Source: Roseinatronobacter monicus (lineage in GTDB: Bacteria > Pseudomonadota > Alphaproteobacteria > Rhodobacterales > Rhodobacteraceae). From it: DNA of 64,000 bases. The notes below the pieces were generated by a model, which had not been told where the DNA came from, made no database searches, and was given only the letters and a program-made list of their open reading frames with translations. Made by a program: the position numbers and the translations under genes. The stretch covers positions 1,235,001-1,299,000 of the forward strand of contig NZ_VFPT01000001.1 in assembly GCF_006716865.1 (NCBI RefSeq). Reading direction: 5' to 3'. Position 1 is the first letter of the stretch. The number at the start of each line of letters is the position of its first letter. Positions 1 to 64,000 of this stretch are shown piece by piece.

Positions 1-924
1 GATGGCGGTGACGGGGGCCGGGGGGGCGATGTCTGGGCGGAAGTGGTCGATGGGCTGAACACGCTGATCGACTTTCGCTTTCAGCAGCATTTCTTCGCCA
101 ATTCCGGCCAGCCCGGCATGGGGCAGGGCCGCACAGGCAAGGACGGGTCCACTGTCACATTGCGTGTCCCCGTGGGGACCGAGATTCTGGATGAGGATCA
201 GGAAACCGTCATTGCAGATCTGACCGAAGTCGGCCAGCGCGTGCTGCTGGCCAAGGGCGGCAATGGCGGCTGGGGCAACCTCCAGTTCAAATCCTCCACC
301 AATCAGGCCCCGCGCCGCGCCAATGCCGGCCAGCCGGGGGTAGAGCGTGTCATCTGGCTGCGCTTGAAGCTGATCGCGGATGCCGGACTTGCGGGTTTGC
401 CAAATGCAGGCAAATCCACCTTTCTTGCGGCCACATCGAATGCGCGGCCCAAGATTGCTGATTACCCGTTCACCACGCTGCACCCCAATCTTGGGGTTGT
501 GGGCGTGGATGCGCGTGAATTTGTCATGGCCGATATTCCCGGTCTGATAGAGGGCGCAAGCGAGGGGCGCGGCCTTGGCGACCAGTTTCTGGGCCATGTA
601 GAGCGCTGCGCGGTGCTGTTGCAGCTTGTCGATGGCACATCCGAAGATGTGGCTGAGGACTGGCGTATTATTGACCATGAACTTGACGCCTATTCGCACG
701 ACGTGGCCATCAAGCCGCGCGTCGTTGCGCTGAACAAAATTGATGCGCTGGATGAAGAAGAACGCGCCGAGAAAAAGGCCGCGCTGGAACAGATCAGCGG
801 GCGACCGGTGTATATGATTTCAGCGGTTTCGGGCGAAGGGATGCAGACCGTGCTGCGCGCGCTTCTGGCGCGGATCGACAAGTCGAAACCCACTGTCGAG
901 GATGACGGGCCATGGCAACCCTGA
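1..924 (+). CDS. obgE: GTPase Obg/CgtA, 3' part (5' end outside window)
   Basis: Obg-family GTPase that binds the 50S ribosomal subunit and links ribosome maturation to stress and cell-cycle control. The reading frame is open from base 1, so the true start lies upstream; 307 residues are visible, and roughly 35-40 N-terminal residues of the glycine-rich Obg fold are missing compared with typical ~340-aa members. Visible motifs: the tail of the Gly-rich Obg domain, Walker A/G1 GLPNAGKST (visible residues about 132-141), switch [11 protein letters not shown], and G4 NKID. The stop at 922-924 lies 13 nt inside proB, so obgE-proB-proA reads as one transcriptional unit. Identity is secure from the motif order. 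Confidence 0.95.
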
Positions 925-2027
925 CTGCTGCCAGCGCGCTGACGCAGGCGCGCCGGGTTGTCATCAAGATCGGCTCGGCACTGCTGGTCGAACAGGGTAG
1001 GTTGCGGGCTGACTGGTTGCGCAGTCTGGCCGATGATGTGGCCGGTTTGCGCGCAGGCGGGGCGGATGTGGTGATCGTGTCCTCCGGGTCCATCGCGCTG
1101 GGGCGGGGGGCGCTGCGGTTGCCAAGCGGCCCATTGGCGTTGGAGCAAAGTCAGGCGGCAGCTTCGGTTGGCCAAATCCGTCTGGCACGCGCCTATGAAG
1201 AAGCACTGACCCCGCATCAAATTTCCACAGGCCAGATCCTGCTGACACTGGATGACACCCATGACCGCCGTCGCTACCTGAATATCCGCGCGACATTGGC
1301 CACATTGCTGGGGCTTGGTGTTGTGCCTATTGTCAACGAAAACGACACAATCGCCACAGATGAAATCCGATATGGCGACAATGACAGGCTGGCCGCGCAA
1401 GTGGCCGTGACCATTGGCGCTGATCTTTTGGTGCTTCTGTCCGATGTGGATGGGCTTTATACCGGCAACCCGCAGACCGACCCCGAGGCGCGCCATTTCA
1501 CGCAAGTGGACCATATCACCCCCGAGATAGAAGCAATGGCCGGTGCGCCGACCTCCAGCCTGTCCAAAGGGGGCATGAAAACCAAGGTTCTGGCCGCCAA
1601 GACGGCGGTCGGGGCAGGTTGCGCCATGGTCATTGCGGCAGGCGCTGCACTGCACCCGCTGGCGCAGTTGAAAGACGGCGCGCGCGCAACCTTGTTTCTG
1701 GCGCAAGGCGACCCGCGTTCGGCCCGCAAGCGCTGGATCGCGGCGATGAAGGCCAAAGGCGTGCTGCATGTCGATGCAGGTGCTGTGCGCGCCTTGGCGC
1801 AGGGGAAATCCTTGCTGCCCGCTGGGGTTACTCATGTGGAAGGGCAGTTCCAACGCGGTGATCCTGTTGCTATCATGGGGCCGGACGGGGCATTGGGCGT
1901 GGGGCTTGCAGGCTATGACAGCCTTGAGGCCGCTTTGATCGCGGGCCACCAGTCGCGCGAGATTGCAGAGATACTGAACTATCCGGGCCGTGTGGCCCTT
2001 ATTCACCGGGATGAGATGGCGCTATGA
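912..2027 (+). CDS. proB: Glutamate 5-kinase
   Basis: Phosphorylates L-glutamate to gamma-glutamyl phosphate, the first step of proline synthesis, in the cytosol. At 371 aa it is full length: an amino-acid-kinase domain (about residues 10-255, with the nucleotide-binding start [10 protein letters not shown], the [10 protein letters not shown] substrate loop and SKGGMKTK near residue 218) followed by a C-terminal PUA domain (about 280-355) as in E. coli ProB. The ATG lies 13 nt inside obgE; the stop overlaps the proA ATG by 4 nt (ATGA), which implies translational coupling with the next enzyme of the pathway. Proline feedback inhibition is usual for the family but cannot be seen directly here. 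Confidence 0.96.
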
Positions 2028-3280
2028 CAGAAATCAGCCAAGAGATGATTGAGATGGGCCGCCGCGCCCGTGCCGCCGCACAGGTGTTGTCAACCAGCCC
2101 GTCGGCTTCCAAGACCCGCGCTCTGGAACACGCAGCGACCGCATTGTGGGACATGCGCAGGGATGTTCTGGCCGCAAATGCGCAAGACATGGCGGCGGCG
2201 CGCGCCAAGGGTCTGTCGGGCGCCATGGTTGACCGGCTGATGCTGGATGAACCCCGTTTGCAAGGCATTTGTCAGGCGCTGCGCGATGTGGCCGCACAGG
2301 TCGATCCCGTCGGCCAGACCATCACTGAATGGGACCGGCCTTCGGGGCTGCATATCCAGCGGGTGCGCACGCCTTTGGGTGTGATCGGCGTGATTTATGA
2401 ATCGCGCCCCAATGTGACAGCAGATGCCGGCGCGCTGTGCCTGAAAGCGGGCAATGCCGTGATTTTGCGCGGTGGGTCTGAATCGTTTCATTCCAGCCGT
2501 GCGATTCATGGCGCACTGGTTGCCGGGTTGCGCGCGGCTGATTTGCCCGAAGATGCGATTCAACTTGTTCAGACCACGGACCGCGCGGCGGTTGGTGACA
2601 TGCTGCGGATGGTTGAATTTATCGACGTGATCGTGCCACGTGGCGGCAAAGGGCTGGTCGGGCTGGTGCAACGCGAAGCGCGCGTGCCGGTTTTCGCGCA
2701 TCTGGAAGGGATTTGTCACATCTATATCGATGCCAGTGCTGATGCAGACAAGGCACGCCGCGTGGTGGTGAATGCCAAGACGCGGCGCACGGGGATTTGC
2801 GGTGCTGCGGAATGCCTGTTGATCCACCGCGATCTGGTCGAGCGGCTTGGCGCGCAGATCATTGCCGATCTGGTGGCTGCGGGTGTCGAGATGCGTGTGG
2901 GCGAGGGTTTACAACATTTGCCCGGCACTGTGCCCGCAAGCCCTGATGATTTCGGGCGCGAGTATCTGGACATGATTATGGCGGCGGCAGTGGTCGAAGA
3001 TGTGGAGGGCGCGATGGCGCATATCCGCACCCACGGCTCGCAGCACACAGAGGCGGTCATTGCCGAGGATGCGGGTATCGCCGCGCGCTTCTTTGCGGGG
3101 CTGGATTCAGCCATTTTGCTGCACAATGCCTCGACCCAGTTTGCGGATGGGGGTGAATTCGGGCTGGGTGCGGAAATCGGCATTGCCACAGGCAAGATGC
3201 ACGCGCGCGGGCCAGTCGGGGCAGAGCAACTGACCAGCTTCAAATATCTTGTGACCGGCGACGGGACTGTGCGCCCCTGA
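2024..3280 (+). CDS. proA: Gamma-glutamyl phosphate reductase
   Basis: NADPH-dependent reduction of gamma-glutamyl phosphate to glutamate-5-semialdehyde, the second step of proline synthesis. The 418-aa length is normal for ProA. It has the aldehyde-dehydrogenase fold: the nucleotide-binding stretch [10 protein letters not shown] (about 123-132), LRGGSES (148-154), and the catalytic Cys259 in [10 protein letters not shown]. The C-terminal [18 protein letters not shown] is the family signature. The start overlaps the proB stop by 4 nt. ProA ends 29 nt before the convergent acyl-CoA synthetase stop, with no clear hairpin between them. Confidence 0.96.
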
Positions 3281-3309
3281 GGTCAGCTTAAACCCCGACG
3301 CGCACAACG

Positions 3310-5193
3310 TCAGACCCGTTCGGTTGGCACGGTGAAGCTGTCCAGCACCGCGCTCAGGTCTGCGTCGCTGACGGTGCTTTGTGCGTCGATCCGCGCCACA
3401 AGCCCGCGCGTTTTGTCCTCGACCACCTCGGCCACGCGCGCGTCAAGGTCATGTTCCTTGAAGGCGGCGTCGAGCACGCGGGTGATTGCCAGACGCCGCA
3501 GATCGGGTTTGAACACTTTGCCAACGGCGGTTTTGGGCAACTCATCCAGAATTTCGATATGTTTCGGGATGGCGGCGCGCTCTGACAAAAGGGGCGTTAC
3601 ATGCTCTAGCAGCGCCTCTGGTGTCGCGGTGGCACCCGACACGAGTTCCACATAGGCGCAGGGCAATTCGCCCGCGCGCGCGTCCGGCTGGCCAATCGCC
3701 CCAGCAAAGCCGACCTCGGGGTGGTTGAGCAAGGCTTCTTCGATCTCGGCGGGGTCAATATTGTGGCCCCCGCGAATGATCAGATCCTTTTGTCTGCCAG
3801 TGATCCACAGATAGCCGTCTTCATCCATGCGCCCCAGATCACCGGTGCGCAAAAAGTGGCCGTCCACATACAGATCATGGTTCTTGCTGTCGTCAGTATA
3901 GGTTGGGGGGGTGACACCGGGATTGCTGATGCAGATTTCACCGACCTCATTCGTTGCACATTCCACCATGTCGCCGTTACTGGCCCGCAAAATGCGCACT
4001 TCGGTATAGGGCAGGGGCAAACCGACAGAGCCTATTTTCTTCATGCCGTCCACAGGATTGCAGGACACAAGGCAGGTCGCTTCGGTCAGCCCGTATCCTT
4101 CGGAGATTTGCACCCCGGTCGCCTGTTCGAAGCGCTTATACGTCTCTCGCGGCAGCGCGGCAGAACCGGAAATCCCGGTGCGCAGGGTCTTGATATCGGC
4201 ATCAACCTTGCGCTGCATCAACGCCGACAGGGCCGTGGGCACAGTTATCATGAACGTGACGCCCCAACGCTCGATCAATTTCCAGAAATTGTCGAATACA
4301 CCGTCCCCGCGATAGCCTTGCGGTGTGGGAAAGACGACATGCGCGCCTGACATGATGCAGCACATCAGGATCGGATAGGCGGCAAACACATGAAAAAGTG
4401 GCAGCGGGCAGAGTAGGACATCTTTTTCGTTGAACAGCAGCTCTGCGCCCAACCATCCGTTATAGATCATCCCCGCATAGCGATGCTGGGCCATTTTGGG
4501 CATTCCGGTGGTGCCGCCTGTGTGGAAATAAGCGGCCAGCCGGTCGGTTTTCGGGGCCTCGAAAATCAGGGCGCCCGCTGGTTGAAGGTCCAGTTCGCGG
4601 TGGAAATCCAGCACGGTTGCATGGTGGTTATGCGGGCTTTTTGGCCGGATGAAGGGCACAATCCAGCTTTTGGGCGGGCTGAGATGGGGCAGCATGTCCA
4701 GTTCCAGCACTGTCTGTACATCCGGGGCCTGTGCCACCGCCTGCGCCACTTTCTGCGCCACATCTGTCTTCGGGAAGGGGCGCAATGTGACTACGACCTT
4801 CGCACCCGTTTCACGCAAAAGCGCGGCAATCTTGTCAGGTTCCAGCAGCGGGTTGATCGGGGATACGCGCCCTGCGGTCATGCCCCCCAGCAGCGTGATC
4901 GCGGTTTCATTGAGTGTGGGCAGGATATAGGCGACGCTGTCGTCCTCGCCAATCCCGAGGGAGTGGAACAGATTGGCCGCCTGCGTCACACGCGACAGCA
5001 ACATCTCCCATGTCAGCGTCTGGGCTTTTGCGCCGGGGGTGGCGAACATCTGAAAGCTGATGGCGTTGCGCGTGCCATGCCGCGCCGCCGCCTGCTGTAG
5101 TGCCTGATAGACAGAGACTGGCAGATCACGCGCGTCCCAACTGCTCTGCGCTTCGATCTTTCGCAGGTCGTCGTTGGTCTTGAATACTTGCAT
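3310..5193 (-). CDS. AMP-binding acyl-CoA synthetase (FadD-like)
   Basis: ANL-superfamily enzyme that probably activates a carboxylic acid to its acyl-AMP and then acyl-CoA. The 627-aa protein shows the P-loop-like HTGGTTGMPK (224-233), the adenylate-binding region SEGYGLTEATC, and the C-terminal hinge/A10 region GRQKDLIIRGGHNIDPAEIE. The insertion-rich N-terminus and length resemble the long 'acyl-CoA synthetase' forms of Rhodobacterales rather than E. coli FadD. The RBS AAAGGAGG sits 6 nt before the ATG, which fixes the start. The substrate (fatty, aryl or other acid) cannot be read from sequence. It may be co-transcribed with the MFS gene upstream on the same strand. Confidence 0.88.
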   Translation of the reverse strand: MQVFKTNDDLRKIEAQSSWDARDLPVSVYQALQQAAARHGTRNAISFQMFATPGAKAQTLTWEMLLSRVTQAANLFHSLGIGEDDSVAYILPTLNETAITLLGGMTAGRVSPINPLLEPDKIAALLRETGAKVVVTLRPFPKTDVAQKVAQAVAQAPDVQTVLELDMLPHLSPPKSWIVPFIRPKSPHNHHATVLDFHRELDLQPAGALIFEAPKTDRLAAYFHTGGTTGMPKMAQHRYAGMIYNGWLGAELLFNEKDVLLCPLPLFHVFAAYPILMCCIMSGAHVVFPTPQGYRGDGVFDNFWKLIERWGVTFMITVPTALSALMQRKVDADIKTLRTGISGSAALPRETYKRFEQATGVQISEGYGLTEATCLVSCNPVDGMKKIGSVGLPLPYTEVRILRASNGDMVECATNEVGEICISNPGVTPPTYTDDSKNHDLYVDGHFLRTGDLGRMDEDGYLWITGRQKDLIIRGGHNIDPAEIEEALLNHPEVGFAGAIGQPDARAGELPCAYVELVSGATATPEALLEHVTPLLSERAAIPKHIEILDELPKTAVGKVFKPDLRRLAITRVLDAAFKEHDLDARVAEVVEDKTRGLVARIDAQSTVSDADLSAVLDSFTVPTERV

Positions 5194-5310
5194 GATGTGC
5201 CTCCTTTGCCTTGCGTCTTAGCAGAGCATTGTTCTGCAAAACGCGCAAGTCAAAGGCGGGGCGGCATGGATCAGATGCGCGTGTCCCTGCGCGTTCCCGC
5301 GCACAAAGGC

Positions 5311-6528
5311 TTAGCCCTCGCGCGGGCGCATCGCCAGCCAGATCAGCGCAGAACCTGCCAGAACAAGGAAAGGCAGCATCGCCATGTTGACCAGTTGCCA
5401 GCCCGTCTCTGCTGTGCCGCCAGAGCAGTTCATCAACGTGCCCGAACTGAGCGAGGCGACGAATACCCCGCCAAAGACGATCATGTCATTCATGCCCTGC
5501 ACCCGCCCGCGTTCCTCGGGGGAATGAGAGGCTGTCAGCATGGTGGTGGCCCCGATAAAGCCGAAATTCCAACCCACACCCAGCAGGATCAGGGCGATAT
5601 AGAATTGCTCCAGCTCCACCCCGGTCATTGCAACCGCACCCGAGGCCGCGAGGATAACAAGCCCGGTGCCGACAATGGCACGCGCCCCAAACCGCGCAAT
5701 CAGATGGCCGGTGAAGAAGGATGGCGCATACATCGCCAGAACATGGGCCGAAACGATATTGGCCGCGTCAGAGGTGGCAAATCCGCAGCCGACCACCGCC
5801 AGCGGGGTCGAGGTCATGACCAAATTCATCAGCGCATAGGCGACGGTTCCGCAGATCACGGCCACGGCGATGACAGGCACGGTCAGCAACTCTCTGCGCG
5901 AGCGACCCGCAAGGCTGGTGCTGGTGGGTTTGGGGGGCGTCGGAATGTCCAGCGCACTCAGCAGGGCCATGCCTGCGATATTCAGCACGATCACGGTCAG
6001 ATAGGTTGCCAGAAATGGCACGGGCATGGCATCGGTTGTCAGCGACACCAGTTGCGGGCCGAAAACCGCCGACAAAAGCCCGCCTGCCATGACATAGGAA
6101 ATCGCCTTGGGGCGGAATTCGGGGGTGGCAGTGTCGGTGGCGGCAAAGCGGTAAAACCCGTTCGCTGACATGTAAGTGCCTGTGATGAAAGAGCCAAGCA
6201 GGAACAACGGAAACGAATTGAGCATCAGCGCATAGGCCGAAATGGCCGCGCCCACAGCGCCCGCGCCGCACGCCACCCAGAAGCCCGCGCGCCGCCCGTA
6301 AGCCTGCATGAAGCTGGACAGTGGCGTGGCCGCCGCCATTGACCCCAGCACGATCAGCGAGATGGGCAAAGTCGCCCAGCAAGGGTTGGAGGCCAGCATC
6401 TGCCCCGCCAGCCCGCCAATAATGAACAGGATCGGCAACTGCGCCCCAACCACGGCCTGCGCCGCGACAAGGACCATCACGTTGCGCTTGGCGCGGGTGT
6501 TATCGGGGGTTGCAACTGTATCACTCAT
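5311..6528 (-). CDS. MFS transporter
   Basis: Twelve-helix Major Facilitator Superfamily permease of 405 aa in the inner membrane. Hydrophobic segments alternate with short loops throughout, and there is a cytoplasmic-loop feature after TM2-TM3 (YGRRAGFW). The open frame extends 42 codons upstream, but the start MSDTVATPD at 6528 fits the family, because the upstream part is polar and Arg-rich and runs into the divergent glycosylase promoter. Members of this group in Rhodobacterales are annotated only as MFS transporters, and the substrate is unknown. It lies 117 bp upstream of the acyl-CoA synthetase start on the same strand. Confidence 0.85.
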   Translation of the reverse strand: MSDTVATPDNTRAKRNVMVLVAAQAVVGAQLPILFIIGGLAGQMLASNPCWATLPISLIVLGSMAAATPLSSFMQAYGRRAGFWVACGAGAVGAAISAYALMLNSFPLFLLGSFITGTYMSANGFYRFAATDTATPEFRPKAISYVMAGGLLSAVFGPQLVSLTTDAMPVPFLATYLTVIVLNIAGMALLSALDIPTPPKPTSTSLAGRSRRELLTVPVIAVAVICGTVAYALMNLVMTSTPLAVVGCGFATSDAANIVSAHVLAMYAPSFFTGHLIARFGARAIVGTGLVILAASGAVAMTGVELEQFYIALILLGVGWNFGFIGATTMLTASHSPEERGRVQGMNDMIVFGGVFVASLSSGTLMNCSGGTAETGWQLVNMAMLPFLVLAGSALIWLAMRPREG

Positions 6529-6602
6529 GCGCGCAGGATTAGACGGATTGGATGACTTGGGAAAGGGGTCTTTTACATGTGCAGCAAAACGGCGCAATCC
6601 TG

Positions 6603-7232
6603 ATGGTCGGGCGTATTCTGACAACAGAGGATTGCATGGACGAAGGGGCCGCATGGCTGGCGCAGGCAGAGCCGCGATTCGCCCATGCCCTTAGCCTGAC
6701 AGGCGCGCCGCCATTGCGGCGCAGGCCGGATGGGTTTGCGCATCTGCTATCTGCGATTGTCAGCCAGCAGGTCAGCACCCATGCCGCCCGCGCCATCTGG
6801 GGCCGGATGGAAGGGGCAGGGCTGACCACCCCCGAGGCTGTGCTGGCCGCAGATGATGAAAGTTTGCGTGCGCCGGGCCTCTCGATGCAGAAAATGCGCT
6901 ATGCGCGCGCTCTGGCCGCAGCGGGCATAGATTTTGACGCATTGCGCGACCTGCCGGACGAAGACATTACCCGCATCCTGACCGAAGTGCCGGGCGTTGG
7001 GCGCTGGACTGCCGAGATTTACGCCATGTTCAGCCTTGGCCGCGCCGATGTGTTTGCGCCTGCCGATCTGGCGTTGCAGGAGTCCGCCAAGCGGCTGTTC
7101 GATCTGCCCGACCGCCCGCGCGAGGCCGCGTTGCGCCGCATGGCGACCCAATGGTCGCCATGGCGCACAGTTGCGGCGGGCATATTGTGGGCTTATTACC
7201 GTGTTGAAACCGACAGGGAAGGAATCACATGA
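6603..7232 (+). CDS. DNA-3-methyladenine glycosylase, AlkA-type HhH-GPD
   Basis: Base-excision repair glycosylase removing alkylated bases, cytosolic. The helix-hairpin-helix and Gly/Pro/Asp loop are visible: LSAIVSQQVSTHAA near residue 45, then the HhH segment LTEVPGVGRWTAEIY with the catalytic Asp of the GPD motif in RADVFAPADLAL. Length (209 aa) fits the short AlkA forms. The start at 6603 (MVGRILTT) matches how relatives begin. An alternative ATG at 6636 has a better RBS (AGAGG, 5 nt) and would remove 11 residues, and the frame is open to 6552. The stop overlaps the next gene by 4 nt (ATGA), which suggests co-transcription. Confidence 0.88.
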   Translation: MVGRILTTEDCMDEGAAWLAQAEPRFAHALSLTGAPPLRRRPDGFAHLLSAIVSQQVSTHAARAIWGRMEGAGLTTPEAVLAADDESLRAPGLSMQKMRYARALAAAGIDFDALRDLPDEDITRILTEVPGVGRWTAEIYAMFSLGRADVFAPADLALQESAKRLFDLPDRPREAALRRMATQWSPWRTVAAGILWAYYRVETDREGIT

Positions 7233-7894
7233 CACGCGCGCTGCACTCTGACCGCCGGGGGCCAGTTTCCGGGGGCAAGGCGAAATCTGCTGTGGTATTC
7301 GTGCACGGCTACGGCGCGGATGGCGCGGATTTGCTGGGGCTGGCTGACCCGCTTGGCCCGCATCTGCCCGACACAGCATTCTTCTCACCCAACGCGCCCG
7401 AGAAATGCACAGGCAATCCTTTTGGGTATCAGTGGTTCCCAATTCCGTGGCTGGATGGGTCCAGTGAAGAACAAGCGCTTGCAGGGCTTGAAGCTTCCGC
7501 AGTCGATCTGAATGTTTTTCTGGACAAGATTTTGGCGGATGAGGGGCTGACCCCGGATCGTCTGGCGCTGGTGGGCTTTTCGCAAGGCACGATGATGAGC
7601 CTGCATATCGCCCCGCGCCGTGCTACACCGCTGGCTGGACTGGTCGGATTTTCGGGGCGGTTGATGGTGCCAGAGCGGCTGGAGGCAGAGACCGTGTCAC
7701 CCCTGCCAATCCTGCTGATCCATGGCGATCAGGATGATGTCGTGCCCCTTGCCAGCCTGTCCGAAGCGGCAGATGCGCTGGTTGCGGCGGGGTTCGAGAC
7801 TTACAGCCACATTTCGAAAGGGACAGCGCACGGAATTGCCCATGATGGGCTGTCGCTCGCGCTGTCGTTCCTGCGCGACAAGTTTCCAGCGTAA
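7229..7894 (+). CDS. Alpha/beta-hydrolase, phospholipase/carboxylesterase family
   Basis: Serine hydrolase of 221 aa related to bacterial carboxylesterases and acyl-protein thioesterases. The nucleophile elbow is GFSQGTMM (Ser about residue 115). The acid is in HGDQDDVVP and the histidine in GTAHGIA near residue 201, giving a complete Ser-Asp-His triad. There is no signal peptide, so it is cytosolic. The ATG overlaps the glycosylase stop by 4 nt. The pairing with a repair gene is common in the order but gives no clear functional link; the natural substrate is unknown. Confidence 0.88.
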   Translation: MTRALHSDRRGPVSGGKAKSAVVFVHGYGADGADLLGLADPLGPHLPDTAFFSPNAPEKCTGNPFGYQWFPIPWLDGSSEEQALAGLEASAVDLNVFLDKILADEGLTPDRLALVGFSQGTMMSLHIAPRRATPLAGLVGFSGRLMVPERLEAETVSPLPILLIHGDQDDVVPLASLSEAADALVAAGFETYSHISKGTAHGIAHDGLSLALSFLRDKFPA

Positions 7895-7979
7895 AATTCT
7901 GTTGTTGCGCTAAATTTCATCGAATTGTCGTATGTCGTAGCTAGGTTTGGAGCTGCGACATTTGGTGCGATCTTATGAC

Positions 7980-8007
7980 TTGCCAGATGCTTCGCGCTAG
8001 ATATAGT
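7980..8007 (+). promoter_or_regulatory. Candidate sigma-70 promoter for the HNH gene
   Basis: TTGCCA (7980-7985) and TATAGT (8002-8007) are separated by 16 nt. This is the best promoter-like pair in the 207-bp gap before the HNH gene and would give an untranslated leader of about 85 nt before the GTG at 8102. Consensus match only; not tested. Confidence 0.45.
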
Positions 8008-8016
8008 GCAAGCCAT

Positions 8017-8037
8017 GCATGCTGTGGCGCAGCATGC
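8017..8037 (+). other. Hairpin in leader upstream of HNH gene
   Basis: Perfect 8-bp inverted repeat GCATGCTG / CAGCATGC with a 5-nt loop. It is not followed by a T-run, so it is a weak terminator candidate; it would fall in the 5' leader of the HNH transcript if the promoter at 7980-8007 is used. Confidence 0.4.
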
Positions 8038-8101
8038 TTTCGGCCCTGCGGGGCGCACACAAGATGTCGCCCCAAGGGCCACCAGATCGGAGGTGGCACC
8101 T

Positions 8102-8686
8102 GTGGATGGTGATTTCAGATCAGACTTCGTCCGCGATCCAGCGGCGCTGCGTCAGTTTCCTGCGCTGGTGCTGAATGCCGATTACAGGCCGCTCTCCTAT
8201 TACCCGCTGTCGCTGTGGCCGTGGCAGGATGCCGTCAAGGCGGTGTTTTTGGACAGGGTCGATATTCTGGCGGAATATGAACATGTGGTGCGCAGCCAAC
8301 GTATGGAAATCCGTGTCCCGTCGGTGGTTGTGCTGCGCGAGTATGTCAAACCGCGCAAGCGCGTGGCCTTCACGCGGTTTAACCTGTTTTTGCGGGACGA
8401 GTTTTCCTGCCAGTATTGTGGCGCCAAGAACGATCTGACCTTTGACCATGTGCTGCCGCGTAAATTGGGCGGCGTGACCAGCTGGGAAAATGTTGTCGCC
8501 GCTTGTGCGCCCTGCAATCTGCGCAAAGGGTCCAAGACCTTGCGAGAGTCTGGTATGAAGCTGCGCACCCGGCCCATGCGACCGGAATCCGAGCAGTTGC
8601 GCAATCTGGGGCGGCGTTTTCCACCTAACCATCTGCATGACAGCTGGCTGGATTACCTGTATTGGGATACTGAACTGGATGCATGA
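8102..8686 (+). CDS. HNH endonuclease family protein
   Basis: Protein of 194 aa with a zinc-knuckle HNH nuclease fold: CQYCGAK, then LTFDHVLPRKLGG (first His of HNH), ENVVAACAPCNLRKGS (Asn and the second Cys pair). This single-domain form is conserved as a housekeeping gene in Rhodobacterales, and its role is not established. The frame is open upstream to a GTG at 8006, but I choose GTG 8102: it has GGAGG 8 nt upstream and begins VDGDFR, as relatives do, whereas the intervening 32 codons overlap leader hairpins. It is isolated between the esterase and zwf, not next to a methylase, so it is not an obvious restriction enzyme. Confidence 0.85.
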   Translation: MDGDFRSDFVRDPAALRQFPALVLNADYRPLSYYPLSLWPWQDAVKAVFLDRVDILAEYEHVVRSQRMEIRVPSVVVLREYVKPRKRVAFTRFNLFLRDEFSCQYCGAKNDLTFDHVLPRKLGGVTSWENVVAACAPCNLRKGSKTLRESGMKLRTRPMRPESEQLRNLGRRFPPNHLHDSWLDYLYWDTELDA

Positions 8687-8742
8687 CCCCATGTCGCGCG
8701 TGCCCACTGGACAGGTGGGGTGTCAGACTGTAAATGGTGCCA

Positions 8743-8756
8743 TGATAGCGCTAACG
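8743..8756 (+). promoter_or_regulatory. LacI-type operator candidate upstream of zwf
   Basis: TGATAGCGCTAACG is a near-palindrome centred on TAGCGCTA, 36 nt before the zwf ATG. The same core occurs upstream of both gap genes in this window. LacI-family regulators bind palindromes with a central CG; CceR, a carbon regulator of Rhodobacter relatives, is the likely reader by analogy (inference). Confidence 0.55.
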
Positions 8757-8791
8757 AGAGCGCAGCAAGCGCCTTCGGGCAAGAGGTTATT

Positions 8792-10237
8792 ATGGTTGCA
8801 CGCGTTATTCCAGTTGAACAATTTGACCTTGTCATCTTTGGCGCGACGGGCGATCTGGCGCGCCGCAAGATATTGCCGGGCCTGTATCGGCGCTGGAAAG
8901 AAGGGCAAATCCCGCAAGGCTCTGCAATCATTGGCGCGGCACGGAGCGATTTGGCACGTGCAGATTTCCGTGACATGGTCCGGGCCGCACTGGAAGAATT
9001 TCTGGCTCGCAAAGAACTTGTCGAGGACTCCATCGCCTCGTTTCTGGAGATGCTCGACTATGTCAAGGTTGATGCCAAAGGTGATGGTGGCTGGGAACAC
9101 CTGCACGGTATGATGCGCAAGGATATCGTGCGCGCGTTTTATCTGTCTGTGGCGCCTGCGCTATTCGGTGGTATCGCGCAGCGGCTGCACCAGCGCGGAA
9201 TTGCGGATCGTAATTCGCGCATCGTGGTGGAAAAGCCATTTGGCAAGAATCTGGAAACCGCACTCGCGCTGAATGCCGCGCTGGCAGAGTATTTCCACGA
9301 AGATCAGATTTACCGGATCGACCACTATCTGGGCAAGGAAACGGTCCAGAACCTGATGGCCGTGCGTTTTGCCAATATCCTGTTCGAGCCACTGTGGAAT
9401 TCGCAATTTGTCGACCATGTCCAGATCACAGTCGCCGAGACTGTGGGGGTGGATGGGCGCGGTGAATATTACGACTCGTCCGGTGCAATGCGCGATATGG
9501 TGCAAAATCACCTGATGCAGCTTGTGTGCCTGATCGCCATGGAGCCGCCCCATTGCTTTGAACCCGATGCGATGCGCGACGAGAAGCTGAAGGTCATTCG
9601 CGCCCTCGATCCGCTGAAAGCAGGCGAATTGGTGCGCGGGCAATATCGCGGGCGCGGGGATGAGGATTATCTGGTTGAGAGCGGCAATCCCGACAGCCTG
9701 ACCGAGAGTTTCATTGCGATGAAATTGCATATCTCGAACTGGCGCTGGAAGGGCACACCCTTCTACCTGCGCACAGGCAAGCGGTTGAAATCGCGTGTGT
9801 CGGAAATCGCTGTCACCTTCAAAGAGCCGCCCCATTCCATCTTTGGCGAGTCGAACCAGTGGCGCGAGAATGTCCTTGTGATCCGGCTTCAGCCTGATGA
9901 AGGCATGGATCTGCGGGTCATGATCAAGGAGCCGGGACCGGGGGGGATGCGGTTGAAAGATGTCGCCCTCGATATGAGCTTTGCCGAAGCTTTGGGCAAT
10001 GATCTGGACATTCCCGACGCGTATGAGCGGCTTATCATGGATGTGATCCGCGGCAACCAGACCCTGTTCATGCGCGGTGACGAGGTCGAGGCCGCTTGGG
10101 CGTGGGTCGATCCTGTGATCGACGGGTGGGAGGCGCGCGAAGATCAGCCGGAACCCTACGAGCCGGGATCGACAGGGCCAGAAGGCGCGCTTATGTTGAT
10201 GCACAAGGATGGACGGCGCTGGCGGGAGATCAGGTGA
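8792..10237 (+). CDS. zwf: Glucose-6-phosphate 1-dehydrogenase
   Basis: Oxidises glucose-6-phosphate to 6-phosphogluconolactone, making NADPH at the entry to the oxidative pentose-phosphate and Entner-Doudoroff routes. The 481-aa protein has the N-terminal dinucleotide motif FGATGDLARRK (about 14-24) and the substrate/catalytic signature RIDHYLGKE near residue 173, full family length. The start ATG 8792 has AGAGG 5 nt upstream; the frame continues 24 codons further but crosses the operator-like palindrome at 8743-8756. The stop overlaps pgl by one base (TGATG). zwf-pgl-pgi forms a compact carbon-entry operon ending at the terminator at 12591. Confidence 0.96.
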   Translation: MVARVIPVEQFDLVIFGATGDLARRKILPGLYRRWKEGQIPQGSAIIGAARSDLARADFRDMVRAALEEFLARKELVEDSIASFLEMLDYVKVDAKGDGGWEHLHGMMRKDIVRAFYLSVAPALFGGIAQRLHQRGIADRNSRIVVEKPFGKNLETALALNAALAEYFHEDQIYRIDHYLGKETVQNLMAVRFANILFEPLWNSQFVDHVQITVAETVGVDGRGEYYDSSGAMRDMVQNHLMQLVCLIAMEPPHCFEPDAMRDEKLKVIRALDPLKAGELVRGQYRGRGDEDYLVESGNPDSLTESFIAMKLHISNWRWKGTPFYLRTGKRLKSRVSEIAVTFKEPPHSIFGESNQWRENVLVIRLQPDEGMDLRVMIKEPGPGGMRLKDVALDMSFAEALGNDLDIPDAYERLIMDVIRGNQTLFMRGDEVEAAWAWVDPVIDGWEAREDQPEPYEPGSTGPEGALMLMHKDGRRWREIR

Positions 10238-10908
10238 TGGAGTTTCACGAATACCCGGACCGCGAGATGATGATGCTGCGCCTTGCGCAGCGGATTTCAT
10301 CGGAACTTGGCGAAAGCCTGCGCGCCAATGGCCGCGCCACGCTTTCGGTGCCGGGGGGTACAACGCCGGGGCCGGTCTTTGACACGCTCAGCGGGGTTGA
10401 TATGGACTGGTCGCAGGTCTGCGTTGTCCTGAATGATGAGCGTTGGGTGGCCGAGGACAATCCGCGCTCGAACACTCGTCTGCTGCGCGAGCGCTTGTTG
10501 CGCGCAAAGGCCGCGCCGGCAAAGCTGATCCCGCTGCGTGCCGACACGCCCACACCAGAGGAGGCTTTGGACGGGTTGATCGAGGGGCTGGTTCCGCACC
10601 TGCCGATCTCGGTGCTGCTGTTGGGCATGGGCGAGGACATGCACACGGCCTCGCTCTTTCCGGGTGCGGACAACCTGGAAGCTGCCCTTGCTGCCGACGC
10701 GCCCCCCCTGATGGCGATGCGCGCAAAGGCCGCAGGCGAGCCCCGTATCACCCTGACCGCACCTGTGTTGCGCGCGGCCCTGCGGGTGCATGTCCTGATC
10801 ACGGGTGCCGCCAAGCGCGCGGCGATTGAGCGCGCGGCCAAACTCTCCCCCCGAGAGGCGCCGATTGCCTGTGTGCTGGATCAGGCGCAGGTACATTGGG
10901 CGGAATAA
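10237..10908 (+). CDS. pgl: 6-phosphogluconolactonase
   Basis: Hydrolyses 6-phosphogluconolactone to 6-phosphogluconate, the step right after Zwf. The 223-aa DevB/SOL-type protein is related to glucosamine-6-phosphate isomerases; visible features are the phosphate loop VPGGTTPGPVF near residue 33, LNDERWVAEDNPRSN (about 66-80), and LLGMGEDMHTASLFPG with the catalytic His. The ATG overlaps the zwf stop by one nucleotide, so the frame-internal start upstream (10096) is not used. It is followed by a 66-bp gap holding a dispersed repeat and then pgi. Confidence 0.93.
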   Translation: MEFHEYPDREMMMLRLAQRISSELGESLRANGRATLSVPGGTTPGPVFDTLSGVDMDWSQVCVVLNDERWVAEDNPRSNTRLLRERLLRAKAAPAKLIPLRADTPTPEEALDGLIEGLVPHLPISVLLLGMGEDMHTASLFPGADNLEAALAADAPPLMAMRAKAAGEPRITLTAPVLRAALRVHVLITGAAKRAAIERAAKLSPREAPIACVLDQAQVHWAE

Positions 10909-10958
10909 GGGGCAGGGGGCTTGCGCCCCCTGAGATTGAGTATTTTTAGCAAGAAAAT
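10909..10958 (+). repeat. Dispersed intergenic repeat, copy 1 (hairpin plus AT-rich tail)
   Basis: A GC hairpin (10913-10932, stem CAGGGGGC / GCCCCCTG, loop TTGC) is followed by GAGTATTTTTAGCAAGAAAA. The tail recurs in inverted orientation at 60618-60637, again beside a G/C-run hairpin. It sits between pgl and pgi, where it could attenuate or stabilise the mRNA. Confidence 0.6.
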
Positions 10959-10974
10959 GTAACAGGGGCAGAGC

Positions 10975-12585
10975 ATGAGCATCTGGAATGATCTGGCGCG
11001 GCATCAACGCGCGACCGAGACACGGCATATGCAAGACTTGTTTGATGAGGCGGGCCGTGCGCAAGTATTTTCGGTGCAGGCAGGCGAGATGCATCTGGAT
11101 TATTCCAAGACAAACATTGACGCCGAGGGCCGCGCCTTGCTGGTGCAACTGGCGGAAAACGCAGGGTTGGCCGAGAAGCGCGCGGCGATGTTCGGGGGCG
11201 CGAAGATCAACGAAACCGAGGGGCGCGCTGTCTTGCATATCGCACAGCGCGCAGGCGAGGACGCGGTCATTGACGTTGACGGCGAAGATGTCATGCCCGA
11301 ACTGCGCGCGGTGCGTATGCGTGCGTACGCTTTTGCCGAAGATGTGCGTGCGGGGCGGTATCCGGGGCAGGGGGGCGCGATTACGGATGTGGTCAATATC
11401 GGCATTGGCGGCTCTGATCTGGGGCCAGCTATGGCGACGCTCGCACTTGCCCCCTATCATGACGGCCCCCGGCTGCATTATGTCAGCAATGTCGATGGGG
11501 CGCATATTGCCGATACATTAAAGGGCCTGAACCCCGAGACGACATTGGTGATCGTCGCCTCCAAGACCTTTACCACTATCGAGACAATGACCAATGCGCG
11601 CACGGCCCGCGACTGGATGGCCAGCAAAGTCACCGATCCGGGGGCGCAATTCGTCGCAGTTTCCACCGCGCTGGACAAGACCGCCGAGTTTGGCATTGCG
11701 CCCGAGCGGGTGTTTGGCTTCGCGGATTGGGTGGGCGGGCGCTATTCGGTCTGGGGGCCGATCGGGCTGGGGATTATGATTGCGGTCGGTGCGGCGGGCT
11801 TCGACGCTTTTCTGGCGGGCGGCCGCGCGATGGACACGCATTTTCAGAACGCGCCACTGGCCGAGAATATGCCGGTCTTGCTGGCGCTGGTGGGCATTTG
11901 GCACAACCAACTCTGCGGCCACGCCACGCGCGCGGTCTTGCCCTATGACCAGCGGCTTGCGCGCCTTCCGGCCTATTTGCAGCAGTTGGAAATGGAATCG
12001 AATGGCAAGCGTGTGGATATGGAAGGGCGCGATCTGGCCCGTCAGTCCGGCCCGATTGTCTGGGGCGAGCCCGGCACCAATGGGCAACACGCGTTTTATC
12101 AACTCATCCATCAAGGCACGCGGATTGTTCCGTGCGAATTTCTGTTGGCGGCAAAGGGACATGAGCCGGAGCTTGCGCATCAGCACCGGTTGTTGGCTGC
12201 AAATTGCCTTGCGCAATCCGAAGCCTTGTTGCGCGGGCGCAGCTTCGAGCAAGCGCGCGCCATCATGGCCGAAAAGGGGCTGACAGGGTCCGATCTGGAC
12301 CGACAGGCGCGCCACCGCGTCTTTCCCGGAAACCGCCCCTCGACCACATTGATTTACCCCCAACTGACGCCTTTTGTTCTGGGCCAGATTATTGCGCTTT
12401 ATGAGCACCGGGTCTTCGTCGAAGGGGTGATCCTTGGCCTTAATTCCTTTGATCAATGGGGGGTTGAGCTGGGCAAGGAACTGGCCACTGCAATCGGGCC
12501 GCTGCTGGAGGGGGCAGATGCCTCTGCCAAAGACCCGTCAACGCAAGCGCTGGTGGCGTTTGTGCGTGCGCATCAGGGGGTGTAA
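10975..12585 (+). CDS. pgi: Glucose-6-phosphate isomerase
   Basis: Interconverts glucose-6-phosphate and fructose-6-phosphate. The 536-aa protein carries the sugar-phosphate loop [13 protein letters not shown] (near 140), the SIS-domain motif [14 protein letters not shown] (about 195-208), the catalytic region [11 protein letters not shown], and the C-terminal signature [14 protein letters not shown]. The ATG at 10975 follows GGGGCAGAGC. It is the last gene of the zwf operon and ends 5 bp before a strong terminator. In organisms using the Entner-Doudoroff route it lets fructose-6-phosphate re-enter through Zwf; that role is inferred from context. Confidence 0.96.
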
Positions 12586-12590
12586 CACAT

Positions 12591-12623
12591 GAAAAGCGCC
12601 GCATGACGCGGCGCTTTTCTTTT
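12591..12623 (+). terminator. Intrinsic terminator after pgi
   Basis: Perfect 12-bp stem GAAAAGCGCCGC / GCGGCGCTTTTC with loop ATGAC, followed by TTTT. The A-run on the 5' side also gives a T-run on the other strand, so it may serve the convergent lipoprotein gene too. Confidence 0.9.
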
Positions 12624-12640
12624 GGCGTATCGCGCAGAGG

Positions 12641-13219
12641 TCAGAACCGGACGATGGTTTCGAAATCATCCAACTGGTCGCCCTCATCCGAGATCAGATC
12701 ATCGACGCCCAGCAGTATTGTCGCGCGCGTGCCATCATCCGAGATCGTCCCGGTTGTGCTTTCGATCTCGCGTCCCTGAACCGAGAAGCTGATCGACATC
12801 CCGTCAAACATCTGGCGCATCATGGCCATCATTTGCGGGTCTTCGATCATTTCGTCCATTCCGTCATTCATGGCCGACAGGGGGAACAGGGCGCGCACGC
12901 GGTTGCTGTCGAGATAGGTCAATTCGCCTTGGATCTCGGTCGGGACATCATCTGCCGCATCGGGGCGCATGAGTTCGGCGAAGGTGCCTGTCTTGTCAAA
13001 TTCGCACCGCGCATGGGTATCGCTGAGCACAAGCGTTCCGCCATCTTCCTCGGCGCAGAAGCTGTCATCGCCGCCCGACATGTCATACATCTGGCGCTGC
13101 ATCTGCATGAAGCCGGTCAGGCGCGCCTCATCCTCGCCCAGAACTTCGACGGTCATGTCTACTTCGACGCAGGCTGCCAGCGCCAATGCCGCAGGAAGTG
13201 CAAATAAAAGGCCACGCAT
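12641..13219 (-). CDS. Conserved secreted lipoprotein, function unknown
   Basis: A 192-aa protein with a lipoprotein signal peptide: charged start MRGLLF, a hydrophobic core and lipobox LALAAC, so the mature N-terminus is Cys (about residue 17). The rest is acidic, Met-rich in the middle (DEMIEDPQMMAMMRQM), and has one later Cys pair (FCAEEDGG, ARCEFD) that might form a disulfide. Similar proteins occur across Rhodobacterales without known function. AAGGAG lies 6 nt before the ATG at 13219; the longer open frame upstream is not supported. It is convergent with pgi across the terminator at 12591-12623. Confidence 0.8.
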   Translation of the reverse strand: MRGLLFALPAALALAACVEVDMTVEVLGEDEARLTGFMQMQRQMYDMSGGDDSFCAEEDGGTLVLSDTHARCEFDKTGTFAELMRPDAADDVPTEIQGELTYLDSNRVRALFPLSAMNDGMDEMIEDPQMMAMMRQMFDGMSISFSVQGREIESTTGTISDDGTRATILLGVDDLISDEGDQLDDFETIVRF

Positions 13220-13298
13220 GAAGGATCTCCTTGATCGGTGGTGTGTATGGATGGCAGGAAAACAGAAAAACACCCTGCACACCAGCCCGAATTCAGGC

Positions 13299-13472
13299 TT
13301 ATCCGCCGCTGCAATGTGCCCCTTCGGGTGCGGCCCCAGATCCAAGGGCAAGCGCGGGTGGTGCCGTGAACAGGTCTGGCGCGCCGGTGGCACCCAGATC
13401 AAGTGCGACAATTGCCAGCACAAATGCCAAGGCCAGAAACCCCGTCATAGGGCGTGAAATCCGCGCGGTCAT
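13299..13472 (-). CDS. 57-aa single-span small protein coupled to the YeeE/YedE gene
   Basis: Small reading frame whose ATG (13472) overlaps the YeeE/YedE stop as ATGA, the usual sign of translational coupling. The product starts MTARISRPMTG, has one hydrophobic segment (GFLALAFVLAIVALDLGA, about residues 11-28) and a short Pro/Ala-rich tail ending AHCSGG with one Cys. It is either a signal-anchored small membrane protein or an exported peptide. I recognise no family. Its position directly after a sulfur-compound channel suggests a helper role (inference). No independent RBS is visible. Confidence 0.5.
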   Translation of the reverse strand: MTARISRPMTGFLALAFVLAIVALDLGATGAPDLFTAPPALALGSGAAPEGAHCSGG

Positions 13473-14584
13473 GCGTATGCCCCCCCTGTTACACGTGGCC
13501 GCAACAGAACCGGACGCAACCGGATTCCAAGCATGGAGCCAGCGAATGCCGCAACCAGCCAGACCCAGCCATGCAGCGACCCTGTCGATATGCCGCTGAA
13601 GAATGCGCCCACATTACAGCCAAAGGCCATGCGCGCTGAATATCCCAGCACCAGTGCCGCCACCAGAACCGCCCCGTAAGAGATGGGCGTTAACGATTGT
13701 GTCTGTGCGCCGGGGGCTGCGCGCCAGCGCATTACGGCGAATGCCCCGATCAACAGCCCGATATTCGTCAGTGAGGTGACATCGGTCAGGATCGAGGCAG
13801 AAAGCCGTGCGGCGTTGCCCTCGGCGGCCCAGAAGGCTGTGGTGGCCAGATCCGCCCCGCCTGCCTGTGCGATTTTCGCCCCCCAAAGCCCAAGCCCATA
13901 GACAATGCCCCAAGGTTGGCCCGCGATGACCAGATTGGCCAGCGACAGAGCGGCGATCAGGGCTGCGGCGATCCACAGGCGGCGCGGGGGCATACGTTTG
14001 CCGGGCGCACTGCGCAGGAACGTGACCGCCCCGACAATCGCCAAGCCGGCCAATGTCAGGCCAAGCCCGCCCATATCGCCAAACATACCCTGAAAGGACA
14101 GCACTGGCAGGCTTCCAAGGCTGGTCCACCAGCCAAGATGCAGGGTTCCGGCAAAACTGCCGCCGATAAATCCGGCCAAAGCGATCAGCCCGACCAGATT
14201 TCCGCTGCCCGCATTGACCAGCGTGCCGGATCCGCAGCCCATGACCAGTTGCATGGCCGCGCCAAAGATAAAGGCGCCAAGGATCATTCCGATCCCGACG
14301 GGCGCATGCGCGGCGACCAACTCGCCCGGATTTGCTGCAAGCAAGGGAAAGGCAACCACGGCCACCAACCCAATGGCGATCAGTTGCGCAAGCAGGCCAC
14401 GCCCGTCGCGGTCGGTCACGATCATCCGCCAAGGTCCGGCAAAGCCAAAGCGCAGCCCTTCCAGCACCAGCCCGAAGCCAAGGCCCACCAGCACCAGCAG
14501 CCCTGCGCGCGGCCCGGCCATGACGAATGTAAACAGGGCAAAGCCCAGCACGATCAGTAGCACAGACGCACGCTGAAGGAACAT
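13469..14584 (-). CDS. YeeE/YedE (TsuA-like) sulfur-compound transporter
   Basis: Polytopic inner-membrane protein of 371 aa with two YeeE/YedE half-domains. Each half carries the conserved Cys motif of the family: MGCGSGT (about 115-121) and FGCNVGAFF (about 330). In TsuA these cysteines relay thiosulfate through the membrane. The neighbouring secreted two-domain rhodanese, a thiosulfate-type sulfurtransferase, on the same strand supports thiosulfate or another sulfur species as cargo. The stop overlaps the start of a 57-aa gene (ATGA). An 87-bp gap with a hairpin separates it from the rhodanese upstream. Exact substrate is inferred. Confidence 0.85.
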   Translation of the reverse strand: MFLQRASVLLIVLGFALFTFVMAGPRAGLLVLVGLGFGLVLEGLRFGFAGPWRMIVTDRDGRGLLAQLIAIGLVAVVAFPLLAANPGELVAAHAPVGIGMILGAFIFGAAMQLVMGCGSGTLVNAGSGNLVGLIALAGFIGGSFAGTLHLGWWTSLGSLPVLSFQGMFGDMGGLGLTLAGLAIVGAVTFLRSAPGKRMPPRRLWIAAALIAALSLANLVIAGQPWGIVYGLGLWGAKIAQAGGADLATTAFWAAEGNAARLSASILTDVTSLTNIGLLIGAFAVMRWRAAPGAQTQSLTPISYGAVLVAALVLGYSARMAFGCNVGAFFSGISTGSLHGWVWLVAAFAGSMLGIRLRPVLLRPRVTGGAYA

Positions 14585-14608
14585 CCTGAGAGCCTTTCGT
14601 AAAACTGA

Positions 14609-14633
14609 TGACGCGCGCTTGCTGCGCGCGTCA
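14609..14633 (-). terminator. Hairpin between rhodanese and YeeE/YedE genes
   Basis: Ten-bp stem TGACGCGCGC / GCGCGCGTCA with loop TTGCT. In minus-strand direction it is followed by CAGTTTT, so it could be a partial terminator that lowers YeeE/YedE expression relative to the rhodanese. Confidence 0.45.
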
Positions 14634-14671
14634 AGGAATTGGTTATTTCACACGATGCCGTAAAGCGCGGG

Positions 14672-15604
14672 TCAGAACAAGCCTTCGACCCAGCGCTTGG
14701 TCGAGCGCCACAGATACGCGATACGCGTCGGCTCATTGTCCAGCTCGTGGCCGTGGATAGCGTATTCGGCCATGCTTTCGGCATAAAGGCGTGTATTCTC
14801 TACACCGGCGAGTTCACTCAGTGCGAACCAGTTGAGCGCCGCCCAATGGCCGGTGTTACAGAAAGAAACCGTGATGGGCGAGTCGACCAGCCCCTGAGCT
14901 TCGGCAACTTCGCGCGCGCGCTCTGGTGTGACCATGCGGTTGCCTTCGAAGAAATCTTCATACTCAAGGTTCTCTGCGCCGCGCACTGTGCCGGGCCGTG
15001 CGATAGACCATGCGATCCCTTCAAAGAAACCGCTTGGGCGGCTGTCCATCAGGCGCGCCTCGCCGCTTTCAACCAGATCGGCGACCTCGGTGGTTGAGAT
15101 ATACCATTCATCCGACCATTCGGCCATGAAGTCCGTCTCGGCTATTTCAACCGGGGTGGTTGATACCGGCAAATCTGCGCCGGTCCATGCGGCAAACCCG
15201 CCATTGAGCAGCGCCAGATCCTGCACGCCCAACGACTTCAACGTCCAGTAAACACGGGCGGCGGTGCCCATATCAGTAGGGTCGCTGCCAGCATGAACAA
15301 TAACAGTGGGGATGTCGGCCTCTACGCCCACGCGTGCGGCTTCCAACTCATACTCAAGCTCTGGCAGCAATGCGCCGGGGTTGGAGGGGCCGCCACGCCA
15401 GTTTGCGTAGGGTGAATGCGCAGCGCCGGGAATGTGCCCCGCCGCGAAATCGCCCGATACATGGATGATGCGAATATCGTCTTCGGCTTCCATGATGGCG
15501 GCCAGTTCTGCTGGCTCCAGCAATGGACCCCAGCCTTGCGGTGTCGCAAATGCGAGTGCGGGCAGAGCGATGAGAGACAGGCTAAGAGCGGTGGTGCGCA
15601 GCAT
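14672..15604 (-). CDS. Secreted two-domain rhodanese (thiosulfate sulfurtransferase type)
   Basis: A 310-aa protein with a Sec signal peptide (MLRTTALSLSLIALPALAFA, cleavage after about residue 20), so periplasmic. It has two rhodanese domains: the N-terminal one (about 35-150) lacks the catalytic Cys, and the C-terminal one (about 170-285) has the active loop FCNTGHWA. Such enzymes move sulfane sulfur from thiosulfate to an acceptor. GGAGAG lies 5 nt before the ATG at 15604, so the 14-codon upstream extension is rejected. Context: directly upstream of a YeeE/YedE channel, suggesting a periplasmic sulfur-handling pair. Confidence 0.87.
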   Translation of the reverse strand: MLRTTALSLSLIALPALAFATPQGWGPLLEPAELAAIMEAEDDIRIIHVSGDFAAGHIPGAAHSPYANWRGGPSNPGALLPELEYELEAARVGVEADIPTVIVHAGSDPTDMGTAARVYWTLKSLGVQDLALLNGGFAAWTGADLPVSTTPVEIAETDFMAEWSDEWYISTTEVADLVESGEARLMDSRPSGFFEGIAWSIARPGTVRGAENLEYEDFFEGNRMVTPERAREVAEAQGLVDSPITVSFCNTGHWAALNWFALSELAGVENTRLYAESMAEYAIHGHELDNEPTRIAYLWRSTKRWVEGLF

Positions 15605-15851
15605 TGGAACTCTCCTTGCGAGACATAATCCGGTGTTGGACGGCATTTAGGCAGCGCAATGTGGTCTGGCAAGCATGGCGGGGCCAAGCGCGAGAACGGC
15701 GCTGCAACAGGCGTTTTTATTCGCAACAGCATATGGGAAGGGTTTGTTCTGCACCTGTCGAAAGTGGAACAATATTCTGTGCGGGCGCGTGTGGCGGGCA
15801 TTTATGCCCTTATTGCGCTGGTGGTCTTTGCGTGCTGCGAAAAACTGTCCT

Positions 15852-16778
15852 TCAGCTTAGGGGCAGCCTTTCTTGTGTTTCCTTGCCAAGTTGCGATTCG
15901 CGCCACAAGATCAGCAGCCCGGACGCAATGACCAGCACCGCCCCTGCTATCATCGGGCCGGTTGGAACCTCGCCGAAAAAGAAATAGCCGATGAAACTGG
16001 CGAAAAACAACTGTGCATACCAGAATGGTGCCAAGGCCGACGCATCAGCGAAGCGGTAACTCGCGGTCATCATCAATTGCCCAACCCCGCCCAAAGCCCC
16101 CGTCAGAACAAGCAAAGCCATGATCTTGCCAGAGGGGATGACCCAGCCGAAGGGCAGGGTCATAAGCGACAAAAGGCTGGCCGTGACAGCAAACCAGAAT
16201 ACGATAGCCGGTGTGGTTTCCGTGGCGACCATGCGCCGGACGATGATCTTGACCAGTGCGGCACATATGGCTGCCCCCAATGCCATCAGCGCCCCAAGCC
16301 GCGCCAACTCATCGACATCTCCACTGACGGACAGGCGCGGCCAGACCACGATCATCACCCCCGCCAGCCCCAGTGCAACGGCAGTCCAGCGAAACAGGCG
16401 CACGCGCTCCCCCAGAAACACAGCCGCAAAGACAAGTGTCAGAACGGGGGCGGCAAAGCCGATGGTGGTGACTTCGGGCAGGGGAAGCAGCGAGAGCGCC
16501 AGAAAATTCATCCCCAGCGTGATCGAGCCGACAATCCCGCGCAGCAGATGCAGGCGCGGCCGCTCTGTGCGCAGCCCATCCATCAGCGGCCCTTGCAAGG
16601 CAATCCAGCCCAGTATGAATGGCAAGGAAAAGAAAGCGCGTGAGAAAACCGCTTGGCCCGTGGGCACATGTTCCGAGACTGCCTTGACCACCCCGGCCAT
16701 GCTGACCAACACCATTAGCGCGCACAGGTTCAGGGCAATTCCCGTAAGAGGTTGGGCAGACGTGCTGCGCGACAGCAT
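15852..16778 (-). CDS. DMT-family EamA transporter
   Basis: Inner-membrane protein of 308 aa with about ten hydrophobic segments arranged as two EamA repeats (residues about 15-145 and 160-290), typical of drug/metabolite exporters. The long frame upstream (to 17084) lies opposite the SseB-like gene and is not coding; the start MLSRSTSAQPL at 16778 has GGAG 5 nt upstream. Divergent from the SseB-like gene with a 128-bp spacer. The substrate cannot be told from sequence. Confidence 0.87.
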   Translation of the reverse strand: MLSRSTSAQPLTGIALNLCALMVLVSMAGVVKAVSEHVPTGQAVFSRAFFSLPFILGWIALQGPLMDGLRTERPRLHLLRGIVGSITLGMNFLALSLLPLPEVTTIGFAAPVLTLVFAAVFLGERVRLFRWTAVALGLAGVMIVVWPRLSVSGDVDELARLGALMALGAAICAALVKIIVRRMVATETTPAIVFWFAVTASLLSLMTLPFGWVIPSGKIMALLVLTGALGGVGQLMMTASYRFADASALAPFWYAQLFFASFIGYFFFGEVPTGPMIAGAVLVIASGLLILWRESQLGKETQERLPLS

Positions 16779-16906
16779 GGAAACTCCGGCATTGTTCACA
16801 TGTGTAATATGTAATCGCGCCGCCAGATACAAGTCAACGCGCCATGCGGCCTTGCCAACGCGCTTTGGGCGCTTTAGCTCACATGCAGCAATCGAAAGGG
16901 CCAAAG

Positions 16907-17692
16907 ATGACCGAAACCCTGCTTGATCTTGCGTGGTCCGAGGCAGAATCCGCGCCCGACGATGGCGCGCTGCGCTTGCAGTATTACGCCCGACTGGTCG
17001 AGGCTGAGATATTCCTGTTGCTGGAGCGCGAAGCCGAGGGCGACAAGATTGACCCGAAGGTGTTTGATCTGGAAGACGGGCCAATCGTGCTGGCCTTTGA
17101 CACAGAGGCCCGCCTGACCGAATTTACTGGCTTGCCTGCTCCTTATGCAGCAGTGCCGGGCCGTGTGCTGGTTGATATGCTGACAACGCAAAGCATTGGG
17201 CTGGGGCTGAATTTTGGGGTGGCACCGTCATCCAGATTGCTGCCGCCAGAGATTATCGACTGGCTGGCGCAGATGATGGCGGAGCGCCCGGAGGAATTGC
17301 AGTCGCGGGTTACTGCGTTGCACCCGCCCAAAGGTCTGCCCGAGAAACTGTTGCTGGCGCTGGACCAGCGCCTTGCGCGGATGGAAGGGCTGGCGCGCAT
17401 GGCCTATCTGGCTGGCGCTGAATACGAGAATGGCACGCGCGGGCATATGCTTGCCATTATTGATGTGGCCGAAGGGGCCGAAGCCACGCTGGCGCGCGCG
17501 GTGCAGGGGGCACTAAGCTTCTCTGGGGTCGAAGCGGGCATGTTGGATGTGACCTTTCTGTCATCCGATGATGCGCGCGCGGCTGATTGCGCGCGGGTGG
17601 GCCTGCGCTTTGATCTGCCTCAACCTGCCGTTGCGCCATCCACCCCCAGCGCGCCGGGTATGGACCCCGACCGCCCCCCACGCTTGCGCTGA
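16907..17692 (+). CDS. SseB-like protein
   Basis: A 261-aa soluble protein whose N-terminal ~125 residues match the SseB N-domain pattern (EAEIFLLLE, then DTEARLTEFTG and a GLGLNFG turn). The C-terminal part is less conserved. In Rhodobacterales this family is a common cytosolic protein of unknown role; the name comes from E. coli SseB, linked to serine sensitivity. AAGGG lies 6 nt before the ATG at 16907. The tail is Pro-rich (APSTPSAPGMDPDRPPRLR), as is usual for a disordered end. Confidence 0.75.
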   Translation: MTETLLDLAWSEAESAPDDGALRLQYYARLVEAEIFLLLEREAEGDKIDPKVFDLEDGPIVLAFDTEARLTEFTGLPAPYAAVPGRVLVDMLTTQSIGLGLNFGVAPSSRLLPPEIIDWLAQMMAERPEELQSRVTALHPPKGLPEKLLLALDQRLARMEGLARMAYLAGAEYENGTRGHMLAIIDVAEGAEATLARAVQGALSFSGVEAGMLDVTFLSSDDARAADCARVGLRFDLPQPAVAPSTPSAPGMDPDRPPRLR

Positions 17693-17782
17693 CACGCTGA
17701 ATATTGCTGTCGATTGGTGGGGTAATATAATACCTAATTTATAAGTGTATGATTTGTAACGAATAAATAGATCATCATGGGC

Positions 17783-17808
17783 TTGACCTGGCCGTCCAAT
17801 CCTATAGA
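17783..17808 (+). promoter_or_regulatory. Possible promoter of rplM-rpsI
   Basis: TTGACC (17783-17788) followed by CCTATAGAAA (TATAGA at 17803-17808). The 14-nt spacing is short for sigma-70, so the exact -10 is uncertain, but this is the strongest promoter-like signal in the 177-bp gap before rplM. Confidence 0.4.
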
Positions 17809-17819
17809 AAGCGCGCATC

Positions 17820-17848
17820 CCGCATGAATTGCTTATGCGGTTCTTTTT
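17820..17848 (+). promoter_or_regulatory. Terminator-like hairpin in rplM leader
   Basis: A 6-bp stem CCGCAT / ATGCGG with a 9-nt loop, followed directly by TTCTTTTT, 22 nt upstream of the rplM start. It has the form of a weak intrinsic terminator inside the leader and could act as an attenuator for ribosomal protein expression. Confidence 0.4.
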
Positions 17849-17869
17849 CCCATTCTCAAGGGTCTCGTT

Positions 17870-18340
17870 ATGAAAACCTACTCTCTCAAAGCCGGAGAGA
17901 TCGAGAAGAAATGGATCATTATCGATGCTGAAGGCATCGTTTTGGGCCGTCTCGCCTCGATCATCGCCATGCGCCTGCGCGGCAAGCACAAAGCCACCTT
18001 CACGCCTCATATGGATATGGGTGACAATGTCATCGTCATCAACGCCGATAAGGTACAGTTGACAGGCAAAAAGCGCGACAAGCCCAACTACTGGCACACG
18101 GGGTATCCCGGTGGGATCAAATCCCGCACAACCGGCCAGATTCTGGAAGGCCGCTTTCCCGAGCGTGTCGTCATGCAAGCGGTCAAGCGCATGCTGCCAG
18201 GTGGCCCGCTGACGCGCCAGCAGATGACGCATCTGCGCGTCTATGCCGGAACCGAGCATCCGCATGAGGCCCAGCAGCCCGACGTGCTGGATGTGCGCGC
18301 GATGAACAAGAAAAACACGCGGAGTGCAGATCATGGCTGA
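17870..18340 (+). CDS. rplM: 50S ribosomal protein L13
   Basis: Large-subunit protein L13, 156 aa, normal length with the usual short alphaproteobacterial C-terminal tail. Typical stretches: [18 protein letters not shown] near the start, [14 protein letters not shown], and the basic [28 protein letters not shown] lies 7 nt before the ATG. The stop lies 8 nt inside rpsI, the classic rplM-rpsI pair. A terminator-like hairpin precedes the gene. Confidence 0.97.
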
Positions 18341-18812
18341 AGATCTCAAAACCCTCGACGATCTGAAATCAGCAGTTACGCCGGTTGAAGAAGAAGCGCC
18401 TGCGCGCGAGCCTGTGCGCGACGATCTTGGCCGTGCCTATGCGACCGGCAAGCGTAAGGACGCGGTTGCCCGCGTCTGGATCAAGCCCGGTTCTGGCAAG
18501 GTCACTGTCAACGGCAAGGAAATGGGCACATATTTCGCCCGTCCGGTGTTGCAGATGATCCTGCGTCAGCCTTTCCAGATTGCAGGCGTTGTTGACCAGT
18601 TCGACGTGCAGGCAACGGTCAAAGGCGGTGGTTTGTCGGGGCAGGCAGGTGCAGTAAAGCACGGCATCTCGAAAGCGTTGCAGTTGTTTGATCCCGCATT
18701 GCGCGGATCGCTGAAGGCAGCAGGCTTCCTGACACGCGACAGCCGCGTGGTAGAGCGTAAGAAATACGGCAAGGCGAAAGCACGTCGTAGCTTCCAGTTC
18801 TCCAAGCGTTAA
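18333..18812 (+). CDS. rpsI: 30S ribosomal protein S9
   Basis: Small-subunit protein S9, 159 aa. The first ~30 residues are an acidic extension ([22 protein letters not shown]) common in Alphaproteobacteria; the conserved body starts at [14 protein letters not shown], includes [10 protein letters not shown], and ends with the invariant QFSKR tail that contacts tRNA in the P site. The ATG at 18333 is preferred over GTG at 18324 because GGAG is 8 nt upstream of it. It overlaps rplM by 8 nt. Confidence 0.97.
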
Positions 18813-18830
18813 TTTCGCACAACAGACTTA

Positions 18831-18868
18831 CAAAACGCCCGCAGCACTTTGTTGCGGGCGTTTTGCGT
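18831..18868 (+). terminator. Intrinsic terminator after rpsI
   Basis: Thirteen-bp stem CAAAACGCCCGCA / TGCGGGCGTTTTG, extendable to 16 bp with one G-U pair and a CTT loop. The A-rich and T-rich flanks make it usable on both strands. Confidence 0.88.
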
Positions 18869-18909
18869 TTGGTCTGTGGCATATCCGCCAAATCTGGGAA
18901 CGGATTGGA

Positions 18910-19143
18910 TCAGCCGTCGGTTTTGTTTTCGGGCGCAGGCAGGGCCTTTGCTTCATCGGGCATCTGCTCTGGCAAATCTATGGTCAGCGTACCTTCGTCG
19001 GGGTAGATGGTAATGCGCGCTTTTGGGGCAAGCGTGACCAGAATTTCGTTCAATTCCTTTTGCGCACGTTCAACCGTCTCGCGTTGGGTTTCCCGTTTGA
19101 TTTCCGGTGCGTTGGCTTTGTTCCCAAACAAGAATTTGAACAT
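18910..19143 (-). CDS. Small conserved protein, function unknown
   Basis: A 77-aa protein, MFKFLFGNK at the N-terminus, then a charged helical stretch (EIKRETQRETVERAQKELN), a short beta-like part (ARITIYPDEGTLTIDLPEQ) and a disordered tail. There is no signal peptide or membrane span. I have seen similar short proteins in Rhodobacterales but know no function. An inverted repeat AACCAT-T-ATGGTT lies at 19164-19176, 21 bp upstream of the start, and could be an operator. Confidence 0.65.
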   Translation of the reverse strand: MFKFLFGNKANAPEIKRETQRETVERAQKELNEILVTLAPKARITIYPDEGTLTIDLPEQMPDEAKALPAPENKTDG

Positions 19144-19244
19144 GTCGGCAGTCCCCTGTGTAAAACCATTATGGTTACACCATGGGTTGAGGTTGTAAAA
19201 GCCAGCTTGCTGCGTTGCAGCGCATTTTCGCCATCAAAAGCGTG

Positions 19245-20264
19245 TCAAGCGAATCCGGGTGCGGTGCAGGTATGGCCTGCATGTAGCCCGCGCCGGCTGG
19301 TGAGGGGGCCCAGAAAACGCTGTACGACCGGATGATCTGCGTCCAGCGCTCCATGCCGGATCAACAGTGCCGTGATCGCGGCTTCGGCGGCACGGACACC
19401 ACCATCGATAATCTTCAAGGCTATGCCAAGGCGCTGTTCGGGCAGGATCGCAACAAAGACCGCCTCTGCACCTGTCTTTATGGCCGCGCGTCCCCCCATT
19501 GCGCGCATCAGGTCGGTGCAGGCGCGCGTTTCGCCTGCCACAAGGTCCGGGTGCTGTATCATGGCCTCTCGCAGGGCAAACATTGCGCGCGACCGACTGC
19601 TGCCACTGTCTGTGGCGCTTGCGAATTGTGCCATGGCATAGGCCAAGGCAGACAGCTTGGTTGCAAAATTCGGGGCAGAACAGCCGTCAATGCCGTATCC
19701 GGGTGAAGATGTACCCGTAACTTCTTCAAAGGTGTTGAGAATCGTCGTTTGAACAGGATGATCGGGCAGGGTGTACTCTGCCTCGCCCTTCAGGTGCCGG
19801 TTCAGCATCAGAAAGCCCGCATGTTTGCCAGAGCAGTTATTGTGCAACTGACACGGTGTGCCGCCGGTTTTGATCAGGTGGTCGCGCTCGGCAATATCTT
19901 GAGGGTCCTGACAGCCGCAGCGCAGGTCGCTTTCGCTTAGGCCCATATCGTTCAACCAGCTTGCGACGCGTGTGACGTGGCTATGTGCCCCCTGATGCGA
20001 GGCGCAGGCCAGCGCCAGTTGCTCGGGGCGCAGATCGCGCCCTGCGCCTGTCTCTAGCAAAGGTAAGGCCTGCACCATCTTGCAGCTTGACCGCGGATAG
20101 ATCACCGCATCGGCGTTGCCCCAACTCTCGACAATCTCGCCTGAGTCGCGTGCGACGACAGCATGGCCACGATGCAGGCTTTCCAGAATATCCCCGCGCC
20201 AAAGCTCGATCAAAGGGACTGATCCAAGATCGAGCGAGGGGATGTTCGGCATTTTGTTGCTCAT
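19245..20264 (-). CDS. L-asparaginase, Rhizobium etli AnsA-type
   Basis: Hydrolyses L-asparagine to aspartate and ammonia. The 339-aa protein belongs to the class unrelated to E. coli AnsA/B. It shows the SSCK motif (catalytic Ser and Lys, near residue 60), NNCSGKHAG (metal-site Cys and Lys) and DGCSAPNF (second metal-site Cys), matching the Ser/Lys and Cys/Lys/Cys set of the R. etli enzyme. The ATG at 20264 (MSNKMPNIP) has AGGAG 8 nt upstream; the open frame extends upstream but overlaps the IalB-gene promoter region. No signal peptide, so probably cytosolic. Confidence 0.87.
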   Translation of the reverse strand: MSNKMPNIPSLDLGSVPLIELWRGDILESLHRGHAVVARDSGEIVESWGNADAVIYPRSSCKMVQALPLLETGAGRDLRPEQLALACASHQGAHSHVTRVASWLNDMGLSESDLRCGCQDPQDIAERDHLIKTGGTPCQLHNNCSGKHAGFLMLNRHLKGEAEYTLPDHPVQTTILNTFEEVTGTSSPGYGIDGCSAPNFATKLSALAYAMAQFASATDSGSSRSRAMFALREAMIQHPDLVAGETRACTDLMRAMGGRAAIKTGAEAVFVAILPEQRLGIALKIIDGGVRAAEAAITALLIRHGALDADHPVVQRFLGPLTSRRGLHAGHTCTAPGFA

Positions 20265-20439
20265 TTCGTTCACTCCTGCTGCACAAGCGCTCACGCCTGC
20301 GCGATTTCTTGCCAAGAGGGCTTTGAATTTTCGCTGTCTTGACGATAAGACACGATGTAGAAGGCCCACACGCTGCGGACATGTCGACGGCATGCGTGGC
20401 GCAAAACCGGGGCCGGGTCAATTGGAGGCATGACAGCAG

Positions 20440-20979
20440 ATGGTGTCACTGAGGCAATTCGGATCGATCCTGGCGCTTGTCGCAGGCGTCTATGGGGCAG
20501 GCGTCGCCACTGGCGCGCAGGCACAGGAATCCAGTAACCGCGTCGCGGCTGAGACAGATTGGAGCGTCTTCGTCGAGGAGAGCCCGAAAGAATGCTGGAC
20601 AGTCTCTGCACCCCGCGAAACAGTCAATACACGCGACGGCCAGCCCGTACAGGTGCGGCGGGGCGATATTCTTCTGTTCGCAACTTACCGCCCCGGACGC
20701 GAAGCGCCTGAGATTTCGTTCACAGGCGGCTATCCTTTTGCGGGCGATTCGACCGTTGGTCTGACGATCGGGTCCAACGAGTTCCAGCTTTTTGTCGATG
20801 GGCAATGGGCTTGGGCTGGATCGCCAGAAGATGACCAGCGTATTTTTGCAGCCATGCGCGCAGGCGCTGACGCTGTTCTGACCGCGCGCTCGGCTCGTGG
20901 AACCAATACAAGCGATACATTCTCGCTGTTCGGGTTTACGGCTGCATCGCAAGAAGCGGCGCGCCAATGCGCTGACTGA
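20440..20979 (+). CDS. Invasion-associated locus B (IalB)-like secreted protein
   Basis: A 179-aa protein with a signal peptide (SILALVAGVYGAGVATGAQA, cleavage near residue 29), so periplasmic or outer-membrane associated. The mature part fits the IalB fold: TDWSVFVEESPKECW and a late Cys (ARQCAD), likely one disulfide. The name derives from Bartonella invasion, but free-living Rhodobacterales carry several copies, so no virulence role should be assumed. GGAGG lies 11 nt before ATG 20440, slightly far; GTG 20443 is an alternative. Confidence 0.75.
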   Translation: MVSLRQFGSILALVAGVYGAGVATGAQAQESSNRVAAETDWSVFVEESPKECWTVSAPRETVNTRDGQPVQVRRGDILLFATYRPGREAPEISFTGGYPFAGDSTVGLTIGSNEFQLFVDGQWAWAGSPEDDQRIFAAMRAGADAVLTARSARGTNTSDTFSLFGFTAASQEAARQCAD

Positions 20980-21004
20980 TCCGCGGTGCCACAGAAAAAT
21001 TCGC

Positions 21005-21035
21005 GCCGCCCGGGCTGTAAACCCTGGGCGGCTTT
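21005..21035 (+). terminator. Hairpin after IalB-like gene
   Basis: Stem GCCGCCC-GGG / CCC-T-GGGCGGC (10 bp with one bulged T), loop CTGTAAA, then TTT. A moderate intrinsic terminator separating this gene from rlmN. Confidence 0.7.
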
Positions 21036-21073
21036 GCTATATGCATAGTTAAGTTTATCGAAATGAGGCCAGA

Positions 21074-22252
21074 ATGCGCGTAGATGCTCCGATCACACAA
21101 GACGTGCTGACCCTTCCGCGCAAACCGGACGCAGGCGGCAAGCGCAATCTTGTGGGCCTGACACGCGCGCAAATGGCCGACGCCTTGGTGTCCATTGGCA
21201 CGCCAGAGAAGCAAGCGAACATGCGCGTGGGCCAGATCTGGCAATGGATATACCATTGGGGCGCTCAGGATTTCGAGGTGATGACCAACCTTGCGAAAGC
21301 CTATCGCGCCCAATTGGCCGAGCAGTTCGAGATTGCGCGCCCTGAAATCGTGACCCGTCAGGTGTCCGAGGATGGCACGCGGAAATACTTGCTGCGCATT
21401 GCAGGCGGGCACGAGGTCGAGGCGGTTTACATACCTGAAGAAAGCCGTGGAACCCTTTGTGTTTCCAGTCAAGTTGGCTGCACCTTGACCTGTTCCTTTT
21501 GCCATACCGGCACCCAGAAACTGGTGCGCAATCTGACTGCTGCCGAGATTGTGGGGCAAGTGTTGGTCGCACGCGACGATCTGGGCGAATGGCCGGTGCC
21601 TGGTGCCCCTAGGGATGAGACGCGCCTTGTCAGCAATGTGGTGCTGATGGGCATGGGCGAGCCGCTGTACAATTTTGACAACGTGCGCGACGCGATGAAA
21701 GTGGTGATGGATGGCGAAGGGCTGTCGATTTCGCGCCGCCGGATCACCCTGTCAACATCTGGGGTCGTGCCGGAAATCGCGCGCACTGCCAGCGAAATCG
21801 GTTGCCTGTTGGCGATCAGCTTCCATGCGACAACGGATGATGTGCGCGACAAGCTGGTCCCGATCAACAAACGGTGGAATATCAAGGCGTTGCTGGACGT
21901 TCTTCGTGAGTATCCCCGCCTGTCGAATTCCGAGCGGATCACGTTTGAATATGTGATGCTGAAAGATGTGAATGACAGCGACGCGGATGCGCGCCGTCTG
22001 GTCAAGCTGATCGCGGGCATTCCGGCCAAGATCAACCTGATCCCGTTCAATGAATGGCCCGGTGCCCCGTATCAGCGCTCGGATTGGGCAAGGATCGAGG
22101 CGTTTTCCGATATTGTTCACAAGGCGGGCTATGCCAGCCCCATCCGCACCCCGCGTGGCGAAGATATCATGGCGGCTTGCGGGCAGTTGAAATCGGCGAC
22201 AGAGCGCGGTCGGCGCTCGCGCGCTGAAATCGCTGCCGAAGCCGAGGGCTGA
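21074..22252 (+). CDS. rlmN: Dual-specificity RNA methyltransferase RlmN
   Basis: Radical-SAM enzyme that methylates C2 of A2503 in 23S rRNA and A37 of some tRNAs. The 392-aa length is typical. The [4Fe-4S] cluster motif C-x3-C-x2-C is visible as CTLTCSFC (about residues 136-143); GMGEPLYN and the [13 protein letters not shown] stretch are family signatures, and the C-terminal catalytic Cys is in MAACGQLK. The ATG at 21074 follows a GAGGCCAGA-like RBS. A small membrane-protein gene starts 4 bp after the stop. Confidence 0.95.
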
Positions 22253-22255
22253 TAC

Positions 22256-22495
22256 GTGCCCGTTGTCCTTTTGATTGTCGTCGGGGCGTTGGCCGGTGTT
22301 CTGGCGACGCGGTTGATGCGTATGCAAACCGATCTGCCGACCGCGATGATTATCGGGGTGCTGGGCGCCGTGACAGGCGGTATGGGCTTTCGGTTTCTGA
22401 TGACCTCTGCAAGCTGGGTCGGCGCGTTTGTTCTGGCGCTACTGGGGTCACTGCTACTGCTATGGCTGTGGAAGCAGTATCAGGGACGGCGCTAA
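22256..22495 (+). CDS. Small membrane protein downstream of rlmN
   Basis: A 79-aa protein with a GTG start 4 bp after the rlmN stop. It is almost wholly hydrophobic with three spans (about 2-18, 29-48, 52-72), a polar turn MRMQTDLPTAM, and a basic end KQYQGRR. The pattern resembles GlsB/YeaQ/YmgE (transglycosylase-associated) proteins but is too short and diverged to be sure. Probably translated with rlmN. Function unknown. Confidence 0.6.
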   Translation: MPVVLLIVVGALAGVLATRLMRMQTDLPTAMIIGVLGAVTGGMGFRFLMTSASWVGAFVLALLGSLLLLWLWKQYQGRR

Positions 22496-22503
22496 AGCTG
22501 TGG

Positions 22504-23127
22504 TCACGCGCGCGGGGGGCGGCTTTTGTAAACAGGCAGGCACCAGCCAAACAGCAACGATCCGGCGCGCAGGGCAAAGGTTGTCACGCCGCAGGTAAGA
22601 AGTGTCAGTAAGGCAGAGTCGGTCACGAATGTCGTGATGACAGCGGCCAGCGCACCCGCGAAAGCGGCGGTGGCGTATAGCTCGCCCTTTTTCAGGATCA
22701 GCGGCACCTCGTTACACACAACGTCGCGCATCAGCCCGCCAAAGGTGCCGGTCGCAACGCCCATGATAAGCACGATCGGCCAATCCTGCCCCATGCCAAG
22801 GGCCACACCCACGCCCGCAGGCACCGCAACCCCCAACGCCAAAGCATCCAGCCATTCGAGTGTGCGCAGGCGCGATTCCAGAAAATGTGCGGTGAAGAAC
22901 ACCAGAATGGCCGCAACACAGGCCGACAGGATCATACCGGGGTCAGCGACCCAGAACACCGCCTCTCGGTTCAGGATGACATCGCGCAATGTGCCCCCGC
23001 CCACGGCCGTCAGACAAGCCAGAAAGACAAAGCCCACAATATCCAACTGCGCGCGACTGGCCGCCAATGCGCCCGTCAGGCCGAATATGAATACGGCTGC
23101 ATAATCAAGCCCTTGCAGTAGACTCAT
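22504..23127 (-). CDS. TRIC/UPF0126-family membrane protein
   Basis: A 207-aa inner-membrane protein with about seven spans and two UPF0126 repeats. Signature [13 protein letters not shown] appears in the first repeat and [20 protein letters not shown] in the second. Prokaryotic members are related to trimeric intracellular cation channels (YicG-like) and are thought to pass K+. The ATG overlaps the rnhA stop by 4 nt, making it the last gene of the ispH operon. It converges with the small membrane gene after rlmN, 8 bp away. Confidence 0.82.
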
Positions 23128-23591
23128 GATGTGCTCTTGGTGGGTTTGAATGGCGCCATACCTGCGCGTGCCAATTCATCTGCGCGCTCGTTTTCAGGGT
23201 GGCCTGCGTGGCCCTTGACCCATTCCCAGATCACCGTGTGGCGGGCCTGTGCCTCATCCAGCCGCTGCCAGAGTTCGACATTCTTCACCGGCTTTTTGTT
23301 GGATGTGCGCCAGCCATTGCGCTTCCAGCCATGAATCCAGCTTGTGACACCGTTTTTCACATAGGCGCTGTCGGTGACAATGGTAATCTTGCTTGGCCGC
23401 TCCAGCACTTCCAGCACGCGGATTGCGGCCATCAGTTCCATGCGGTTATTGGTCGTCTCGGCCTCGCCGCCGGACAATTCGCGTTCCTTGACAAGTTCAC
23501 CATCCCGCGTGGCGCGCATCAGGACACCCCAGCCACCGGGGCCGGGATTGCCGGAACAGGCCCCATCTGTATAGGCGACAAGATCAGGCAT
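23124..23591 (-). CDS. rnhA: Ribonuclease HI
   Basis: Cleaves RNA in RNA-DNA hybrids (R-loops, Okazaki primers). The 155-aa protein has the catalytic acid residues in [14 protein letters not shown] (Asp), the [15 protein letters not shown] stretch (Glu), IVTDSAYV (Asp) and a C-terminal [10 protein letters not shown] (Asp), with the basic handle [18 protein letters not shown] 23591 overlaps the GST stop by one nt; a GTG one codon earlier is possible. It lies in an overlapping chain of genes running ispH to TRIC. Confidence 0.94.
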
Positions 23592-24193
23592 CACAGCCCC
23601 ACATAGCCGGGCAAGGCGCGGATGCGCTCCAGCCAGCGTAGAACTGCGGGAAAGGGGGCCAGATCATAGCCACCGCGCGTGTCTGCCGTATGCGTATAAG
23701 CATAAAGGCACAGATCCGCGAGGCTGACATCCGCGCCCACCAGCCAGTCGCGCGTGGCAAGATGATCGTCCATGGTCTGCAACAAGGCATTGCCGCGTGT
23801 CAGCAGGTCCGCCAACCGCTCTGGCGTTGCATCTGCGCGGCGGTGGGCGTAGCTGCGCAGTGCCGCGCGCACAGCAATCACGCCCTCATGCTGGTTCTGT
23901 TCCCAGAACATCCATGCCAGCATCTGCGCTTGCGTGACCGGGTCGGTCGGCACGAATCGGGTGCCGTGACCCAGATAGGTCAGAATGGCATTGGATTCGG
24001 GCAAGAGCGTGCCATCGTCCAGTTGCAGCACAGGGGCCTTGCCAAAGGGCAGGCGCTTGTGCGCATGGGCCTGCTCCAACGTGGCAGAGCCATATTCGAC
24101 ATCACTGCACGGCACCTCGTCCCGCCCCAGCAGGGCCAATAGCAGCCGCACCTTGTAGCTGTTGCCAGAGGAGGGCATGGAATAAAGCTTCAT
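23591..24193 (-). CDS. Glutathione S-transferase-like protein
   Basis: A 200-aa protein with a thioredoxin-like N-domain: [15 protein letters not shown] (likely catalytic Ser), [14 protein letters not shown] (cis-Pro), [12 protein letters not shown] (the ES glutathione contact), and an alpha-helical C-domain with [10 protein letters not shown]. Cytosolic; substrate unknown. ATG 24193 matches typical starts; an upstream ATG at 24208 adds five residues, and neither has a strong RBS. The stop overlaps rnhA. Confidence 0.85.
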
Positions 24194-24235
24194 GGTCTGG
24201 TCTTTCATCGCTGGACTGGCATCTTTCGGACAGCT

Positions 24236-24682
24236 TTACCCCAGCCAAAGACCCGCCGCCAGACACAGCACGACCGGCACTGTCAGAATCAGGCGCAACT
24301 GCATCCACCAGCGCGGGGTCAGGCCCCAGCGGCTGAATTGCAGATCAATCACCAGAAGCAAGACAAAGCCCGTGATCAATGCTGTCAGCGCTTGTACCGG
24401 CCCGCCGCCCACGAAAAAGAACGCCCAAAGTGCTGGCCCGACCGACAAGGCGTAGCCGGTCCATGCTGCCTCGGCCCCGCGCGCGGCAAAGCCCCACAAG
24501 ACGCCCGACATGAAGCACAGGATCACCACGCCATAGGCGATCATCACGAAGGGGCCGGTAAAGCGCGGGCCGATCACATCCAGCGTCAGTTGCGCCAGTG
24601 CGGGCGACAGCAATGTGGCCACGCCCCAAAGAAAGGGCAACAGACCCGACAGACCGAGAATCAGCGCTGGACGTGGGATCAT
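24236..24682 (-). CDS. DUF3429-family membrane protein
   Basis: A 148-aa protein with about five hydrophobic spans, beginning [17 protein letters not shown] and ending in a short Trp/Arg-rich stretch ([13 protein letters not shown]) before the last span. It fits DUF3429, a family with no known function. The ATG overlaps the ispH stop by 4 nt (ATGA), so it is translated from the ispH transcript. A 42-bp gap follows before the GST gene. Confidence 0.75.
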
Positions 24683-25632
24683 GCGGTTTCGCGCAACACG
24701 CGCGGCACCTTGAATTCAACGCGCTCTTTCGCCGTCTCGACTAGTTCGACCGTGACCGCGTAGCGCGCGCGAAAGGCGTCGATCACTTCATTCACCAGTT
24801 CTTCCGGCGCGGACGCGCCCGCAGTTATACCGACCGAGCCAATCCCCGACAGCGCACGCCAGTCGATTTCAGTGGCGCGCTGCACAAGTTGCGCATAGGC
24901 GCAGCCCTTGGCGCGCCCCACTTCGACCAGACGTTGCGAGTTCGAGGAATTGGGCGCACCGATCACCAGCAGCGCGTCGATCTTGGGAGCAATTGCCTTG
25001 ACCGACTCCTGGCGGTTGGTGGTGGCGTAGCAGATATCTTCTTTATGCGGGCCGACGATCGCCGGAAAGCGGGCTTTCAATGCCGCGACAATCCCTGCGG
25101 TGTCATCCACTGAAAGGGTGGTCTGCGTGATGAAGGCCAACTTCGCGGGGTCGCGCACATCCAGCGCTGCCACATCTTCAGGCGTCTCGACCAGCAGCAC
25201 CTCGCCCTTGGGCAGTTGTCCCATGGTGCCAATGGTTTCGGGGTGGCCGTCATGCCCGATCATCACCATCTGCAATCCGTTGGCATGGTGGCGCTCTGCC
25301 TCGATATGCACTTTGCTGACCAGTGGGCAGGTGGCGTCAACATAGAGCATCTGTCGAGCCTGTGCGGCTTCGGGCACGGATTTCGGCACGCCATGGGCAG
25401 AAAAGATCACCGGACGGTCCAGCGGGCAGTCGTCCAGTTCCTCGACAAATACCGCCCCTTTGGCGCGCAGCCCGTCGACCACATACTTGTTATGGACAAT
25501 CTCGTGGCGGACATAGACTGGCGCGCCCCATTTCTCCAGTGCCATCTCGACGATCTTGATGGCCCGGTCCACGCCCGCGCAAAACCCGCGCGGGGCGGCA
25601 AGATAAAGTGTAAGGGGGGGAAGGTCTGTCAT
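24679..25632 (-). CDS. ispH: 4-hydroxy-3-methylbut-2-enyl diphosphate reductase
   Basis: Last enzyme of the MEP isoprenoid pathway; makes IPP and DMAPP using a [4Fe-4S] cluster. The 317-aa length is normal. Cluster cysteines lie in [10 protein letters not shown] (near 18), [11 protein letters not shown] (about 99) and the later GCAYAQL region; substrate histidines in VRHEIVHN and [12 protein letters not shown] stretches, and the NSSNSQRL and [11 protein letters not shown] motifs are present. It starts a chain ispH-DUF3429-GST-rnhA-TRIC with overlaps. 70 bp separate it from the znuA stop. Confidence 0.95.
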
Positions 25633-25702
25633 GGTCTGGCCCTTGATCTCTCTGGGCCAGACCTAACCCTTGCGGGCTGTTACGTCCAGTATTTTGCGCC
25701 GT

Positions 25703-26965
25703 TTATCCTGCGACGCAATCCGCAATCGCCTGCGCCATGTTGCGCATCAATGTCGGATAAAGGTCCGCACCGGGTTCCAGCATCACGCCTTCCGGGTCCA
25801 GTTCTGCACCAACGCGCACGCCGGTCCCCTCAACCACAACATCGATATAACGCGAGCTGTGGTTGACCTCTGGAAAGATGCAGACAGCGCCATCGGCCTG
25901 TAGATCAGCGCGCAATTCGCTCAGGCGCTGTGCGCCCGGAGTTGCGGCATCGCCAAGAGCGATAGTGCCTGCCACATTGATCCCGAACTGGTCCACCATA
26001 TAGCCGTAAGCGTCGTGGAACATGACCAGCGGCGCTGCGGTTGCCGGTTCCAGAATTGCCGATATCTCGGTCGCCAGATCAGCAATCTCGGCGCGTGCGG
26101 CTTCGGCATTGGCACGGTATGTTTCGGCATTGTCCGGGTCATGCTCGGCCAGCTCTTCTGCGATCAGATCAAGCCAGATTTCGACATTGCCGGTGTTCAT
26201 CCAAGCATGTGGGTCAATGCCATCATGGCTGTGGCCGTGATCGTCGTGCCCGTGGCCTTCGTCATCATGGCTGTGGCCGTGATCGTCGTGCCCATGGCCC
26301 TCGTCATGGCTGTGGCCGTGATCGTCGTGCCCGTGGCCCTCGTCTTCATGGCTGTGGCCGTGATCGTCGTGCCCATGGCCCTCGTCATGGCTGTGGCCGT
26401 GATCGTCGTGCCCATGGCCCTCGTCATGGCTGTGGCCGTGATCGTCGTGCCCGTGGCCTTCGTCATGTCCGTGGCCGTGATCGTCGTGCCCGTGGCCTTC
26501 GTCATGGCTGTGGCCGTGGTCGTTGTGTCCATGGCCTTCGTCATGGCTGTGGCCGTGATCGTCGTGGCCGTGGCCCTCGTCATGGCTATGACCGTGATCG
26601 TCATGCCCATGGCCGTGATCATGACCATGCGCGAAATCTTGCAGGTGCAGACCTTCGGCGTTGATAAGGGTCACAACTTCGCCCTGCGCCTCGATCCCGG
26701 ACAAGGCGCGGGCCATCCAGGGGGTCAGCTCTTCGCCGATCCAGAAAATCAGATCAGCTTCGGAAAGTGCGCGCGCCTGAGACGGGCGAAGCTGGAATGA
26801 ATGGGGGTCGCCGCCGCGGTCCAGCAGCAGGTCGGCCTGACCAACATCGCCCATCACCATCGACACAAGCGAGTGGGTGACCGAGAAATCTGTTACGACC
26901 TTTACATCCTGAGCGGCGATTGGTGTGGCCATCATGGCGCAAGCAAGCGCGAGTGAGTAGCGCAT
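25703..26965 (-). CDS. znuA: Zinc ABC transporter substrate-binding protein with His-repeat loop
   Basis: Periplasmic zinc-binding protein, 420 aa, longer than usual because of an expanded His/Asp-rich loop. Signal peptide MRYSLALACAMMATPIAA; then TDFSVTHSLVSMVMGD and a metal His in GDPHSFQLRPSQ. The loop (about residues 114-248) has ten units of HGHDDHGHSHDEG with small variants, followed by GIDPHAWMN (second metal His) and MFHDAYGYM (third). GGAGG lies 5 nt before the ATG. It is divergent from zur-znuC-znuB around a Zur-box-like palindrome, so zinc repression is expected. Confidence 0.93.
   Translation of the reverse strand: MRYSLALACAMMATPIAAQDVKVVTDFSVTHSLVSMVMGDVGQADLLLDRGGDPHSFQLRPSQARALSEADLIFWIGEELTPWMARALSGIEAQGEVVTLINAEGLHLQDFAHGHDHGHGHDDHGHSHDEGHGHDDHGHSHDEGHGHNDHGHSHDEGHGHDDHGHGHDEGHGHDDHGHSHDEGHGHDDHGHSHDEGHGHDDHGHSHEDEGHGHDDHGHSHDEGHGHDDHGHSHDDEGHGHDDHGHSHDGIDPHAWMNTGNVEIWLDLIAEELAEHDPDNAETYRANAEAARAEIADLATEISAILEPATAAPLVMFHDAYGYMVDQFGINVAGTIALGDAATPGAQRLSELRADLQADGAVCIFPEVNHSSRYIDVVVEGTGVRVGAELDPEGVMLEPGADLYPTLMRNMAQAIADCVAG
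26222..26625 (-). repeat. 39-42 bp tandem repeat inside znuA (His/Asp loop)
   Basis: About ten tandem copies of a 39-bp unit (two copies 42 bp by insertion of one Glu or Asp codon) encode HGHDDHGHSHDEG. The copies are near-identical at DNA level, so the array can expand or contract by slippage or recombination in steps of 13-14 residues without shifting frame. Confidence 0.9.
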
Positions 26966-27006
26966 CCTATCCTCCTTGTGTTATAAAGTTTCACGACCTA
27001 TCTAAC

Positions 27007-27019
27007 GTTATATCATAAC
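27007..27019. promoter_or_regulatory. Zur-box-like palindrome between znuA and zur
   Basis: GTTATATCATAAC has 5-bp arms GTTAT / ATAAC in the 70-bp spacer between the divergent znuA and zur. It resembles the GTTATA-TATAAC core of Zur sites in Alphaproteobacteria. It could control both transcripts. Confidence 0.6.
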
Positions 27020-27035
27020 AGTCAAGGCGGCAATA

Positions 27036-27533
27036 ATGACAGAGCATGCGGGGCAGGGTGGATTTTGCTGTGCCAGCCATAGTGGCACAGCGAATGCACA
27101 GGCGATTCTTGATCTGGCCGAAGCCCGCGCAAAGGACCGCAAGGTTCGTCTGACACCTGTGCGACGGCGGACACTGGAAATCCTGCTTCAGGCGCATGGT
27201 GCTTTGGGGGCGTATGACGTGCTGGAACAGCTTGCTGCCGAAGGGTTCGGCACCCAGCCCCCGGTTGCCTACCGCGCGCTTAACTTTCTGGTCGAGAATG
27301 GCATGGCGCATCGAATCAGGCGGCTGAACGCCTTTACCGCCTGCGCGCATCCCAGCGAAGACCATCGCGCGGCCTTTTTGATTTGTTCTGCCTGTGACAG
27401 CGTGACCGAGGCGCAGGCTGGCGGGGTCAATGCCGCGTTGAGTGCTGCGGCGGATGCCGCAGGCTTTGCGCTTGATCGCGCCACGATTGAAGCGGTCGGG
27501 TTGTGTCGCGCCTGTCAGGGGGCGCACGCGTGA
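27036..27533 (+). CDS. zur: Zinc uptake regulator, Fur family
   Basis: Fur-superfamily metal-dependent repressor, 165 aa. The winged helix is visible (VRLTPVRRRTLEILLQ, AYDVLEQL, PPVAYRALNFLVENGMAHRI), then ACAHPSEDHRAAFLICSACDSVTE with His/Cys metal ligands and C-terminal LCRACQ supplying the second Cys pair of the structural zinc site. The N-terminus has an additional FCCASHSG stretch. It is the first gene of zur-znuC-znuB and divergent from znuA; the context separates Zur from Fur. It probably represses its own operon. Confidence 0.92.
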   Translation: MTEHAGQGGFCCASHSGTANAQAILDLAEARAKDRKVRLTPVRRRTLEILLQAHGALGAYDVLEQLAAEGFGTQPPVAYRALNFLVENGMAHRIRRLNAFTACAHPSEDHRAAFLICSACDSVTEAQAGGVNAALSAAADAAGFALDRATIEAVGLCRACQGAHA

Positions 27534-28291
27534 GTCTGATTACAGCGGCAGGTCTGGGCGTCCATTATGGCGGGCGCAAGGTGTTATTTGACATCGACTT
27601 CCAGATGGAGCGAGGCGAGATTGTTACCATTGTCGGGCCGAACGGGTCAGGCAAGACCACATTTTTGCGCGCACTTCTGGGGGTCGTGCCCCCGTCGAGC
27701 GGGCGGATCACGCGCGCCAAGGGTGTCAGCGTCGGCTACGTGCCGCAGCGGTTGCATATCGACCCAGGTCTGCCCTTGCCGGTTTCACGTTTTCTGTCGC
27801 TGCCAAAGCGGCGTAGTGCGTCCGAGATTGCACAGGTGCTCGACCGTGTAGGTGTGCCCGATGTGGCTGCCCAGAATATGGCGACATTGTCGGGCGGGCA
27901 GTTCCAGCGGGTGCTGCTGGCCCGTGCCCTGCTGGTCAAACCCGATATTCTGATGCTGGATGAGCCGACAGCCGGGCTGGACCAACCCGGCGTTGCCAGC
28001 TTTTACCGTCTGATCGAAGAAGTCCGCCGCGAAATTGGCTGCGCTGTGCTGTCGGTCAGTCATGATCTGCATGTGGTGATGGCGGCCTCGGATCGGGTGG
28101 TTTGTATCAACGGGCATGTCTGTTGCGAAGGCGCGCCGCATGTGGTGCGCGCGGCCCCGGAATACCGCGCGTTGTTTGGTTTGGGCACGGGCGGGGCGCT
28201 GGCGCTGTATCAGCACAGCCACGACCACGAGCATGATCACGACCATGACCACACCCATGAAGAAAAGGATCACGCCCATCATGCTGGATGA
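27530..28291 (+). CDS. znuC: Zinc ABC transporter ATP-binding protein
   Basis: ATPase of the Znu zinc importer, 253 aa. Walker A GPNGSGKTTF (about 37-46), signature LSGGQFQRVLLARALL, Walker B ILMLDEPTAGLD and H-loop SVSHDLHVVMA are all present. The C-terminus carries a His/Asp-rich tail (HSHDHEHDHDHDHTHEEK), an echo of the ZnuA loop that may hold zinc on the cytosolic side. GTG 27530 overlaps the zur stop (GTGA); the frame upstream to 27503 is inside zur and unlikely to be used. Confidence 0.93.
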   Translation: MSLITAAGLGVHYGGRKVLFDIDFQMERGEIVTIVGPNGSGKTTFLRALLGVVPPSSGRITRAKGVSVGYVPQRLHIDPGLPLPVSRFLSLPKRRSASEIAQVLDRVGVPDVAAQNMATLSGGQFQRVLLARALLVKPDILMLDEPTAGLDQPGVASFYRLIEEVRREIGCAVLSVSHDLHVVMAASDRVVCINGHVCCEGAPHVVRAAPEYRALFGLGTGGALALYQHSHDHEHDHDHDHTHEEKDHAHHAG

Positions 28292-29084
28292 TTTTATGCT
28301 GCGCGCAACGCTTGCAGGGCTGGCTGTGGCGCTGGCGACAGGGCCGTTGGGGTGCTTTGTGGTCTGGCGGCGCATGGCCTACTTTGGCGATGCAACAGCC
28401 CATGCCGCGATTCTGGGCGTCGCGCTGGCGCTGGGGTTTCAGATCAGCATTTTCATTGGCACCATGGTGGTGGCATTGGTCATGGCGATGATCGTTTCCG
28501 TGCTGGCGGGGCGCGGCTGGGCAATGGATACAACGCTGGGTGTGCTTGCGCATTCGGCGCTGGCCTTTGGTCTGGTTGCGGTGTCGTTTCTGCCTGCGGT
28601 GCGGGTTGATCTGTCGGCCTATCTGTTTGGCGATATTCTGGCGGTGTCGCGGTTTGACCTTGCGGTGATTGCGACGGGGTCGCTGCTGGTATTGGGGTTG
28701 ATCCTGTGGCGGTGGGCAGCCCTTCTGACAGCGACATTGAATGAGGATCTGGCCCATGCGTCGGGGATCAATCCGGGACATGAGCGCTTAGTTCTGACGA
28801 TTGCACTGGCCATCGTGGTGGCGGTGGCGCTGAAAATCGTGGGCGCGCTTCTGATCGCGGCCTTGCTGATTATTCCGGCGGCGGCGGCGCGCAATTTCGC
28901 TCGCTCGCCGGAAAGCATGGCGTTAGGGGCGGTTGTGATTGGCGGCGTGTCGGTCTGGGGGGGGCTGCAACTGTCCCTGACGCATGACACGCCCTCTGGC
29001 CCCTCGATCGTGGTTTTCGCGGCCATGATCTTTCTGGTGACAACGATTGCAGGGTCGGTGCTTCAGAAACGGTTGGGGCGGTAG
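28281..29084 (+). CDS. znuB: Zinc ABC transporter permease
   Basis: ABC-3 family permease with about eight spans, 267 aa. Typical stretches are GPLGCFVVWRRMAYFGDATAHAA near the start and ALKIVGALLIAALLIIPAAAAR in the C-terminal part. ATG 28281 lies 11 nt inside znuC; ATG 28296 is a possible alternative. The frame is open upstream to 28116, but that part is the His-tail coding region of znuC in another frame. The 3' end overlaps the convergent oxidoreductase by 22 nt. Confidence 0.92.
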   Translation: MLDDFMLRATLAGLAVALATGPLGCFVVWRRMAYFGDATAHAAILGVALALGFQISIFIGTMVVALVMAMIVSVLAGRGWAMDTTLGVLAHSALAFGLVAVSFLPAVRVDLSAYLFGDILAVSRFDLAVIATGSLLVLGLILWRWAALLTATLNEDLAHASGINPGHERLVLTIALAIVVAVALKIVGALLIAALLIIPAAAARNFARSPESMALGAVVIGGVSVWGGLQLSLTHDTPSGPSIVVFAAMIFLVTTIAGSVLQKRLGR

Positions 29085-30298
29085 GGCGCAATATCCAACT
29101 CTGGCGTGCGTCCAGCGACCAAATCTGCGACGATCTGGGCTGTAATGGGGGCAAGGGTCAGGCCCAAATGCCCATGTCCATAGGCATGGATCACATCCGC
29201 CCCCGCGCGAGAGGGGCCGATCACAGGGCGCGAATCCGGCAAGGACGGGCGAAAGCCCATCCAGCGGCGGTCAGGTTCGGGCAGATCGGGCAGAATTGCG
29301 CGCGCGCCGCGTTCCATAACTGCCCAGCGATGCGGCGAAGGGGGCGCTTTCAGCCCCCCCAACTCGACCGTGCCAGCCACACGCAGCCGCCCCGCCATTG
29401 GAGAGAAATAGAAACCCCGCGACACTGGCGTCATCTGGCGGATCAGGCGCGGTGTCGCACAGTCATATTCCAGATGATACCCGCGTTCTGTGTCCAACAG
29501 CACGCGGTCGCCGGCCATCGCCGCTAGGGGTTTAGACCACGCGCCGGCAGCGAGAACCACCTTGCGTGCGGTCAGGGTCAGCCTGTCCCCGCTCAGATGC
29601 ACACGCCCCCCTTCGCGCGTCAGAGCTTTGACTTGCCCCTCGATCCGGTGCACACCTGCCGCATCAACGCTAGCGTGCAAGGCGCGCAGCATGGCGGCGG
29701 GGTCATCCAATGTGACCGTGCGCGGAAAGAACGCAGCACCTGCACCCACATCGGCAGGCAGTCCCGGCTGCAACTGGCCCAACTCGTCGCGGCTGATCTG
29801 CTCTACTTCGACGCCATGCGCGCGATAGGTGCTGAAATCGGCGGCGCGGCGCTCTGCTTCGGTTTCAAACAGATACAGCGAACCGAGAGGTTTAAGCCAT
29901 GCCGTGCCCCCGATCTGCGCTGCCAGGCTGCGCCACGCGGGCGCACTGGGGGCCAGAAGGGCGGCAATCGCGCGGGCATTGGCCTCGGCGCGCCGGGGCA
30001 GACATTCGCGCGCGAAACGCGCAAGCCACGGCGCAAGGCTGAGTGCGGCGGCAGGGCGAATGGCCAGCGGGCTGTCGCGGTTGAACAGAAGTGAGGGCAG
30101 GTTGCGCAGCACATCGGGCGTGCCGACGGGCATAACAGCGTAATCGGCAATAACACCTGCATTGCCGTAGGAGGCACCGCTCTCGTCATCCTTGGGCGCA
30201 ATCAGCGTGACCTCATGGCCCTGCTCGGCCAAGCGCAACGCGCAGGACAGGCCGACAACGCCGCCGCCGATAACTGCGATTTCCGTCTGCTGTGCCAT
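29063..30298 (-). CDS. FAD-dependent amino-acid oxidoreductase (DadA-like)
   Basis: A 411-aa DAO-superfamily flavoprotein. The N-terminal Rossmann motif VIGGGVVGLSCALRLAEQGH (near residues 8-27) binds FAD; the VVLAAGAWSKPLA stretch near residue 260 and a C-terminal HAYGHGHLGLTLAP, which closes over the flavin, match D-amino-acid dehydrogenases. No membrane span. The substrate could be a D-amino acid or another amine. The ATG at 30298 gives the canonical N-terminus; the longer frame to 30370 is rejected. Convergent overlap of 22 nt with znuB leaves no room for a dedicated terminator. Confidence 0.87.
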   Translation of the reverse strand: MAQQTEIAVIGGGVVGLSCALRLAEQGHEVTLIAPKDDESGASYGNAGVIADYAVMPVGTPDVLRNLPSLLFNRDSPLAIRPAAALSLAPWLARFARECLPRRAEANARAIAALLAPSAPAWRSLAAQIGGTAWLKPLGSLYLFETEAERRAADFSTYRAHGVEVEQISRDELGQLQPGLPADVGAGAAFFPRTVTLDDPAAMLRALHASVDAAGVHRIEGQVKALTREGGRVHLSGDRLTLTARKVVLAAGAWSKPLAAMAGDRVLLDTERGYHLEYDCATPRLIRQMTPVSRGFYFSPMAGRLRVAGTVELGGLKAPPSPHRWAVMERGARAILPDLPEPDRRWMGFRPSLPDSRPVIGPSRAGADVIHAYGHGHLGLTLAPITAQIVADLVAGRTPELDIAPYRPNRF

Positions 30299-30382
30299 GC
30301 GCGGCCTTTCAGATGATCTGTCGCAGGTGTCCTGCAAAAGTCCCGCATGTGCAAGCGGCAAGCGCGGCAATTGATCGTACGA

Positions 30383-32170
30383 TCAGGCCGCGCGTTCGGC
30401 GGTGAATTGCAAGCGTGCGAGCCTTGCATACAGCCCGCCCTGTGCCACCAGTTCTTCATGCGTGCCCGTGGCAACAATGCGCCCCTCATCAAACACCACG
30501 ATGCGATCTGCCTGTTTGACGGTCGCCAGACGGTGCGCGATTGCAATGGTCGTACGGCCCTTGGACAAATGGTCGACCGCGCGCTGCACGGCGGCTTCGG
30601 ATTCGGCGTCCAATGCGCTGGTTGCTTCGTCCAGAAGCAGGATCGGCGCATCGCGCAGGATGGCGCGTGCGATGGCCACGCGCTGTTTTTGTCCGCCCGA
30701 CAGCATGACGCCGCGCTCGCCCAGCTCGGTGTTATACCCATCGGGCAGACGGTCGAGGAACGTATCGGCATGTGCAGCGCGTGCCGCGGCCAACACTTCG
30801 CTGTCAGACGCGCCGGGGCGACCAAACCGGATGTTATCCATAGCCGAGGTGGCAAAGATTACCGGGTCTTGCGGCACCAAGGCAATCGCGCGCCGGAAAT
30901 CGCTGCGCTCCATATCGCGCAGATCCATGCCATCAATGCGGATATGACCGGATTTCGGATCATAATAGCGCATCAGCAATTGCAGGATGGTCGTCTTGCC
31001 CGCGCCAGAGGGGCCTACAAGAGCCACAGTCTCGCCCGGTGAAACCGTCAGGCTGACATTCTCCAGCGCTTGCTGGCCGGGGCGGGTGGGGTATTGAAAG
31101 CTGACCGCGTCAAATTGCACCGCGCCGCGTGTGGGCTTGGGCAGGGGCATTGGGGAGGCAGGGTCTTGCACGGCGTCTTCGGCAGACAGCAACTCGATCA
31201 ACCGTTCAGTCGCGCCCGCGGCACGTTGCAGCTCTGACCAGATCTCAGACAACGCCCCGACCGACCCCGCGACGATGACCGCATAGATGACGAATTGCGC
31301 CAATTCGCCCGGTGACATGACGCCCGCCGCCACATCGCGCGCGCCGACCCAAAGCGTGCCCAGAATGCCAGTGAATACCAGTGAAATGACAATTACAGTC
31401 AGCAGCGCGCGGGTGAAGATTCGCCGCCGTGCCACATCGAAACTGGTTTCGGTTACACGGTCAAAGGCCGCGCGGGATGCGGCCTCATGCGTGTTGGCCT
31501 GCACGGTCTGAACAGCACTCAACGCTTCCGAGGCATTGCCGGAACTGGCCGCGATCCAGTCCTGATTCTCGCGCGAGAGTTTGCGCAGCTTGCGCCCCAT
31601 GACCACAATCGGCACGATGATGACCGGCACCATGAGCAACACAAAGCCCATCAGCTTGGCCGAAGTCAGCCCCAGCAGGATCAACCCGCCCATCAACATC
31701 AGCGCATTGCGCAACGCGATAGAAACAGACGAGCCGATGACCGACTGAATAAGCGTGGTATCGGTCGTCAGGCGCGACAGCACCTCGCCGGTCATGATGC
31801 GTTCATAAAATGCAGGGCTGCGGTCGATGACACGCGCGAAAAGTGCTTTGCGAATATCAGCCACGATCCGCTCACCAAGACGCGTGACGAAATAATAGCG
31901 CAGCCCTGTGCCCAGTGCCAACAGACCCGCCAATGCGAATGCGCCAGCAAAATACTGGTTCAGCAGCGCCATTTCGCGGGCTTCAAACCCGTCAACAACA
32001 CGGCGAACGGCCAAGGGCAGCGCAAGCGTGATGGCTGCGGTCGCCACAAGGGCAAGGATCGCGATTGCCAGCAACCCGGTATAGGGGCGAATGAACGGCC
32101 ATAACCCCCGCAGCGCGCCCATATTTCTGGATTTCGCGCGGTCTTGTTGCGCTGCGTCAGTGTCTGTCAT
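30383..32170 (-). CDS. ABC transporter, fused membrane and ATPase domains (exporter)
   Basis: A 595-aa type-IV ABC exporter half-transporter (MsbA/LmrA-like) working as a homodimer in the inner membrane. Six spans occupy about residues 28-310 (TGLLAIAILALVATAAITLA first), followed by the nucleotide-binding domain: Walker A GPSGAGKTT, signature LSGGQKQRVAIARAIL, Walker B ILLLDEATSALD and an H-loop AIAHRLATV. Lipid, peptide or drug could be cargo; the sequence does not say. It stands alone on its strand, with 84 bp to the flavoprotein gene downstream. Confidence 0.9.
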   Translation of the reverse strand: MTDTDAAQQDRAKSRNMGALRGLWPFIRPYTGLLAIAILALVATAAITLALPLAVRRVVDGFEAREMALLNQYFAGAFALAGLLALGTGLRYYFVTRLGERIVADIRKALFARVIDRSPAFYERIMTGEVLSRLTTDTTLIQSVIGSSVSIALRNALMLMGGLILLGLTSAKLMGFVLLMVPVIIVPIVVMGRKLRKLSRENQDWIAASSGNASEALSAVQTVQANTHEAASRAAFDRVTETSFDVARRRIFTRALLTVIVISLVFTGILGTLWVGARDVAAGVMSPGELAQFVIYAVIVAGSVGALSEIWSELQRAAGATERLIELLSAEDAVQDPASPMPLPKPTRGAVQFDAVSFQYPTRPGQQALENVSLTVSPGETVALVGPSGAGKTTILQLLMRYYDPKSGHIRIDGMDLRDMERSDFRRAIALVPQDPVIFATSAMDNIRFGRPGASDSEVLAAARAAHADTFLDRLPDGYNTELGERGVMLSGGQKQRVAIARAILRDAPILLLDEATSALDAESEAAVQRAVDHLSKGRTTIAIAHRLATVKQADRIVVFDEGRIVATGTHEELVAQGGLYARLARLQFTAERAA

Positions 32171-32454
32171 GCGCCCTTGCTCTTGCTAAGTTCGATACGG
32201 TTTAGGTCAGCCAGCGCAAGGGGGCAACCCCCAGCTTGGGCATGCATGGGCGCAATCAGGGGGCCGTAATCGTTATGGTGGTGCAAAACCTGACATGGTG
32301 TCGCATGAAGCGACCTGTGCCGTGTGTGGCAGGGCCAAATCCTAAAGTCTGCTGACCAACAGACCCGCGTGGCGTTCTGCGCCTATCTGATCGACGGCAA
32401 GGCGCATGAAGGGCCGCGCGCGGTGTGGGCGCGACCCGTCTCAAATGACAGCAC
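32171..32454. other. Intergenic region with no supported gene
   Basis: 284 bp between the ABC exporter and pmtA. Only very short frames occur, for example a 16-codon frame starting at 32293 with a CAVC motif, and a longer plus frame that runs into pmtA antisense. No terminator-like hairpin or RNA gene seen. Confidence 0.5.
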
Positions 32455-33072
32455 TCAGGCCGCTTTCTCCATCCGCAAAAAGGTGAAAACACCCAGACTT
32501 GTCAGCGGTGTATCTTCCACAAGTTGCAGGTCATGCACGCCCAACACCCGGTCTTTGGGGAAGTTTGAATGCCAGCCCATCCAGTCGGCGAAGGGCGCAA
32601 ATTTGCGCTCTAGCCACGCCAGCCAGCCTTCTTCGCGGGCGAAATGGTTGACCAGCAGGATTTGCCCGCCGGGTTTGCACACACGTGCCATTTCGGCCAT
32701 GACCTGTTCGGGGTCTGGCACAACCGAGATCAGATGCATGGCCACGACCGTGTCGAAACTTGCATCAGGGAAATCCAGATTGCGCGCGTCCATCTGCCGC
32801 AGATCGCGCACATGGTCCAGCTTCTCTTCGCTGACCTTGGTGCGGGCGCGGGTCAGCATATCTTCTGAAAAATCAATTCCGGTCACGTCGAGCGAGGCGT
32901 TGTAATAGGGTAGCGCCAGACCAGTGCCAACGCCCACTTCCAATACGCGGCCCCCAATGGTGTTGGCGACCTGCGTAGCATGGCGGCGGCCTGTGTTGGT
33001 GATGCGGCCAAAGGTTAGATCGTAAATCGGTGCCCAGCGGCGATAGCTTGACGTGATAGCTTCTGGTTTCAA
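32455..33072 (-). CDS. pmtA: Phosphatidylethanolamine N-methyltransferase, PmtA type
   Basis: SAM-dependent methyltransferase of 205 aa that by family converts phosphatidylethanolamine to phosphatidylcholine. The SAM motif I is VLEVGVGTGLALP (about 43-55), motif post-I VTGIDFSEDML, and the conserved RMDARN-like segment QMDARNLDFPDASFDTVVAMH; the whole matches the Rhodobacter sphaeroides PmtA pattern rather than UbiE. A TTG start is used: AGGGAGGG lies 6 nt upstream and no ATG or GTG fits. Probably loosely membrane-bound without a span. Confidence 0.82.
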   Translation of the reverse strand: MKPEAITSSYRRWAPIYDLTFGRITNTGRRHATQVANTIGGRVLEVGVGTGLALPYYNASLDVTGIDFSEDMLTRARTKVSEEKLDHVRDLRQMDARNLDFPDASFDTVVAMHLISVVPDPEQVMAEMARVCKPGGQILLVNHFAREEGWLAWLERKFAPFADWMGWHSNFPKDRVLGVHDLQLVEDTPLTSLGVFTFLRMEKAA

Positions 33073-33185
33073 GTTCAGCCCTCCCTTACCGGCTGCTGCC
33101 AGATGTGGGCTAGTCCCGCCTTAGGGTCAACCTGTTGGCTGAGCGGATCGGGGCAAACTTTCCGTTATGTGCGTTTTACAGGCAC

Positions 33186-33518
33186 CTACATCGAAAAGCT
33201 GATGCCGCAGCCGCAACTTGACGATGCGTTCGGATTGTCGATGACAAAGCGCGAGCCGATCAGTTCTTCGGTGAAATCAACCACAGCGTTTTCAAGAAAG
33301 GGCAGAGAGACAGGGTCAATCAATACCTTCTGGCCATTCTTCTCAAGCACAAGGTCATCGGCTGTCGGTTCGTCAAACCGGATGTCGTATTGAAAGCCAG
33401 AGCATCCGCCACCATCAACGGCCACGCGCAAGGCCTTGACCTCGCCGGTATCTTCAGCGATTTCAGCAAGGCGAGCAAAGGCGCGGTCGCTTACGCGAGG
33501 GGGCAGAGTTAGGGACAT
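33186..33518 (-). CDS. erpA: Iron-sulfur carrier, ErpA/IscA family
   Basis: A 110-aa A-type carrier that passes Fe-S clusters to target proteins. The three ligand cysteines are in GGGCSGFQY (about residue 39) and the C-terminal SSCGCGISF (about 103 and 105). The GGGCSGFQY form is closer to ErpA than IscA or SufA, so the symbol is likely but not certain. It is divergent from dgt with an 80-bp spacer, an arrangement common in Rhodobacterales. Confidence 0.85.
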   Translation of the reverse strand: MSLTLPPRVSDRAFARLAEIAEDTGEVKALRVAVDGGGCSGFQYDIRFDEPTADDLVLEKNGQKVLIDPVSLPFLENAVVDFTEELIGSRFVIDNPNASSSCGCGISFSM

Positions 33519-33598
33519 GCGGTTCCAGTGTCTATTTCCGATTACTTTGCTCTGATATAAGCAAGCCGACAGTGTTCGGCAAGATGGCTGGAGAGGAA

Positions 33599-34792
33599 AT
33601 GCTCAAACCCTACGCAACGCGGCCCGAAGATTCGCGCGGGCGGCTGCACACGGAAGCGATGAGCACCTTTCGCTCGCCATTTCAGCGTGACCGCGACCGC
33701 ATTATCCACTCCAGCGCCTTTCGGCGGCTCAAGCACAAGACGCAGGTGTTTATCGAGCATGAGGGCGATTACTACCGCACGCGGCTGACCCATTCAATCG
33801 AGGTGGCGCAGGTGGCGCGGACGTTGGCAGGGGCATTGGGGTTGAACACCGATCTGGCCGAGGCGATTGCGCTGGCACATGATCTGGGCCATCCGCCCTT
33901 TGGCCATACCGGTGAAGATGCGCTGTGTGATCTGATGGCCCCTTATGGCGGGTTCGACCATAACGCGCAGGCGTTGCGGATCGTCACCCTGCTGGAATGC
34001 CATTATGCCGATTTCGACGGGCTGAACCTGACATGGGAAACGCTGGAAGGCATCGCAAAGCATAACGGACCCGTTGCGCGGGCAGATGGCACGCCCCTGA
34101 AAGGCGATGTGCTGCCCTATGCGCTGGTCGAATGTAACGCAGCCTTTGATCTGGAGTTGCATGGCTATGCCAGCGCAGAAGCGCAGGTTGCCGCGATTGC
34201 CGATGACATTGCCTATAATCACCACGATCTGCATGATGGGCTGCGCTCTGGCCTGTTCACCGAAGCTGATCTGATGGAATTGCCGATCACCGGCCCGGCC
34301 TTTGCCGAAGTGGACAGGCTCTATCCCGGACTTGATGTGATGCGGCGCAGGCATGAGGCGCTGCGCCGTGTGTTCGGGGTTATGGTCGAGGATGTGTTGC
34401 TTGTGGCCGAGACACGGCTTGGCCCCGCAAACCTGAGCCATGCACAAGATGTGCGCGATCTGAACCTGACCATCATCCGGTTTTCAGACCGTCTGTTCCG
34501 GGAATTGAAGGTGATCCGTCAGTTCCTGTTCAACCGCATGTACCGCGCCCCGTCTGTGGTCGAGATGCGCGCGCAGGTCACAACGATGGTGCGCGAGTTG
34601 TTCCCGTTGTTCATGGGCCGCCCCGAGTTGCTGCCCGCCGAATGGCGGCGCGATATGGATGCAGCATATGGGCAAACCGAATTGGCGCGGATTGTCGCAG
34701 ATTATGTCTCTGGCATGACCGACCGGTTTGCGATTCAGGAACATGCACGTCTGATCCGTGGCGAGAAGCCCGTGGGCGCCCGTTACCTGTAA
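33599..34792 (+). CDS. dgt: dGTP triphosphohydrolase-like protein
   Basis: HD-superfamily dNTPase hydrolysing dGTP (and in this bacterial type other dNTPs) to nucleoside plus triphosphate. The 397-aa protein has the metal residues in RLTHSIEVAQ, ALAHDLGHPPFGHTGE (HD motif plus the downstream His), and a later DDIAYNHHDLHDG. The start MLKPYATRP at 33599 has GGAG 5 nt upstream and aligns with relatives; ATG 33584 and GTG 33572 are in frame upstream. Divergent from the ErpA-like gene. Confidence 0.9.
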   Translation: MLKPYATRPEDSRGRLHTEAMSTFRSPFQRDRDRIIHSSAFRRLKHKTQVFIEHEGDYYRTRLTHSIEVAQVARTLAGALGLNTDLAEAIALAHDLGHPPFGHTGEDALCDLMAPYGGFDHNAQALRIVTLLECHYADFDGLNLTWETLEGIAKHNGPVARADGTPLKGDVLPYALVECNAAFDLELHGYASAEAQVAAIADDIAYNHHDLHDGLRSGLFTEADLMELPITGPAFAEVDRLYPGLDVMRRRHEALRRVFGVMVEDVLLVAETRLGPANLSHAQDVRDLNLTIIRFSDRLFRELKVIRQFLFNRMYRAPSVVEMRAQVTTMVRELFPLFMGRPELLPAEWRRDMDAAYGQTELARIVADYVSGMTDRFAIQEHARLIRGEKPVGARYL

Positions 34793-35017
34793 GGGGGCGT
34801 CATGGCGGGGCGTTCAGATGTAATGCTGGGTGACTTTGCCATGCGCGCCGCCGCATTGGGTATCTCGGAAAAAGCTCTGCCGGGTCTCGGTCGGTGGCGA
34901 CGGTATCTGGCTGCTGTGATCGGGGTTCGAGGCCGCCATTGCCGCGCGCCAAACCGCAGATCCGACGTGATACGCCTTTATTCCACTTGACACAAAGGCC
35001 ATGACTGGCGGACCTTG

Positions 35018-35043
35018 GACGGGCTGGTGCAGCCCGTCTTGTC
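35018..35043 (+). terminator. Hairpin downstream of dgt
   Basis: Eight-bp stem GACGGGCT / AGCCCGTC with loop GGTGC, followed by TTGTCT. It lies about 225 bp after dgt and 32 bp before the CBS gene start. A perfect TTGACA occurs at 34987-34992 but has no good -10, so a small RNA here is not supported. Confidence 0.4.
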
Positions 35044-35074
35044 TGTGCCACCAAAATAACGGGAGGTGGGTTTC

Positions 35075-35509
35075 ATGCTTGTCAGTCAGATTATTCGTAA
35101 CAAACCGCAACAGGGCGTAATAACGGTCAGCCCTGGTTCCTCATTGGGCGACGCCGCCAAGTTGCTGTCGCAAAAGCGAATCGGTGCCGTTGTGGTGTCA
35201 CAGGATGGCGAAAAGGTCGCTGGCATATTGTCCGAACGTGACATCGTACGCGAGTTAGGCAAACGTGGCGCGGAATGCCTGTCCGACAAGGTCGACGATG
35301 TGATGACGCGCAGCGTTTTTGGCTGTAGCCCCGAAGACAGCACCGATCTGGTTTTGCAGACAATGACACAGAAACGCTTTCGCCACTTGCCCGTGATGGA
35401 GGGGGAGAAGATGATCGCGCTTGTCTCGATCGGGGATGTGGTGGCGGCGAAGATGTCAGAGCTGCAACTGGAAAAAGACGCGCTGACCGGCATGATCATG
35501 GGCTATTGA
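35075..35509 (+). CDS. Paired CBS-domain protein
   Basis: A 144-aa protein made of two CBS domains (about residues 10-65 and 75-135) and nothing else. The typical GIL(S/T)ERDIVR motif closing the first and VSIGDVV closing the second are visible. Such modules bind adenine nucleotides and regulate partners; relatives resemble the stand-alone CBS proteins widespread in Alphaproteobacteria. GGAGG is 8 nt before ATG 35075 (a GTG at 35066 is less likely). Partner unknown. Confidence 0.85.
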   Translation: MLVSQIIRNKPQQGVITVSPGSSLGDAAKLLSQKRIGAVVVSQDGEKVAGILSERDIVRELGKRGAECLSDKVDDVMTRSVFGCSPEDSTDLVLQTMTQKRFRHLPVMEGEKMIALVSIGDVVAAKMSELQLEKDALTGMIMGY

Positions 35510-35594
35510 GCGCCGCTTTTTACAGCCGAAGGCTTGCATATCCCTGCGCAATATTGTTGCGTTCCCCCAGAGGGCAGACATGAGGGGGACGCCG

Positions 35595-36086
35595 ATGCGC
35601 ATCGGACTTTATCCGGGGACTTTCGACCCGCTGACACTGGGGCATCGCGATATCATCACGCGCGCGGCGCAGCTTGTGGACAGGCTGGTGATCGGCGTTG
35701 CGATCAACCGTGACAAGGGCCCGCTGTTCACGCTGGAAGAGCGGGTGGCGATGATCGAGGCCGAGGTGACGGACCTGCGCGAACGCACGGGCGTCGATAT
35801 TGTGGCCCATCCATTCGAGAATCTGTTGATTGATTGCGCGCGCGATGTGGGCGCGTCGATCATCATTCGGGGGCTGCGCGCGGTGACGGATTTTGAATAT
35901 GAATTTCAGATGGTGGGGATGAACCTCGCCATGGATGACAGTATCGAGACAGTGTTCCTGATGGCCGAAGCGCGGCATCAGGCGATTGCCTCGAAACTGG
36001 TCAAGGAAATCGCGCGGCTGGGCGGGGACGTGTCGAAATTCGTCTCGCCCCCGATCCGCGAGGCGCTGCTTGCCAAATACGGCTAA
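35595..36086 (+). CDS. coaD: Phosphopantetheine adenylyltransferase
   Basis: Penultimate step of CoA synthesis: ATP plus 4'-phosphopantetheine gives dephospho-CoA. The 163-aa protein has the nucleotidyltransferase motif YPGTFDPLTLGH (about 5-16) and the C-terminal ISST-equivalent REIARLGGDVSKFV region. The start MRIGLYPG at 35595 follows AGGGGG by 6 nt; the frame extends five codons upstream. It converges with a 54-aa small gene 3 bp downstream. Confidence 0.95.
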   Translation: MRIGLYPGTFDPLTLGHRDIITRAAQLVDRLVIGVAINRDKGPLFTLEERVAMIEAEVTDLRERTGVDIVAHPFENLLIDCARDVGASIIIRGLRAVTDFEYEFQMVGMNLAMDDSIETVFLMAEARHQAIASKLVKEIARLGGDVSKFVSPPIREALLAKYG

Positions 36087-36089
36087 GGG

Positions 36090-36254
36090 TCAGGTGCCGT
36101 AAACGGCCTCTGCGGCAATTTTGGCCGCGTCAGGCTGGTAGATGTCAAGATCGATGGCCACTGCCAGCGGCATGGCTTGCAACTTTGCCTTGGTGCGCGC
36201 ATAGGCGGCGCGCTTCTTAAGGCGATTTTGCACTTTGGTCAGAAGCGAGGTCAT
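36090..36254 (-). CDS. 54-aa small basic protein
   Basis: Small gene with an excellent RBS (AAAGGAG, 6 nt before ATG 36254). The product MTSLLTKVQNRLKKRAAY... is basic and helical in the first half, then MPLAVAIDLDIYQPDAAKIA and ends AVYGT. The arrangement of a basic amphipathic helix followed by a 'MPLxVAxDLDIY' segment recalls short conserved Rhodobacterales proteins related to DUF1127-like small regulators, but I cannot confirm the family. It ends 3 bp from the coaD stop in convergent orientation. Confidence 0.65.
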   Translation of the reverse strand: MTSLLTKVQNRLKKRAAYARTKAKLQAMPLAVAIDLDIYQPDAAKIAAEAVYGT

Positions 36255-36423
36255 AGTCGGCTCCTTTCGGGGGCTGTGTGTCCCTGCGAAGATGTGCTAT
36301 GCTGCAGCGCAGCACAACCGCCAGAGTTGCAGGGCCGCGTTGCACTGAATGCAAGTGTGAGCGGTAACAATTGCTACGCCCCGCGCGTGCGAAGACGGAT
36401 TAGCACCGTGCCGCACAGAAATG

Positions 36424-36451
36424 AAAAAGCCGCACCAGCAGGTGCGGCTTT
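36424..36451 (-). terminator. Intrinsic terminator of the first gap gene
   Basis: Eleven-bp stem AAAGCCGCACC / GGTGCGGCTTT with loop AGCA; read on the minus strand it is followed by TT from the plus-strand A-run (36424-36428 gives a five-T tract including the stem end). It lies 23 bp after the gap stop. Confidence 0.88.
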
Positions 36452-36473
36452 CTGAAAGCATAGGCGTTTGTTC

Positions 36474-37475
36474 TTACTTCGCCTGCGCCATCGCGGCTGC
36501 CGTATCCAGCATCCGGTTGGAAAAGCCCCATTCATTATCATACCATGACAGAATGCGCACCATGCGCCCCTCCAGCACCTTGGTTTGGTCCAGATGGAAG
36601 ATCGACGAGCGCGGGTCATGGTTGAAATCCATCGACACATTGGGCTGGTCGGTCACGCCCAGAACCCCTTTCAGGGGGCCTGACGCGGCCGCAGCGATCA
36701 TGGCTGTGTTGATCTCGTCGGCAGTGACATCGCGCGCGGCCTCGAATGTCAGGTCCACGACCGAGACATTGGGGGTCGGCACGCGGATGGCGACACCGTC
36801 CAGTTTTCCCGCCAGTTCTGGCAATACCAACCCCACAGCCTTGGCGGCACCGGTGCTGGTGGGGATCAGGCTCATGGCTGCGGCGCGGGCGCGGTACATG
36901 TCCTTGTGCATCGTATCCAGCGTGGGTTGATCACCGGTATAGCTGTGAATGGTCGTCATGAATCCGCGCGAAATACCGACGGCGTCATTCAGGACTTTCA
37001 CCACCGGGGCCAGACAGTTGGTTGTGCATGACCCGTTCGATACGATCCTGTCATCCGCCGTCAGACTGTCGTGGTTCACGCCGTATACGATGGTCTTGTC
37101 CGCGCCCTTGGAAGGGGCCGAGACCAGTACCTTGCCGGCGCGTCCCAGATGCAGCTTGGCTTTGTCGGCATCGGTGAAAATGCCGGTGCATTCCAACACG
37201 ATGTCGATATCGTCCCAAGGCAGTTCGGCAGGGTCGCGGGCGGAGGTTACCTTGATGGGACCGCGCCCGACATTAATCGTGTCGCCATCCACTGTCACCT
37301 CAGTCGGAAACCTGCCATGGACCGAGTCAAAACGCAGCAGATGCGCATTGCTCTCGACCGGGCCGAGGTCGTTGATGGCAACGATCTCCAGATCATCGCG
37401 CTGTTGTTCTACCAGCGCGCGGAGCACAAGCCGCCCGATCCGGCCAAACCCGTTGATTGCAAGACGTGTGGTCAT
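36474..37475 (-). CDS. gap: Glyceraldehyde-3-phosphate dehydrogenase (NAD type)
   Basis: Class I GAPDH, 333 aa, for the central glycolytic/gluconeogenic step. N-terminal NGFGRIGRLVLRA binds NAD; the cofactor residue after beta-2 is Asp (AINDLGPVES), the hallmark of NAD preference. The catalytic Cys is in SNGSCTTNCLAP (about residue 152) and the His in TIHSYTGDQ. GGAG lies upstream of the ATG. A strong palindrome, TGTGTTTGCGCTAACACA, lies 22-39 nt upstream of the start codon. A paralogue with a different cofactor residue lies at 38109-39113. Confidence 0.95.
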   Translation of the reverse strand: MTTRLAINGFGRIGRLVLRALVEQQRDDLEIVAINDLGPVESNAHLLRFDSVHGRFPTEVTVDGDTINVGRGPIKVTSARDPAELPWDDIDIVLECTGIFTDADKAKLHLGRAGKVLVSAPSKGADKTIVYGVNHDSLTADDRIVSNGSCTTNCLAPVVKVLNDAVGISRGFMTTIHSYTGDQPTLDTMHKDMYRARAAAMSLIPTSTGAAKAVGLVLPELAGKLDGVAIRVPTPNVSVVDLTFEAARDVTADEINTAMIAAAASGPLKGVLGVTDQPNVSMDFNHDPRSSIFHLDQTKVLEGRMVRILSWYDNEWGFSNRMLDTAAAMAQAK

Positions 37476-37496
37476 TGGTTTCTCCTCACGAAAATA

Positions 37497-37514
37497 TGTG
37501 TTTGCGCTAACACA
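37497..37514 (-). promoter_or_regulatory. LacI-type operator upstream of first gap gene
   Basis: TGTGTTTGCGCTAACACA is palindromic except for the T-T pair next to the CG centre, and one base from the idealised TGTTAGCGCTAACA core. It shares GCGCTAAC with the zwf site at 8743-8756. Its position at 22-39 nt before the start codon suits control of initiation. Confidence 0.65.
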
Positions 37515-37561
37515 ATGTGGCGAGTGATTTCAAGTGCGATGCGCACCAGCGCAGTTTAAGT

Positions 37562-37975
37562 TCAGCAGATTGTGCAGCCTTGGGCGCGATTTGGGGTATG
37601 GGGCTGATAGCCTGCCGCCATGAGCCGGAAAATACCGCCCGCCACGTCGATCACCGGAACGTCCAGTTCCGGGGCGATCAGGCGCGCCGCGCGCGCTGTC
37701 CGATTGCCCGTGCGGCAGATAAGAGCAACCGGTTGTCCCGGTTGCAGATGCGGTTGCAGCGCTTTCATGAAGCTTGCCGGATCATTGAATGTCAGCAAAA
37801 GCGCATTTGGCAAGACACCGGTTTCAACCCATTCCTGTGGCTGGCGAATATCAACCAGCAAGACCGGAACCTCCTCCAGCTGTTGTGCCGAAGGCTCTGC
37901 CGTATAGACCTGTTGTGCTGTCGCGGGTGCGATAAACATAAAAGCGGCAAGCAGAGACAGGGCAATACGTTTCAT
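37562..37975 (-). CDS. Secreted single-domain rhodanese
   Basis: A 137-aa protein: signal peptide MKRIALSLLAAFMFIAPATA (cleavage near residue 20-21), then one rhodanese domain with DIRQPQEWVETGVLPNA and the active loop ICRTGNRTARA (Cys near residue 96). It ends GCTIC, adding two Cys that could form a disulfide or bind metal. Periplasmic sulfur carrier or redox role likely; partner unknown. AAAGAGG lies 7 nt before ATG 37975. It lies between two GAPDH genes on the same strand without an obvious link. Confidence 0.82.
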   Translation of the reverse strand: MKRIALSLLAAFMFIAPATAQQVYTAEPSAQQLEEVPVLLVDIRQPQEWVETGVLPNALLLTFNDPASFMKALQPHLQPGQPVALICRTGNRTARAARLIAPELDVPVIDVAGGIFRLMAAGYQPHTPNRAQGCTIC

Positions 37976-38051
37976 GAATAGACCTCTTTGATTTAATGAA
38001 TGTGTAACGTGCTTCTCGTGCACGCAAAAGGTGACAAAACATCACAATGAG

Positions 38052-38079
38052 AAGACCCGCCAGCGGGCTGACGGGTCTT
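38052..38079 (-). terminator. Hairpin between second gap gene and rhodanese
   Basis: AAGACCCG / CGGGTCTT (8 bp), a C-A mismatch, then CAG / CTG with loop CGGG. T-rich flanks are weak on both strands (TCTTCTCATT on minus). Likely terminator of the second gap gene. Confidence 0.6.
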
Positions 38080-38108
38080 TTCATTCTGCGCAAATCTGTG
38101 GGGCAGGG

Positions 38109-39113
38109 TCAGTGGATCAGGCGGCCCATCGCAGCGGCCACATCGGCCATGCGGCACGAAAACCCCCATTCGTTGTCATACCATGCCAGTACCCGCACCA
38201 TGCGACGCCCGACAACCTTGGTCTGGTCCGGTGCGAAAATCGAAGAATAGGGTGTGTGATTAAAATCAATCGAGACTTTCGGCTCCGGGTCATAGGACAG
38301 AACGGCCCCCATCGCCCCGGCGGCTGCCTCGCGCACGATCTCGTTGACATCGGCCACTGTCACATCGCGGCCTGCCTGAAAGGTCAGATCTACGGCGCTG
38401 ACATTGGGGGTTGGCACCCGCAGGGCTGTTCCATCCAGCTTGCCTGCCAATTCTGGCAGAACCTCGCCAAGCGCTTTTGCTGCCCCGGTCGAGGTGGGGA
38501 TCATCGCCATCGCGGCGGCGCGGGCACGGTAAAGATCCTTGTGGCGGCGATCCAACGTCGGTTGGTCGCCGGTATAGCTGTGAACTGTCGTCATGATGCC
38601 CGATTCAATGCCGATGGCATCGTTCAGAACCTTGGCCAGCGGGGCCAGACAGTTTGTCGTGCAAGAGCCGTTTGAAACAACCAGATGCTCTGGCCGCAGT
38701 AAACGATGGTTCACGCCGTAAACAATCGTGGCATCTGCGTTCTTTGCGGGTGCCGATACCAGCACGCGGCTAGCCCCGCGTGTCAGATGAACCGCCGCCT
38801 TGTCGCGTTCATTAAACTTGCCGGTGCATTCCAGAACGACGTCTATGCCATCCCAGTCCAGGTCTTCCGGCTCATAGGTCGACATGACCTTGATCGGCCC
38901 ACGGCCCAGATCAAGCGTGTCGCCGTCAACACGAATGGTGCCGGGAAACCGCCCATGCACCGAGTCGTATTTCAACAGATGGGCATTTGTCTCAATCGGG
39001 CCAGTGGCGTTGATCCTCACAACCTCGACATCGTTGCGTGCACTCTCGGCGATATGGGCCAAGGTGCACCGTCCGATGCGTCCGAACCCGTTGATCCCAA
39101 TGGTGATGGTCAT
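38109..39113 (-). CDS. Glyceraldehyde-3-phosphate dehydrogenase paralogue, probably NADP-capable
   Basis: Second class I GAPDH, 334 aa. NGFGRIGRCTLAHIAE at the start; catalytic Cys in SNGSCTTNCLAPLAK; His in TVHSYTGDQ. The cofactor position reads RINATGPIETNAHLLKYD: Ala replaces the Asp of NAD-specific enzymes, as in Bacillus GapB (INASYPSET), and the later position (LDRRHKD) has Arg-Arg where the first copy has Thr-Met. This suggests NADP use and a gluconeogenic or Calvin-cycle role. ATG 39113 is chosen; 15 upstream codons are open but lack an RBS. Two half-operators lie about 90-120 bp upstream. Confidence 0.9.
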   Translation of the reverse strand: MTITIGINGFGRIGRCTLAHIAESARNDVEVVRINATGPIETNAHLLKYDSVHGRFPGTIRVDGDTLDLGRGPIKVMSTYEPEDLDWDGIDVVLECTGKFNERDKAAVHLTRGASRVLVSAPAKNADATIVYGVNHRLLRPEHLVVSNGSCTTNCLAPLAKVLNDAIGIESGIMTTVHSYTGDQPTLDRRHKDLYRARAAAMAMIPTSTGAAKALGEVLPELAGKLDGTALRVPTPNVSAVDLTFQAGRDVTVADVNEIVREAAAGAMGAVLSYDPEPKVSIDFNHTPYSSIFAPDQTKVVGRRMVRVLAWYDNEWGFSCRMADVAAAMGRLIH

Positions 39114-39198
39114 GACTGTAACTCCGCGCTGTGCCGTTGCGTCGGGTATAGCCAGCACAAGGCGTCGAAAAAAGGGCGAAAGCCGACACGAATAATGT

Positions 39199-39231
39199 CG
39201 TTAGCGCAATCTTCGGATGATAGCGCCACCG
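39199..39231. promoter_or_regulatory. Pair of half-operators upstream of second gap gene
   Basis: CGTTAGCGCAATC (39199-39211) and TGATAGCGCCACC (39218-39230), centres 19 bp apart. Each keeps one good half-site of the zwf/gap palindrome (GTTAGC and TGATAGC). They lie between the divergent second gap gene and the membrane-protein gene at 39334. Confidence 0.45.
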
Positions 39232-39333
39232 TTTGTGACTGGTTTGGCCCCGTCTTCGGGTTTTGTCGACTTGCGCTACTGCGCGCTGCGTTGCATGTAG
39301 GGGCGGGGCAGACAGCAGCGGAGCGCAGGCATA

Positions 39334-39861
39334 GTGGCTTTTCTGGAAAACATATTCAGCCTGATCGACATGCGATCCTTCTCGTCGGTCTGGTTCTGGA
39401 TAGTTGTGGCGCTGTTTTGGTCAGCCGCCAGCCAGTTTGTGCTGGGCGCGTCTTTTGATCTGATCACACGTGCACGGCGCGACGGGTTGCAGAATATGGA
39501 AGATCTGCAAACGCTTGTCGAAATACATGTCCGGCGCAAATTGTCCCTGATGCGGCGGGCAGGGCATTGGATTGTTGGCTTTGCGGCGGCGGTTCTGACA
39601 TTGGTGCTGATGCTGGCCTTTGCGTACCGCTTGGAATTTGCACAGGCCGTGTTTCTGCTGATCTTCCCGCTGACCTTGGTGCGGTTGCTGGAATTGCGTC
39701 TGTCCTTTCGGATTGAGCGCGAGTCGATGCAGGGTTTGCAATTATGTCGCGCGCTGCTGCGGCATCGCTTCTGGGTGCAGTGCCTTGGGGTTGTTACTAT
39801 TTTTGCCACAGCGGTCTGGGGCATGCTGCATGTGCTGTCGCGCTCTGCGTTGAGTATGTAA
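39334..39861 (+). CDS. Membrane protein upstream of mfd ('SufBCD component'-type)
   Basis: A 175-aa protein with about four hydrophobic spans (near 16-36, 80-100, 105-122 and 148-165) separated by an amphipathic basic region (RKLSLMRRAGHW). Relatives in Rhodobacterales are often labelled 'component of SufBCD complex' because of genome context elsewhere; nothing here shows an Fe-S role. A GTG start at 39334 is assumed; ATG 39370 (MRSFSSVW) is an alternative. It precedes mfd by 33 bp on the same strand. Confidence 0.65.
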   Translation: MAFLENIFSLIDMRSFSSVWFWIVVALFWSAASQFVLGASFDLITRARRDGLQNMEDLQTLVEIHVRRKLSLMRRAGHWIVGFAAAVLTLVLMLAFAYRLEFAQAVFLLIFPLTLVRLLELRLSFRIERESMQGLQLCRALLRHRFWVQCLGVVTIFATAVWGMLHVLSRSALSM

Positions 39862-39894
39862 GCGCGGCATCTGCGGAAAAAGGACTTCATCATC

Positions 39895-42800
39895 ATGACA
39901 GTGGCGACTGAGACGGTCATTCTGGGTGGCGCGCCCGAAGGCTATGACGCGCAACTGCTTGCGCGCGAGCTTGAGCGGGCATCCAGCAGCGTGATCCATG
40001 TCGCGCGTGATGACAAACGCGCCGAGGCAATGGCACAAGCCTTGGCATTCTGCGCGCCGAATACCAGCGTGCTGCGTTTTCCTGCGTGGGATTGTCTGGC
40101 GTATGACCGTGTCTCGCCCAACCCGGAGATTGCGTCAAACCGGATGGCGACGCTGGCGGCACTGGCGCAGGGGGTGCCGGGTCCATTCATCTTGCTGACC
40201 ACCCTCTCGGCGGCACAACAACGCGTACCTGCGCGCGACGTTGTTGCGCGTGCGTCCTTTCGCGCCGAGGTGGGGCGGCGTATTGATGAAGCGGCACTGC
40301 GCAACTGGCTGGTGCGCATGGGCTTTTCGCAATCGCCTACGGTTACTGAACCGGGTGATTTTGCCATTCGGGGTGGTATTTTCGACATCTATCCACCGGG
40401 CGAAAGCGGGCCTGTGCGGCTGGACCTGTTCGGCGATGTGCTGGACGGCGCGCGCCGGTTTGATCCCGCTACCCAGCGCAGCCTTGAAAAGCTGCAAGTG
40501 GTCGAGTTTGCACCTGTCTCTGAGATTATTCTGGACGAAGCTGCGATCACGCGGTTTCGGCAGAATTACCGGATCGAATTTGGCACCGCCGGAAGTGATG
40601 ACCCGCTCTATGAAGCGGTCAGCGCAGGGCGCAAGCATCAGGGCATGGAGCATTGGCTGCCCTTCTTCCATGACCGGATGGAGACGATCTTTGACTATCT
40701 GCCCGGTGCGGCCGTGATGCTCGATGACCAGTTGGAAGCGGCGCGCGCGTCGCGGTGGGAAGGGATTGCCGATCAGTATGATGCGCGGCGCGAGGCGATG
40801 AGCGCTAAGGGGCGGCTGGACACAGTCTATAAACCTTGTCCACCGGGGTTGCTGTATCTGGATGACACTGGCTGGCAAGGCGCACTTGCGGGCCGGCGCG
40901 TGATGCAGTTGAACCCGATGAAGACAGCGCCGGGGCCGGGTGTGCTGGATGCAGGCGGGCGCGCGGGGCGCAGTTTCGCCCCCGAACGGCTGGCCGGAGA
41001 GAATGTGTTTGACGCCTTGGCCACCCATCTGGCCGCGCGGCGCAAACTGTCGCAGGTGGTGATCGCCAGCCATTCCGAGGGCGCGCGCGACCGGCTGTCG
41101 GGCCTGCTGGAAGATCATGGGGCCAGTGGCGCGCAGATGATCGGATCGGCGCGCGACATGAAAGACGGGCAGGGCGCGCTGTACCTTGCGATCTGGCCGC
41201 TGGATGCTGGTTTTGAAGCGCCGGGCCTGACGGTTATTTCGGAACAGGATGTGTTGGGCGACCGGTTGGTCAGCCGCACCAAACGGCGCAAGCGGGCCGA
41301 AAACTTCCTGACCGAGGCGCAGACCCTTTCGCCCGGTGATCTGATTGTGCATGTCGATCATGGTGTCGGGCGCTACAAGGGGCTGGAGACGATCACCGCG
41401 ATGGGCGCGCCGCATGAGTGCATCGCGCTCGAATATGCGGGCGGCGACAGGTTGTTTCTGCCGGTCGAGAATATCGAGCTGCTGTCGCGCTATGGCCATG
41501 AGGAAGGCTTGCTGGACCGCTTGGGCGGGGGCGCGTGGCAGGCCAAAAAGGCAAAGCTGAAGCAACGCATCCGCGAGATTGCCGACAAGCTGATCCGCAT
41601 TGCCGCCGAGCGCCAGTTGCGCAAAGCGCCCCATTTCACTGCCCCCGATGGCATGTGGGAGGAATTTCTGGCCCGCTTCCCCTACGCCGAAACCGAAGAC
41701 CAGTTGCGCGCCATTGAGGATGTGCTGGATGATTTCGACTCTGGTCGCCCAATGGACCGGCTGGTGGTGGGCGATGTCGGCTTTGGCAAGACCGAGGTGG
41801 CGATGCGCGCGGCCTTTATCGCGGCCATGTCAGGGGTACAAGTCGCCGTGATTGCCCCCACCACATTGTTGGCACGCCAGCACTACAAGACGTTCGCCGA
41901 CCGCTTCCGGGGGTTTCCGATCAATGTGCGGCCTTTGTCGCGCTTTGTCAGCGCCAAAGATGCCAGCACGACGCGCGAGGGCTTGGCCAAGGGTGCTGTC
42001 GATATTTGTATTGGCACCCATGCCTTGCTGGCAAAAGGTGTAAAATTTGCCAATCTGGGGCTGCTGGTGATTGACGAGGAACAGCATTTTGGGGTCGGCC
42101 ATAAGGAGCGGCTGAAAGAGTTGCGCAGCGACATTCATGTGCTTACCTTGACCGCCACACCCATCCCGCGCACTTTGCAACTGTCGCTGACGGGTGTGCG
42201 TGATCTGTCGATCATCCAAACCCCGCCCGTGGACCGGTTGGCGATCCGCACTTATGTCAGCGAGTTTGATACGCTCACCTTACGCGAAGGGTTGCTGCGC
42301 GAGCATTACCGTGGCGGGCAGTCGTTCTTTGTGGTGCCGCGCATCTCCGACTTGTCAGAGATTGAAGAGTTTCTGCGCACCCATCTGCCAGAGCTGAGCT
42401 ATGTCATCGCCAATGGGCAGATGCCCGCGGGCGAGTTGGATACGCGCATGAACGCCTTTTACGACGGCAAATATGATGTGTTGCTGGCCACGTCGATTGT
42501 CGAATCCGGCCTTGATATTCCGCGCGCCAATACGATGATCGTGCACCGCGCCGACATGTTCGGGCTGTCGCAACTCTATCAAATCCGGGGTCGTGTGGGC
42601 CGTGCCAAAACGCGCGCTTATTGCTTTCTGACGACAAAACCCCGGGCGCCGCTGACCCCGCAAGCGCAAAAGCGCCTGAAATTGCTGGCCTCGCTCGACA
42701 GTTTGGGGGCGGGGTTCAACCTTGCCAGCCATGATATGGACCTGCGCGGTGCTGGCAATATCTTGGGCGAAGAACAATCCGGCCATATCAAAGAAGTGGG

Positions 42801-43335
42801 CTATGAGTTGTACCAGCAGATGCTGGAAGAGACGATTGCCAAGATTCGCTCCGGCGAGATCGCGGATGTCACTGATCTTGACGGGCAATGGGCGCCCACC
42901 ATCAATCTGGGTGTGCCTGTGCTGATCCCCGAAGCCTATGTGCCTGATCTTGATGTGCGCCTTGGCCTTTACCGTCGTCTGTCGGGGCTGACAACCAAGG
43001 TCGATCTGGAAGGGTTTGCGGCAGAATTGATTGACCGCTTTGGAAAACTGCCGCGCGAGGTGAACACGCTTCTGGCGGTCATGCGGATCAAGGCGGAATG
43101 CAAGCGGGCAGGTATTGCCAAGTTTGATGCCGGGCCGAAGGGTGTCACGATCCAGTTCCACAATGATAAATTTGCCAACCCCGCCGGGCTGGTGGTCTTT
43201 GTACAGGACCAAAACGGGCTGGCGAAGATACGTGACAACAAGATCGTGGTGCGCCGCGATTGGGCAACCGAGAAAGACCGTGTGCGCGGTGCCTTTGCCA
43301 TTGCGCGCGATCTGGCAGTGCAGGCTGCACTCTGA
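39895..43335 (+). CDS. mfd: Transcription-repair coupling factor
   Basis: DNA translocase that removes RNA polymerase stalled at lesions and recruits UvrA. At 1146 aa it is full length: UvrB-homology region (about 10-330), RNA-polymerase-interacting CarD-like domain (LSPGDLIVHVDHGVGRYKG, near 478), RecG-like helicase with Walker A VGDVGFGKTEVA (about 622), DEEQHFGVGHKERL, and motif VI (YQIRGRVGRAKTRAY), then the TRCF D7 domain. The ATG has AAAAAGGA about 11 nt upstream. A GC hairpin follows the stop. Confidence 0.96.
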   Translation: MTVATETVILGGAPEGYDAQLLARELERASSSVIHVARDDKRAEAMAQALAFCAPNTSVLRFPAWDCLAYDRVSPNPEIASNRMATLAALAQGVPGPFILLTTLSAAQQRVPARDVVARASFRAEVGRRIDEAALRNWLVRMGFSQSPTVTEPGDFAIRGGIFDIYPPGESGPVRLDLFGDVLDGARRFDPATQRSLEKLQVVEFAPVSEIILDEAAITRFRQNYRIEFGTAGSDDPLYEAVSAGRKHQGMEHWLPFFHDRMETIFDYLPGAAVMLDDQLEAARASRWEGIADQYDARREAMSAKGRLDTVYKPCPPGLLYLDDTGWQGALAGRRVMQLNPMKTAPGPGVLDAGGRAGRSFAPERLAGENVFDALATHLAARRKLSQVVIASHSEGARDRLSGLLEDHGASGAQMIGSARDMKDGQGALYLAIWPLDAGFEAPGLTVISEQDVLGDRLVSRTKRRKRAENFLTEAQTLSPGDLIVHVDHGVGRYKGLETITAMGAPHECIALEYAGGDRLFLPVENIELLSRYGHEEGLLDRLGGGAWQAKKAKLKQRIREIADKLIRIAAERQLRKAPHFTAPDGMWEEFLARFPYAETEDQLRAIEDVLDDFDSGRPMDRLVVGDVGFGKTEVAMRAAFIAAMSGVQVAVIAPTTLLARQHYKTFADRFRGFPINVRPLSRFVSAKDASTTREGLAKGAVDICIGTHALLAKGVKFANLGLLVIDEEQHFGVGHKERLKELRSDIHVLTLTATPIPRTLQLSLTGVRDLSIIQTPPVDRLAIRTYVSEFDTLTLREGLLREHYRGGQSFFVVPRISDLSEIEEFLRTHLPELSYVIANGQMPAGELDTRMNAFYDGKYDVLLATSIVESGLDIPRANTMIVHRADMFGLSQLYQIRGRVGRAKTRAYCFLTTKPRAPLTPQAQKRLKLLASLDSLGAGFNLASHDMDLRGAGNILGEEQSGHIKEVGYELYQQMLEETIAKIRSGEIADVTDLDGQWAPTINLGVPVLIPEAYVPDLDVRLGLYRRLSGLTTKVDLEGFAAELIDRFGKLPREVNTLLAVMRIKAECKRAGIAKFDAGPKGVTIQFHNDKFANPAGLVVFVQDQNGLAKIRDNKIVVRRDWATEKDRVRGAFAIARDLAVQAAL

Positions 43336-43342
43336 ATTGGAA

Positions 43343-43370
43343 AGCACCCGGCGCTAGGCCGGGTGCTATT
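43343..43370 (+). terminator. Hairpin after mfd
   Basis: Ten-bp stem AGCACCCGGC / GCCGGGTGCT with loop GCTAG, 8 bp after the mfd stop, followed by ATTCTGAC. Good stem, weak T-tract. Confidence 0.75.
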
Positions 43371-43413
43371 CTGACTTTCAAATATCGCGCACTGATGCGC
43401 AAATTGTGTGCGA

Positions 43414-44271
43414 TCAGGGGGTGACAACGTCATCTTCGTCGTCGTCAACGCAGGGCGCGTCATCTGACAACAGACAGCAGCACAGATTGGCAATCGTCTC
43501 ATCATCCGCGAAGGGAAAGTCGATCACAATCTCTTCGAAGTCATCATCCTCAGGCTTGGTGATGACAACCTTGGTGATAGAGCCGATCGGGTCAATCAAA
43601 CCCAACTCTGGGAGCTCCTCTTCAAGCTCCTTGAGTTCGGCCATAACTTCGTCAAAGACGTCATCGAAATCGGGATTGTTTGGGTCGAAACCTTCTGGGG
43701 CTTCAATTGTGATGGACAGGTCAACGTCGGCTTCTTCGCAGACGACATGAAATTCCAGCAATGTTGTGGTGTCTTCGTCGTCGTCATCGTCGTCGCAGTC
43801 ATCGTCGACAATATCGTCGTCCTTAAGAGTGCATTTGCAAATCTTGTCATACAACTTGTCGAGTTTTGACTGATACTTATCGGCCTTGCATTCGAGTTTG
43901 AATGCTTTCTTTTCGCCGATTTTCTCAATCTTTGCGGCCTTGAGTTCGCCTGTCCGCTCAACCTTGGAAGCAAGATGGCTCAAGCCGCGCTCTTCGAGCT
44001 TGTCAGCCTTGGCCTGATACTTGTCCCGGATCGCATCTGCCTTGTGCTGATATTTGTCCCGGATCGAGTCTGCCTTATCTTCATATTTGGCAACTTTCTT
44101 CTCAAATTTCGCGCAGAGTTTCTCGGCTTTCTTTTCCAGAATGTCGTATTTCTTGGCGACCTTCTTCTCAACAAGAACGTGCTTCTTTGCCAGAGCTTTC
44201 TCTGCAAGGTCTTTCTAGAGCTCTACCGCCTTGTTCAGCTTCGTCGCTGCCAGCTTCTTAAAAAAGGACAT
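43414..44271 (-). pseudogene. Unrecognised Lys-rich coiled-coil / Asp-rich protein gene with in-frame TAG
   Basis: From ATG 44271 (GGAG 8 nt upstream) the frame reads MSFFKKLAATKLNKAVEL, then TAG (44215-44217), and continues in the same frame without a stop to 43414 (286 codons counting the TAG). After the TAG comes about 125 residues of Lys/Ala/Glu-rich helix with 11-residue repeats (KADSIRDKYQH, KADAIRDKYQA), then an acidic half with poly-Asp (DDDCDDDDDDED), a Cys pair CKC and a Cys triplet CCC. No ATG or GTG follows the TAG before the coiled coil, so the RBS and start seem made for the whole frame. Either a nonsense mutation or amber read-through. Function unknown. Confidence 0.6.
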
Positions 44272-44499
44272 CGTAAAATCTCCGCAAAATTAACAATACA
44301 ATGCCGCATTATCACGGTTTCGAGAGTCAACAAGCTAGAGAATGGCAGGAAACTGCGAAACAATCGGTTTCGAAAAACGGTTAAATCATGGGGTTAGGAT
44401 GCCCTGTGCGTAGATATGGGTCCGACGTGATCCACGGCGAATGCACGATCGTTCATGCGAAACGCAGGAATCCAAAGGCCCTCAGGAAGTTCGATAACA

Positions 44500-44527
44500 A
44501 AAAGCCCCGGTGAAAACCGGGGCTTTT
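44500..44527 (-). terminator. Intrinsic terminator of ftsH
   Basis: Twelve-bp stem AAAAGCCCCGGT / ACCGGGGCTTTT with a GAAA tetraloop; on the minus strand a T-run follows. It lies 24 bp after the ftsH stop. Confidence 0.92.
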
Positions 44528-44550
44528 CTCTACTTCAGATCACTGTCGGA

Positions 44551-46470
44551 TCAGGCACTTGGCTCTGGCTCTAGCCCGCCATCTTCATCCCCGCGCTTGC
44601 GCCCGCGTGTTTTTGGCACGGCGGCGACAGAAGGGGGGCCACTGGTTGGCGTATCTTCATCATCATCGCCACGATCCAGTGCCTCACCGCGCATCACACG
44701 GGCGATTTCCGGGCCGGTCAGTGTTTCGTATTCCAGCAAACCCTTCGCCAGGTTCTCCAACTCATCCCGGTGCTCGGTCAGAATTTTTTTGGCGGTTTCA
44801 TATCCCTCATTGACCAGTTGACGCACTTTGTCATCGATCATTTTCTGAGTGATGCCGGAATGGTTTGACCCACCGCCATAGTTGCCCAAGTAACTTTGCT
44901 GTTCATTGGCGTAGTCTACATACCCCAACTCTTCGTCAAAGCCGAACTGCGTGACCATCGCGCGCGCAATCTTGGTGACCTGCTGAATGTCGCTTGCGGC
45001 CCCCGAAGTGACAGCATCTTCGCCAAACACCAGTTGCTCGGCCACGCGTCCGCCCATCGCCATGGCGATCTTGGATTTGTATTTGCGATAGCTGACAGAC
45101 AACTGGTCGCGTTCCGGCAGGGACAAAACCAGCCCCAAAGCCCGCCCGCGCGGGATGATGGTTGCCTTGTGGATGGGGTCATGTTCGGGAACATGCAGCC
45201 CGACCACTGCGTGACCCGCTTCGTGATAAGCGGTCAGTTTCTTCTCATCCTCAGACATCACCATCGAGCGGCGTTCTGCGCCCATCATGACTTTGTCTTT
45301 GGCGCTCTCGAAATCATCCATCACTACAAAACGTCGGTTGGACCGCGCCGCCATAAGCGCTGCCTCATTGACGAGGTTGGCCAGATCGGCACCAGAGAAC
45401 CCGGGTGTCCCGCGCGCGATGATGCGCAGGTCGACATTCGGGCCAAGCGGCACTTTGCGCGCATGCACGCCCAGAATACGCTCGCGCCCTTTGATGTCGG
45501 GATTGGGAACCTGAACCTGACGGTCGAAACGACCGGGGCGCAGCAGGGCAGGGTCAAGCACATCGGGGCGGTTGGTGGCCGCGACGATGATAATGCCCTC
45601 ATTGGCCTCGAACCCGTCCATTTCAACCAGAAGCTGGTTCAATGTCTGCTCACGTTCGTCATTGCCGCCACCGTAGCCGACGCCACGTGAGCGACCGACT
45701 GCGTCAATCTCGTCGATGAAAACGATACAGGGTGCATTCTTCTTGGCCTGCTCGAACATGTCGCGCACGCGGCTTGCACCGACACCCACGAACATCTCGA
45801 CAAAGTCAGAGCCAGAGATGGTGAAGAAGGGCACGCCTGCCTCACCTGCAATGGCGCGTGCAAGAAGCGTTTTACCCGTACCCGGAGGGCCGACCAGAAG
45901 CGCCCCTTTCGGGATCTTGCCGCCGAGGCGCGAGAATTTCTGCGGGTTGCGCAGAAATTCTACGATCTCTTCCAACTCGTCCTTGGCCTCGTCAATGCCA
46001 GCGACATCGTCAAAGGTGACGCGACCACTTTTCTCGGTCAGCAGTTTGGCTTTGGATTTGCCAAACCCCATTGCGCCGCCTTTGCCGCCACCTTGCATAC
46101 GGTTCATGAAATAAATCCACACGCCGATAAGCAACAGGAATGGCAACCACAGCATCAGCGTGGACAAGAAGCCCGATTGCTGCTGCGGGCGTGCCTCAAC
46201 AGGGATACCGGCATCCAGCAAGCGCTGTGTCAGGCCTGTATCATCGGGGCGAACTGTCGAATACTGTTGCCCATCACTGCCAACAAAGACGATGCGTTCA
46301 CCGTCAATGGTGACGCGGCTGACTTCACTGGCGTCAACGCGGTCAATGAATTCAGAATAATTGACACTTCGTGCCGCGGATGAGTTCTGCCCTGTGCTGA
46401 ACATGTTGAAGAGCATGATCATCAGCAGAAACAGCACGATCCAGAAAGCAAAATTCCGTGCGTTACCCAC
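44551..46470 (-). CDS. ftsH: ATP-dependent zinc metalloprotease FtsH
   Basis: Membrane-bound AAA+ protease for quality control. Of 639 aa, two spans (about 7-25 and 101-122) flank a periplasmic part; then the AAA domain with Walker A GPPGTGKT (194-201), Walker B FIDEID and the SRH region [21 protein letters not shown]; then the M41 protease domain with the zinc site HEAGH (416-420) and a later Asp ligand. The acidic/Pro-rich tail ([15 protein letters not shown]) is normal. It follows tilS on the same strand, the common order tilS-ftsH. Confidence 0.97.
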
Positions 46471-46549
46471 GGGCGTCTCCTCTTGTCATCTGTGCCTGGC
46501 GCGGGTGCACCATAGCTTCCGTTTATACATAGCAATTATAGCCGCGCGA

Positions 46550-47809
46550 TCAATGCGAATACCGCCCGCTGGGCAAAGACTCACGCGGTTCTCGTACGCA
46601 AATGCGCCATTCGGGCGCAAATCCTGCCAATGGCGCGGCAATCAGCCGCGTGCCATCCCATACCGCCGGACTGGCCACAAGCGAGGCGCGCGGCAAACGC
46701 CAGCCCGTGCGATCATTGCAATGCTGCAATCCGGCCTCGCCCAATGGGCCGATGCTCAGATGCGGTGCCGTGTGCTGGTCGTCTGGCCGCAGCACTTGCC
46801 ATCGCCTATCCCACCATTCGCCCAGCGGCGCGCGCAGGTCGCGCACAGCGTTTGCTTCGCGGGTGATCCGCAGGTCGCGCGCGCCACGTGTGATCAGGCA
46901 TCCGTGCACCGTGGCAGAGGCGCAGGTCATCGCCTTGCGCAGGGCAGACAGACGCGGGCGATAGGCGTTGGACGAGATTTCGCACACAGCGCGCGCGAGC
47001 AGCCGATACCGCGTGTCTTGGGGCAGGGCGTCCAGGCGGGCTGTGTCAAACACGAAATCGCCATGCTCGAAGCGGCAGATGTCATGCGCGGCATTTGCCG
47101 CCGCCGCGTCCAGCACTGTGCGCGCATCGGCCATGCGCGCGGCGGTCTCCGACAGGCGTGCGCGGGTCAGACCCATTGACGCCAGTGTGTCGAGGGCTTG
47201 GCGCGCCTTGATCCGGTCGAAACCTGTGTCATCATTGCTTGGATCATCGACCCATGCGATCTGACTTGCGCGCAGCCAGTCGCGCAACTCTCTGCGTGTG
47301 AAGTCGAGTAACGGACGTAGCCAGTGCAGGCCATCGGCCATTTGTGCCGGGGCCATCGCCGCCAGCCCATCCACCCCTGACCCGCGCGCCAGACGCATCA
47401 GAAAGGTTTCGGCCTGATCGTCTTGCGTATGGCCCAGAAGCACGCCCTGAAGCCCCTCGCCCTGCGCCCAATCTGTCAGCAAGTGGCGTCGGGCGTTGCG
47501 CGCGGCATCTTGCAAATTACCGCGTCTGTCCCAGCCCTGCCAATGCAGCGTTGTATGCTTTAGCCCCAAAGCCTGTGCAGCTTGGGCAACAAACTGTGCC
47601 TCATCGCCCGCTTCCGGGCGCAGGCCGTGATTGACTGTCGCAACATGCAATTCAGCCCCGCACCACTGATGCGCCAGATGCATCAGCGCCATTGAATCGC
47701 CGCCCCCCGATACCGCAATCCCCAGCCTAGTGGGCCGCTCGGGTGCCAAGTGGCCCATGGCCTGCGCGAAGCGCGCCGTCAAATCGCTGTTACCCGCGAT
47801 CAAGGACAC
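46550..47809 (-). CDS. tilS: tRNA(Ile)-lysidine synthase
   Basis: Modifies C34 of the AUA-reading tRNA(Ile) to lysidine using ATP and lysine. The PP-loop motif AVSGGGDSMAL is near residue 31; HTQDDQAETFLMRLARGSGVDGL marks the catalytic core. 419 aa includes the N-terminal catalytic and a C-terminal substrate domain. Start is uncertain: GTG 47809 has GGAG only one nt away, whereas TTG 47803 has GGAG at 5 nt and overlaps the cpoB stop as TTGA, so TTG may be the true start. It lies between cpoB and ftsH. Confidence 0.92.
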   Translation of the reverse strand: MSLIAGNSDLTARFAQAMGHLAPERPTRLGIAVSGGGDSMALMHLAHQWCGAELHVATVNHGLRPEAGDEAQFVAQAAQALGLKHTTLHWQGWDRRGNLQDAARNARRHLLTDWAQGEGLQGVLLGHTQDDQAETFLMRLARGSGVDGLAAMAPAQMADGLHWLRPLLDFTRRELRDWLRASQIAWVDDPSNDDTGFDRIKARQALDTLASMGLTRARLSETAARMADARTVLDAAAANAAHDICRFEHGDFVFDTARLDALPQDTRYRLLARAVCEISSNAYRPRLSALRKAMTCASATVHGCLITRGARDLRITREANAVRDLRAPLGEWWDRRWQVLRPDDQHTAPHLSIGPLGEAGLQHCNDRTGWRLPRASLVASPAVWDGTRLIAAPLAGFAPEWRICVREPRESLPSGRYSH

Positions 47810-48597
47810 TCCAGCCGCGCGCGTGCGTCGCTGGCCTCGGTCGCTTGTGGGCTTGATGCGAAGCGGTCAAGCAATTCATCAAACATGACGCAGGCTTCCT
47901 CGCGTTGCTCCAACCGGCCAAGGCTTTCGCCCAAGGCAAGCAGGGCACGCGGCGCATCGGCCCCGTCGGAATCCGCCAGATAGAGATTGAGATAGGCCCG
48001 TGCCGCGTCAGGTTCGGACCCGCGCGCGCGGTGCATGTCGCCCAACAACATGCTGGCGTCCGCACCTAGCGGGCTGCCGGGATAGAATTCAAGAAACTGC
48101 TGCAAAGCCTCTGCTGCGGCATCATAGTCGCCACTCTCGGCCAAATCGCGGGCGGAGTCGAAGGCTGTCCGCTCGCTTGCGGCAAGCTCTGGCGCGTCGC
48201 TGTCGCCAACGGCGGTGGTTTCGCCGCGATCAAGCGGGCGCGGGGTTGCCAGTTCTGTGGTGTCGCCACCTTCCAGCTCGGTCATGCGAAATTCAAGATC
48301 ACCCAGTCGGTTAGAGGCCTCGTCGATTGTGCGCCGGATGCGGAACTCCAACTCTTCGGTGCGGCCGGTCAAGCGCGCAAGTTCCTCGCGGATGCGCTCG
48401 ACCCGGTCGATCAATGCGCCGTCGAAACCGGGTTGCTCTGCTGCTGACCCAGAGGACAACTCGCGCGCCAGATCCGCGACCACACTGCTCAGCGCAGTCA
48501 ACTCCGCGCGCAAATCAGCCACGGTTTCGGCTTGCGCCGGGGCCAGTGCTGGCCCCGACACAAGTATTGCAAATGCAATGGTGCGGATCAGGCGCAT
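47800..48597 (-). CDS. cpoB: Tol-Pal system protein CpoB/YbgF
   Basis: Periplasmic coordinator of peptidoglycan synthesis with outer-membrane constriction. Of 265 aa, signal peptide MRLIRTIAFAILVSGPALAPAQA, then an N-terminal coiled coil (ETVADLRAELTALSSVVADLARE and RVERIREELARLTGRTEELE, about 24-110), then TPR repeats (about 145-260: ESGDYDAAAEALQQFLEFYPGS, GSEPDAARAYLNLYLADS). It follows pal by 4 bp and overlaps tilS, as in the canonical tol-pal cluster. Confidence 0.92.
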   Translation of the reverse strand: MRLIRTIAFAILVSGPALAPAQAETVADLRAELTALSSVVADLARELSSGSAAEQPGFDGALIDRVERIREELARLTGRTEELEFRIRRTIDEASNRLGDLEFRMTELEGGDTTELATPRPLDRGETTAVGDSDAPELAASERTAFDSARDLAESGDYDAAAEALQQFLEFYPGSPLGADASMLLGDMHRARGSEPDAARAYLNLYLADSDGADAPRALLALGESLGRLEQREEACVMFDELLDRFASSPQATEASDARARLECP

Positions 48598-48601
48598 GGG
48601 C

Positions 48602-49147
48602 TTAGCTTGTCCGTGCGCCGGACACTGCCGTCACGGAGCGGCGGTTCACATCCCAGCAGCGCTGTGCGGCACAAGCTTCGACCGGGCGTTCCTTGCCGTA
48701 GCTGACAGTCCGCAGACGGTTTGCGCTGATACCTTGGCTGACCAGATACTGCATCACGGCATTGGCGCGACGTTCGCCCAAGGCGACGTTATATTCGCGC
48801 GTGCCACGCTCATCGGCATGGCCTTCGATCACGATTGTATATTGTGGGTTCGATGTCAGCCAGCGCGCCTGCCCGTTAAGGGTCGAGCGTGCCTCCTCAT
48901 TCAGGCTGGAGCTGTCCACTGTAAAGAACACGCGGTCACCGATGCGCTGCTGGAAATGCGCGATGGAGTTGGGGTCATTCGGATCGCCCAGATTGCCGGT
49001 CTGAATGCCGCCATCATTGAAGCCGCCGCCGTTTCCGCCAAAGCCATCAGCGCCACCGCCACCGAATGTGCCGCCGCCGCGCGGGTTGTTACAGGCCGCA
49101 AGCGCAAGCGTTGCGAGTACGAGGAGTATTTTTGACGTCAAAGTCAT
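48602..49147 (-). CDS. pal: Peptidoglycan-associated lipoprotein Pal
   Basis: Outer-membrane lipoprotein that binds peptidoglycan. Of 181 aa, the signal peptide and lipobox LALAACNN place Cys at about residue 19; a Gly-rich linker (GGGTFGGGGADGFGGNGGGF) follows, then the OmpA domain with VFFTVDSSSLNEEA, IEGHADERGTREYN and RRANAVMQYLVSQGI. It ends with ACAAQRCW, a Cys pair that may form a disulfide. Between tolB and cpoB. Confidence 0.95.
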   Translation of the reverse strand: MTLTSKILLVLATLALAACNNPRGGGTFGGGGADGFGGNGGGFNDGGIQTGNLGDPNDPNSIAHFQQRIGDRVFFTVDSSSLNEEARSTLNGQARWLTSNPQYTIVIEGHADERGTREYNVALGERRANAVMQYLVSQGISANRLRTVSYGKERPVEACAAQRCWDVNRRSVTAVSGARTS

Positions 49148-49187
49148 GAATTTGATCCCTCAGAAGGTTTGTGTTTGTTTGTTGAAG

Positions 49188-50513
49188 TCACGGTAGAAGG
49201 GGGCCCCAGGCCGGGTCAGATGCAGGCCCTGGTGTTGGAACGCGGCGCAGGTTGCGCCCCGAAATATCGACCGAGAACAGTGCCGGGTCCCCGCCTTGCG
49301 CCTCTCGCGTGAATTTCACCACGCGGCCATTTGGTGACCATGTCGGGCCTTCGTCAAGAAACGAGGCCGTGAGCAGGCGTTCTTCGCTACCATTTGTGCG
49401 CATGACCCCGATGTGAAAACGCCCCGCATTTGACTTGGTAAAGGCGATCATATCGCCGCGTGGCGACCAGACAGGGGTGGAATAGCGGCCCTGACCGAAG
49501 CTGATGCGCCGCGCTTCGCCACCATTGGCGGGCATCACATAAATCTGGCTGGTGCCGGAGCGGTCGGATTCAAATGTGATCTGCCGTCCATCGGGCGAAA
49601 AGCTGGGGGCTGTCGCAATCGAGGGCGACGAGGTGAGCTGTTGGATTTGACCAGACCCGATTTCCAACCGGTAAAGGTCCGTATTGCCGCCCCGTGCCGC
49701 CGAAAACACCAGTGAGCGCCCGTCAGGTGAAAAGCGCGGCGAAAAGGTCATCGCGCCGGGAATATCCCCGACAAGCTGACGCTGCCCTGTTTGGGTGTTC
49801 ATCAGCGCGATGCGCGGGGTTCCCGTCTCGTATGTTGTGTAGATGATCTGCTCGCCGGTTGCCGACATGCGCGGCCCAAGCACCAAGGCGCGACCATCTG
49901 TCAGGTATTGCATATTCTCGCCATCCTGATCCATGATCGCCAGCCGCTTGGTGCGGTTCCCGCGAGAGCCGGATTCCGAGATAAACACCACGCGGCTGTC
50001 AAAATACCCGCTTTCACCAGTGATCCGGCTATACACGGCATCCGAGACTTTATGCGCCATGCGCCGCCAGTTCTCAGTGCTGCCGCCAAATTGCAGACCT
50101 TCACCGATTTGCTGGCCTGACAGCACATCGAACAGGCGGAACTTTACGTTCATGCGGTTGCCCGACACGGACACAGCGCCGGTAATCAGCGCCTGCGTAT
50201 TGATCGCGCGCCAGTCCGAGTAGTTGACACTGGCATCAAAGCTGGAAATGCGCCCAAGATGGGCCGAGCGCGGAATTTCCCGAAACAGCCCCGTATTCGT
50301 AAGGTTGGCCGAGACAACGCGCGCCAGAGATTCGGAATACTGGCTGCCAGCGCTGTTCTCTGGCACGAAAGCGGGCATCGCAAAGGGCATCGGCTCGATC
50401 ACGCCTTCGGTGATCTGCAAACGCAATGGCTGTGCCTGTGCAGGCAGGGCAGCGACAAAAGCCGCCAGCCAAACCAGAACAAGTGCGGGCAGGAAATGGA
50501 AAAGCCGGGTCAT
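49188..50513 (-). CDS. tolB: Tol-Pal translocation protein TolB
   Basis: Periplasmic beta-propeller that contacts Pal and TolA. Of 441 aa, signal peptide [15 protein letters not shown], then the TolB N-domain ([16 protein letters not shown]) and six propeller repeats rich in FSPDGR ([20 protein letters not shown] and others). ATG 50513 is chosen because it opens the signal peptide; upstream frame codons overlap tolA. The stop of tolA overlaps by 4 nt, so translation is coupled. Confidence 0.95.
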
Positions 50514-51730
50514 CTGAGCCTCATCCCTTCGGGGTTGAACGTGATTTCTATATCGCGCCAAGCGTCGTATTTGTCAGCAGGTAGTCCATAGCCATCACCT
50601 TCGCAGCGTATAATCGCACGGCGCGCGGCGTCAAATGCCTGTTGTATCGCAGTCTCGGTCCCACCAGAGGCAGAGACGATCCTGATAGAGCCTTGTTCAT
50701 GCCGCGCAGATGGCGTCATCGAGAAGCCGACCGTCACTGTGACTTGCTGCGCGTCGGTCGAGAGAACGCCGATATTCCAGCATTGCTGAATGGCAAGACG
50801 CAAGCCATCGGCTTCGGATGAACTCAGCCCGCCGCTGGCTGGCGCAGATGTCTGGGTCTGCTGATCGGCCATGGCCGCAGCAAGCGCTTCGGCGATGGCA
50901 TCTGACGGGGCCGCCTGCGGTTCCGGCTCTGGGGTCGGTTCTGGAGTTGGCTCCGGTGTCGGTGTGGGTGTTGGAGTGGGTTGTGGCGGGGTGGGGGCTT
51001 CGGTCGTTTGCGTTGGCGCCTCTGTGGCGGGGGGCGGAGTGGGGCGATCTGGCCGCATACGCGGGCGCGAGCTGATGGTGGGTGCCATCGCAGCGCGTTC
51101 CGTGGTGCCGTCTTCGGTTTCGGTCGCCTCGGTCACGATTTCGGTCGTTGCCTCTGGCGGTGCAGTCTCGGCCTGTTCCTGCTCTGGCTCCGGGGTGTCG
51201 GCCTCTGCATCGGGTTGCGCGGCAGGTTGGGCGGCAATATCAGACTGCGCGCCCTCGGGGGGGGCATCGCTCGGGGTCGGGGCCACACGGTCGACAGGAC
51301 GGGGGCGCGGGCGCTGGCTGACTCCCGGCGCAGGCTGCGGCGAGAAGATTACCCCGGTCGAGGGCGCAGAGGGTTCTGGCTCTGGCTCCGGCTCTGGTGC
51401 GGGCTGTGGCGCAGGCTCCTCAACGGGTTGGGGTGGCTCTGGCGCAACAGGGTCCGGCGCGCGGATTTCGGGTTCGGGTTCAGGTTCGGGGGCGGGTGCT
51501 TGCGGGGCAGAAGGCTCCGGCTCTGGTTCGGGTTCCGGTGCAGGCTGGGGGGCCGGTGCCGCCTCGGGGCGCGGCCCGCTGAGTGCCGCGAAATCTTCGC
51601 TCGAAATCAGCGAGACATCCGTTGCAGGGACCGCCGCACTGCTGTCAGGCGCCTGAAAGATGTCGAAGACCATCACCCAGACAATCAGACCAATATGCGC
51701 AACACCCGAGACTTTCTGCCCCGTGTCCAT
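50510..51730 (-). CDS. tolA: Tol-Pal protein TolA with long Pro/Glu-rich linker
   Basis: Inner-membrane anchored protein bridging TolQR and TolB/Pal. Of 406 aa: one N-terminal span (about 8-27, [18 protein letters not shown]), a very long linker of Pro/Glu repeats ([13 protein letters not shown], then [19 protein letters not shown]), and a C-terminal TolA/TonB-like domain (about 300-406) with [12 protein letters not shown]. Instead of the usual Ala/Lys helix the linker is Pro-rich, as in many Rhodobacterales. ATG 51730 (MDTGQKVSG) fits the family; ATG 51760 would add ten residues. Confidence 0.88.
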
Positions 51731-51791
51731 GCTATTCCATATGTCTCTTGCGCCTGCCATTTGCTACTGCTGGCCTTTACACCAGATGCAC

Positions 51792-52262
51792 TCAGTTGCC
51801 CGCGCCGTCGAAGCGCGGGCCGCCTTGCTCGGTCACCAGACCGATATTGTTGAAGCCACCCGAATTCAGCGCTCCCATCACCTGCACAACGCGCTCATAC
51901 GGAATTGTTCCGTCGGCACGCAGGAAAACCTTGTTGTCGCGCCGCTCGGCGGCCACCGCGCGAAGCTGTGGAATAAGATCACTCGGGTCAATCTCGGTAG
52001 ACATGATCAGTACTGTTCCATCTGCGGTCAGGGTAATCGAAAGGGGCTCTTCCTGTTCGGCAGGCAATGCGCCTGCTGAGGTGCGCGGCAATTCCACCGG
52101 CACGCCCACAGTCAGCATGGGCGCTGCCACCATGAAGATGATCAGAAGCACCAGCATCACATCGACAAAGGGCGTAACGTTGATCTCGGACATGCGCGCA
52201 GCCCCGCCGCGCCGCCTGCGCCGACCCGTCCCTCCGCCCTTTTTGGCAAATTGAGCACCCAT
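51792..52262 (-). CDS. tolR: Tol-Pal protein TolR (ExbD family)
   Basis: Inner-membrane proton-channel partner of TolQ. Of 156 aa: basic N-terminus (RRRRRGGAARMSEINVTPFVD), one span with the channel Asp (FVDVMLVLLIIFMVAAPML, about 30-50) and a periplasmic domain. Three bp separate it from the tolQ stop, and TolA starts 61 bp after the tolR stop. Motif and neighbours leave little doubt. Confidence 0.95.
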   Translation of the reverse strand: MGAQFAKKGGGTGRRRRRGGAARMSEINVTPFVDVMLVLLIIFMVAAPMLTVGVPVELPRTSAGALPAEQEEPLSITLTADGTVLIMSTEIDPSDLIPQLRAVAAERRDNKVFLRADGTIPYERVVQVMGALNSGGFNNIGLVTEQGGPRFDGAGN

Positions 52263-52265
52263 GGG

Positions 52266-52964
52266 TCAGGCCGCATCCAACTGGCGCGACAGGATCGTGT
52301 TGAACTCATCCGCGAAGCCCTCATAGCCCGAGATGATCGCATCGCTGTCATCGGTCAGCTTGTTATAGAAGATAGTGGCGGGAATGGCTGCCAGCAGGCC
52401 AAGCCCTGTCGCCAGAAGCGCCTCGGCAATGCCGGGGGCAACAACGGCCAGATTGGTGGATTGCGCCAGCGCAATTTCTTCAAATGCGTGCTTGATCCCC
52501 CAGACCGTACCAAAAAGCCCGACAAAGGGCGAAGCAGACCCGACCGACGCCAGAAAGGTCAGCCCCCCTGTCAGCAACCGCGTCTCTTTGGTGATGGCCA
52601 CATCCATCGAACGGTCGATCCGTGCCACTGCACCGGGTATCAGCCGCCCATCAGCGCGGTGCGAGCGCCGCCATTCGGTCATGCCCGCCGCGAAGACCCG
52701 TTGAGGGGACGTCGCAGGCGCAGGCCCGATCTGGTCATACAGCTCATCCAGCGGCTCTCCCGACCAGAAAGCCGCATCAAAATCTTCAGCCTCATTGCGC
52801 GCGCGCCGGTAGAGAATGTGCTTCTGGATGATGATGGCCCAAGACCAGAAAGAAGCAATGATCAGGCTGATCATCACCAATTGCACTGTGATGGTTGCTC
52901 GCGCAAAAAGAGCCAGCAGTGAGAAATCAATCTCCTGCGCCGCTGTCAGGGTGGTCTGGTCCAT
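52266..52964 (-). CDS. tolQ: Tol-Pal protein TolQ (MotA/ExbB family)
   Basis: Inner-membrane channel component of 232 aa with three spans (about 20-42, 132-155, 168-190); GLFGTVWGIKHAFEEIA and ATGLGLLAAIPATIFYNK are the ExbB/TolQ signatures carrying channel Thr residues. ATG 52964 is used; 20 upstream codons are open but fall between genes, and no good RBS supports either choice. First gene of the tol block after ybgC. Confidence 0.94.
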   Translation of the reverse strand: MDQTTLTAAQEIDFSLLALFARATITVQLVMISLIIASFWSWAIIIQKHILYRRARNEAEDFDAAFWSGEPLDELYDQIGPAPATSPQRVFAAGMTEWRRSHRADGRLIPGAVARIDRSMDVAITKETRLLTGGLTFLASVGSASPFVGLFGTVWGIKHAFEEIALAQSTNLAVVAPGIAEALLATGLGLLAAIPATIFYNKLTDDSDAIISGYEGFADEFNTILSRQLDAA

Positions 52965-53051
52965 GAATCTGCTCGCGTTAGATGTGCCGCTCTTAGGGCG
53001 GCTTTGACGCAGACCATACAACAAGACAAGCGCAACACCAACACAAGCGCG

Positions 53052-53468
53052 TTATACTTTGGGTTTATGAGGAGTGTTTTCGCCGATTTTTTCGATCAAA
53101 GCGTCGGGCAGGGGCTGAGGGCGGCCTGTATCGCCCAGACAGACCAGTGTGACCTCGGCCAGAAACAACATTTTGTCCCCGCGCAAGACGCTTTGACGCA
53201 ACACCAGTCGCGCACCGGAATGGCGCATATATGCGGTCGTAATATCCAGCAGATCATCGAAATGGGCAGGGGCAAGATAATCTGCCACCACACGGCGCAC
53301 AGCAAAGACACCTGCGCCTTGCGCCTTCATCGCGGCCTGATCCAGACCAAGGCTGCGCACCCACTCGCTGCGCCCGCGTTCGATGAATTTCAGGTAGTTG
53401 GCATAATAGACGATCCCTGCAAGGTCTGTGTCCTCGTAATAGACGCGGATCGGGTGGGAATGGGTCAT
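53052..53468 (-). CDS. ybgC: Acyl-CoA thioesterase YbgC (tol-pal associated)
   Basis: Hot-dog fold thioesterase, 138 aa, cytosolic, first gene of the tol-pal cluster. The catalytic Asp and signature lie in YYEDTDLAGIVYYANYLKF (about 9-27), and ERGRSEWVRSLG follows. GAAGG lies 7 nt before ATG 53468; the longer open frame upstream is opposite the SDR gene and is rejected. Relatives act on acyl-CoA or acyl-ACP and associate with phospholipid synthesis. Confidence 0.92.
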   Translation of the reverse strand: MTHSHPIRVYYEDTDLAGIVYYANYLKFIERGRSEWVRSLGLDQAAMKAQGAGVFAVRRVVADYLAPAHFDDLLDITTAYMRHSGARLVLRQSVLRGDKMLFLAEVTLVCLGDTGRPQPLPDALIEKIGENTPHKPKV

Positions 53469-53603
53469 GATGCGGCCTTCGTGCTGGGGGCCAATATGTA
53501 GATTGGCTGTCGTGTAGGTGCAATCTATCGGGGGGCGCTGGCTTGTTCCATCCCGGTTACAACTTACCTGCTGACCCAACAGGTTTGTAACAGGAGGTCC
53601 GAA

Positions 53604-54281
53604 ATGGCCGAAAGAAAGACACTCTTTATCACAGGCGCATCCAGCGGGATCGGGGAGGCCACCGCGCGCGCGGCGGTCGCCGCAGGCTGGAATGTGGGGC
53701 TGATGGCGCGCAGTGCCGACAAGCTGGACCAGCTTGTGCAAGAGCTTGGGTCAGCCAGTCTGGCTGTGGCGGGCGACGCCACGGACCTTGTAGCGCAGGA
53801 AGATGCGATTGCGCGTGTTGCAGCACATTATGGCGGGCTTGATGCGGCCTTTGCCAATGCTGGCATGGGCGTCGAGACACCGGGCACTGAAGCGGGCGAC
53901 CCGGAAGAGTGGCGGCGGATGATTGATCTGAACATCATGGCACTGCTCTACACGACGCGCGCCGCCTTGCCCGAATTGCGCAAGACGAAGGGTCAGCTTG
54001 TTTTGACAGGATCGGTCGCGGGCAAGGTGCATATCGCGGGGTCGATCTATGGCGCGACGAAATGGTTTGTGCATGGCTATGCAGGCAATATGGCGCAGGA
54101 AATGCGCGAATGGGGCGGGCGCTGCACCCTGATCGCGCCGGGCATGGTCGACACGCCCTTTTTCTCAGAGCCGAAGCCCGAGAAATTGCAAGCAGAAGAC
54201 ATAGCGAACGCTGTGGTCTTCGCGTTGTCGCAGCCCCCGCGCGCCGCAATCCCCGAGATCGTGGTCATGCCGATGGGCTAG
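53604..54281 (+). CDS. Short-chain dehydrogenase/reductase
   Basis: NAD(P)-dependent SDR of 225 aa. Cofactor motif TGASSGIGEATARAA (about 10-24), NAGMG, catalytic Ser in LTGSVAGK and Tyr-x3-Lys in YGATKW (about 146-151). Length and C-terminal SQPPRAAIPEIVVMPMG resemble the YdfG-like clade (serine or hydroxy-acid dehydrogenase-like), but substrate is not determined. AGGAGG lies 6 nt before the ATG. Divergent from ybgC. Confidence 0.87.
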   Translation: MAERKTLFITGASSGIGEATARAAVAAGWNVGLMARSADKLDQLVQELGSASLAVAGDATDLVAQEDAIARVAAHYGGLDAAFANAGMGVETPGTEAGDPEEWRRMIDLNIMALLYTTRAALPELRKTKGQLVLTGSVAGKVHIAGSIYGATKWFVHGYAGNMAQEMREWGGRCTLIAPGMVDTPFFSEPKPEKLQAEDIANAVVFALSQPPRAAIPEIVVMPMG

Positions 54282-54330
54282 GTGAGGTAAATTGGGTCTT
54301 TCAGCGACACCAAAGTAAACTGCAACGGGG

Positions 54331-54370
54331 TCTGAGCCGGTCATGGATGCAGCGACGTGGCCGGCTCAGA
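54331..54370. other. Large inverted repeat in SDR-gabD spacer
   Basis: TCTGAGCCGGTCA / TGGCCGGCTCAGA (13 bp with one G-U) around a 14-nt loop. There is no T-tract on either side. It could be a protein-binding site, an attenuator or a remnant of an insertion end; nothing else in the 267-bp spacer explains it. Confidence 0.45.
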
Positions 54371-54513
54371 ATTGTGGTTTCGTCATTGCTAGGGTGTTGC
54401 AATAGCTTAACCATTAATCGGCCTTTGCTTATTTGTTCAGTCCCGGCATCTGTTGGGCCGGTCCGCCAAGCCCATCATGCCGCTGAAAGCCAGAAGCGGA
54501 CCACTGGAAAGGT

Positions 54514-54535
54514 GCAGGGGCGCGCACGCCCCTGC
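54514..54535 (-). terminator. Hairpin after gabD
   Basis: Nine-bp stem GCAGGGGCG / CGCCCCTGC with loop CGCA, 14 bp after the gabD stop on the minus strand. There is no strong T-tract; possible terminator. Confidence 0.5.
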
Positions 54536-54548
54536 GATAGCATGAGCT

Positions 54549-56030
54549 TCAGACGCTCAGGCAGATATACTTCATCTCAAGGTAATCATCGGTCCCGTGA
54601 CTGGACCCTTCGCGCCCTAAACCCGATTGCTTGACGCCACCAAAGGGCGCCACCTCGGTCGAGATGATGCCTGTGTTGACGCCGACAATGCCGTATTCCA
54701 GCGCTTCTTGCACGCGGGTGATGCGGCCAATGTCGCGGGCATAGAAATAGGCCGCCAGTCCAAAGATCGTATCATTGGCGTAGCCAATGACCTGTTCTTC
54801 CGTGTCGAATTTGAACAGCGGCGCAAGCGGGCCGAAGGTTTCTTCCTGCGCCACTTTCATTTTCTGGGTGACGCCCGTTACAATTGTCGGCTCGAAAAAT
54901 GTGCCGCCATTGCCATGTCTGCGCCCACCGGTCAGCACTTTGCCGCCATGGGCGACGATGTCGCTGATATGGTCTTCGACCTTGGTCACCGCCTCTTCGT
55001 TGATCAAGGGGCCAAGTTCGCTGTCATCGCTCAGGCCATCACCGACGCGCAATTTCTCGACCGCAGTTTTCAGTTTCTCGGCAAAGGCGTCATATACGCC
55101 TGCCTGCACATAAATGCGGTTGGCACATACGCAGGTCTGGCCGTTATTGCGATATTTCGACATCAGCGTACCTTGTACGGCTGCGTCCAGATCCGCGTCG
55201 TCAAAGACAATGAACGGCGCGTTGCCGCCCAACTCCATCGAGCATTTCATCACCTGATCTGCCGATTGGCGCAGCAGGATGCGGCCCACTTCTGTGCTGC
55301 CTGTAAATGTCAGTTTGCGCACGATCGGGTTTTCGCAGAACTCTTTGCCGATATCTGACGCGCGGCTTGACGGGATGACCGACAGCACGCCCTTGGGCAC
55401 GCCTGCGCGTTCGGCCAAAACAGCCATGGCCAGCGCAGAGAGCGGCGTCTCGGCGGCAGGGCGCGCGACAAAACCGCAGCCGACAGCCAGCGCCGGGGCC
55501 ACTTTGCGCGCGATCATTGCATTGGGAAAGTTCCACGGCGTGATCGAGGCCGCAACCCCGATGGGCTGGCGGATCACAGTGATACGCTTGTCAGGTTGGT
55601 GACCGGGGATGGTTTCACCATATACGCGCTTGGCTTCTTCGGCGAACCACTCGACGAAGCTGGCGCCATAGGCAATCTCGCCGCGCGCTTCTGCCAGTGG
55701 TTTGCCCATCTCGGCGGTCAGGATCAGGGCCAGATCCTCTTGATTTGCCATCATCAGATCAAACCACTTGCGCAGGATGTTTGCGCGTTCCTTGCCTGTG
55801 CGCGCAGCCCATGCGTGGCGCGCATTCTCCGCAGCATCAATGGCCCGCGCAGTCTCGGCCCGGCCCAGATCCGCCACTTGCGCGATCAAATCGCCGCGCG
55901 CAGGGTTGCGTACCTCGAATGTTGCGCCGTCATCGGCATTGACCCACTCACCGCCCACAAAGGCGCGCATTTCCAGCAAAGTGGGGTCCGACAAAAGCGA
56001 TTTCAGGTCCGTTGATTGGTGGTCAAGCAT
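54549..56030 (-). CDS. gabD: Succinate-semialdehyde dehydrogenase (NAD(P)+)
   Basis: Aldehyde dehydrogenase of 493 aa, GabD-like: oxidises succinate semialdehyde to succinate in GABA/4-hydroxybutyrate breakdown. Visible are the PWNFPNAMIARKVAPALAVG region, FTGSTEVGR, the general-base Glu in MELGGNAPF (about 266) and the catalytic Cys in NNGQTCVCANR (about 300). Near-full similarity to the GabD family supports the name, though other aldehydes are possible. AGGAGCACCT-like RBS precedes ATG 56030. It stands alone between the SDR and the GGDEF genes. Confidence 0.9.
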   Translation of the reverse strand: MLDHQSTDLKSLLSDPTLLEMRAFVGGEWVNADDGATFEVRNPARGDLIAQVADLGRAETARAIDAAENARHAWAARTGKERANILRKWFDLMMANQEDLALILTAEMGKPLAEARGEIAYGASFVEWFAEEAKRVYGETIPGHQPDKRITVIRQPIGVAASITPWNFPNAMIARKVAPALAVGCGFVARPAAETPLSALAMAVLAERAGVPKGVLSVIPSSRASDIGKEFCENPIVRKLTFTGSTEVGRILLRQSADQVMKCSMELGGNAPFIVFDDADLDAAVQGTLMSKYRNNGQTCVCANRIYVQAGVYDAFAEKLKTAVEKLRVGDGLSDDSELGPLINEEAVTKVEDHISDIVAHGGKVLTGGRRHGNGGTFFEPTIVTGVTQKMKVAQEETFGPLAPLFKFDTEEQVIGYANDTIFGLAAYFYARDIGRITRVQEALEYGIVGVNTGIISTEVAPFGGVKQSGLGREGSSHGTDDYLEMKYICLSV

Positions 56031-56252
56031 AGGTGCTCCTTGGTTGTTTCAGTGTCTGCGCGGTGTGGTGCACAGAGCCATGTGTTGGGGCATGAGGAAG
56101 ACATGTGCATCACGCGCCAATTCTTCTACCCCTGCGTACCGGTTTTTGCAGGGCATGTCACGAGGGCGGATATCCGGTGCACCCTTCAAGCAGATCTTAA
56201 CTTCTTGCTGCCAATCTGCAATCCAATGACATGACAGGTGAAAGGGCGCGAT

Positions 56253-57728
56253 ATGCCTGCCGATGACGTGGGTGCAGACACTGCTTCTGACACACAGCGG
56301 TTCTACGCTGATCTGGTGATGCACCATTCCTCTGATGCGGTCATAATTTCGGACCCGCAGCGCAAGGCGCTTTGGGTTAATCCTGCTTTCACGTCGCAAA
56401 CTGGCTATGCAATCGACGATATAACAGGGCGCGATCCGGGCACTGTGCTGCAAGGCCGTGATACGGACGCCGAAACCGGTGCCCAGATAGACGTCGCGTG
56501 CCGACAACGCCATGAAATCCGTGTCGATATTCTAAACTACACCAAAAGCGGTGCCGCCTTCTGGGTCGATTTGAAAGTGACCCCAGTCTATGACGCAACA
56601 GGGCGGCACACGCATTTCATCTCGACCATGCGCGACATTACCGAACGCAAGATGCTTGAGGATCAGAACGAAGAGATGCGCCATGCCGAGGCGTTGCGCC
56701 AATCCGAGCGGCAGTTATTGGCGCTGACCAGCGAGTGGCTGTATTCCTCGAAATCCTTTGATGAATTGCTGATGGTGATAAAACGCGCGATGCACACCCT
56801 CATCCCCGAGGCAGATGGTGCATTATACATTTACGATGCCCCTCGCACGGTTCTGGAACTGGCGATCTCTTGGGGCACGCTGCCTGCCTTTGCCACGCAT
56901 ATCCTGCCGGATGACTGTTGGGCGCTGCGGCGTGGCCGCGCATATGCTTACGGGCTGAAACCTATCGAGTTTGTGTGCGATCATGTCGACAAGCCCGGTA
57001 TGCCTTATTTCTGCCTGCCGGTTGTCGCGCATGGCGAGACGATCGGCCTGATGCATATTGTCTTCGACGGGTTTGAGGAGGGGGGGCTTATGCGCCATAT
57101 GCGCAACGAGGTGTTGCGCAACCGCTGGGACATCTCCTTGATCTGTGCCGAGCAGATCAGCCTTGCCGTGGCCAATGTCCGTTTGCGTCAGGAATTGCAT
57201 GACAAATCAGTCCGCGACCCGCTGACCGGGCTTTGGAACCGCCGGTGGTTCATGGAGCATGCATTGCGCGAATTGACCATGGCCCAACGTGATGCGCGCG
57301 ATCTTGCCCTGATCTCGGTCGATGTCGATCACTTTAAGCAATTCAATGACAGGTTCGGCCATGAAACCGGCGATATGGTCCTGAAAGAGGTGGGGCATGT
57401 CCTGACCCGTGATGCGGGTGACAATGTTGCCCCATGCAGGCTGGGCGGGGAAGAATTTATCCTGCTTTGCGTCGATCATGATGAAGGGGCCGCATACGAA
57501 CAGGCCGAACGCGTGCGCGTCGCAATATCCAAGATTGCATTGACTGTATCGGGCCAACCACTTCCCGCCATTACCGTGTCGGCAGGTTTGGGCGTGCTTG
57601 GGCGTGACGGAACCGCGCTGGAAGACATCATGAAGGCCGCCGATCTTGCCCTCTACCGTGCCAAGGCCGAAGGCCGCAACCGCGTTATAGAACGCTTATC
57701 TCCGGAAGTGACCATCGGAGCCAGCTGA
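56253..57728 (+). CDS. PAS-GAF-GGDEF diguanylate cyclase
   Basis: Cytosolic c-di-GMP synthase of 491 aa. Domains in order: PAS (about 18-130, DLVMHHSSDAVIISDPQRK ... NPAFTSQTG), a PAC-type segment (MRDITERKMLEDQ), GAF (about 170-305), and GGDEF (about 325-485) with active-site loop RLGGEEF. No clear RxxD inhibitory site stands five residues upstream. No membrane span or phosphodiesterase domain. ATG 56253 has AAAGGG 6 nt upstream; GTG 56238 is less likely. Signal unknown; probably redox, light or ligand through PAS/GAF. Confidence 0.9.
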   Translation: MPADDVGADTASDTQRFYADLVMHHSSDAVIISDPQRKALWVNPAFTSQTGYAIDDITGRDPGTVLQGRDTDAETGAQIDVACRQRHEIRVDILNYTKSGAAFWVDLKVTPVYDATGRHTHFISTMRDITERKMLEDQNEEMRHAEALRQSERQLLALTSEWLYSSKSFDELLMVIKRAMHTLIPEADGALYIYDAPRTVLELAISWGTLPAFATHILPDDCWALRRGRAYAYGLKPIEFVCDHVDKPGMPYFCLPVVAHGETIGLMHIVFDGFEEGGLMRHMRNEVLRNRWDISLICAEQISLAVANVRLRQELHDKSVRDPLTGLWNRRWFMEHALRELTMAQRDARDLALISVDVDHFKQFNDRFGHETGDMVLKEVGHVLTRDAGDNVAPCRLGGEEFILLCVDHDEGAAYEQAERVRVAISKIALTVSGQPLPAITVSAGLGVLGRDGTALEDIMKAADLALYRAKAEGRNRVIERLSPEVTIGAS

Positions 57729-58052
57729 CCGCGTGGCGCGCAACCAACGCTGCGTTTCGGGACACGCACAAGGAACAGGCATCCGCCCTATGAGGTGCGG
57801 TTTTGAACTGACCTATCCCTCGCAGCACCACCCGCTATAAATTGACTTCGTTTTCAATTGCTCCTATCAGCAGCCTTGTCGGCAAGGTTGGTCGACGCAA
57901 CGAAACGGCACAAAAATGGACGGCGGTTCCAGTTGGGCGCTCCCGCAGCGTTTGACACATAAGACAAGACAAAAGCAGCGCGAGGCGCGAGCCGCTGGTC
58001 GAGGATAGCCTCGACAGGTGTGCCCCTCGTGCCAAGGCATTAGGGGTTGGCC
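57729..58052 (+). other. 324-bp spacer and mgtE leader
   Basis: No gene of reasonable length. It holds a promoter candidate TTGACT (57842-57847) - 17 nt - TATCAG (57865-57870), which would give a leader of about 175 nt before mgtE, and a hairpin GTCGAGG-ATAG-CCTCGAC (57998-58015). A Mg2+-responsive leader is possible but I do not recognise a known riboswitch. Confidence 0.45.
57842..57870 (+). promoter_or_regulatory. Candidate mgtE promoter
   Basis: TTGACT and TATCAG separated by 17 nt. Good -35, moderate -10. If used, mgtE has a leader of roughly 175 nt including the 57998-58015 hairpin. Confidence 0.45.
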
Positions 58053-59456
58053 ATGACTAAACAGACAACGCTCAGTGATATTCGCTTCGACCCCGAATTT
58101 GACGCCGGTGGCATTGATGCCGGATTCATCGCAGTCGAAGTCGCGCGCCTGTTGCATGAAGGGCAAGAAGGCGCGATTCGCGAGTTTCTGGAAAGTCAGG
58201 AACTTGCCGATGTTGCCGCCCTGATTGACGAATTGGATGACGGTGATGATCTGGGCGTGCTGCGGCTTTTGCCTTTGCATGATCAGGCCGAAATGCTGGG
58301 CTATCTGCGCCCGCGCGCGCAGGTGGATCTGGCAACGCGCATCCCGCGCCGTGAACTGGTGGCGCTCATGACCGCCATGAGCCATGACGAACGCGCCGAT
58401 CTGTTCAAACAACTGGATGAAGAAGCGCAGGAGGCAATCCTGCCCGCCTTGTCCAAGGCCGAGCGCGAGGATCTCCGCCGCCTTGCCGCCTATGAAGAAT
58501 GGACTGTGGGGTCTGTCATGACCTCCGATTATGCAGTGCTGAACCCTGACATGACCACCAGTCAGGCGATCGAGGCGTTGCGCGCGCAAGCGATCGAGGC
58601 TGAGACGATTTACGATTCATACATCGTGAATGAATCCCGCGCCCTGATTGGTGTTATCAGCCTGCGCGATTTGTTGACCGCGCGACCCCGTCAACGCGTC
58701 GGAGAGATTATGGATACCGAACCCGTCTGGGTGCGCGCGGATGATGAACAAGAAGAAGCCGCGCGCCTTGTGGCCCGCTATGACTTGCTCGCCTTGCCGG
58801 TGTTGGACAATAATGACCGCCTTGTCGGGATCGTTACGGCTGATGACGCGATGGATGTCACCGAAGAAGAGGTGACAGAGGATTTCTACAAAAGCTCGAT
58901 CGTGCAGCCGCTGGAAATGTCCGTGGCCGATGCCTCGATTGCGCTGCTGTACCGCGCGCGCATTTTCTGGCTCGTGCTTCTGGTATTTGGCAATATCTTT
59001 TCTGGGGCGGGTATCGCCTATTTCGAAGATACAATTGCCGCGCATCTGTCGCTTCTGTTCTTCCTGCCGCTGTTGATCGCCTCGGGCGGCAATGCGGGCA
59101 CGCAATCGGCTACATTGATGGTCCGCGCCCTTGCAACAGGCGATGTGCGGCCTGCCGATTTCGGGCGCTTGCTAACACGCGAGGTGGTCATCGCACTTGC
59201 ACTGGGCCTGACAATGGCCTTGGCGGTGTCGATGATCGGGGTCTGGCGGGGTGGCCCGGAGATTGCGCTGGTCGTTGCCCTGGCAATGGTCACAATCGTG
59301 CTGATGGGGGCGTTGATTGGCATGTGCCTGCCTTTCATCTTTGCCAAGATCAACCGTGACCCAGCTGCCGCTTCGGGGCCTTTGGTGACATCGATTGCCG
59401 ATGTGCTGGGGGTACTCATTTATTTCACCATCGCGGCGCGGTTGCTGGAACTCTGA
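58053..59456 (+). CDS. mgtE: Magnesium transporter MgtE
   Basis: Dimeric Mg2+ channel of 467 aa. N-domain (about 25-145, helical, with LLHEGQEGAIREFLESQ), a CBS pair (about 150-270, MTSDYAVL and the later IVTADDAMDV), plug helix, and five spans (from about 300: ARIFWLVLLVFGNIF). The SGGNAGTQSATLMVRAL sequence is the MgtE signature, including the pore residues. AGGGG lies 6 nt before ATG 58053. A long leader precedes it. Confidence 0.92.
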   Translation: MTKQTTLSDIRFDPEFDAGGIDAGFIAVEVARLLHEGQEGAIREFLESQELADVAALIDELDDGDDLGVLRLLPLHDQAEMLGYLRPRAQVDLATRIPRRELVALMTAMSHDERADLFKQLDEEAQEAILPALSKAEREDLRRLAAYEEWTVGSVMTSDYAVLNPDMTTSQAIEALRAQAIEAETIYDSYIVNESRALIGVISLRDLLTARPRQRVGEIMDTEPVWVRADDEQEEAARLVARYDLLALPVLDNNDRLVGIVTADDAMDVTEEEVTEDFYKSSIVQPLEMSVADASIALLYRARIFWLVLLVFGNIFSGAGIAYFEDTIAAHLSLLFFLPLLIASGGNAGTQSATLMVRALATGDVRPADFGRLLTREVVIALALGLTMALAVSMIGVWRGGPEIALVVALAMVTIVLMGALIGMCLPFIFAKINRDPAAASGPLVTSIADVLGVLIYFTIAARLLEL

Positions 59457-59525
59457 TCGGCTTGCATTCCCATGAGGGATTGGCTAACTGAGGCCCTCAC
59501 TCGCAGGCGGCACAAGAGGCACGGC

Positions 59526-60608
59526 ATGGATGATATCGCGGAACTGCGCGGCAAGTTTCTGGACCAGATTGCCAGTGTCGCAGATATCGAGGCACTGGAA
59601 TCTGTCCGTCTGGCCGCATTGGGCAAGAAGGGCGAGATAAGCCTGAAAATGCGCGAGCTTGGCCAGATGGATGCCGAGCAGCGCCAACGCGTCGGCCCCG
59701 CCCTGAACGGCGTGAAAGCCGAAATTGATGCGGCCCTCAAGGCCCGCCGGGCAGGGCTGGAAGATGCCGTGCTCGATGCGCGACTTCAGGCAGAATGGCT
59801 GGACGTCACGCTGCCGGGCCGCCCGCGCGCTGCGGGCACGATCCATCCGATCAGTCAGGTGATGGATGAACTGACGGCAATCTTTGCCGATATGGGGTTC
59901 GCTGTCGCCGAAGGCCCGCAAATCGAATCCGACTGGTATAATTTCGACGCGCTGAACATCGCACCCGAACACCCCGCGCGGCAGGAACATGATACGTTCT
60001 TCATGCACCGCAGCGCCGGTGACAACCGCCCTCCCCATGTGCTGCGCACCCATACCAGCCCGGTGCAGATCCGCGCCATGCAAAACCAGGGCGCTCCGAT
60101 CCGTGTCATCGCACCGGGCCGTGTTTACCGCATGGACATGGACCAGACCCATACACCCATGTTCCATCAGGTCGAAGGGCTGGCGATTGACCGCGACATT
60201 TCGATGGCGCAGCTCAAATGGACACTGGAAGAATTCTGCCGCGCCTTTTTCGAGGTGGATGAGGTCGAGTTGCGCTTCCGCGCGTCTCATTTCCCCTTCA
60301 CCGAACCCTCCGCCGAGGTGGATATCCGCTGTTCATGGGAGGGGGGGCAGTTGAAGATTGGCGAAGGCAAGGACTGGCTTGAAATCTTGGGCTCGGGCAT
60401 GGTGCATCCAAAGGTGCTGCAAGCCGGTGGCATCGATCCTGACAAATGGCAGGGCTTTGCCTTTGGCATGGGCATCGACCGGATCGCAATGCTGAAATAC
60501 GGCATTCCCGATTTGCGCGCCTTTTTCGAATCCGACCTGCGCTGGCTGCGCCATTATGGCTTTGCGGCACTTGATCAACCGGCCCTTGCTGCGGGCCTCA
60601 GCCGCTGA
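59526..60608 (+). CDS. pheS: Phenylalanyl-tRNA synthetase alpha subunit
   Basis: Catalytic subunit of the (alphabeta)2 Phe-tRNA ligase; 360 aa, normal. N-terminal coiled coil (about 1-90, [21 protein letters not shown]), class II motif 2 (RNxHxPxFHQVEG form: [16 protein letters not shown]) and motif 3 ([18 protein letters not shown]) are visible. ATG 59526 has AGAGG 6 nt upstream; the 18 preceding open codons are not supported. pheT would be expected downstream, but an IS and glnA follow instead, so pheT must lie elsewhere. Confidence 0.96.
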
Positions 60609-60617
60609 TCCAGCCGT

Positions 60618-60672
60618 CATTTTCTTGCTAAAAATACTCACGGGGATTTTCAAGGGGGGCGTGCCCCCCTTG
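60618..60672 (-). repeat. Dispersed intergenic repeat, copy 2 (inverted)
   Basis: CATTTTCTTGCTAAAAATAC (60618-60637), the reverse complement of the tail of copy 1 at 10909-10958, followed by a hairpin CAAGGGGGG / CCCCCCTTG (60651-60672, loop CGTG). It lies 10 bp after pheS, where it could also help terminate transcription. Confidence 0.6.
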
Positions 60673-60747
60673 AAGCAGGTGGTTTGGAGGGCGGCAGCCC
60701 TTCAAGTCTGGTCAACTGCCGCTGTCTCCAGATATGAAAAAAGCCCC

Positions 60748-60757
60748 CAAAAATGGG
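60748..60757. repeat. Target-site duplication, left copy
   Basis: CAAAAATGGG directly left of the IS end CTAGGCG; repeated exactly at 62211-62220. If the outer G-C pair belongs to the IS ends the duplication is 8 bp. Confidence 0.85.
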
Positions 60758-62210
60758 CTAGGCGATTCACACATTTCTGAGTTTCCATCCGTGTGAGACG
60801 GATTTGAAGTATTGTAGGCCATGTCGGAATGTAATTGGACCTGGCGGTTTGGATTTTGGGTAGCCGTCCCATCCGCCGAGCTTGGCGATGATCCACGCGG
60901 CCCAGGCAAGTGTTTCCGGCGGGTGAGGGTTTTTCTGGAGCGCGGTCTTGCCTTCGAGTTCGGGCAGGAGAGCATGAAGGGTCTGGATTTCGGAGGATGA
61001 GAAGGCGATTTTGGCGTCTTGCCCGGACTTGCCATCGCGCGCCTGAACGAGTTGCATGATGGTGCAGGCCGCGCGGGCGGCAATCGCGGTCAGCTTGATC
61101 AACCGCTCGGCATTTTCCAGTTGGCTGTCCTCCAGTTGCAACCCCTGTTGCTTCAGGGTGCGGAAGAATTGTTCGATATGCCAGCGTTGCCGGTACCAGC
61201 TTACCGCGCGCCAGGCCATGTCCGCATCCTCGACCTTGTGAGTGGTCAAAAGCCGCCATGAGATGGGCTCGGCGCCCGGTGGCGCATTCACCTCGCTGAC
61301 TTCGATCAGGCTGACCTCCACCGTCTCGGCCAGCCCCGGCTGTCTGGCCAGATTGGCAGGACGCTTGATCGTAACGGGGCCAAATCGGGCCTCAAGTCTG
61401 GCGGTGCGCGCATCGCCACTTGTGCCGTACCTGCCAATTTCAGCGGGGCAGAGGACAGCTTGCCGCCACCTTCCAGGATTGAGCGATCCGTCATGGCACG
61501 GGTCAGGATGTGAAAGCCCGGCTCCGGCAATCGTGCCCATTTCTCATAGATATCGCTCTCGCGATCGCCGATTTCAGTCACCATATGCGCCTGGGCCAGA
61601 ACTGTCTTGGCAGCCTCTGCCGTGCTCAGCCACCGATGCGATTCCTTCTCGGACAGGGGGCGGGCCCGGTGGGGAACACTTACGCGGCCATCGCGTGTCC
61701 ATATCCGGCCCGCGGCCAAACCCAGAATGCCACCCGTCTCGGCATCCACACCCAGCATCGCGTGGAGCAAAACACCGCGCCCAGACCCCTTGCCGATTGC
61801 ACCCAGTCCGCGACTGCGCTCTTTGGTTGTCGAGAAATTGAAGTCGCTGCTGTCCTGAATCGCAAGAATATGCCGCCCCGCGCAGGCTTGCGAAAGCTCC
61901 GCTCCCCAGCCTTCAATCACCGCCTCAGCCGTCACGCGCGGATTGGCCAGAAAGCGCGAAAATCCGACAATCCCACTGCGGCGGCCACCCGCCAGACGCC
62001 GAAGACAGGTGCTCGTGCGCGCCACCATTGCTGCGAGCAGCAGACCCCCCTTTTTGCCAGGCGTTCGTCTCCGAAATCACCCAGCCTCCAGCCTTCCGAA
62101 GTCACCACAGACGCCCTCCCACTTTAGGTAGAGCGATCGAATCATGCGCAACAAAAACGGTCAAGTGCCGAAAACCGGAGCGCACAGCCAAAGATGTGTG
62201 CATCCCTTAG
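60758..62210 (-). mobile_element. IS4-family (IS50-like) insertion sequence, 1453 bp
   Basis: Inserted element between pheS and glnA. Ends: left CTAGGCGATTCACACATTTC (60758-60777), right end read inward CTAAGGGATGCACACATCTT (62191-62210), 15 of 20 matching, and similar in form to the Tn5 outer end. Flanked by the 10-bp direct repeat CAAAAATGGG. The single gene is a DDE transposase with two apparent frameshifts. Removing the element and one repeat restores a perfect terminator stem (AAAAAAGCCCCC / GGGGGCTTTTTT), so the insertion hit the loop of a bidirectional terminator. Confidence 0.88.
60767..62108 (-). pseudogene. IS4-family transposase, frameshifted
   Basis: Tn5-type DDE transposase in three frame segments. 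N-terminal part (62108 to about 62050) reads EGWRLGDFGDERLAKR; a shift in the AAAAAGGGGGG run leads to LLLAAMVARTSTCLRRLAGG and on to about 61400; a second shift near ATGCGCGCACC leads to TARLEARFGPVTIKRP and the stop at 60767. Catalytic residues are intact: Asp in AIQDSSDFNF, Asp in GDRESDIYEKW, Glu in WHIEQFFRTLKQQG; the C-terminus (IIAKLGGWDGYPKSK) matches the IS50 group. About 445 codons in total. Probably inactive unless frameshifting is programmed. Confidence 0.85.
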
Positions 62211-62220
62211 CAAAAATGGG
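62211..62220. repeat. Target-site duplication, right copy
   Basis: CAAAAATGGG directly right of the IS end; identical to 60748-60757. The bases that follow (GGCTTTTTTT) are the right half of the split terminator. Confidence 0.85.
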
Positions 62221-62247
62221 GGCTTTTTTTATCATAAGGGTTCGCGC

Positions 62248-63654
62248 TTAGCAGCTGTAATACATCGCGTATTCCACAGGGTGCGGTGTATGCTCATAGG
62301 CATAAACTTCTTCCCATTTCAGATCGATATAGGCCATGATCTGGTCTTTGGTGAACACGTCGCCAGCCAGCAAGAAGTCGTGATCTGCGGCCAGAGAGTC
62401 CAGCGCTTCACGCAGGCTTGCGCAGACAGTGGGGATGCCTTCCAACTCTTCGGGTGGCAGATCATACAGATCCTTGTCCGAAGCGGGGCCGGGGTCGATC
62501 TTGTTCTTGATCCCGTCAAGGCCTGCCATCAGCAGTGCCGAGAACGCCAGATAAGGGTTGGCTGCGGGGTCAGGGAAACGGGCCTCGACGCGCTTGGCCT
62601 TGGGGCTTTCTGTCCAAGGGATGCGAATGCAGCCAGAACGGTTGCGGGCCGAATAGGCGCGCAGCACCGGTGCTTCAAAGCCGGGGATCAGGCGCTTGTA
62701 GCTGTTAGTCGACGGGTTGGTAAAGGCATTCAGCGTCTTTGCGTGCTTCAGAATGCCGCCGATGAACCACAGCGCTTCCTGGCTCAGATCGGCATATTTA
62801 TCGCCTGCAAACAGTGGCTTGCCATCTTTCCAGATCGACATGTTGACATGCATGCCGGTGCCGTTGTCACCCTTGACAGGTTTGGGCATGAAGGTTGCGG
62901 TCTTGCCATATGCGTCTGCAACGTTGCGGATGACATATTTGTATTTCATGATCTCGTCTGCCTGCTTGGTCAGCGAGCTGAAGATCAGGCCAAGTTCATG
63001 CTGCGCGGACGCCACCTCAGTATGGTGCTTGTCCACTTTCATGCCCATGTCTTTCATGGTCGACAACATTTCCGAGCGCATGTCCTGATTGGCGTCAATC
63101 GGGTTCATGGCGAAGTAGTGACCCTTGACACCAGGGCGGTGGCCCGTGTTGCCCGTGTCGTAATCGGTATCAGTGTTCCAAGCGGCTTCTTCGGCATCAA
63201 CCTCGAAGCTGACTTTGTTGATCTTGTCGCTGAATTTAACGCTGTCAAAGACAAAGAATTCAGCTTCTGGCCCGAAATAGGACACATCGCCGATCCCGGT
63301 CGATTTCAGATAAGCTTCGGCTTTCTCTGCCGTGCCGCGCGGGTCGCGCTCGTATGGCTCATTCGTGTCTGGCTCGACAATCGAGGCGTGAATGGCAAGC
63401 GTTTTCTCTGCGTAGAACGGGTCAATATAGACCGAGTCCAGATCGAAAACCAGTTTCATATCAGATGCTTCAATCCCTTTCCAACCCGGAACGGAAGAGC
63501 CGTCAAACATAAAGCCTTCTTCAAGAAAATCCTCATCGACCAGATCATTGATGATCGTCACATGCAGCATACGGCCACGTGGATCGACAAAACGGATGTC
63601 CAGATAGGCGACATCTTCGTCTGTCATTAGCTTGAGAACGTCAGCTGAACTCAT
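62248..63654 (-). CDS. glnA: Glutamine synthetase, type I
   Basis: Main ammonium-assimilating enzyme: glutamate + NH3 + ATP to glutamine. 468 aa, dodecamer. Visible: FMFDGSSVPGWKGIEASDM near residue 50 (latch/active-site signature), GPEAEFFVFD, the ATP-binding KPVKGDNGTGMHVNMS (about 257-272), RNRSGCIRIP and the adenylylation-site Tyr in SDKDLYDLPPEE (about 397). So control by adenylylation (GlnE) is expected, and PII (glnB) lies upstream in the same direction, 66 bp away. Its original terminator has been split by the IS. Confidence 0.97.
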   Translation of the reverse strand: MSSADVLKLMTDEDVAYLDIRFVDPRGRMLHVTIINDLVDEDFLEEGFMFDGSSVPGWKGIEASDMKLVFDLDSVYIDPFYAEKTLAIHASIVEPDTNEPYERDPRGTAEKAEAYLKSTGIGDVSYFGPEAEFFVFDSVKFSDKINKVSFEVDAEEAAWNTDTDYDTGNTGHRPGVKGHYFAMNPIDANQDMRSEMLSTMKDMGMKVDKHHTEVASAQHELGLIFSSLTKQADEIMKYKYVIRNVADAYGKTATFMPKPVKGDNGTGMHVNMSIWKDGKPLFAGDKYADLSQEALWFIGGILKHAKTLNAFTNPSTNSYKRLIPGFEAPVLRAYSARNRSGCIRIPWTESPKAKRVEARFPDPAANPYLAFSALLMAGLDGIKNKIDPGPASDKDLYDLPPEELEGIPTVCASLREALDSLAADHDFLLAGDVFTKDQIMAYIDLKWEEVYAYEHTPHPVEYAMYYSC

Positions 63655-63720
63655 GTCCTTTTCCCTTTTGGTTTTGAAACAGTGCTTTCAGGGCAGGTGT
63701 CGCCCTGGAATTTTCGATGA

Positions 63721-64000
<280 letters not shown>

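Follow-up and report, generated by a model that had tools for sequence, protein, structure and literature searches.

An in-frame amber codon in a Roseinatronobacter monicus gene of an apparently modular bacterial family

On the chromosome of Roseinatronobacter monicus (a contig of 3.77 Mb from a 4.73 Mb genome in 6 contigs), a gene interrupted by a stop codon lies between mfd and ftsH. In the window, i.e. the whole stretch of 64,000 nucleotides that was analysed, its frame runs on the minus strand from 44271 to 43414 and reads MSFFKKLAATKLNKAVEL, followed by a TAG and then by 266 sense codons and a terminal stop (Table 1). The first ordinary start downstream of the TAG in this frame, according to the open reading frame listing, is the TTG at 43983, and a database protein (P0002) has been called from the same place. 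A first-pass annotation had described one gene with an early in-frame amber codon, a good ribosome-binding site, 11-residue coiled-coil repeats, an acidic, Cys-containing C-terminal half and a start that gene finders would place too late, and this description was borne out on every point. In a profile search, the gene matched nearly the full family model across the TAG.

Table 1. Coordinates of the interrupted gene, its parts and its surroundings in the window
Feature	Position	Strand	Remark
mfd, convergent neighbour	39895..43335	+	3' side of mfd is one fixed place of the family
Complete interrupted gene, from ATG to final stop	43414..44271	-	matches family model positions 1-286 of 290, with 1 TAG inside
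C-terminal alpha/beta module	43417..43770	-	common to all three N-terminal types
Asp-rich linker	43771..43827	-	border where the N-terminal parts of relatives diverge
Lys/Ala/Glu region with 11-residue repeats	43840..44214	-	counterpart in P0001 predicted as a long helical hairpin
TTG, gene-finder start	43981..43983	-	189 aa product
In-frame TAG	44215..44217	-	codon 19
Codons 1-18, encoding a hydrophobic, cationic N-terminus (MSFFKKL...)	44218..44271	-	type seen in stop-free relatives
GGAG, ribosome-binding-site-like	44280..44283	-	12 to 9 bases 5' of the ATG
Perfect palindrome GAAAC-N5-GTTTC	44357..44371	.	starts 100 bases before the ATG; sole window site with up to 1 mismatch
ftsH, upstream neighbour	44551..46470	-	same strand as the interrupted gene

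Around the interrupted gene a promoter scan found 0 candidates (1.0 expected), 3 terminator-like sites were counted (1.8 expected), and 0 of 5 Rfam matches up to E 1 reached the gathering score; the best of them, RF02621 (BSnc120) at 44499-44531, obtained 28.1 of 114 bits (E 0.00079) and was set aside. A 140-codon frame on the plus strand (43975-44397) lies opposite the coiled-coil region and is probably a mirror of its Lys/Glu-rich codons. Further away, at 36474-39158, two neighbouring glyceraldehyde-3-phosphate dehydrogenase genes flank a small rhodanese-like gene (all named by eye).

Downstream of the TAG, identity at a lag of 11 residues amounts to 39.1% over residues 20-145, compared to a shuffled mean of 11.7%, and 0 of 2000 shuffles reach this value; the repeat was significant in three tested relatives too (0 of 2000 shuffles each). 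The best hydrophobic period of the window protein is 3.68 residues, near 11/3, and its hydrophobic power at period 11/3 was equalled by 1 of 2000 shuffles. In each of the 15 proteins tested the net charge of the first 18 residues is positive, and many of these residues are hydrophobic. The hydrophobic moment of this segment exceeded that of shuffles in none of these 15 proteins, the lowest count being 187 of 1000 shuffles with a moment as high.

We searched 37 Roseinatronobacter genomes and 295 genomes drawn from the family for relatives of the gene, using alignment A2 as query for the coiled-coil copy counts. The part after the TAG found matches in 13 of the 37 genus genomes (one of them, G032, doubtful) and, among the 295 family genomes, only in the window's own genome. 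With A2 as query 22 of the 37 genus genomes matched, and 12 copies matched over the coiled-coil part; ten of these are free of internal stops, and the window copy and that of G027 contain one TAG each. In relatives, several of which also adjoin mfd, an N-terminus of the same kind, the 11-residue helical region, the Asp-rich linker and the C-terminal alpha/beta module stand in one unbroken frame. The G032 match (E 8.8e-4, with one TAA; E 2.3e-4 in another search) was left out of these counts as doubtful. The TAG of G027 (locus L015, 1366-2172) is codon 139 from an MKFGK start and sits in a different context, between the coiled coil and the C-terminal half. Among stop-free relatives the nearest is that of G020, with an identity of 66 to 72% depending on the alignment; it occupies the same ftsH-mfd place and starts with MSLLRKLSAKK, while other relatives start with MFFLKKLVAKK, MSFLLKKLLAV, MSFFRSFGF, MPFFRALGF and similar sequences. 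Since the MSFFKKLAATK of the window is of the same kind, the codons before the TAG can be taken as part of the gene. The TAG falls within an 8-residue stretch that is absent from the aligned relatives, so that a strictly equivalent codon, at which the first-pass annotation had proposed to look for a sense codon in orthologues, exists in none of them. The closest named relative of the window protein is P0001, from Roseinatronobacter sp.; of two contig searches for relatives the first returned 0 and the second 7, all from the genus or from Rhodobacteraceae / Alphaproteobacteria.

The gene appears constrained and fast-evolving at once. Compared to stop-free G020, dN/dS is 0.11 over 274 codons on both sides of the TAG, a rough value as dS is near saturation, and most of the divergence between the two may predate the TAG. 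Amino-acid identity to G020 is 70%, compared to 95% for mfd.

On sequence comparison, the gene belongs to an undescribed bacterial family in which the front part is exchanged between relatives and the end cap is kept, often together with an upstream control site. Three unlike N-termini, an 11-residue helical, a collagen-like and a beta type, precede one C-terminal module. A search with this module detected 25 copies in 23 of the 37 genus genomes, a patchy presence; among 293 family genomes from other genera it found 8 copies (of the 295 family genomes 10 match, two of which are from the genus). The window itself matches the module model at E 8.0e-24, partly by construction as it is 1 of the 18 model rows. 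That the repeat region can be separated from the C-terminal half follows from those relatives in which the module stands behind another N-terminus. At the mfd place, the beta-type gene of G018 and the coiled-coil gene of G033 match over 129 C-terminal residues with 63.6% identity and share no further matching segment at E 0.001. Likewise, loci L105 (7040-7927), L107 (7125-7943) and L018 (6954-7841), from different genomes, combine a related C-terminal module at the mfd place with unrelated N-termini, and loci L104 (6483-7487), L106 (7228-8067) and L109 (7225-8091) encode collagen-like Gly-Ser-Arg/Lys repeats before the same module, with a Trp-Cys end.

The 25 copies of the genus are found at fixed chromosomal places. 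At the mfd place there are 7 coiled-coil copies, counting that of the window, and 6 of the beta type; three further beta-type copies adjoin a lysR gene, itself found next to several of the copies at the mfd place, mfd being outside the stretch examined. The rpoD/dnaG place holds 5 coiled-coil copies, and the dnaE place 3 collagen-type copies, with one more (L109) for which dnaE lies outside the stretch examined. Outside the genus, every one of the 8 copies is of the beta type, for which reason beta is possibly the older form. With 70.2 and 38.7 bits, the two collagen types tested exceed the Pfam Collagen cutoff of 27.2 bits. In L104 the His-Xaa-Ser repeat protein model HxsA4 (NF038313) also scored, with 56.7 bits against a cutoff of 55, in residues 111-152 of the repeat; as Collagen matches there too, this was treated as a match of repeats and not as a name. 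A sigma-factor match in L017 (24.4 of 711 bits, E 1.4e-5) is below cutoff and was ascribed to composition. In agreement with the first-pass annotation, which recognised no family, neither the C-terminal module nor the beta domain received a Pfam or NCBIfam name in the proteins scanned. The family was also not named, among the matches listed, in literature titles on Roseinatronobacter, 11-residue repeats/LEA, in-frame stops, type I secretion, collagen-like Rhodobacterales proteins or hendecads.

The putative control site is the rare palindrome upstream of the gene. A perfect copy within 200 bases upstream was present for 13 of the 31 family genes examined, out of 33 known (the mfd-place gene of G031 and the dnaE-place gene of G034 were left out), with about 0.005 expected in 31 stretches of 200 bases at the genome rate. 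By type, it precedes 5 of 12 coiled-coil genes (a sixth with 1 mismatch), 2 of 8 beta genes in the genus, 6 of 8 beta genes outside it and 0 of 3 collagen genes. Apart from those of G001 and G013, the genus beta genes beside mfd or lysR, six in number, lack such a site within 200 bases, and before the other TAG-carrying gene, in G027, the best site has 2 mismatches at -339. In 307,512 bases of the window and the other loci, 4 sites are perfect and 9 have at most 1 mismatch; the number of perfect sites equals that of the family upstream sites in this set. In the whole genome 4 sites were counted against 5 for a reversed-pattern control, which means no genome-wide enrichment of the motif; the remaining 3 genomic sites fall inside long frames. 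Part of the sharing may reflect common descent. Beside rpoD-place copies lie small helix-turn-helix-like proteins (L020, 8089-8475; L021, 8461-8817) that, judged by eye, are possible regulators.

For the intact protein, structure prediction was carried out on P0001 and on a beta-type relative. The P0001 model (mean pLDDT 75.9, pTM 0.45, 13 sequences) has helices at 7-86 and 90-137, a low-confidence linker and then a strand-strand-helix-strand-strand arrangement, and the beta-type model (mean pLDDT 75.2, pTM 0.52, 16 sequences) has an all-beta domain followed by a mixed strand/helix module; at such pTM values the orientation of the parts is unreliable in both. Foldseek searches of the PDB gave 0 matches at E 0.001 or better for the P0001 model, its VIA-align rows being tied long hairpins, and 0 at E 0.001 for the beta-type model, whose best match, a Cu/Zn superoxide dismutase (E 0.073), fell short of that threshold. 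A sequence search of the PDB with the post-TAG part gave 4 matches up to E 1, the best of which, ribosomal protein bL28m (E 0.056), was taken as chance.

From this architecture, the intact protein most likely serves as a structural spacer with two ends. Its N-terminal tip, hydrophobic and cationic, would be followed by a stiff helical hairpin as rod, a hinge formed by the flexible Asp-rich linker and, at the C-terminal end, a folded cap; the rod would be exchangeable, either helical or collagen-like, and expression would be set via the palindrome before the gene. Alternatively, the intact protein might leave the cell by type I secretion, with no signal peptide, and act at the cell surface. This is unlikely in our judgement, despite the collagen-like relatives that pass the Pfam cutoff and the beta-type relatives, which end in acidic and hydrophobic residues as is typical of type I substrates. 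Against it, no type I secretion genes were noticed by eye beside the loci, some of which carry ABC-importer-like genes, and the ends of the other types differ: coiled-coil copies end mostly in Gly and otherwise in Pro, Ala or His, and collagen copies in Cys.

Whether such a spacer is made in this strain depends on the TAG. Probably the window carries a null or near-null nonsense allele of a dispensable gene which is otherwise a genuine family member: in the R. monicus strain, the TAG at codon 19 would interrupt a member of a fast-evolving, patchily present family, ribosomes would mostly release after 18 residues, and the full protein would be absent or present in trace amounts via ordinary leakiness. 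TAG accounts for 59 of the 117 single-step routes to a stop in G020 and for 53 of 86 in G009; it is therefore the likeliest type of nonsense codon in such genes, and two TAGs in the family need no special cause. No CTA anticodon was present among the 41 tRNAs found, an incomplete list in which tRNA-Tyr is also missing, and the 141 bases around the TAG show no RNA structure (z 0.34; 120 of 200 shuffles fold as well), so that programmed read-through is not supported. Of the two explanations in the first-pass annotation, a nonsense mutation is the better supported, as stop-free relatives exist and the only other TAG among the 12 coiled-coil copies lies elsewhere in the gene; read-through yielding two products has gained no positive evidence. 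Among 11 window genes checked (named by eye), 0 end in TAG. The intact palindrome before the gene counts against a null allele.

The TAG could instead be maintained, being common to the window strain and to that of P0002, with read-through at a low rate throttling the full protein without abolishing it. P0002 also has 189 residues, of which 177 (94%) are identical to those of the window product and 12 differ. As a gene finder would be expected to take the ATG of an open frame, a stop or frameshift probably lies upstream in its strain as well, and the start call suggests, without proving it, that the stop is shared. Both proteins are equally distant from P0001 (137 of 185 residues identical each), which implies no accelerated change on either branch; if the P0002 strain has the same TAG, the frame outlived some divergence without decay, as fits a product that is still useful. 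The nearest TilS, P0015, which was sought to date the split from the P0002 strain, is 92% identical (383 of 417); it may come from another organism than P0002, and clustering at 90% may hide closer copies, so that it provides no date. In a survey of in-frame stops in bacterial genes (PMC7918605), many of them are reported to be under purifying selection, and such stops are also said to persist mostly for short times. The cases given there resemble the present one in having a stop inside an otherwise conserved frame, and they differ in that the stop occupies one position in two or more species, whereas here the sharing is deduced from a start call. Together with the perfect palindrome, the start and the equal distances of P0002 favour maintenance; the missing CTA-anticodon tRNA in the incomplete list, the unstructured RNA, the different position of the TAG in G027, the usual short life of in-frame stops and the fact that P0002 was compared at the protein level weigh against it, and we regard a maintained amber codon as improbable. 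We hold out still less prospect for the wider proposal which joins both subjects, namely a three-place cassette family (mfd, rpoD/dnaG and dnaE) with a fixed cap, a swapped helical, collagen or beta front and often one dedicated palindrome, in which the window rod would in addition be throttled by an amber codon kept in two diverged strains.

It is quite unlikely that the strain makes only a shortened protein, consisting of the second part of the hairpin and the cap, from the TTG at 43983 or another start. The frame downstream of the TAG is open and conserved, and gene finding picks this TTG here and in P0002. However, the aligned relatives have Phe (G020, G002, G009, G011, G353 and P0012), Met (G033) or Tyr (G034) at this codon, and with Phe in most of them the start is not inherited. 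Moreover, in the comparison with G020 the constraint is alike between TAG and TTG (dN/dS 0.157) and in the segment that follows (0.145), although these values are rough with dS near saturation and the comparison may mostly predate the TAG. A one-base sequencing or assembly error is the least probable explanation: a single base decides, and the TAG is seen in assembled sequence only, but the genome is assembled in few contigs with a completeness of 100, and P0002, by its differences from another strain, was also called short.

If the gene is taken as a nonsense allele, the stop codon by itself is ordinary, and it is the modular family and its upstream palindrome that merit attention. Should the rods prove to be interchangeable parts governed by a single regulator, the family would constitute a small natural experiment in haloalkaliphilic bacteria, in which a helical and a collagen-like rod are swapped. 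The locus also illustrates that one stop codon is enough for gene finding to miss the N-terminal half of such a gene.

Among known systems, the repeat region resembles Apolipoprotein (PF01442) and LEA_4 (PF02987) in its 11-residue periodicity, a feature of Apolipoprotein A1/A4/E and LEA_4, and in its Lys/Ala/Glu helices; unlike these, the window family adds an Asp-rich linker and an alpha/beta cap. With PF01442 (cutoff 90 bits) the window protein scores 14.1 and the best of 10 relatives 28.0, and PF02987 (cutoff 51.1 bits) matches 1 of 10 relatives (P0003, 14.5 bits) and not the window protein. The lipid- or surface-binding helices proposed in the first-pass annotation thus find an echo in Apolipoprotein matches, all of them below cutoff, and the amphipathicity of the first 18 residues does not exceed that of shuffles. 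In its long helical hairpin, as predicted, and the short segment at the N-terminal side of it, the family may resemble PspA, Vipp1 and ESCRT-III. PspA and Vipp1 possess an amphipathic N-terminal helix, whereas the first 18 residues of the proteins tested here are not more amphipathic than shuffled sequences. Finally, the dnaE-place relatives share Gly-Ser-Arg/Lys triplets with bacterial collagen-like proteins (PF01391), above cutoff in both cases tested; the window gene is without collagen repeat, and its C-terminal module is the same as theirs.
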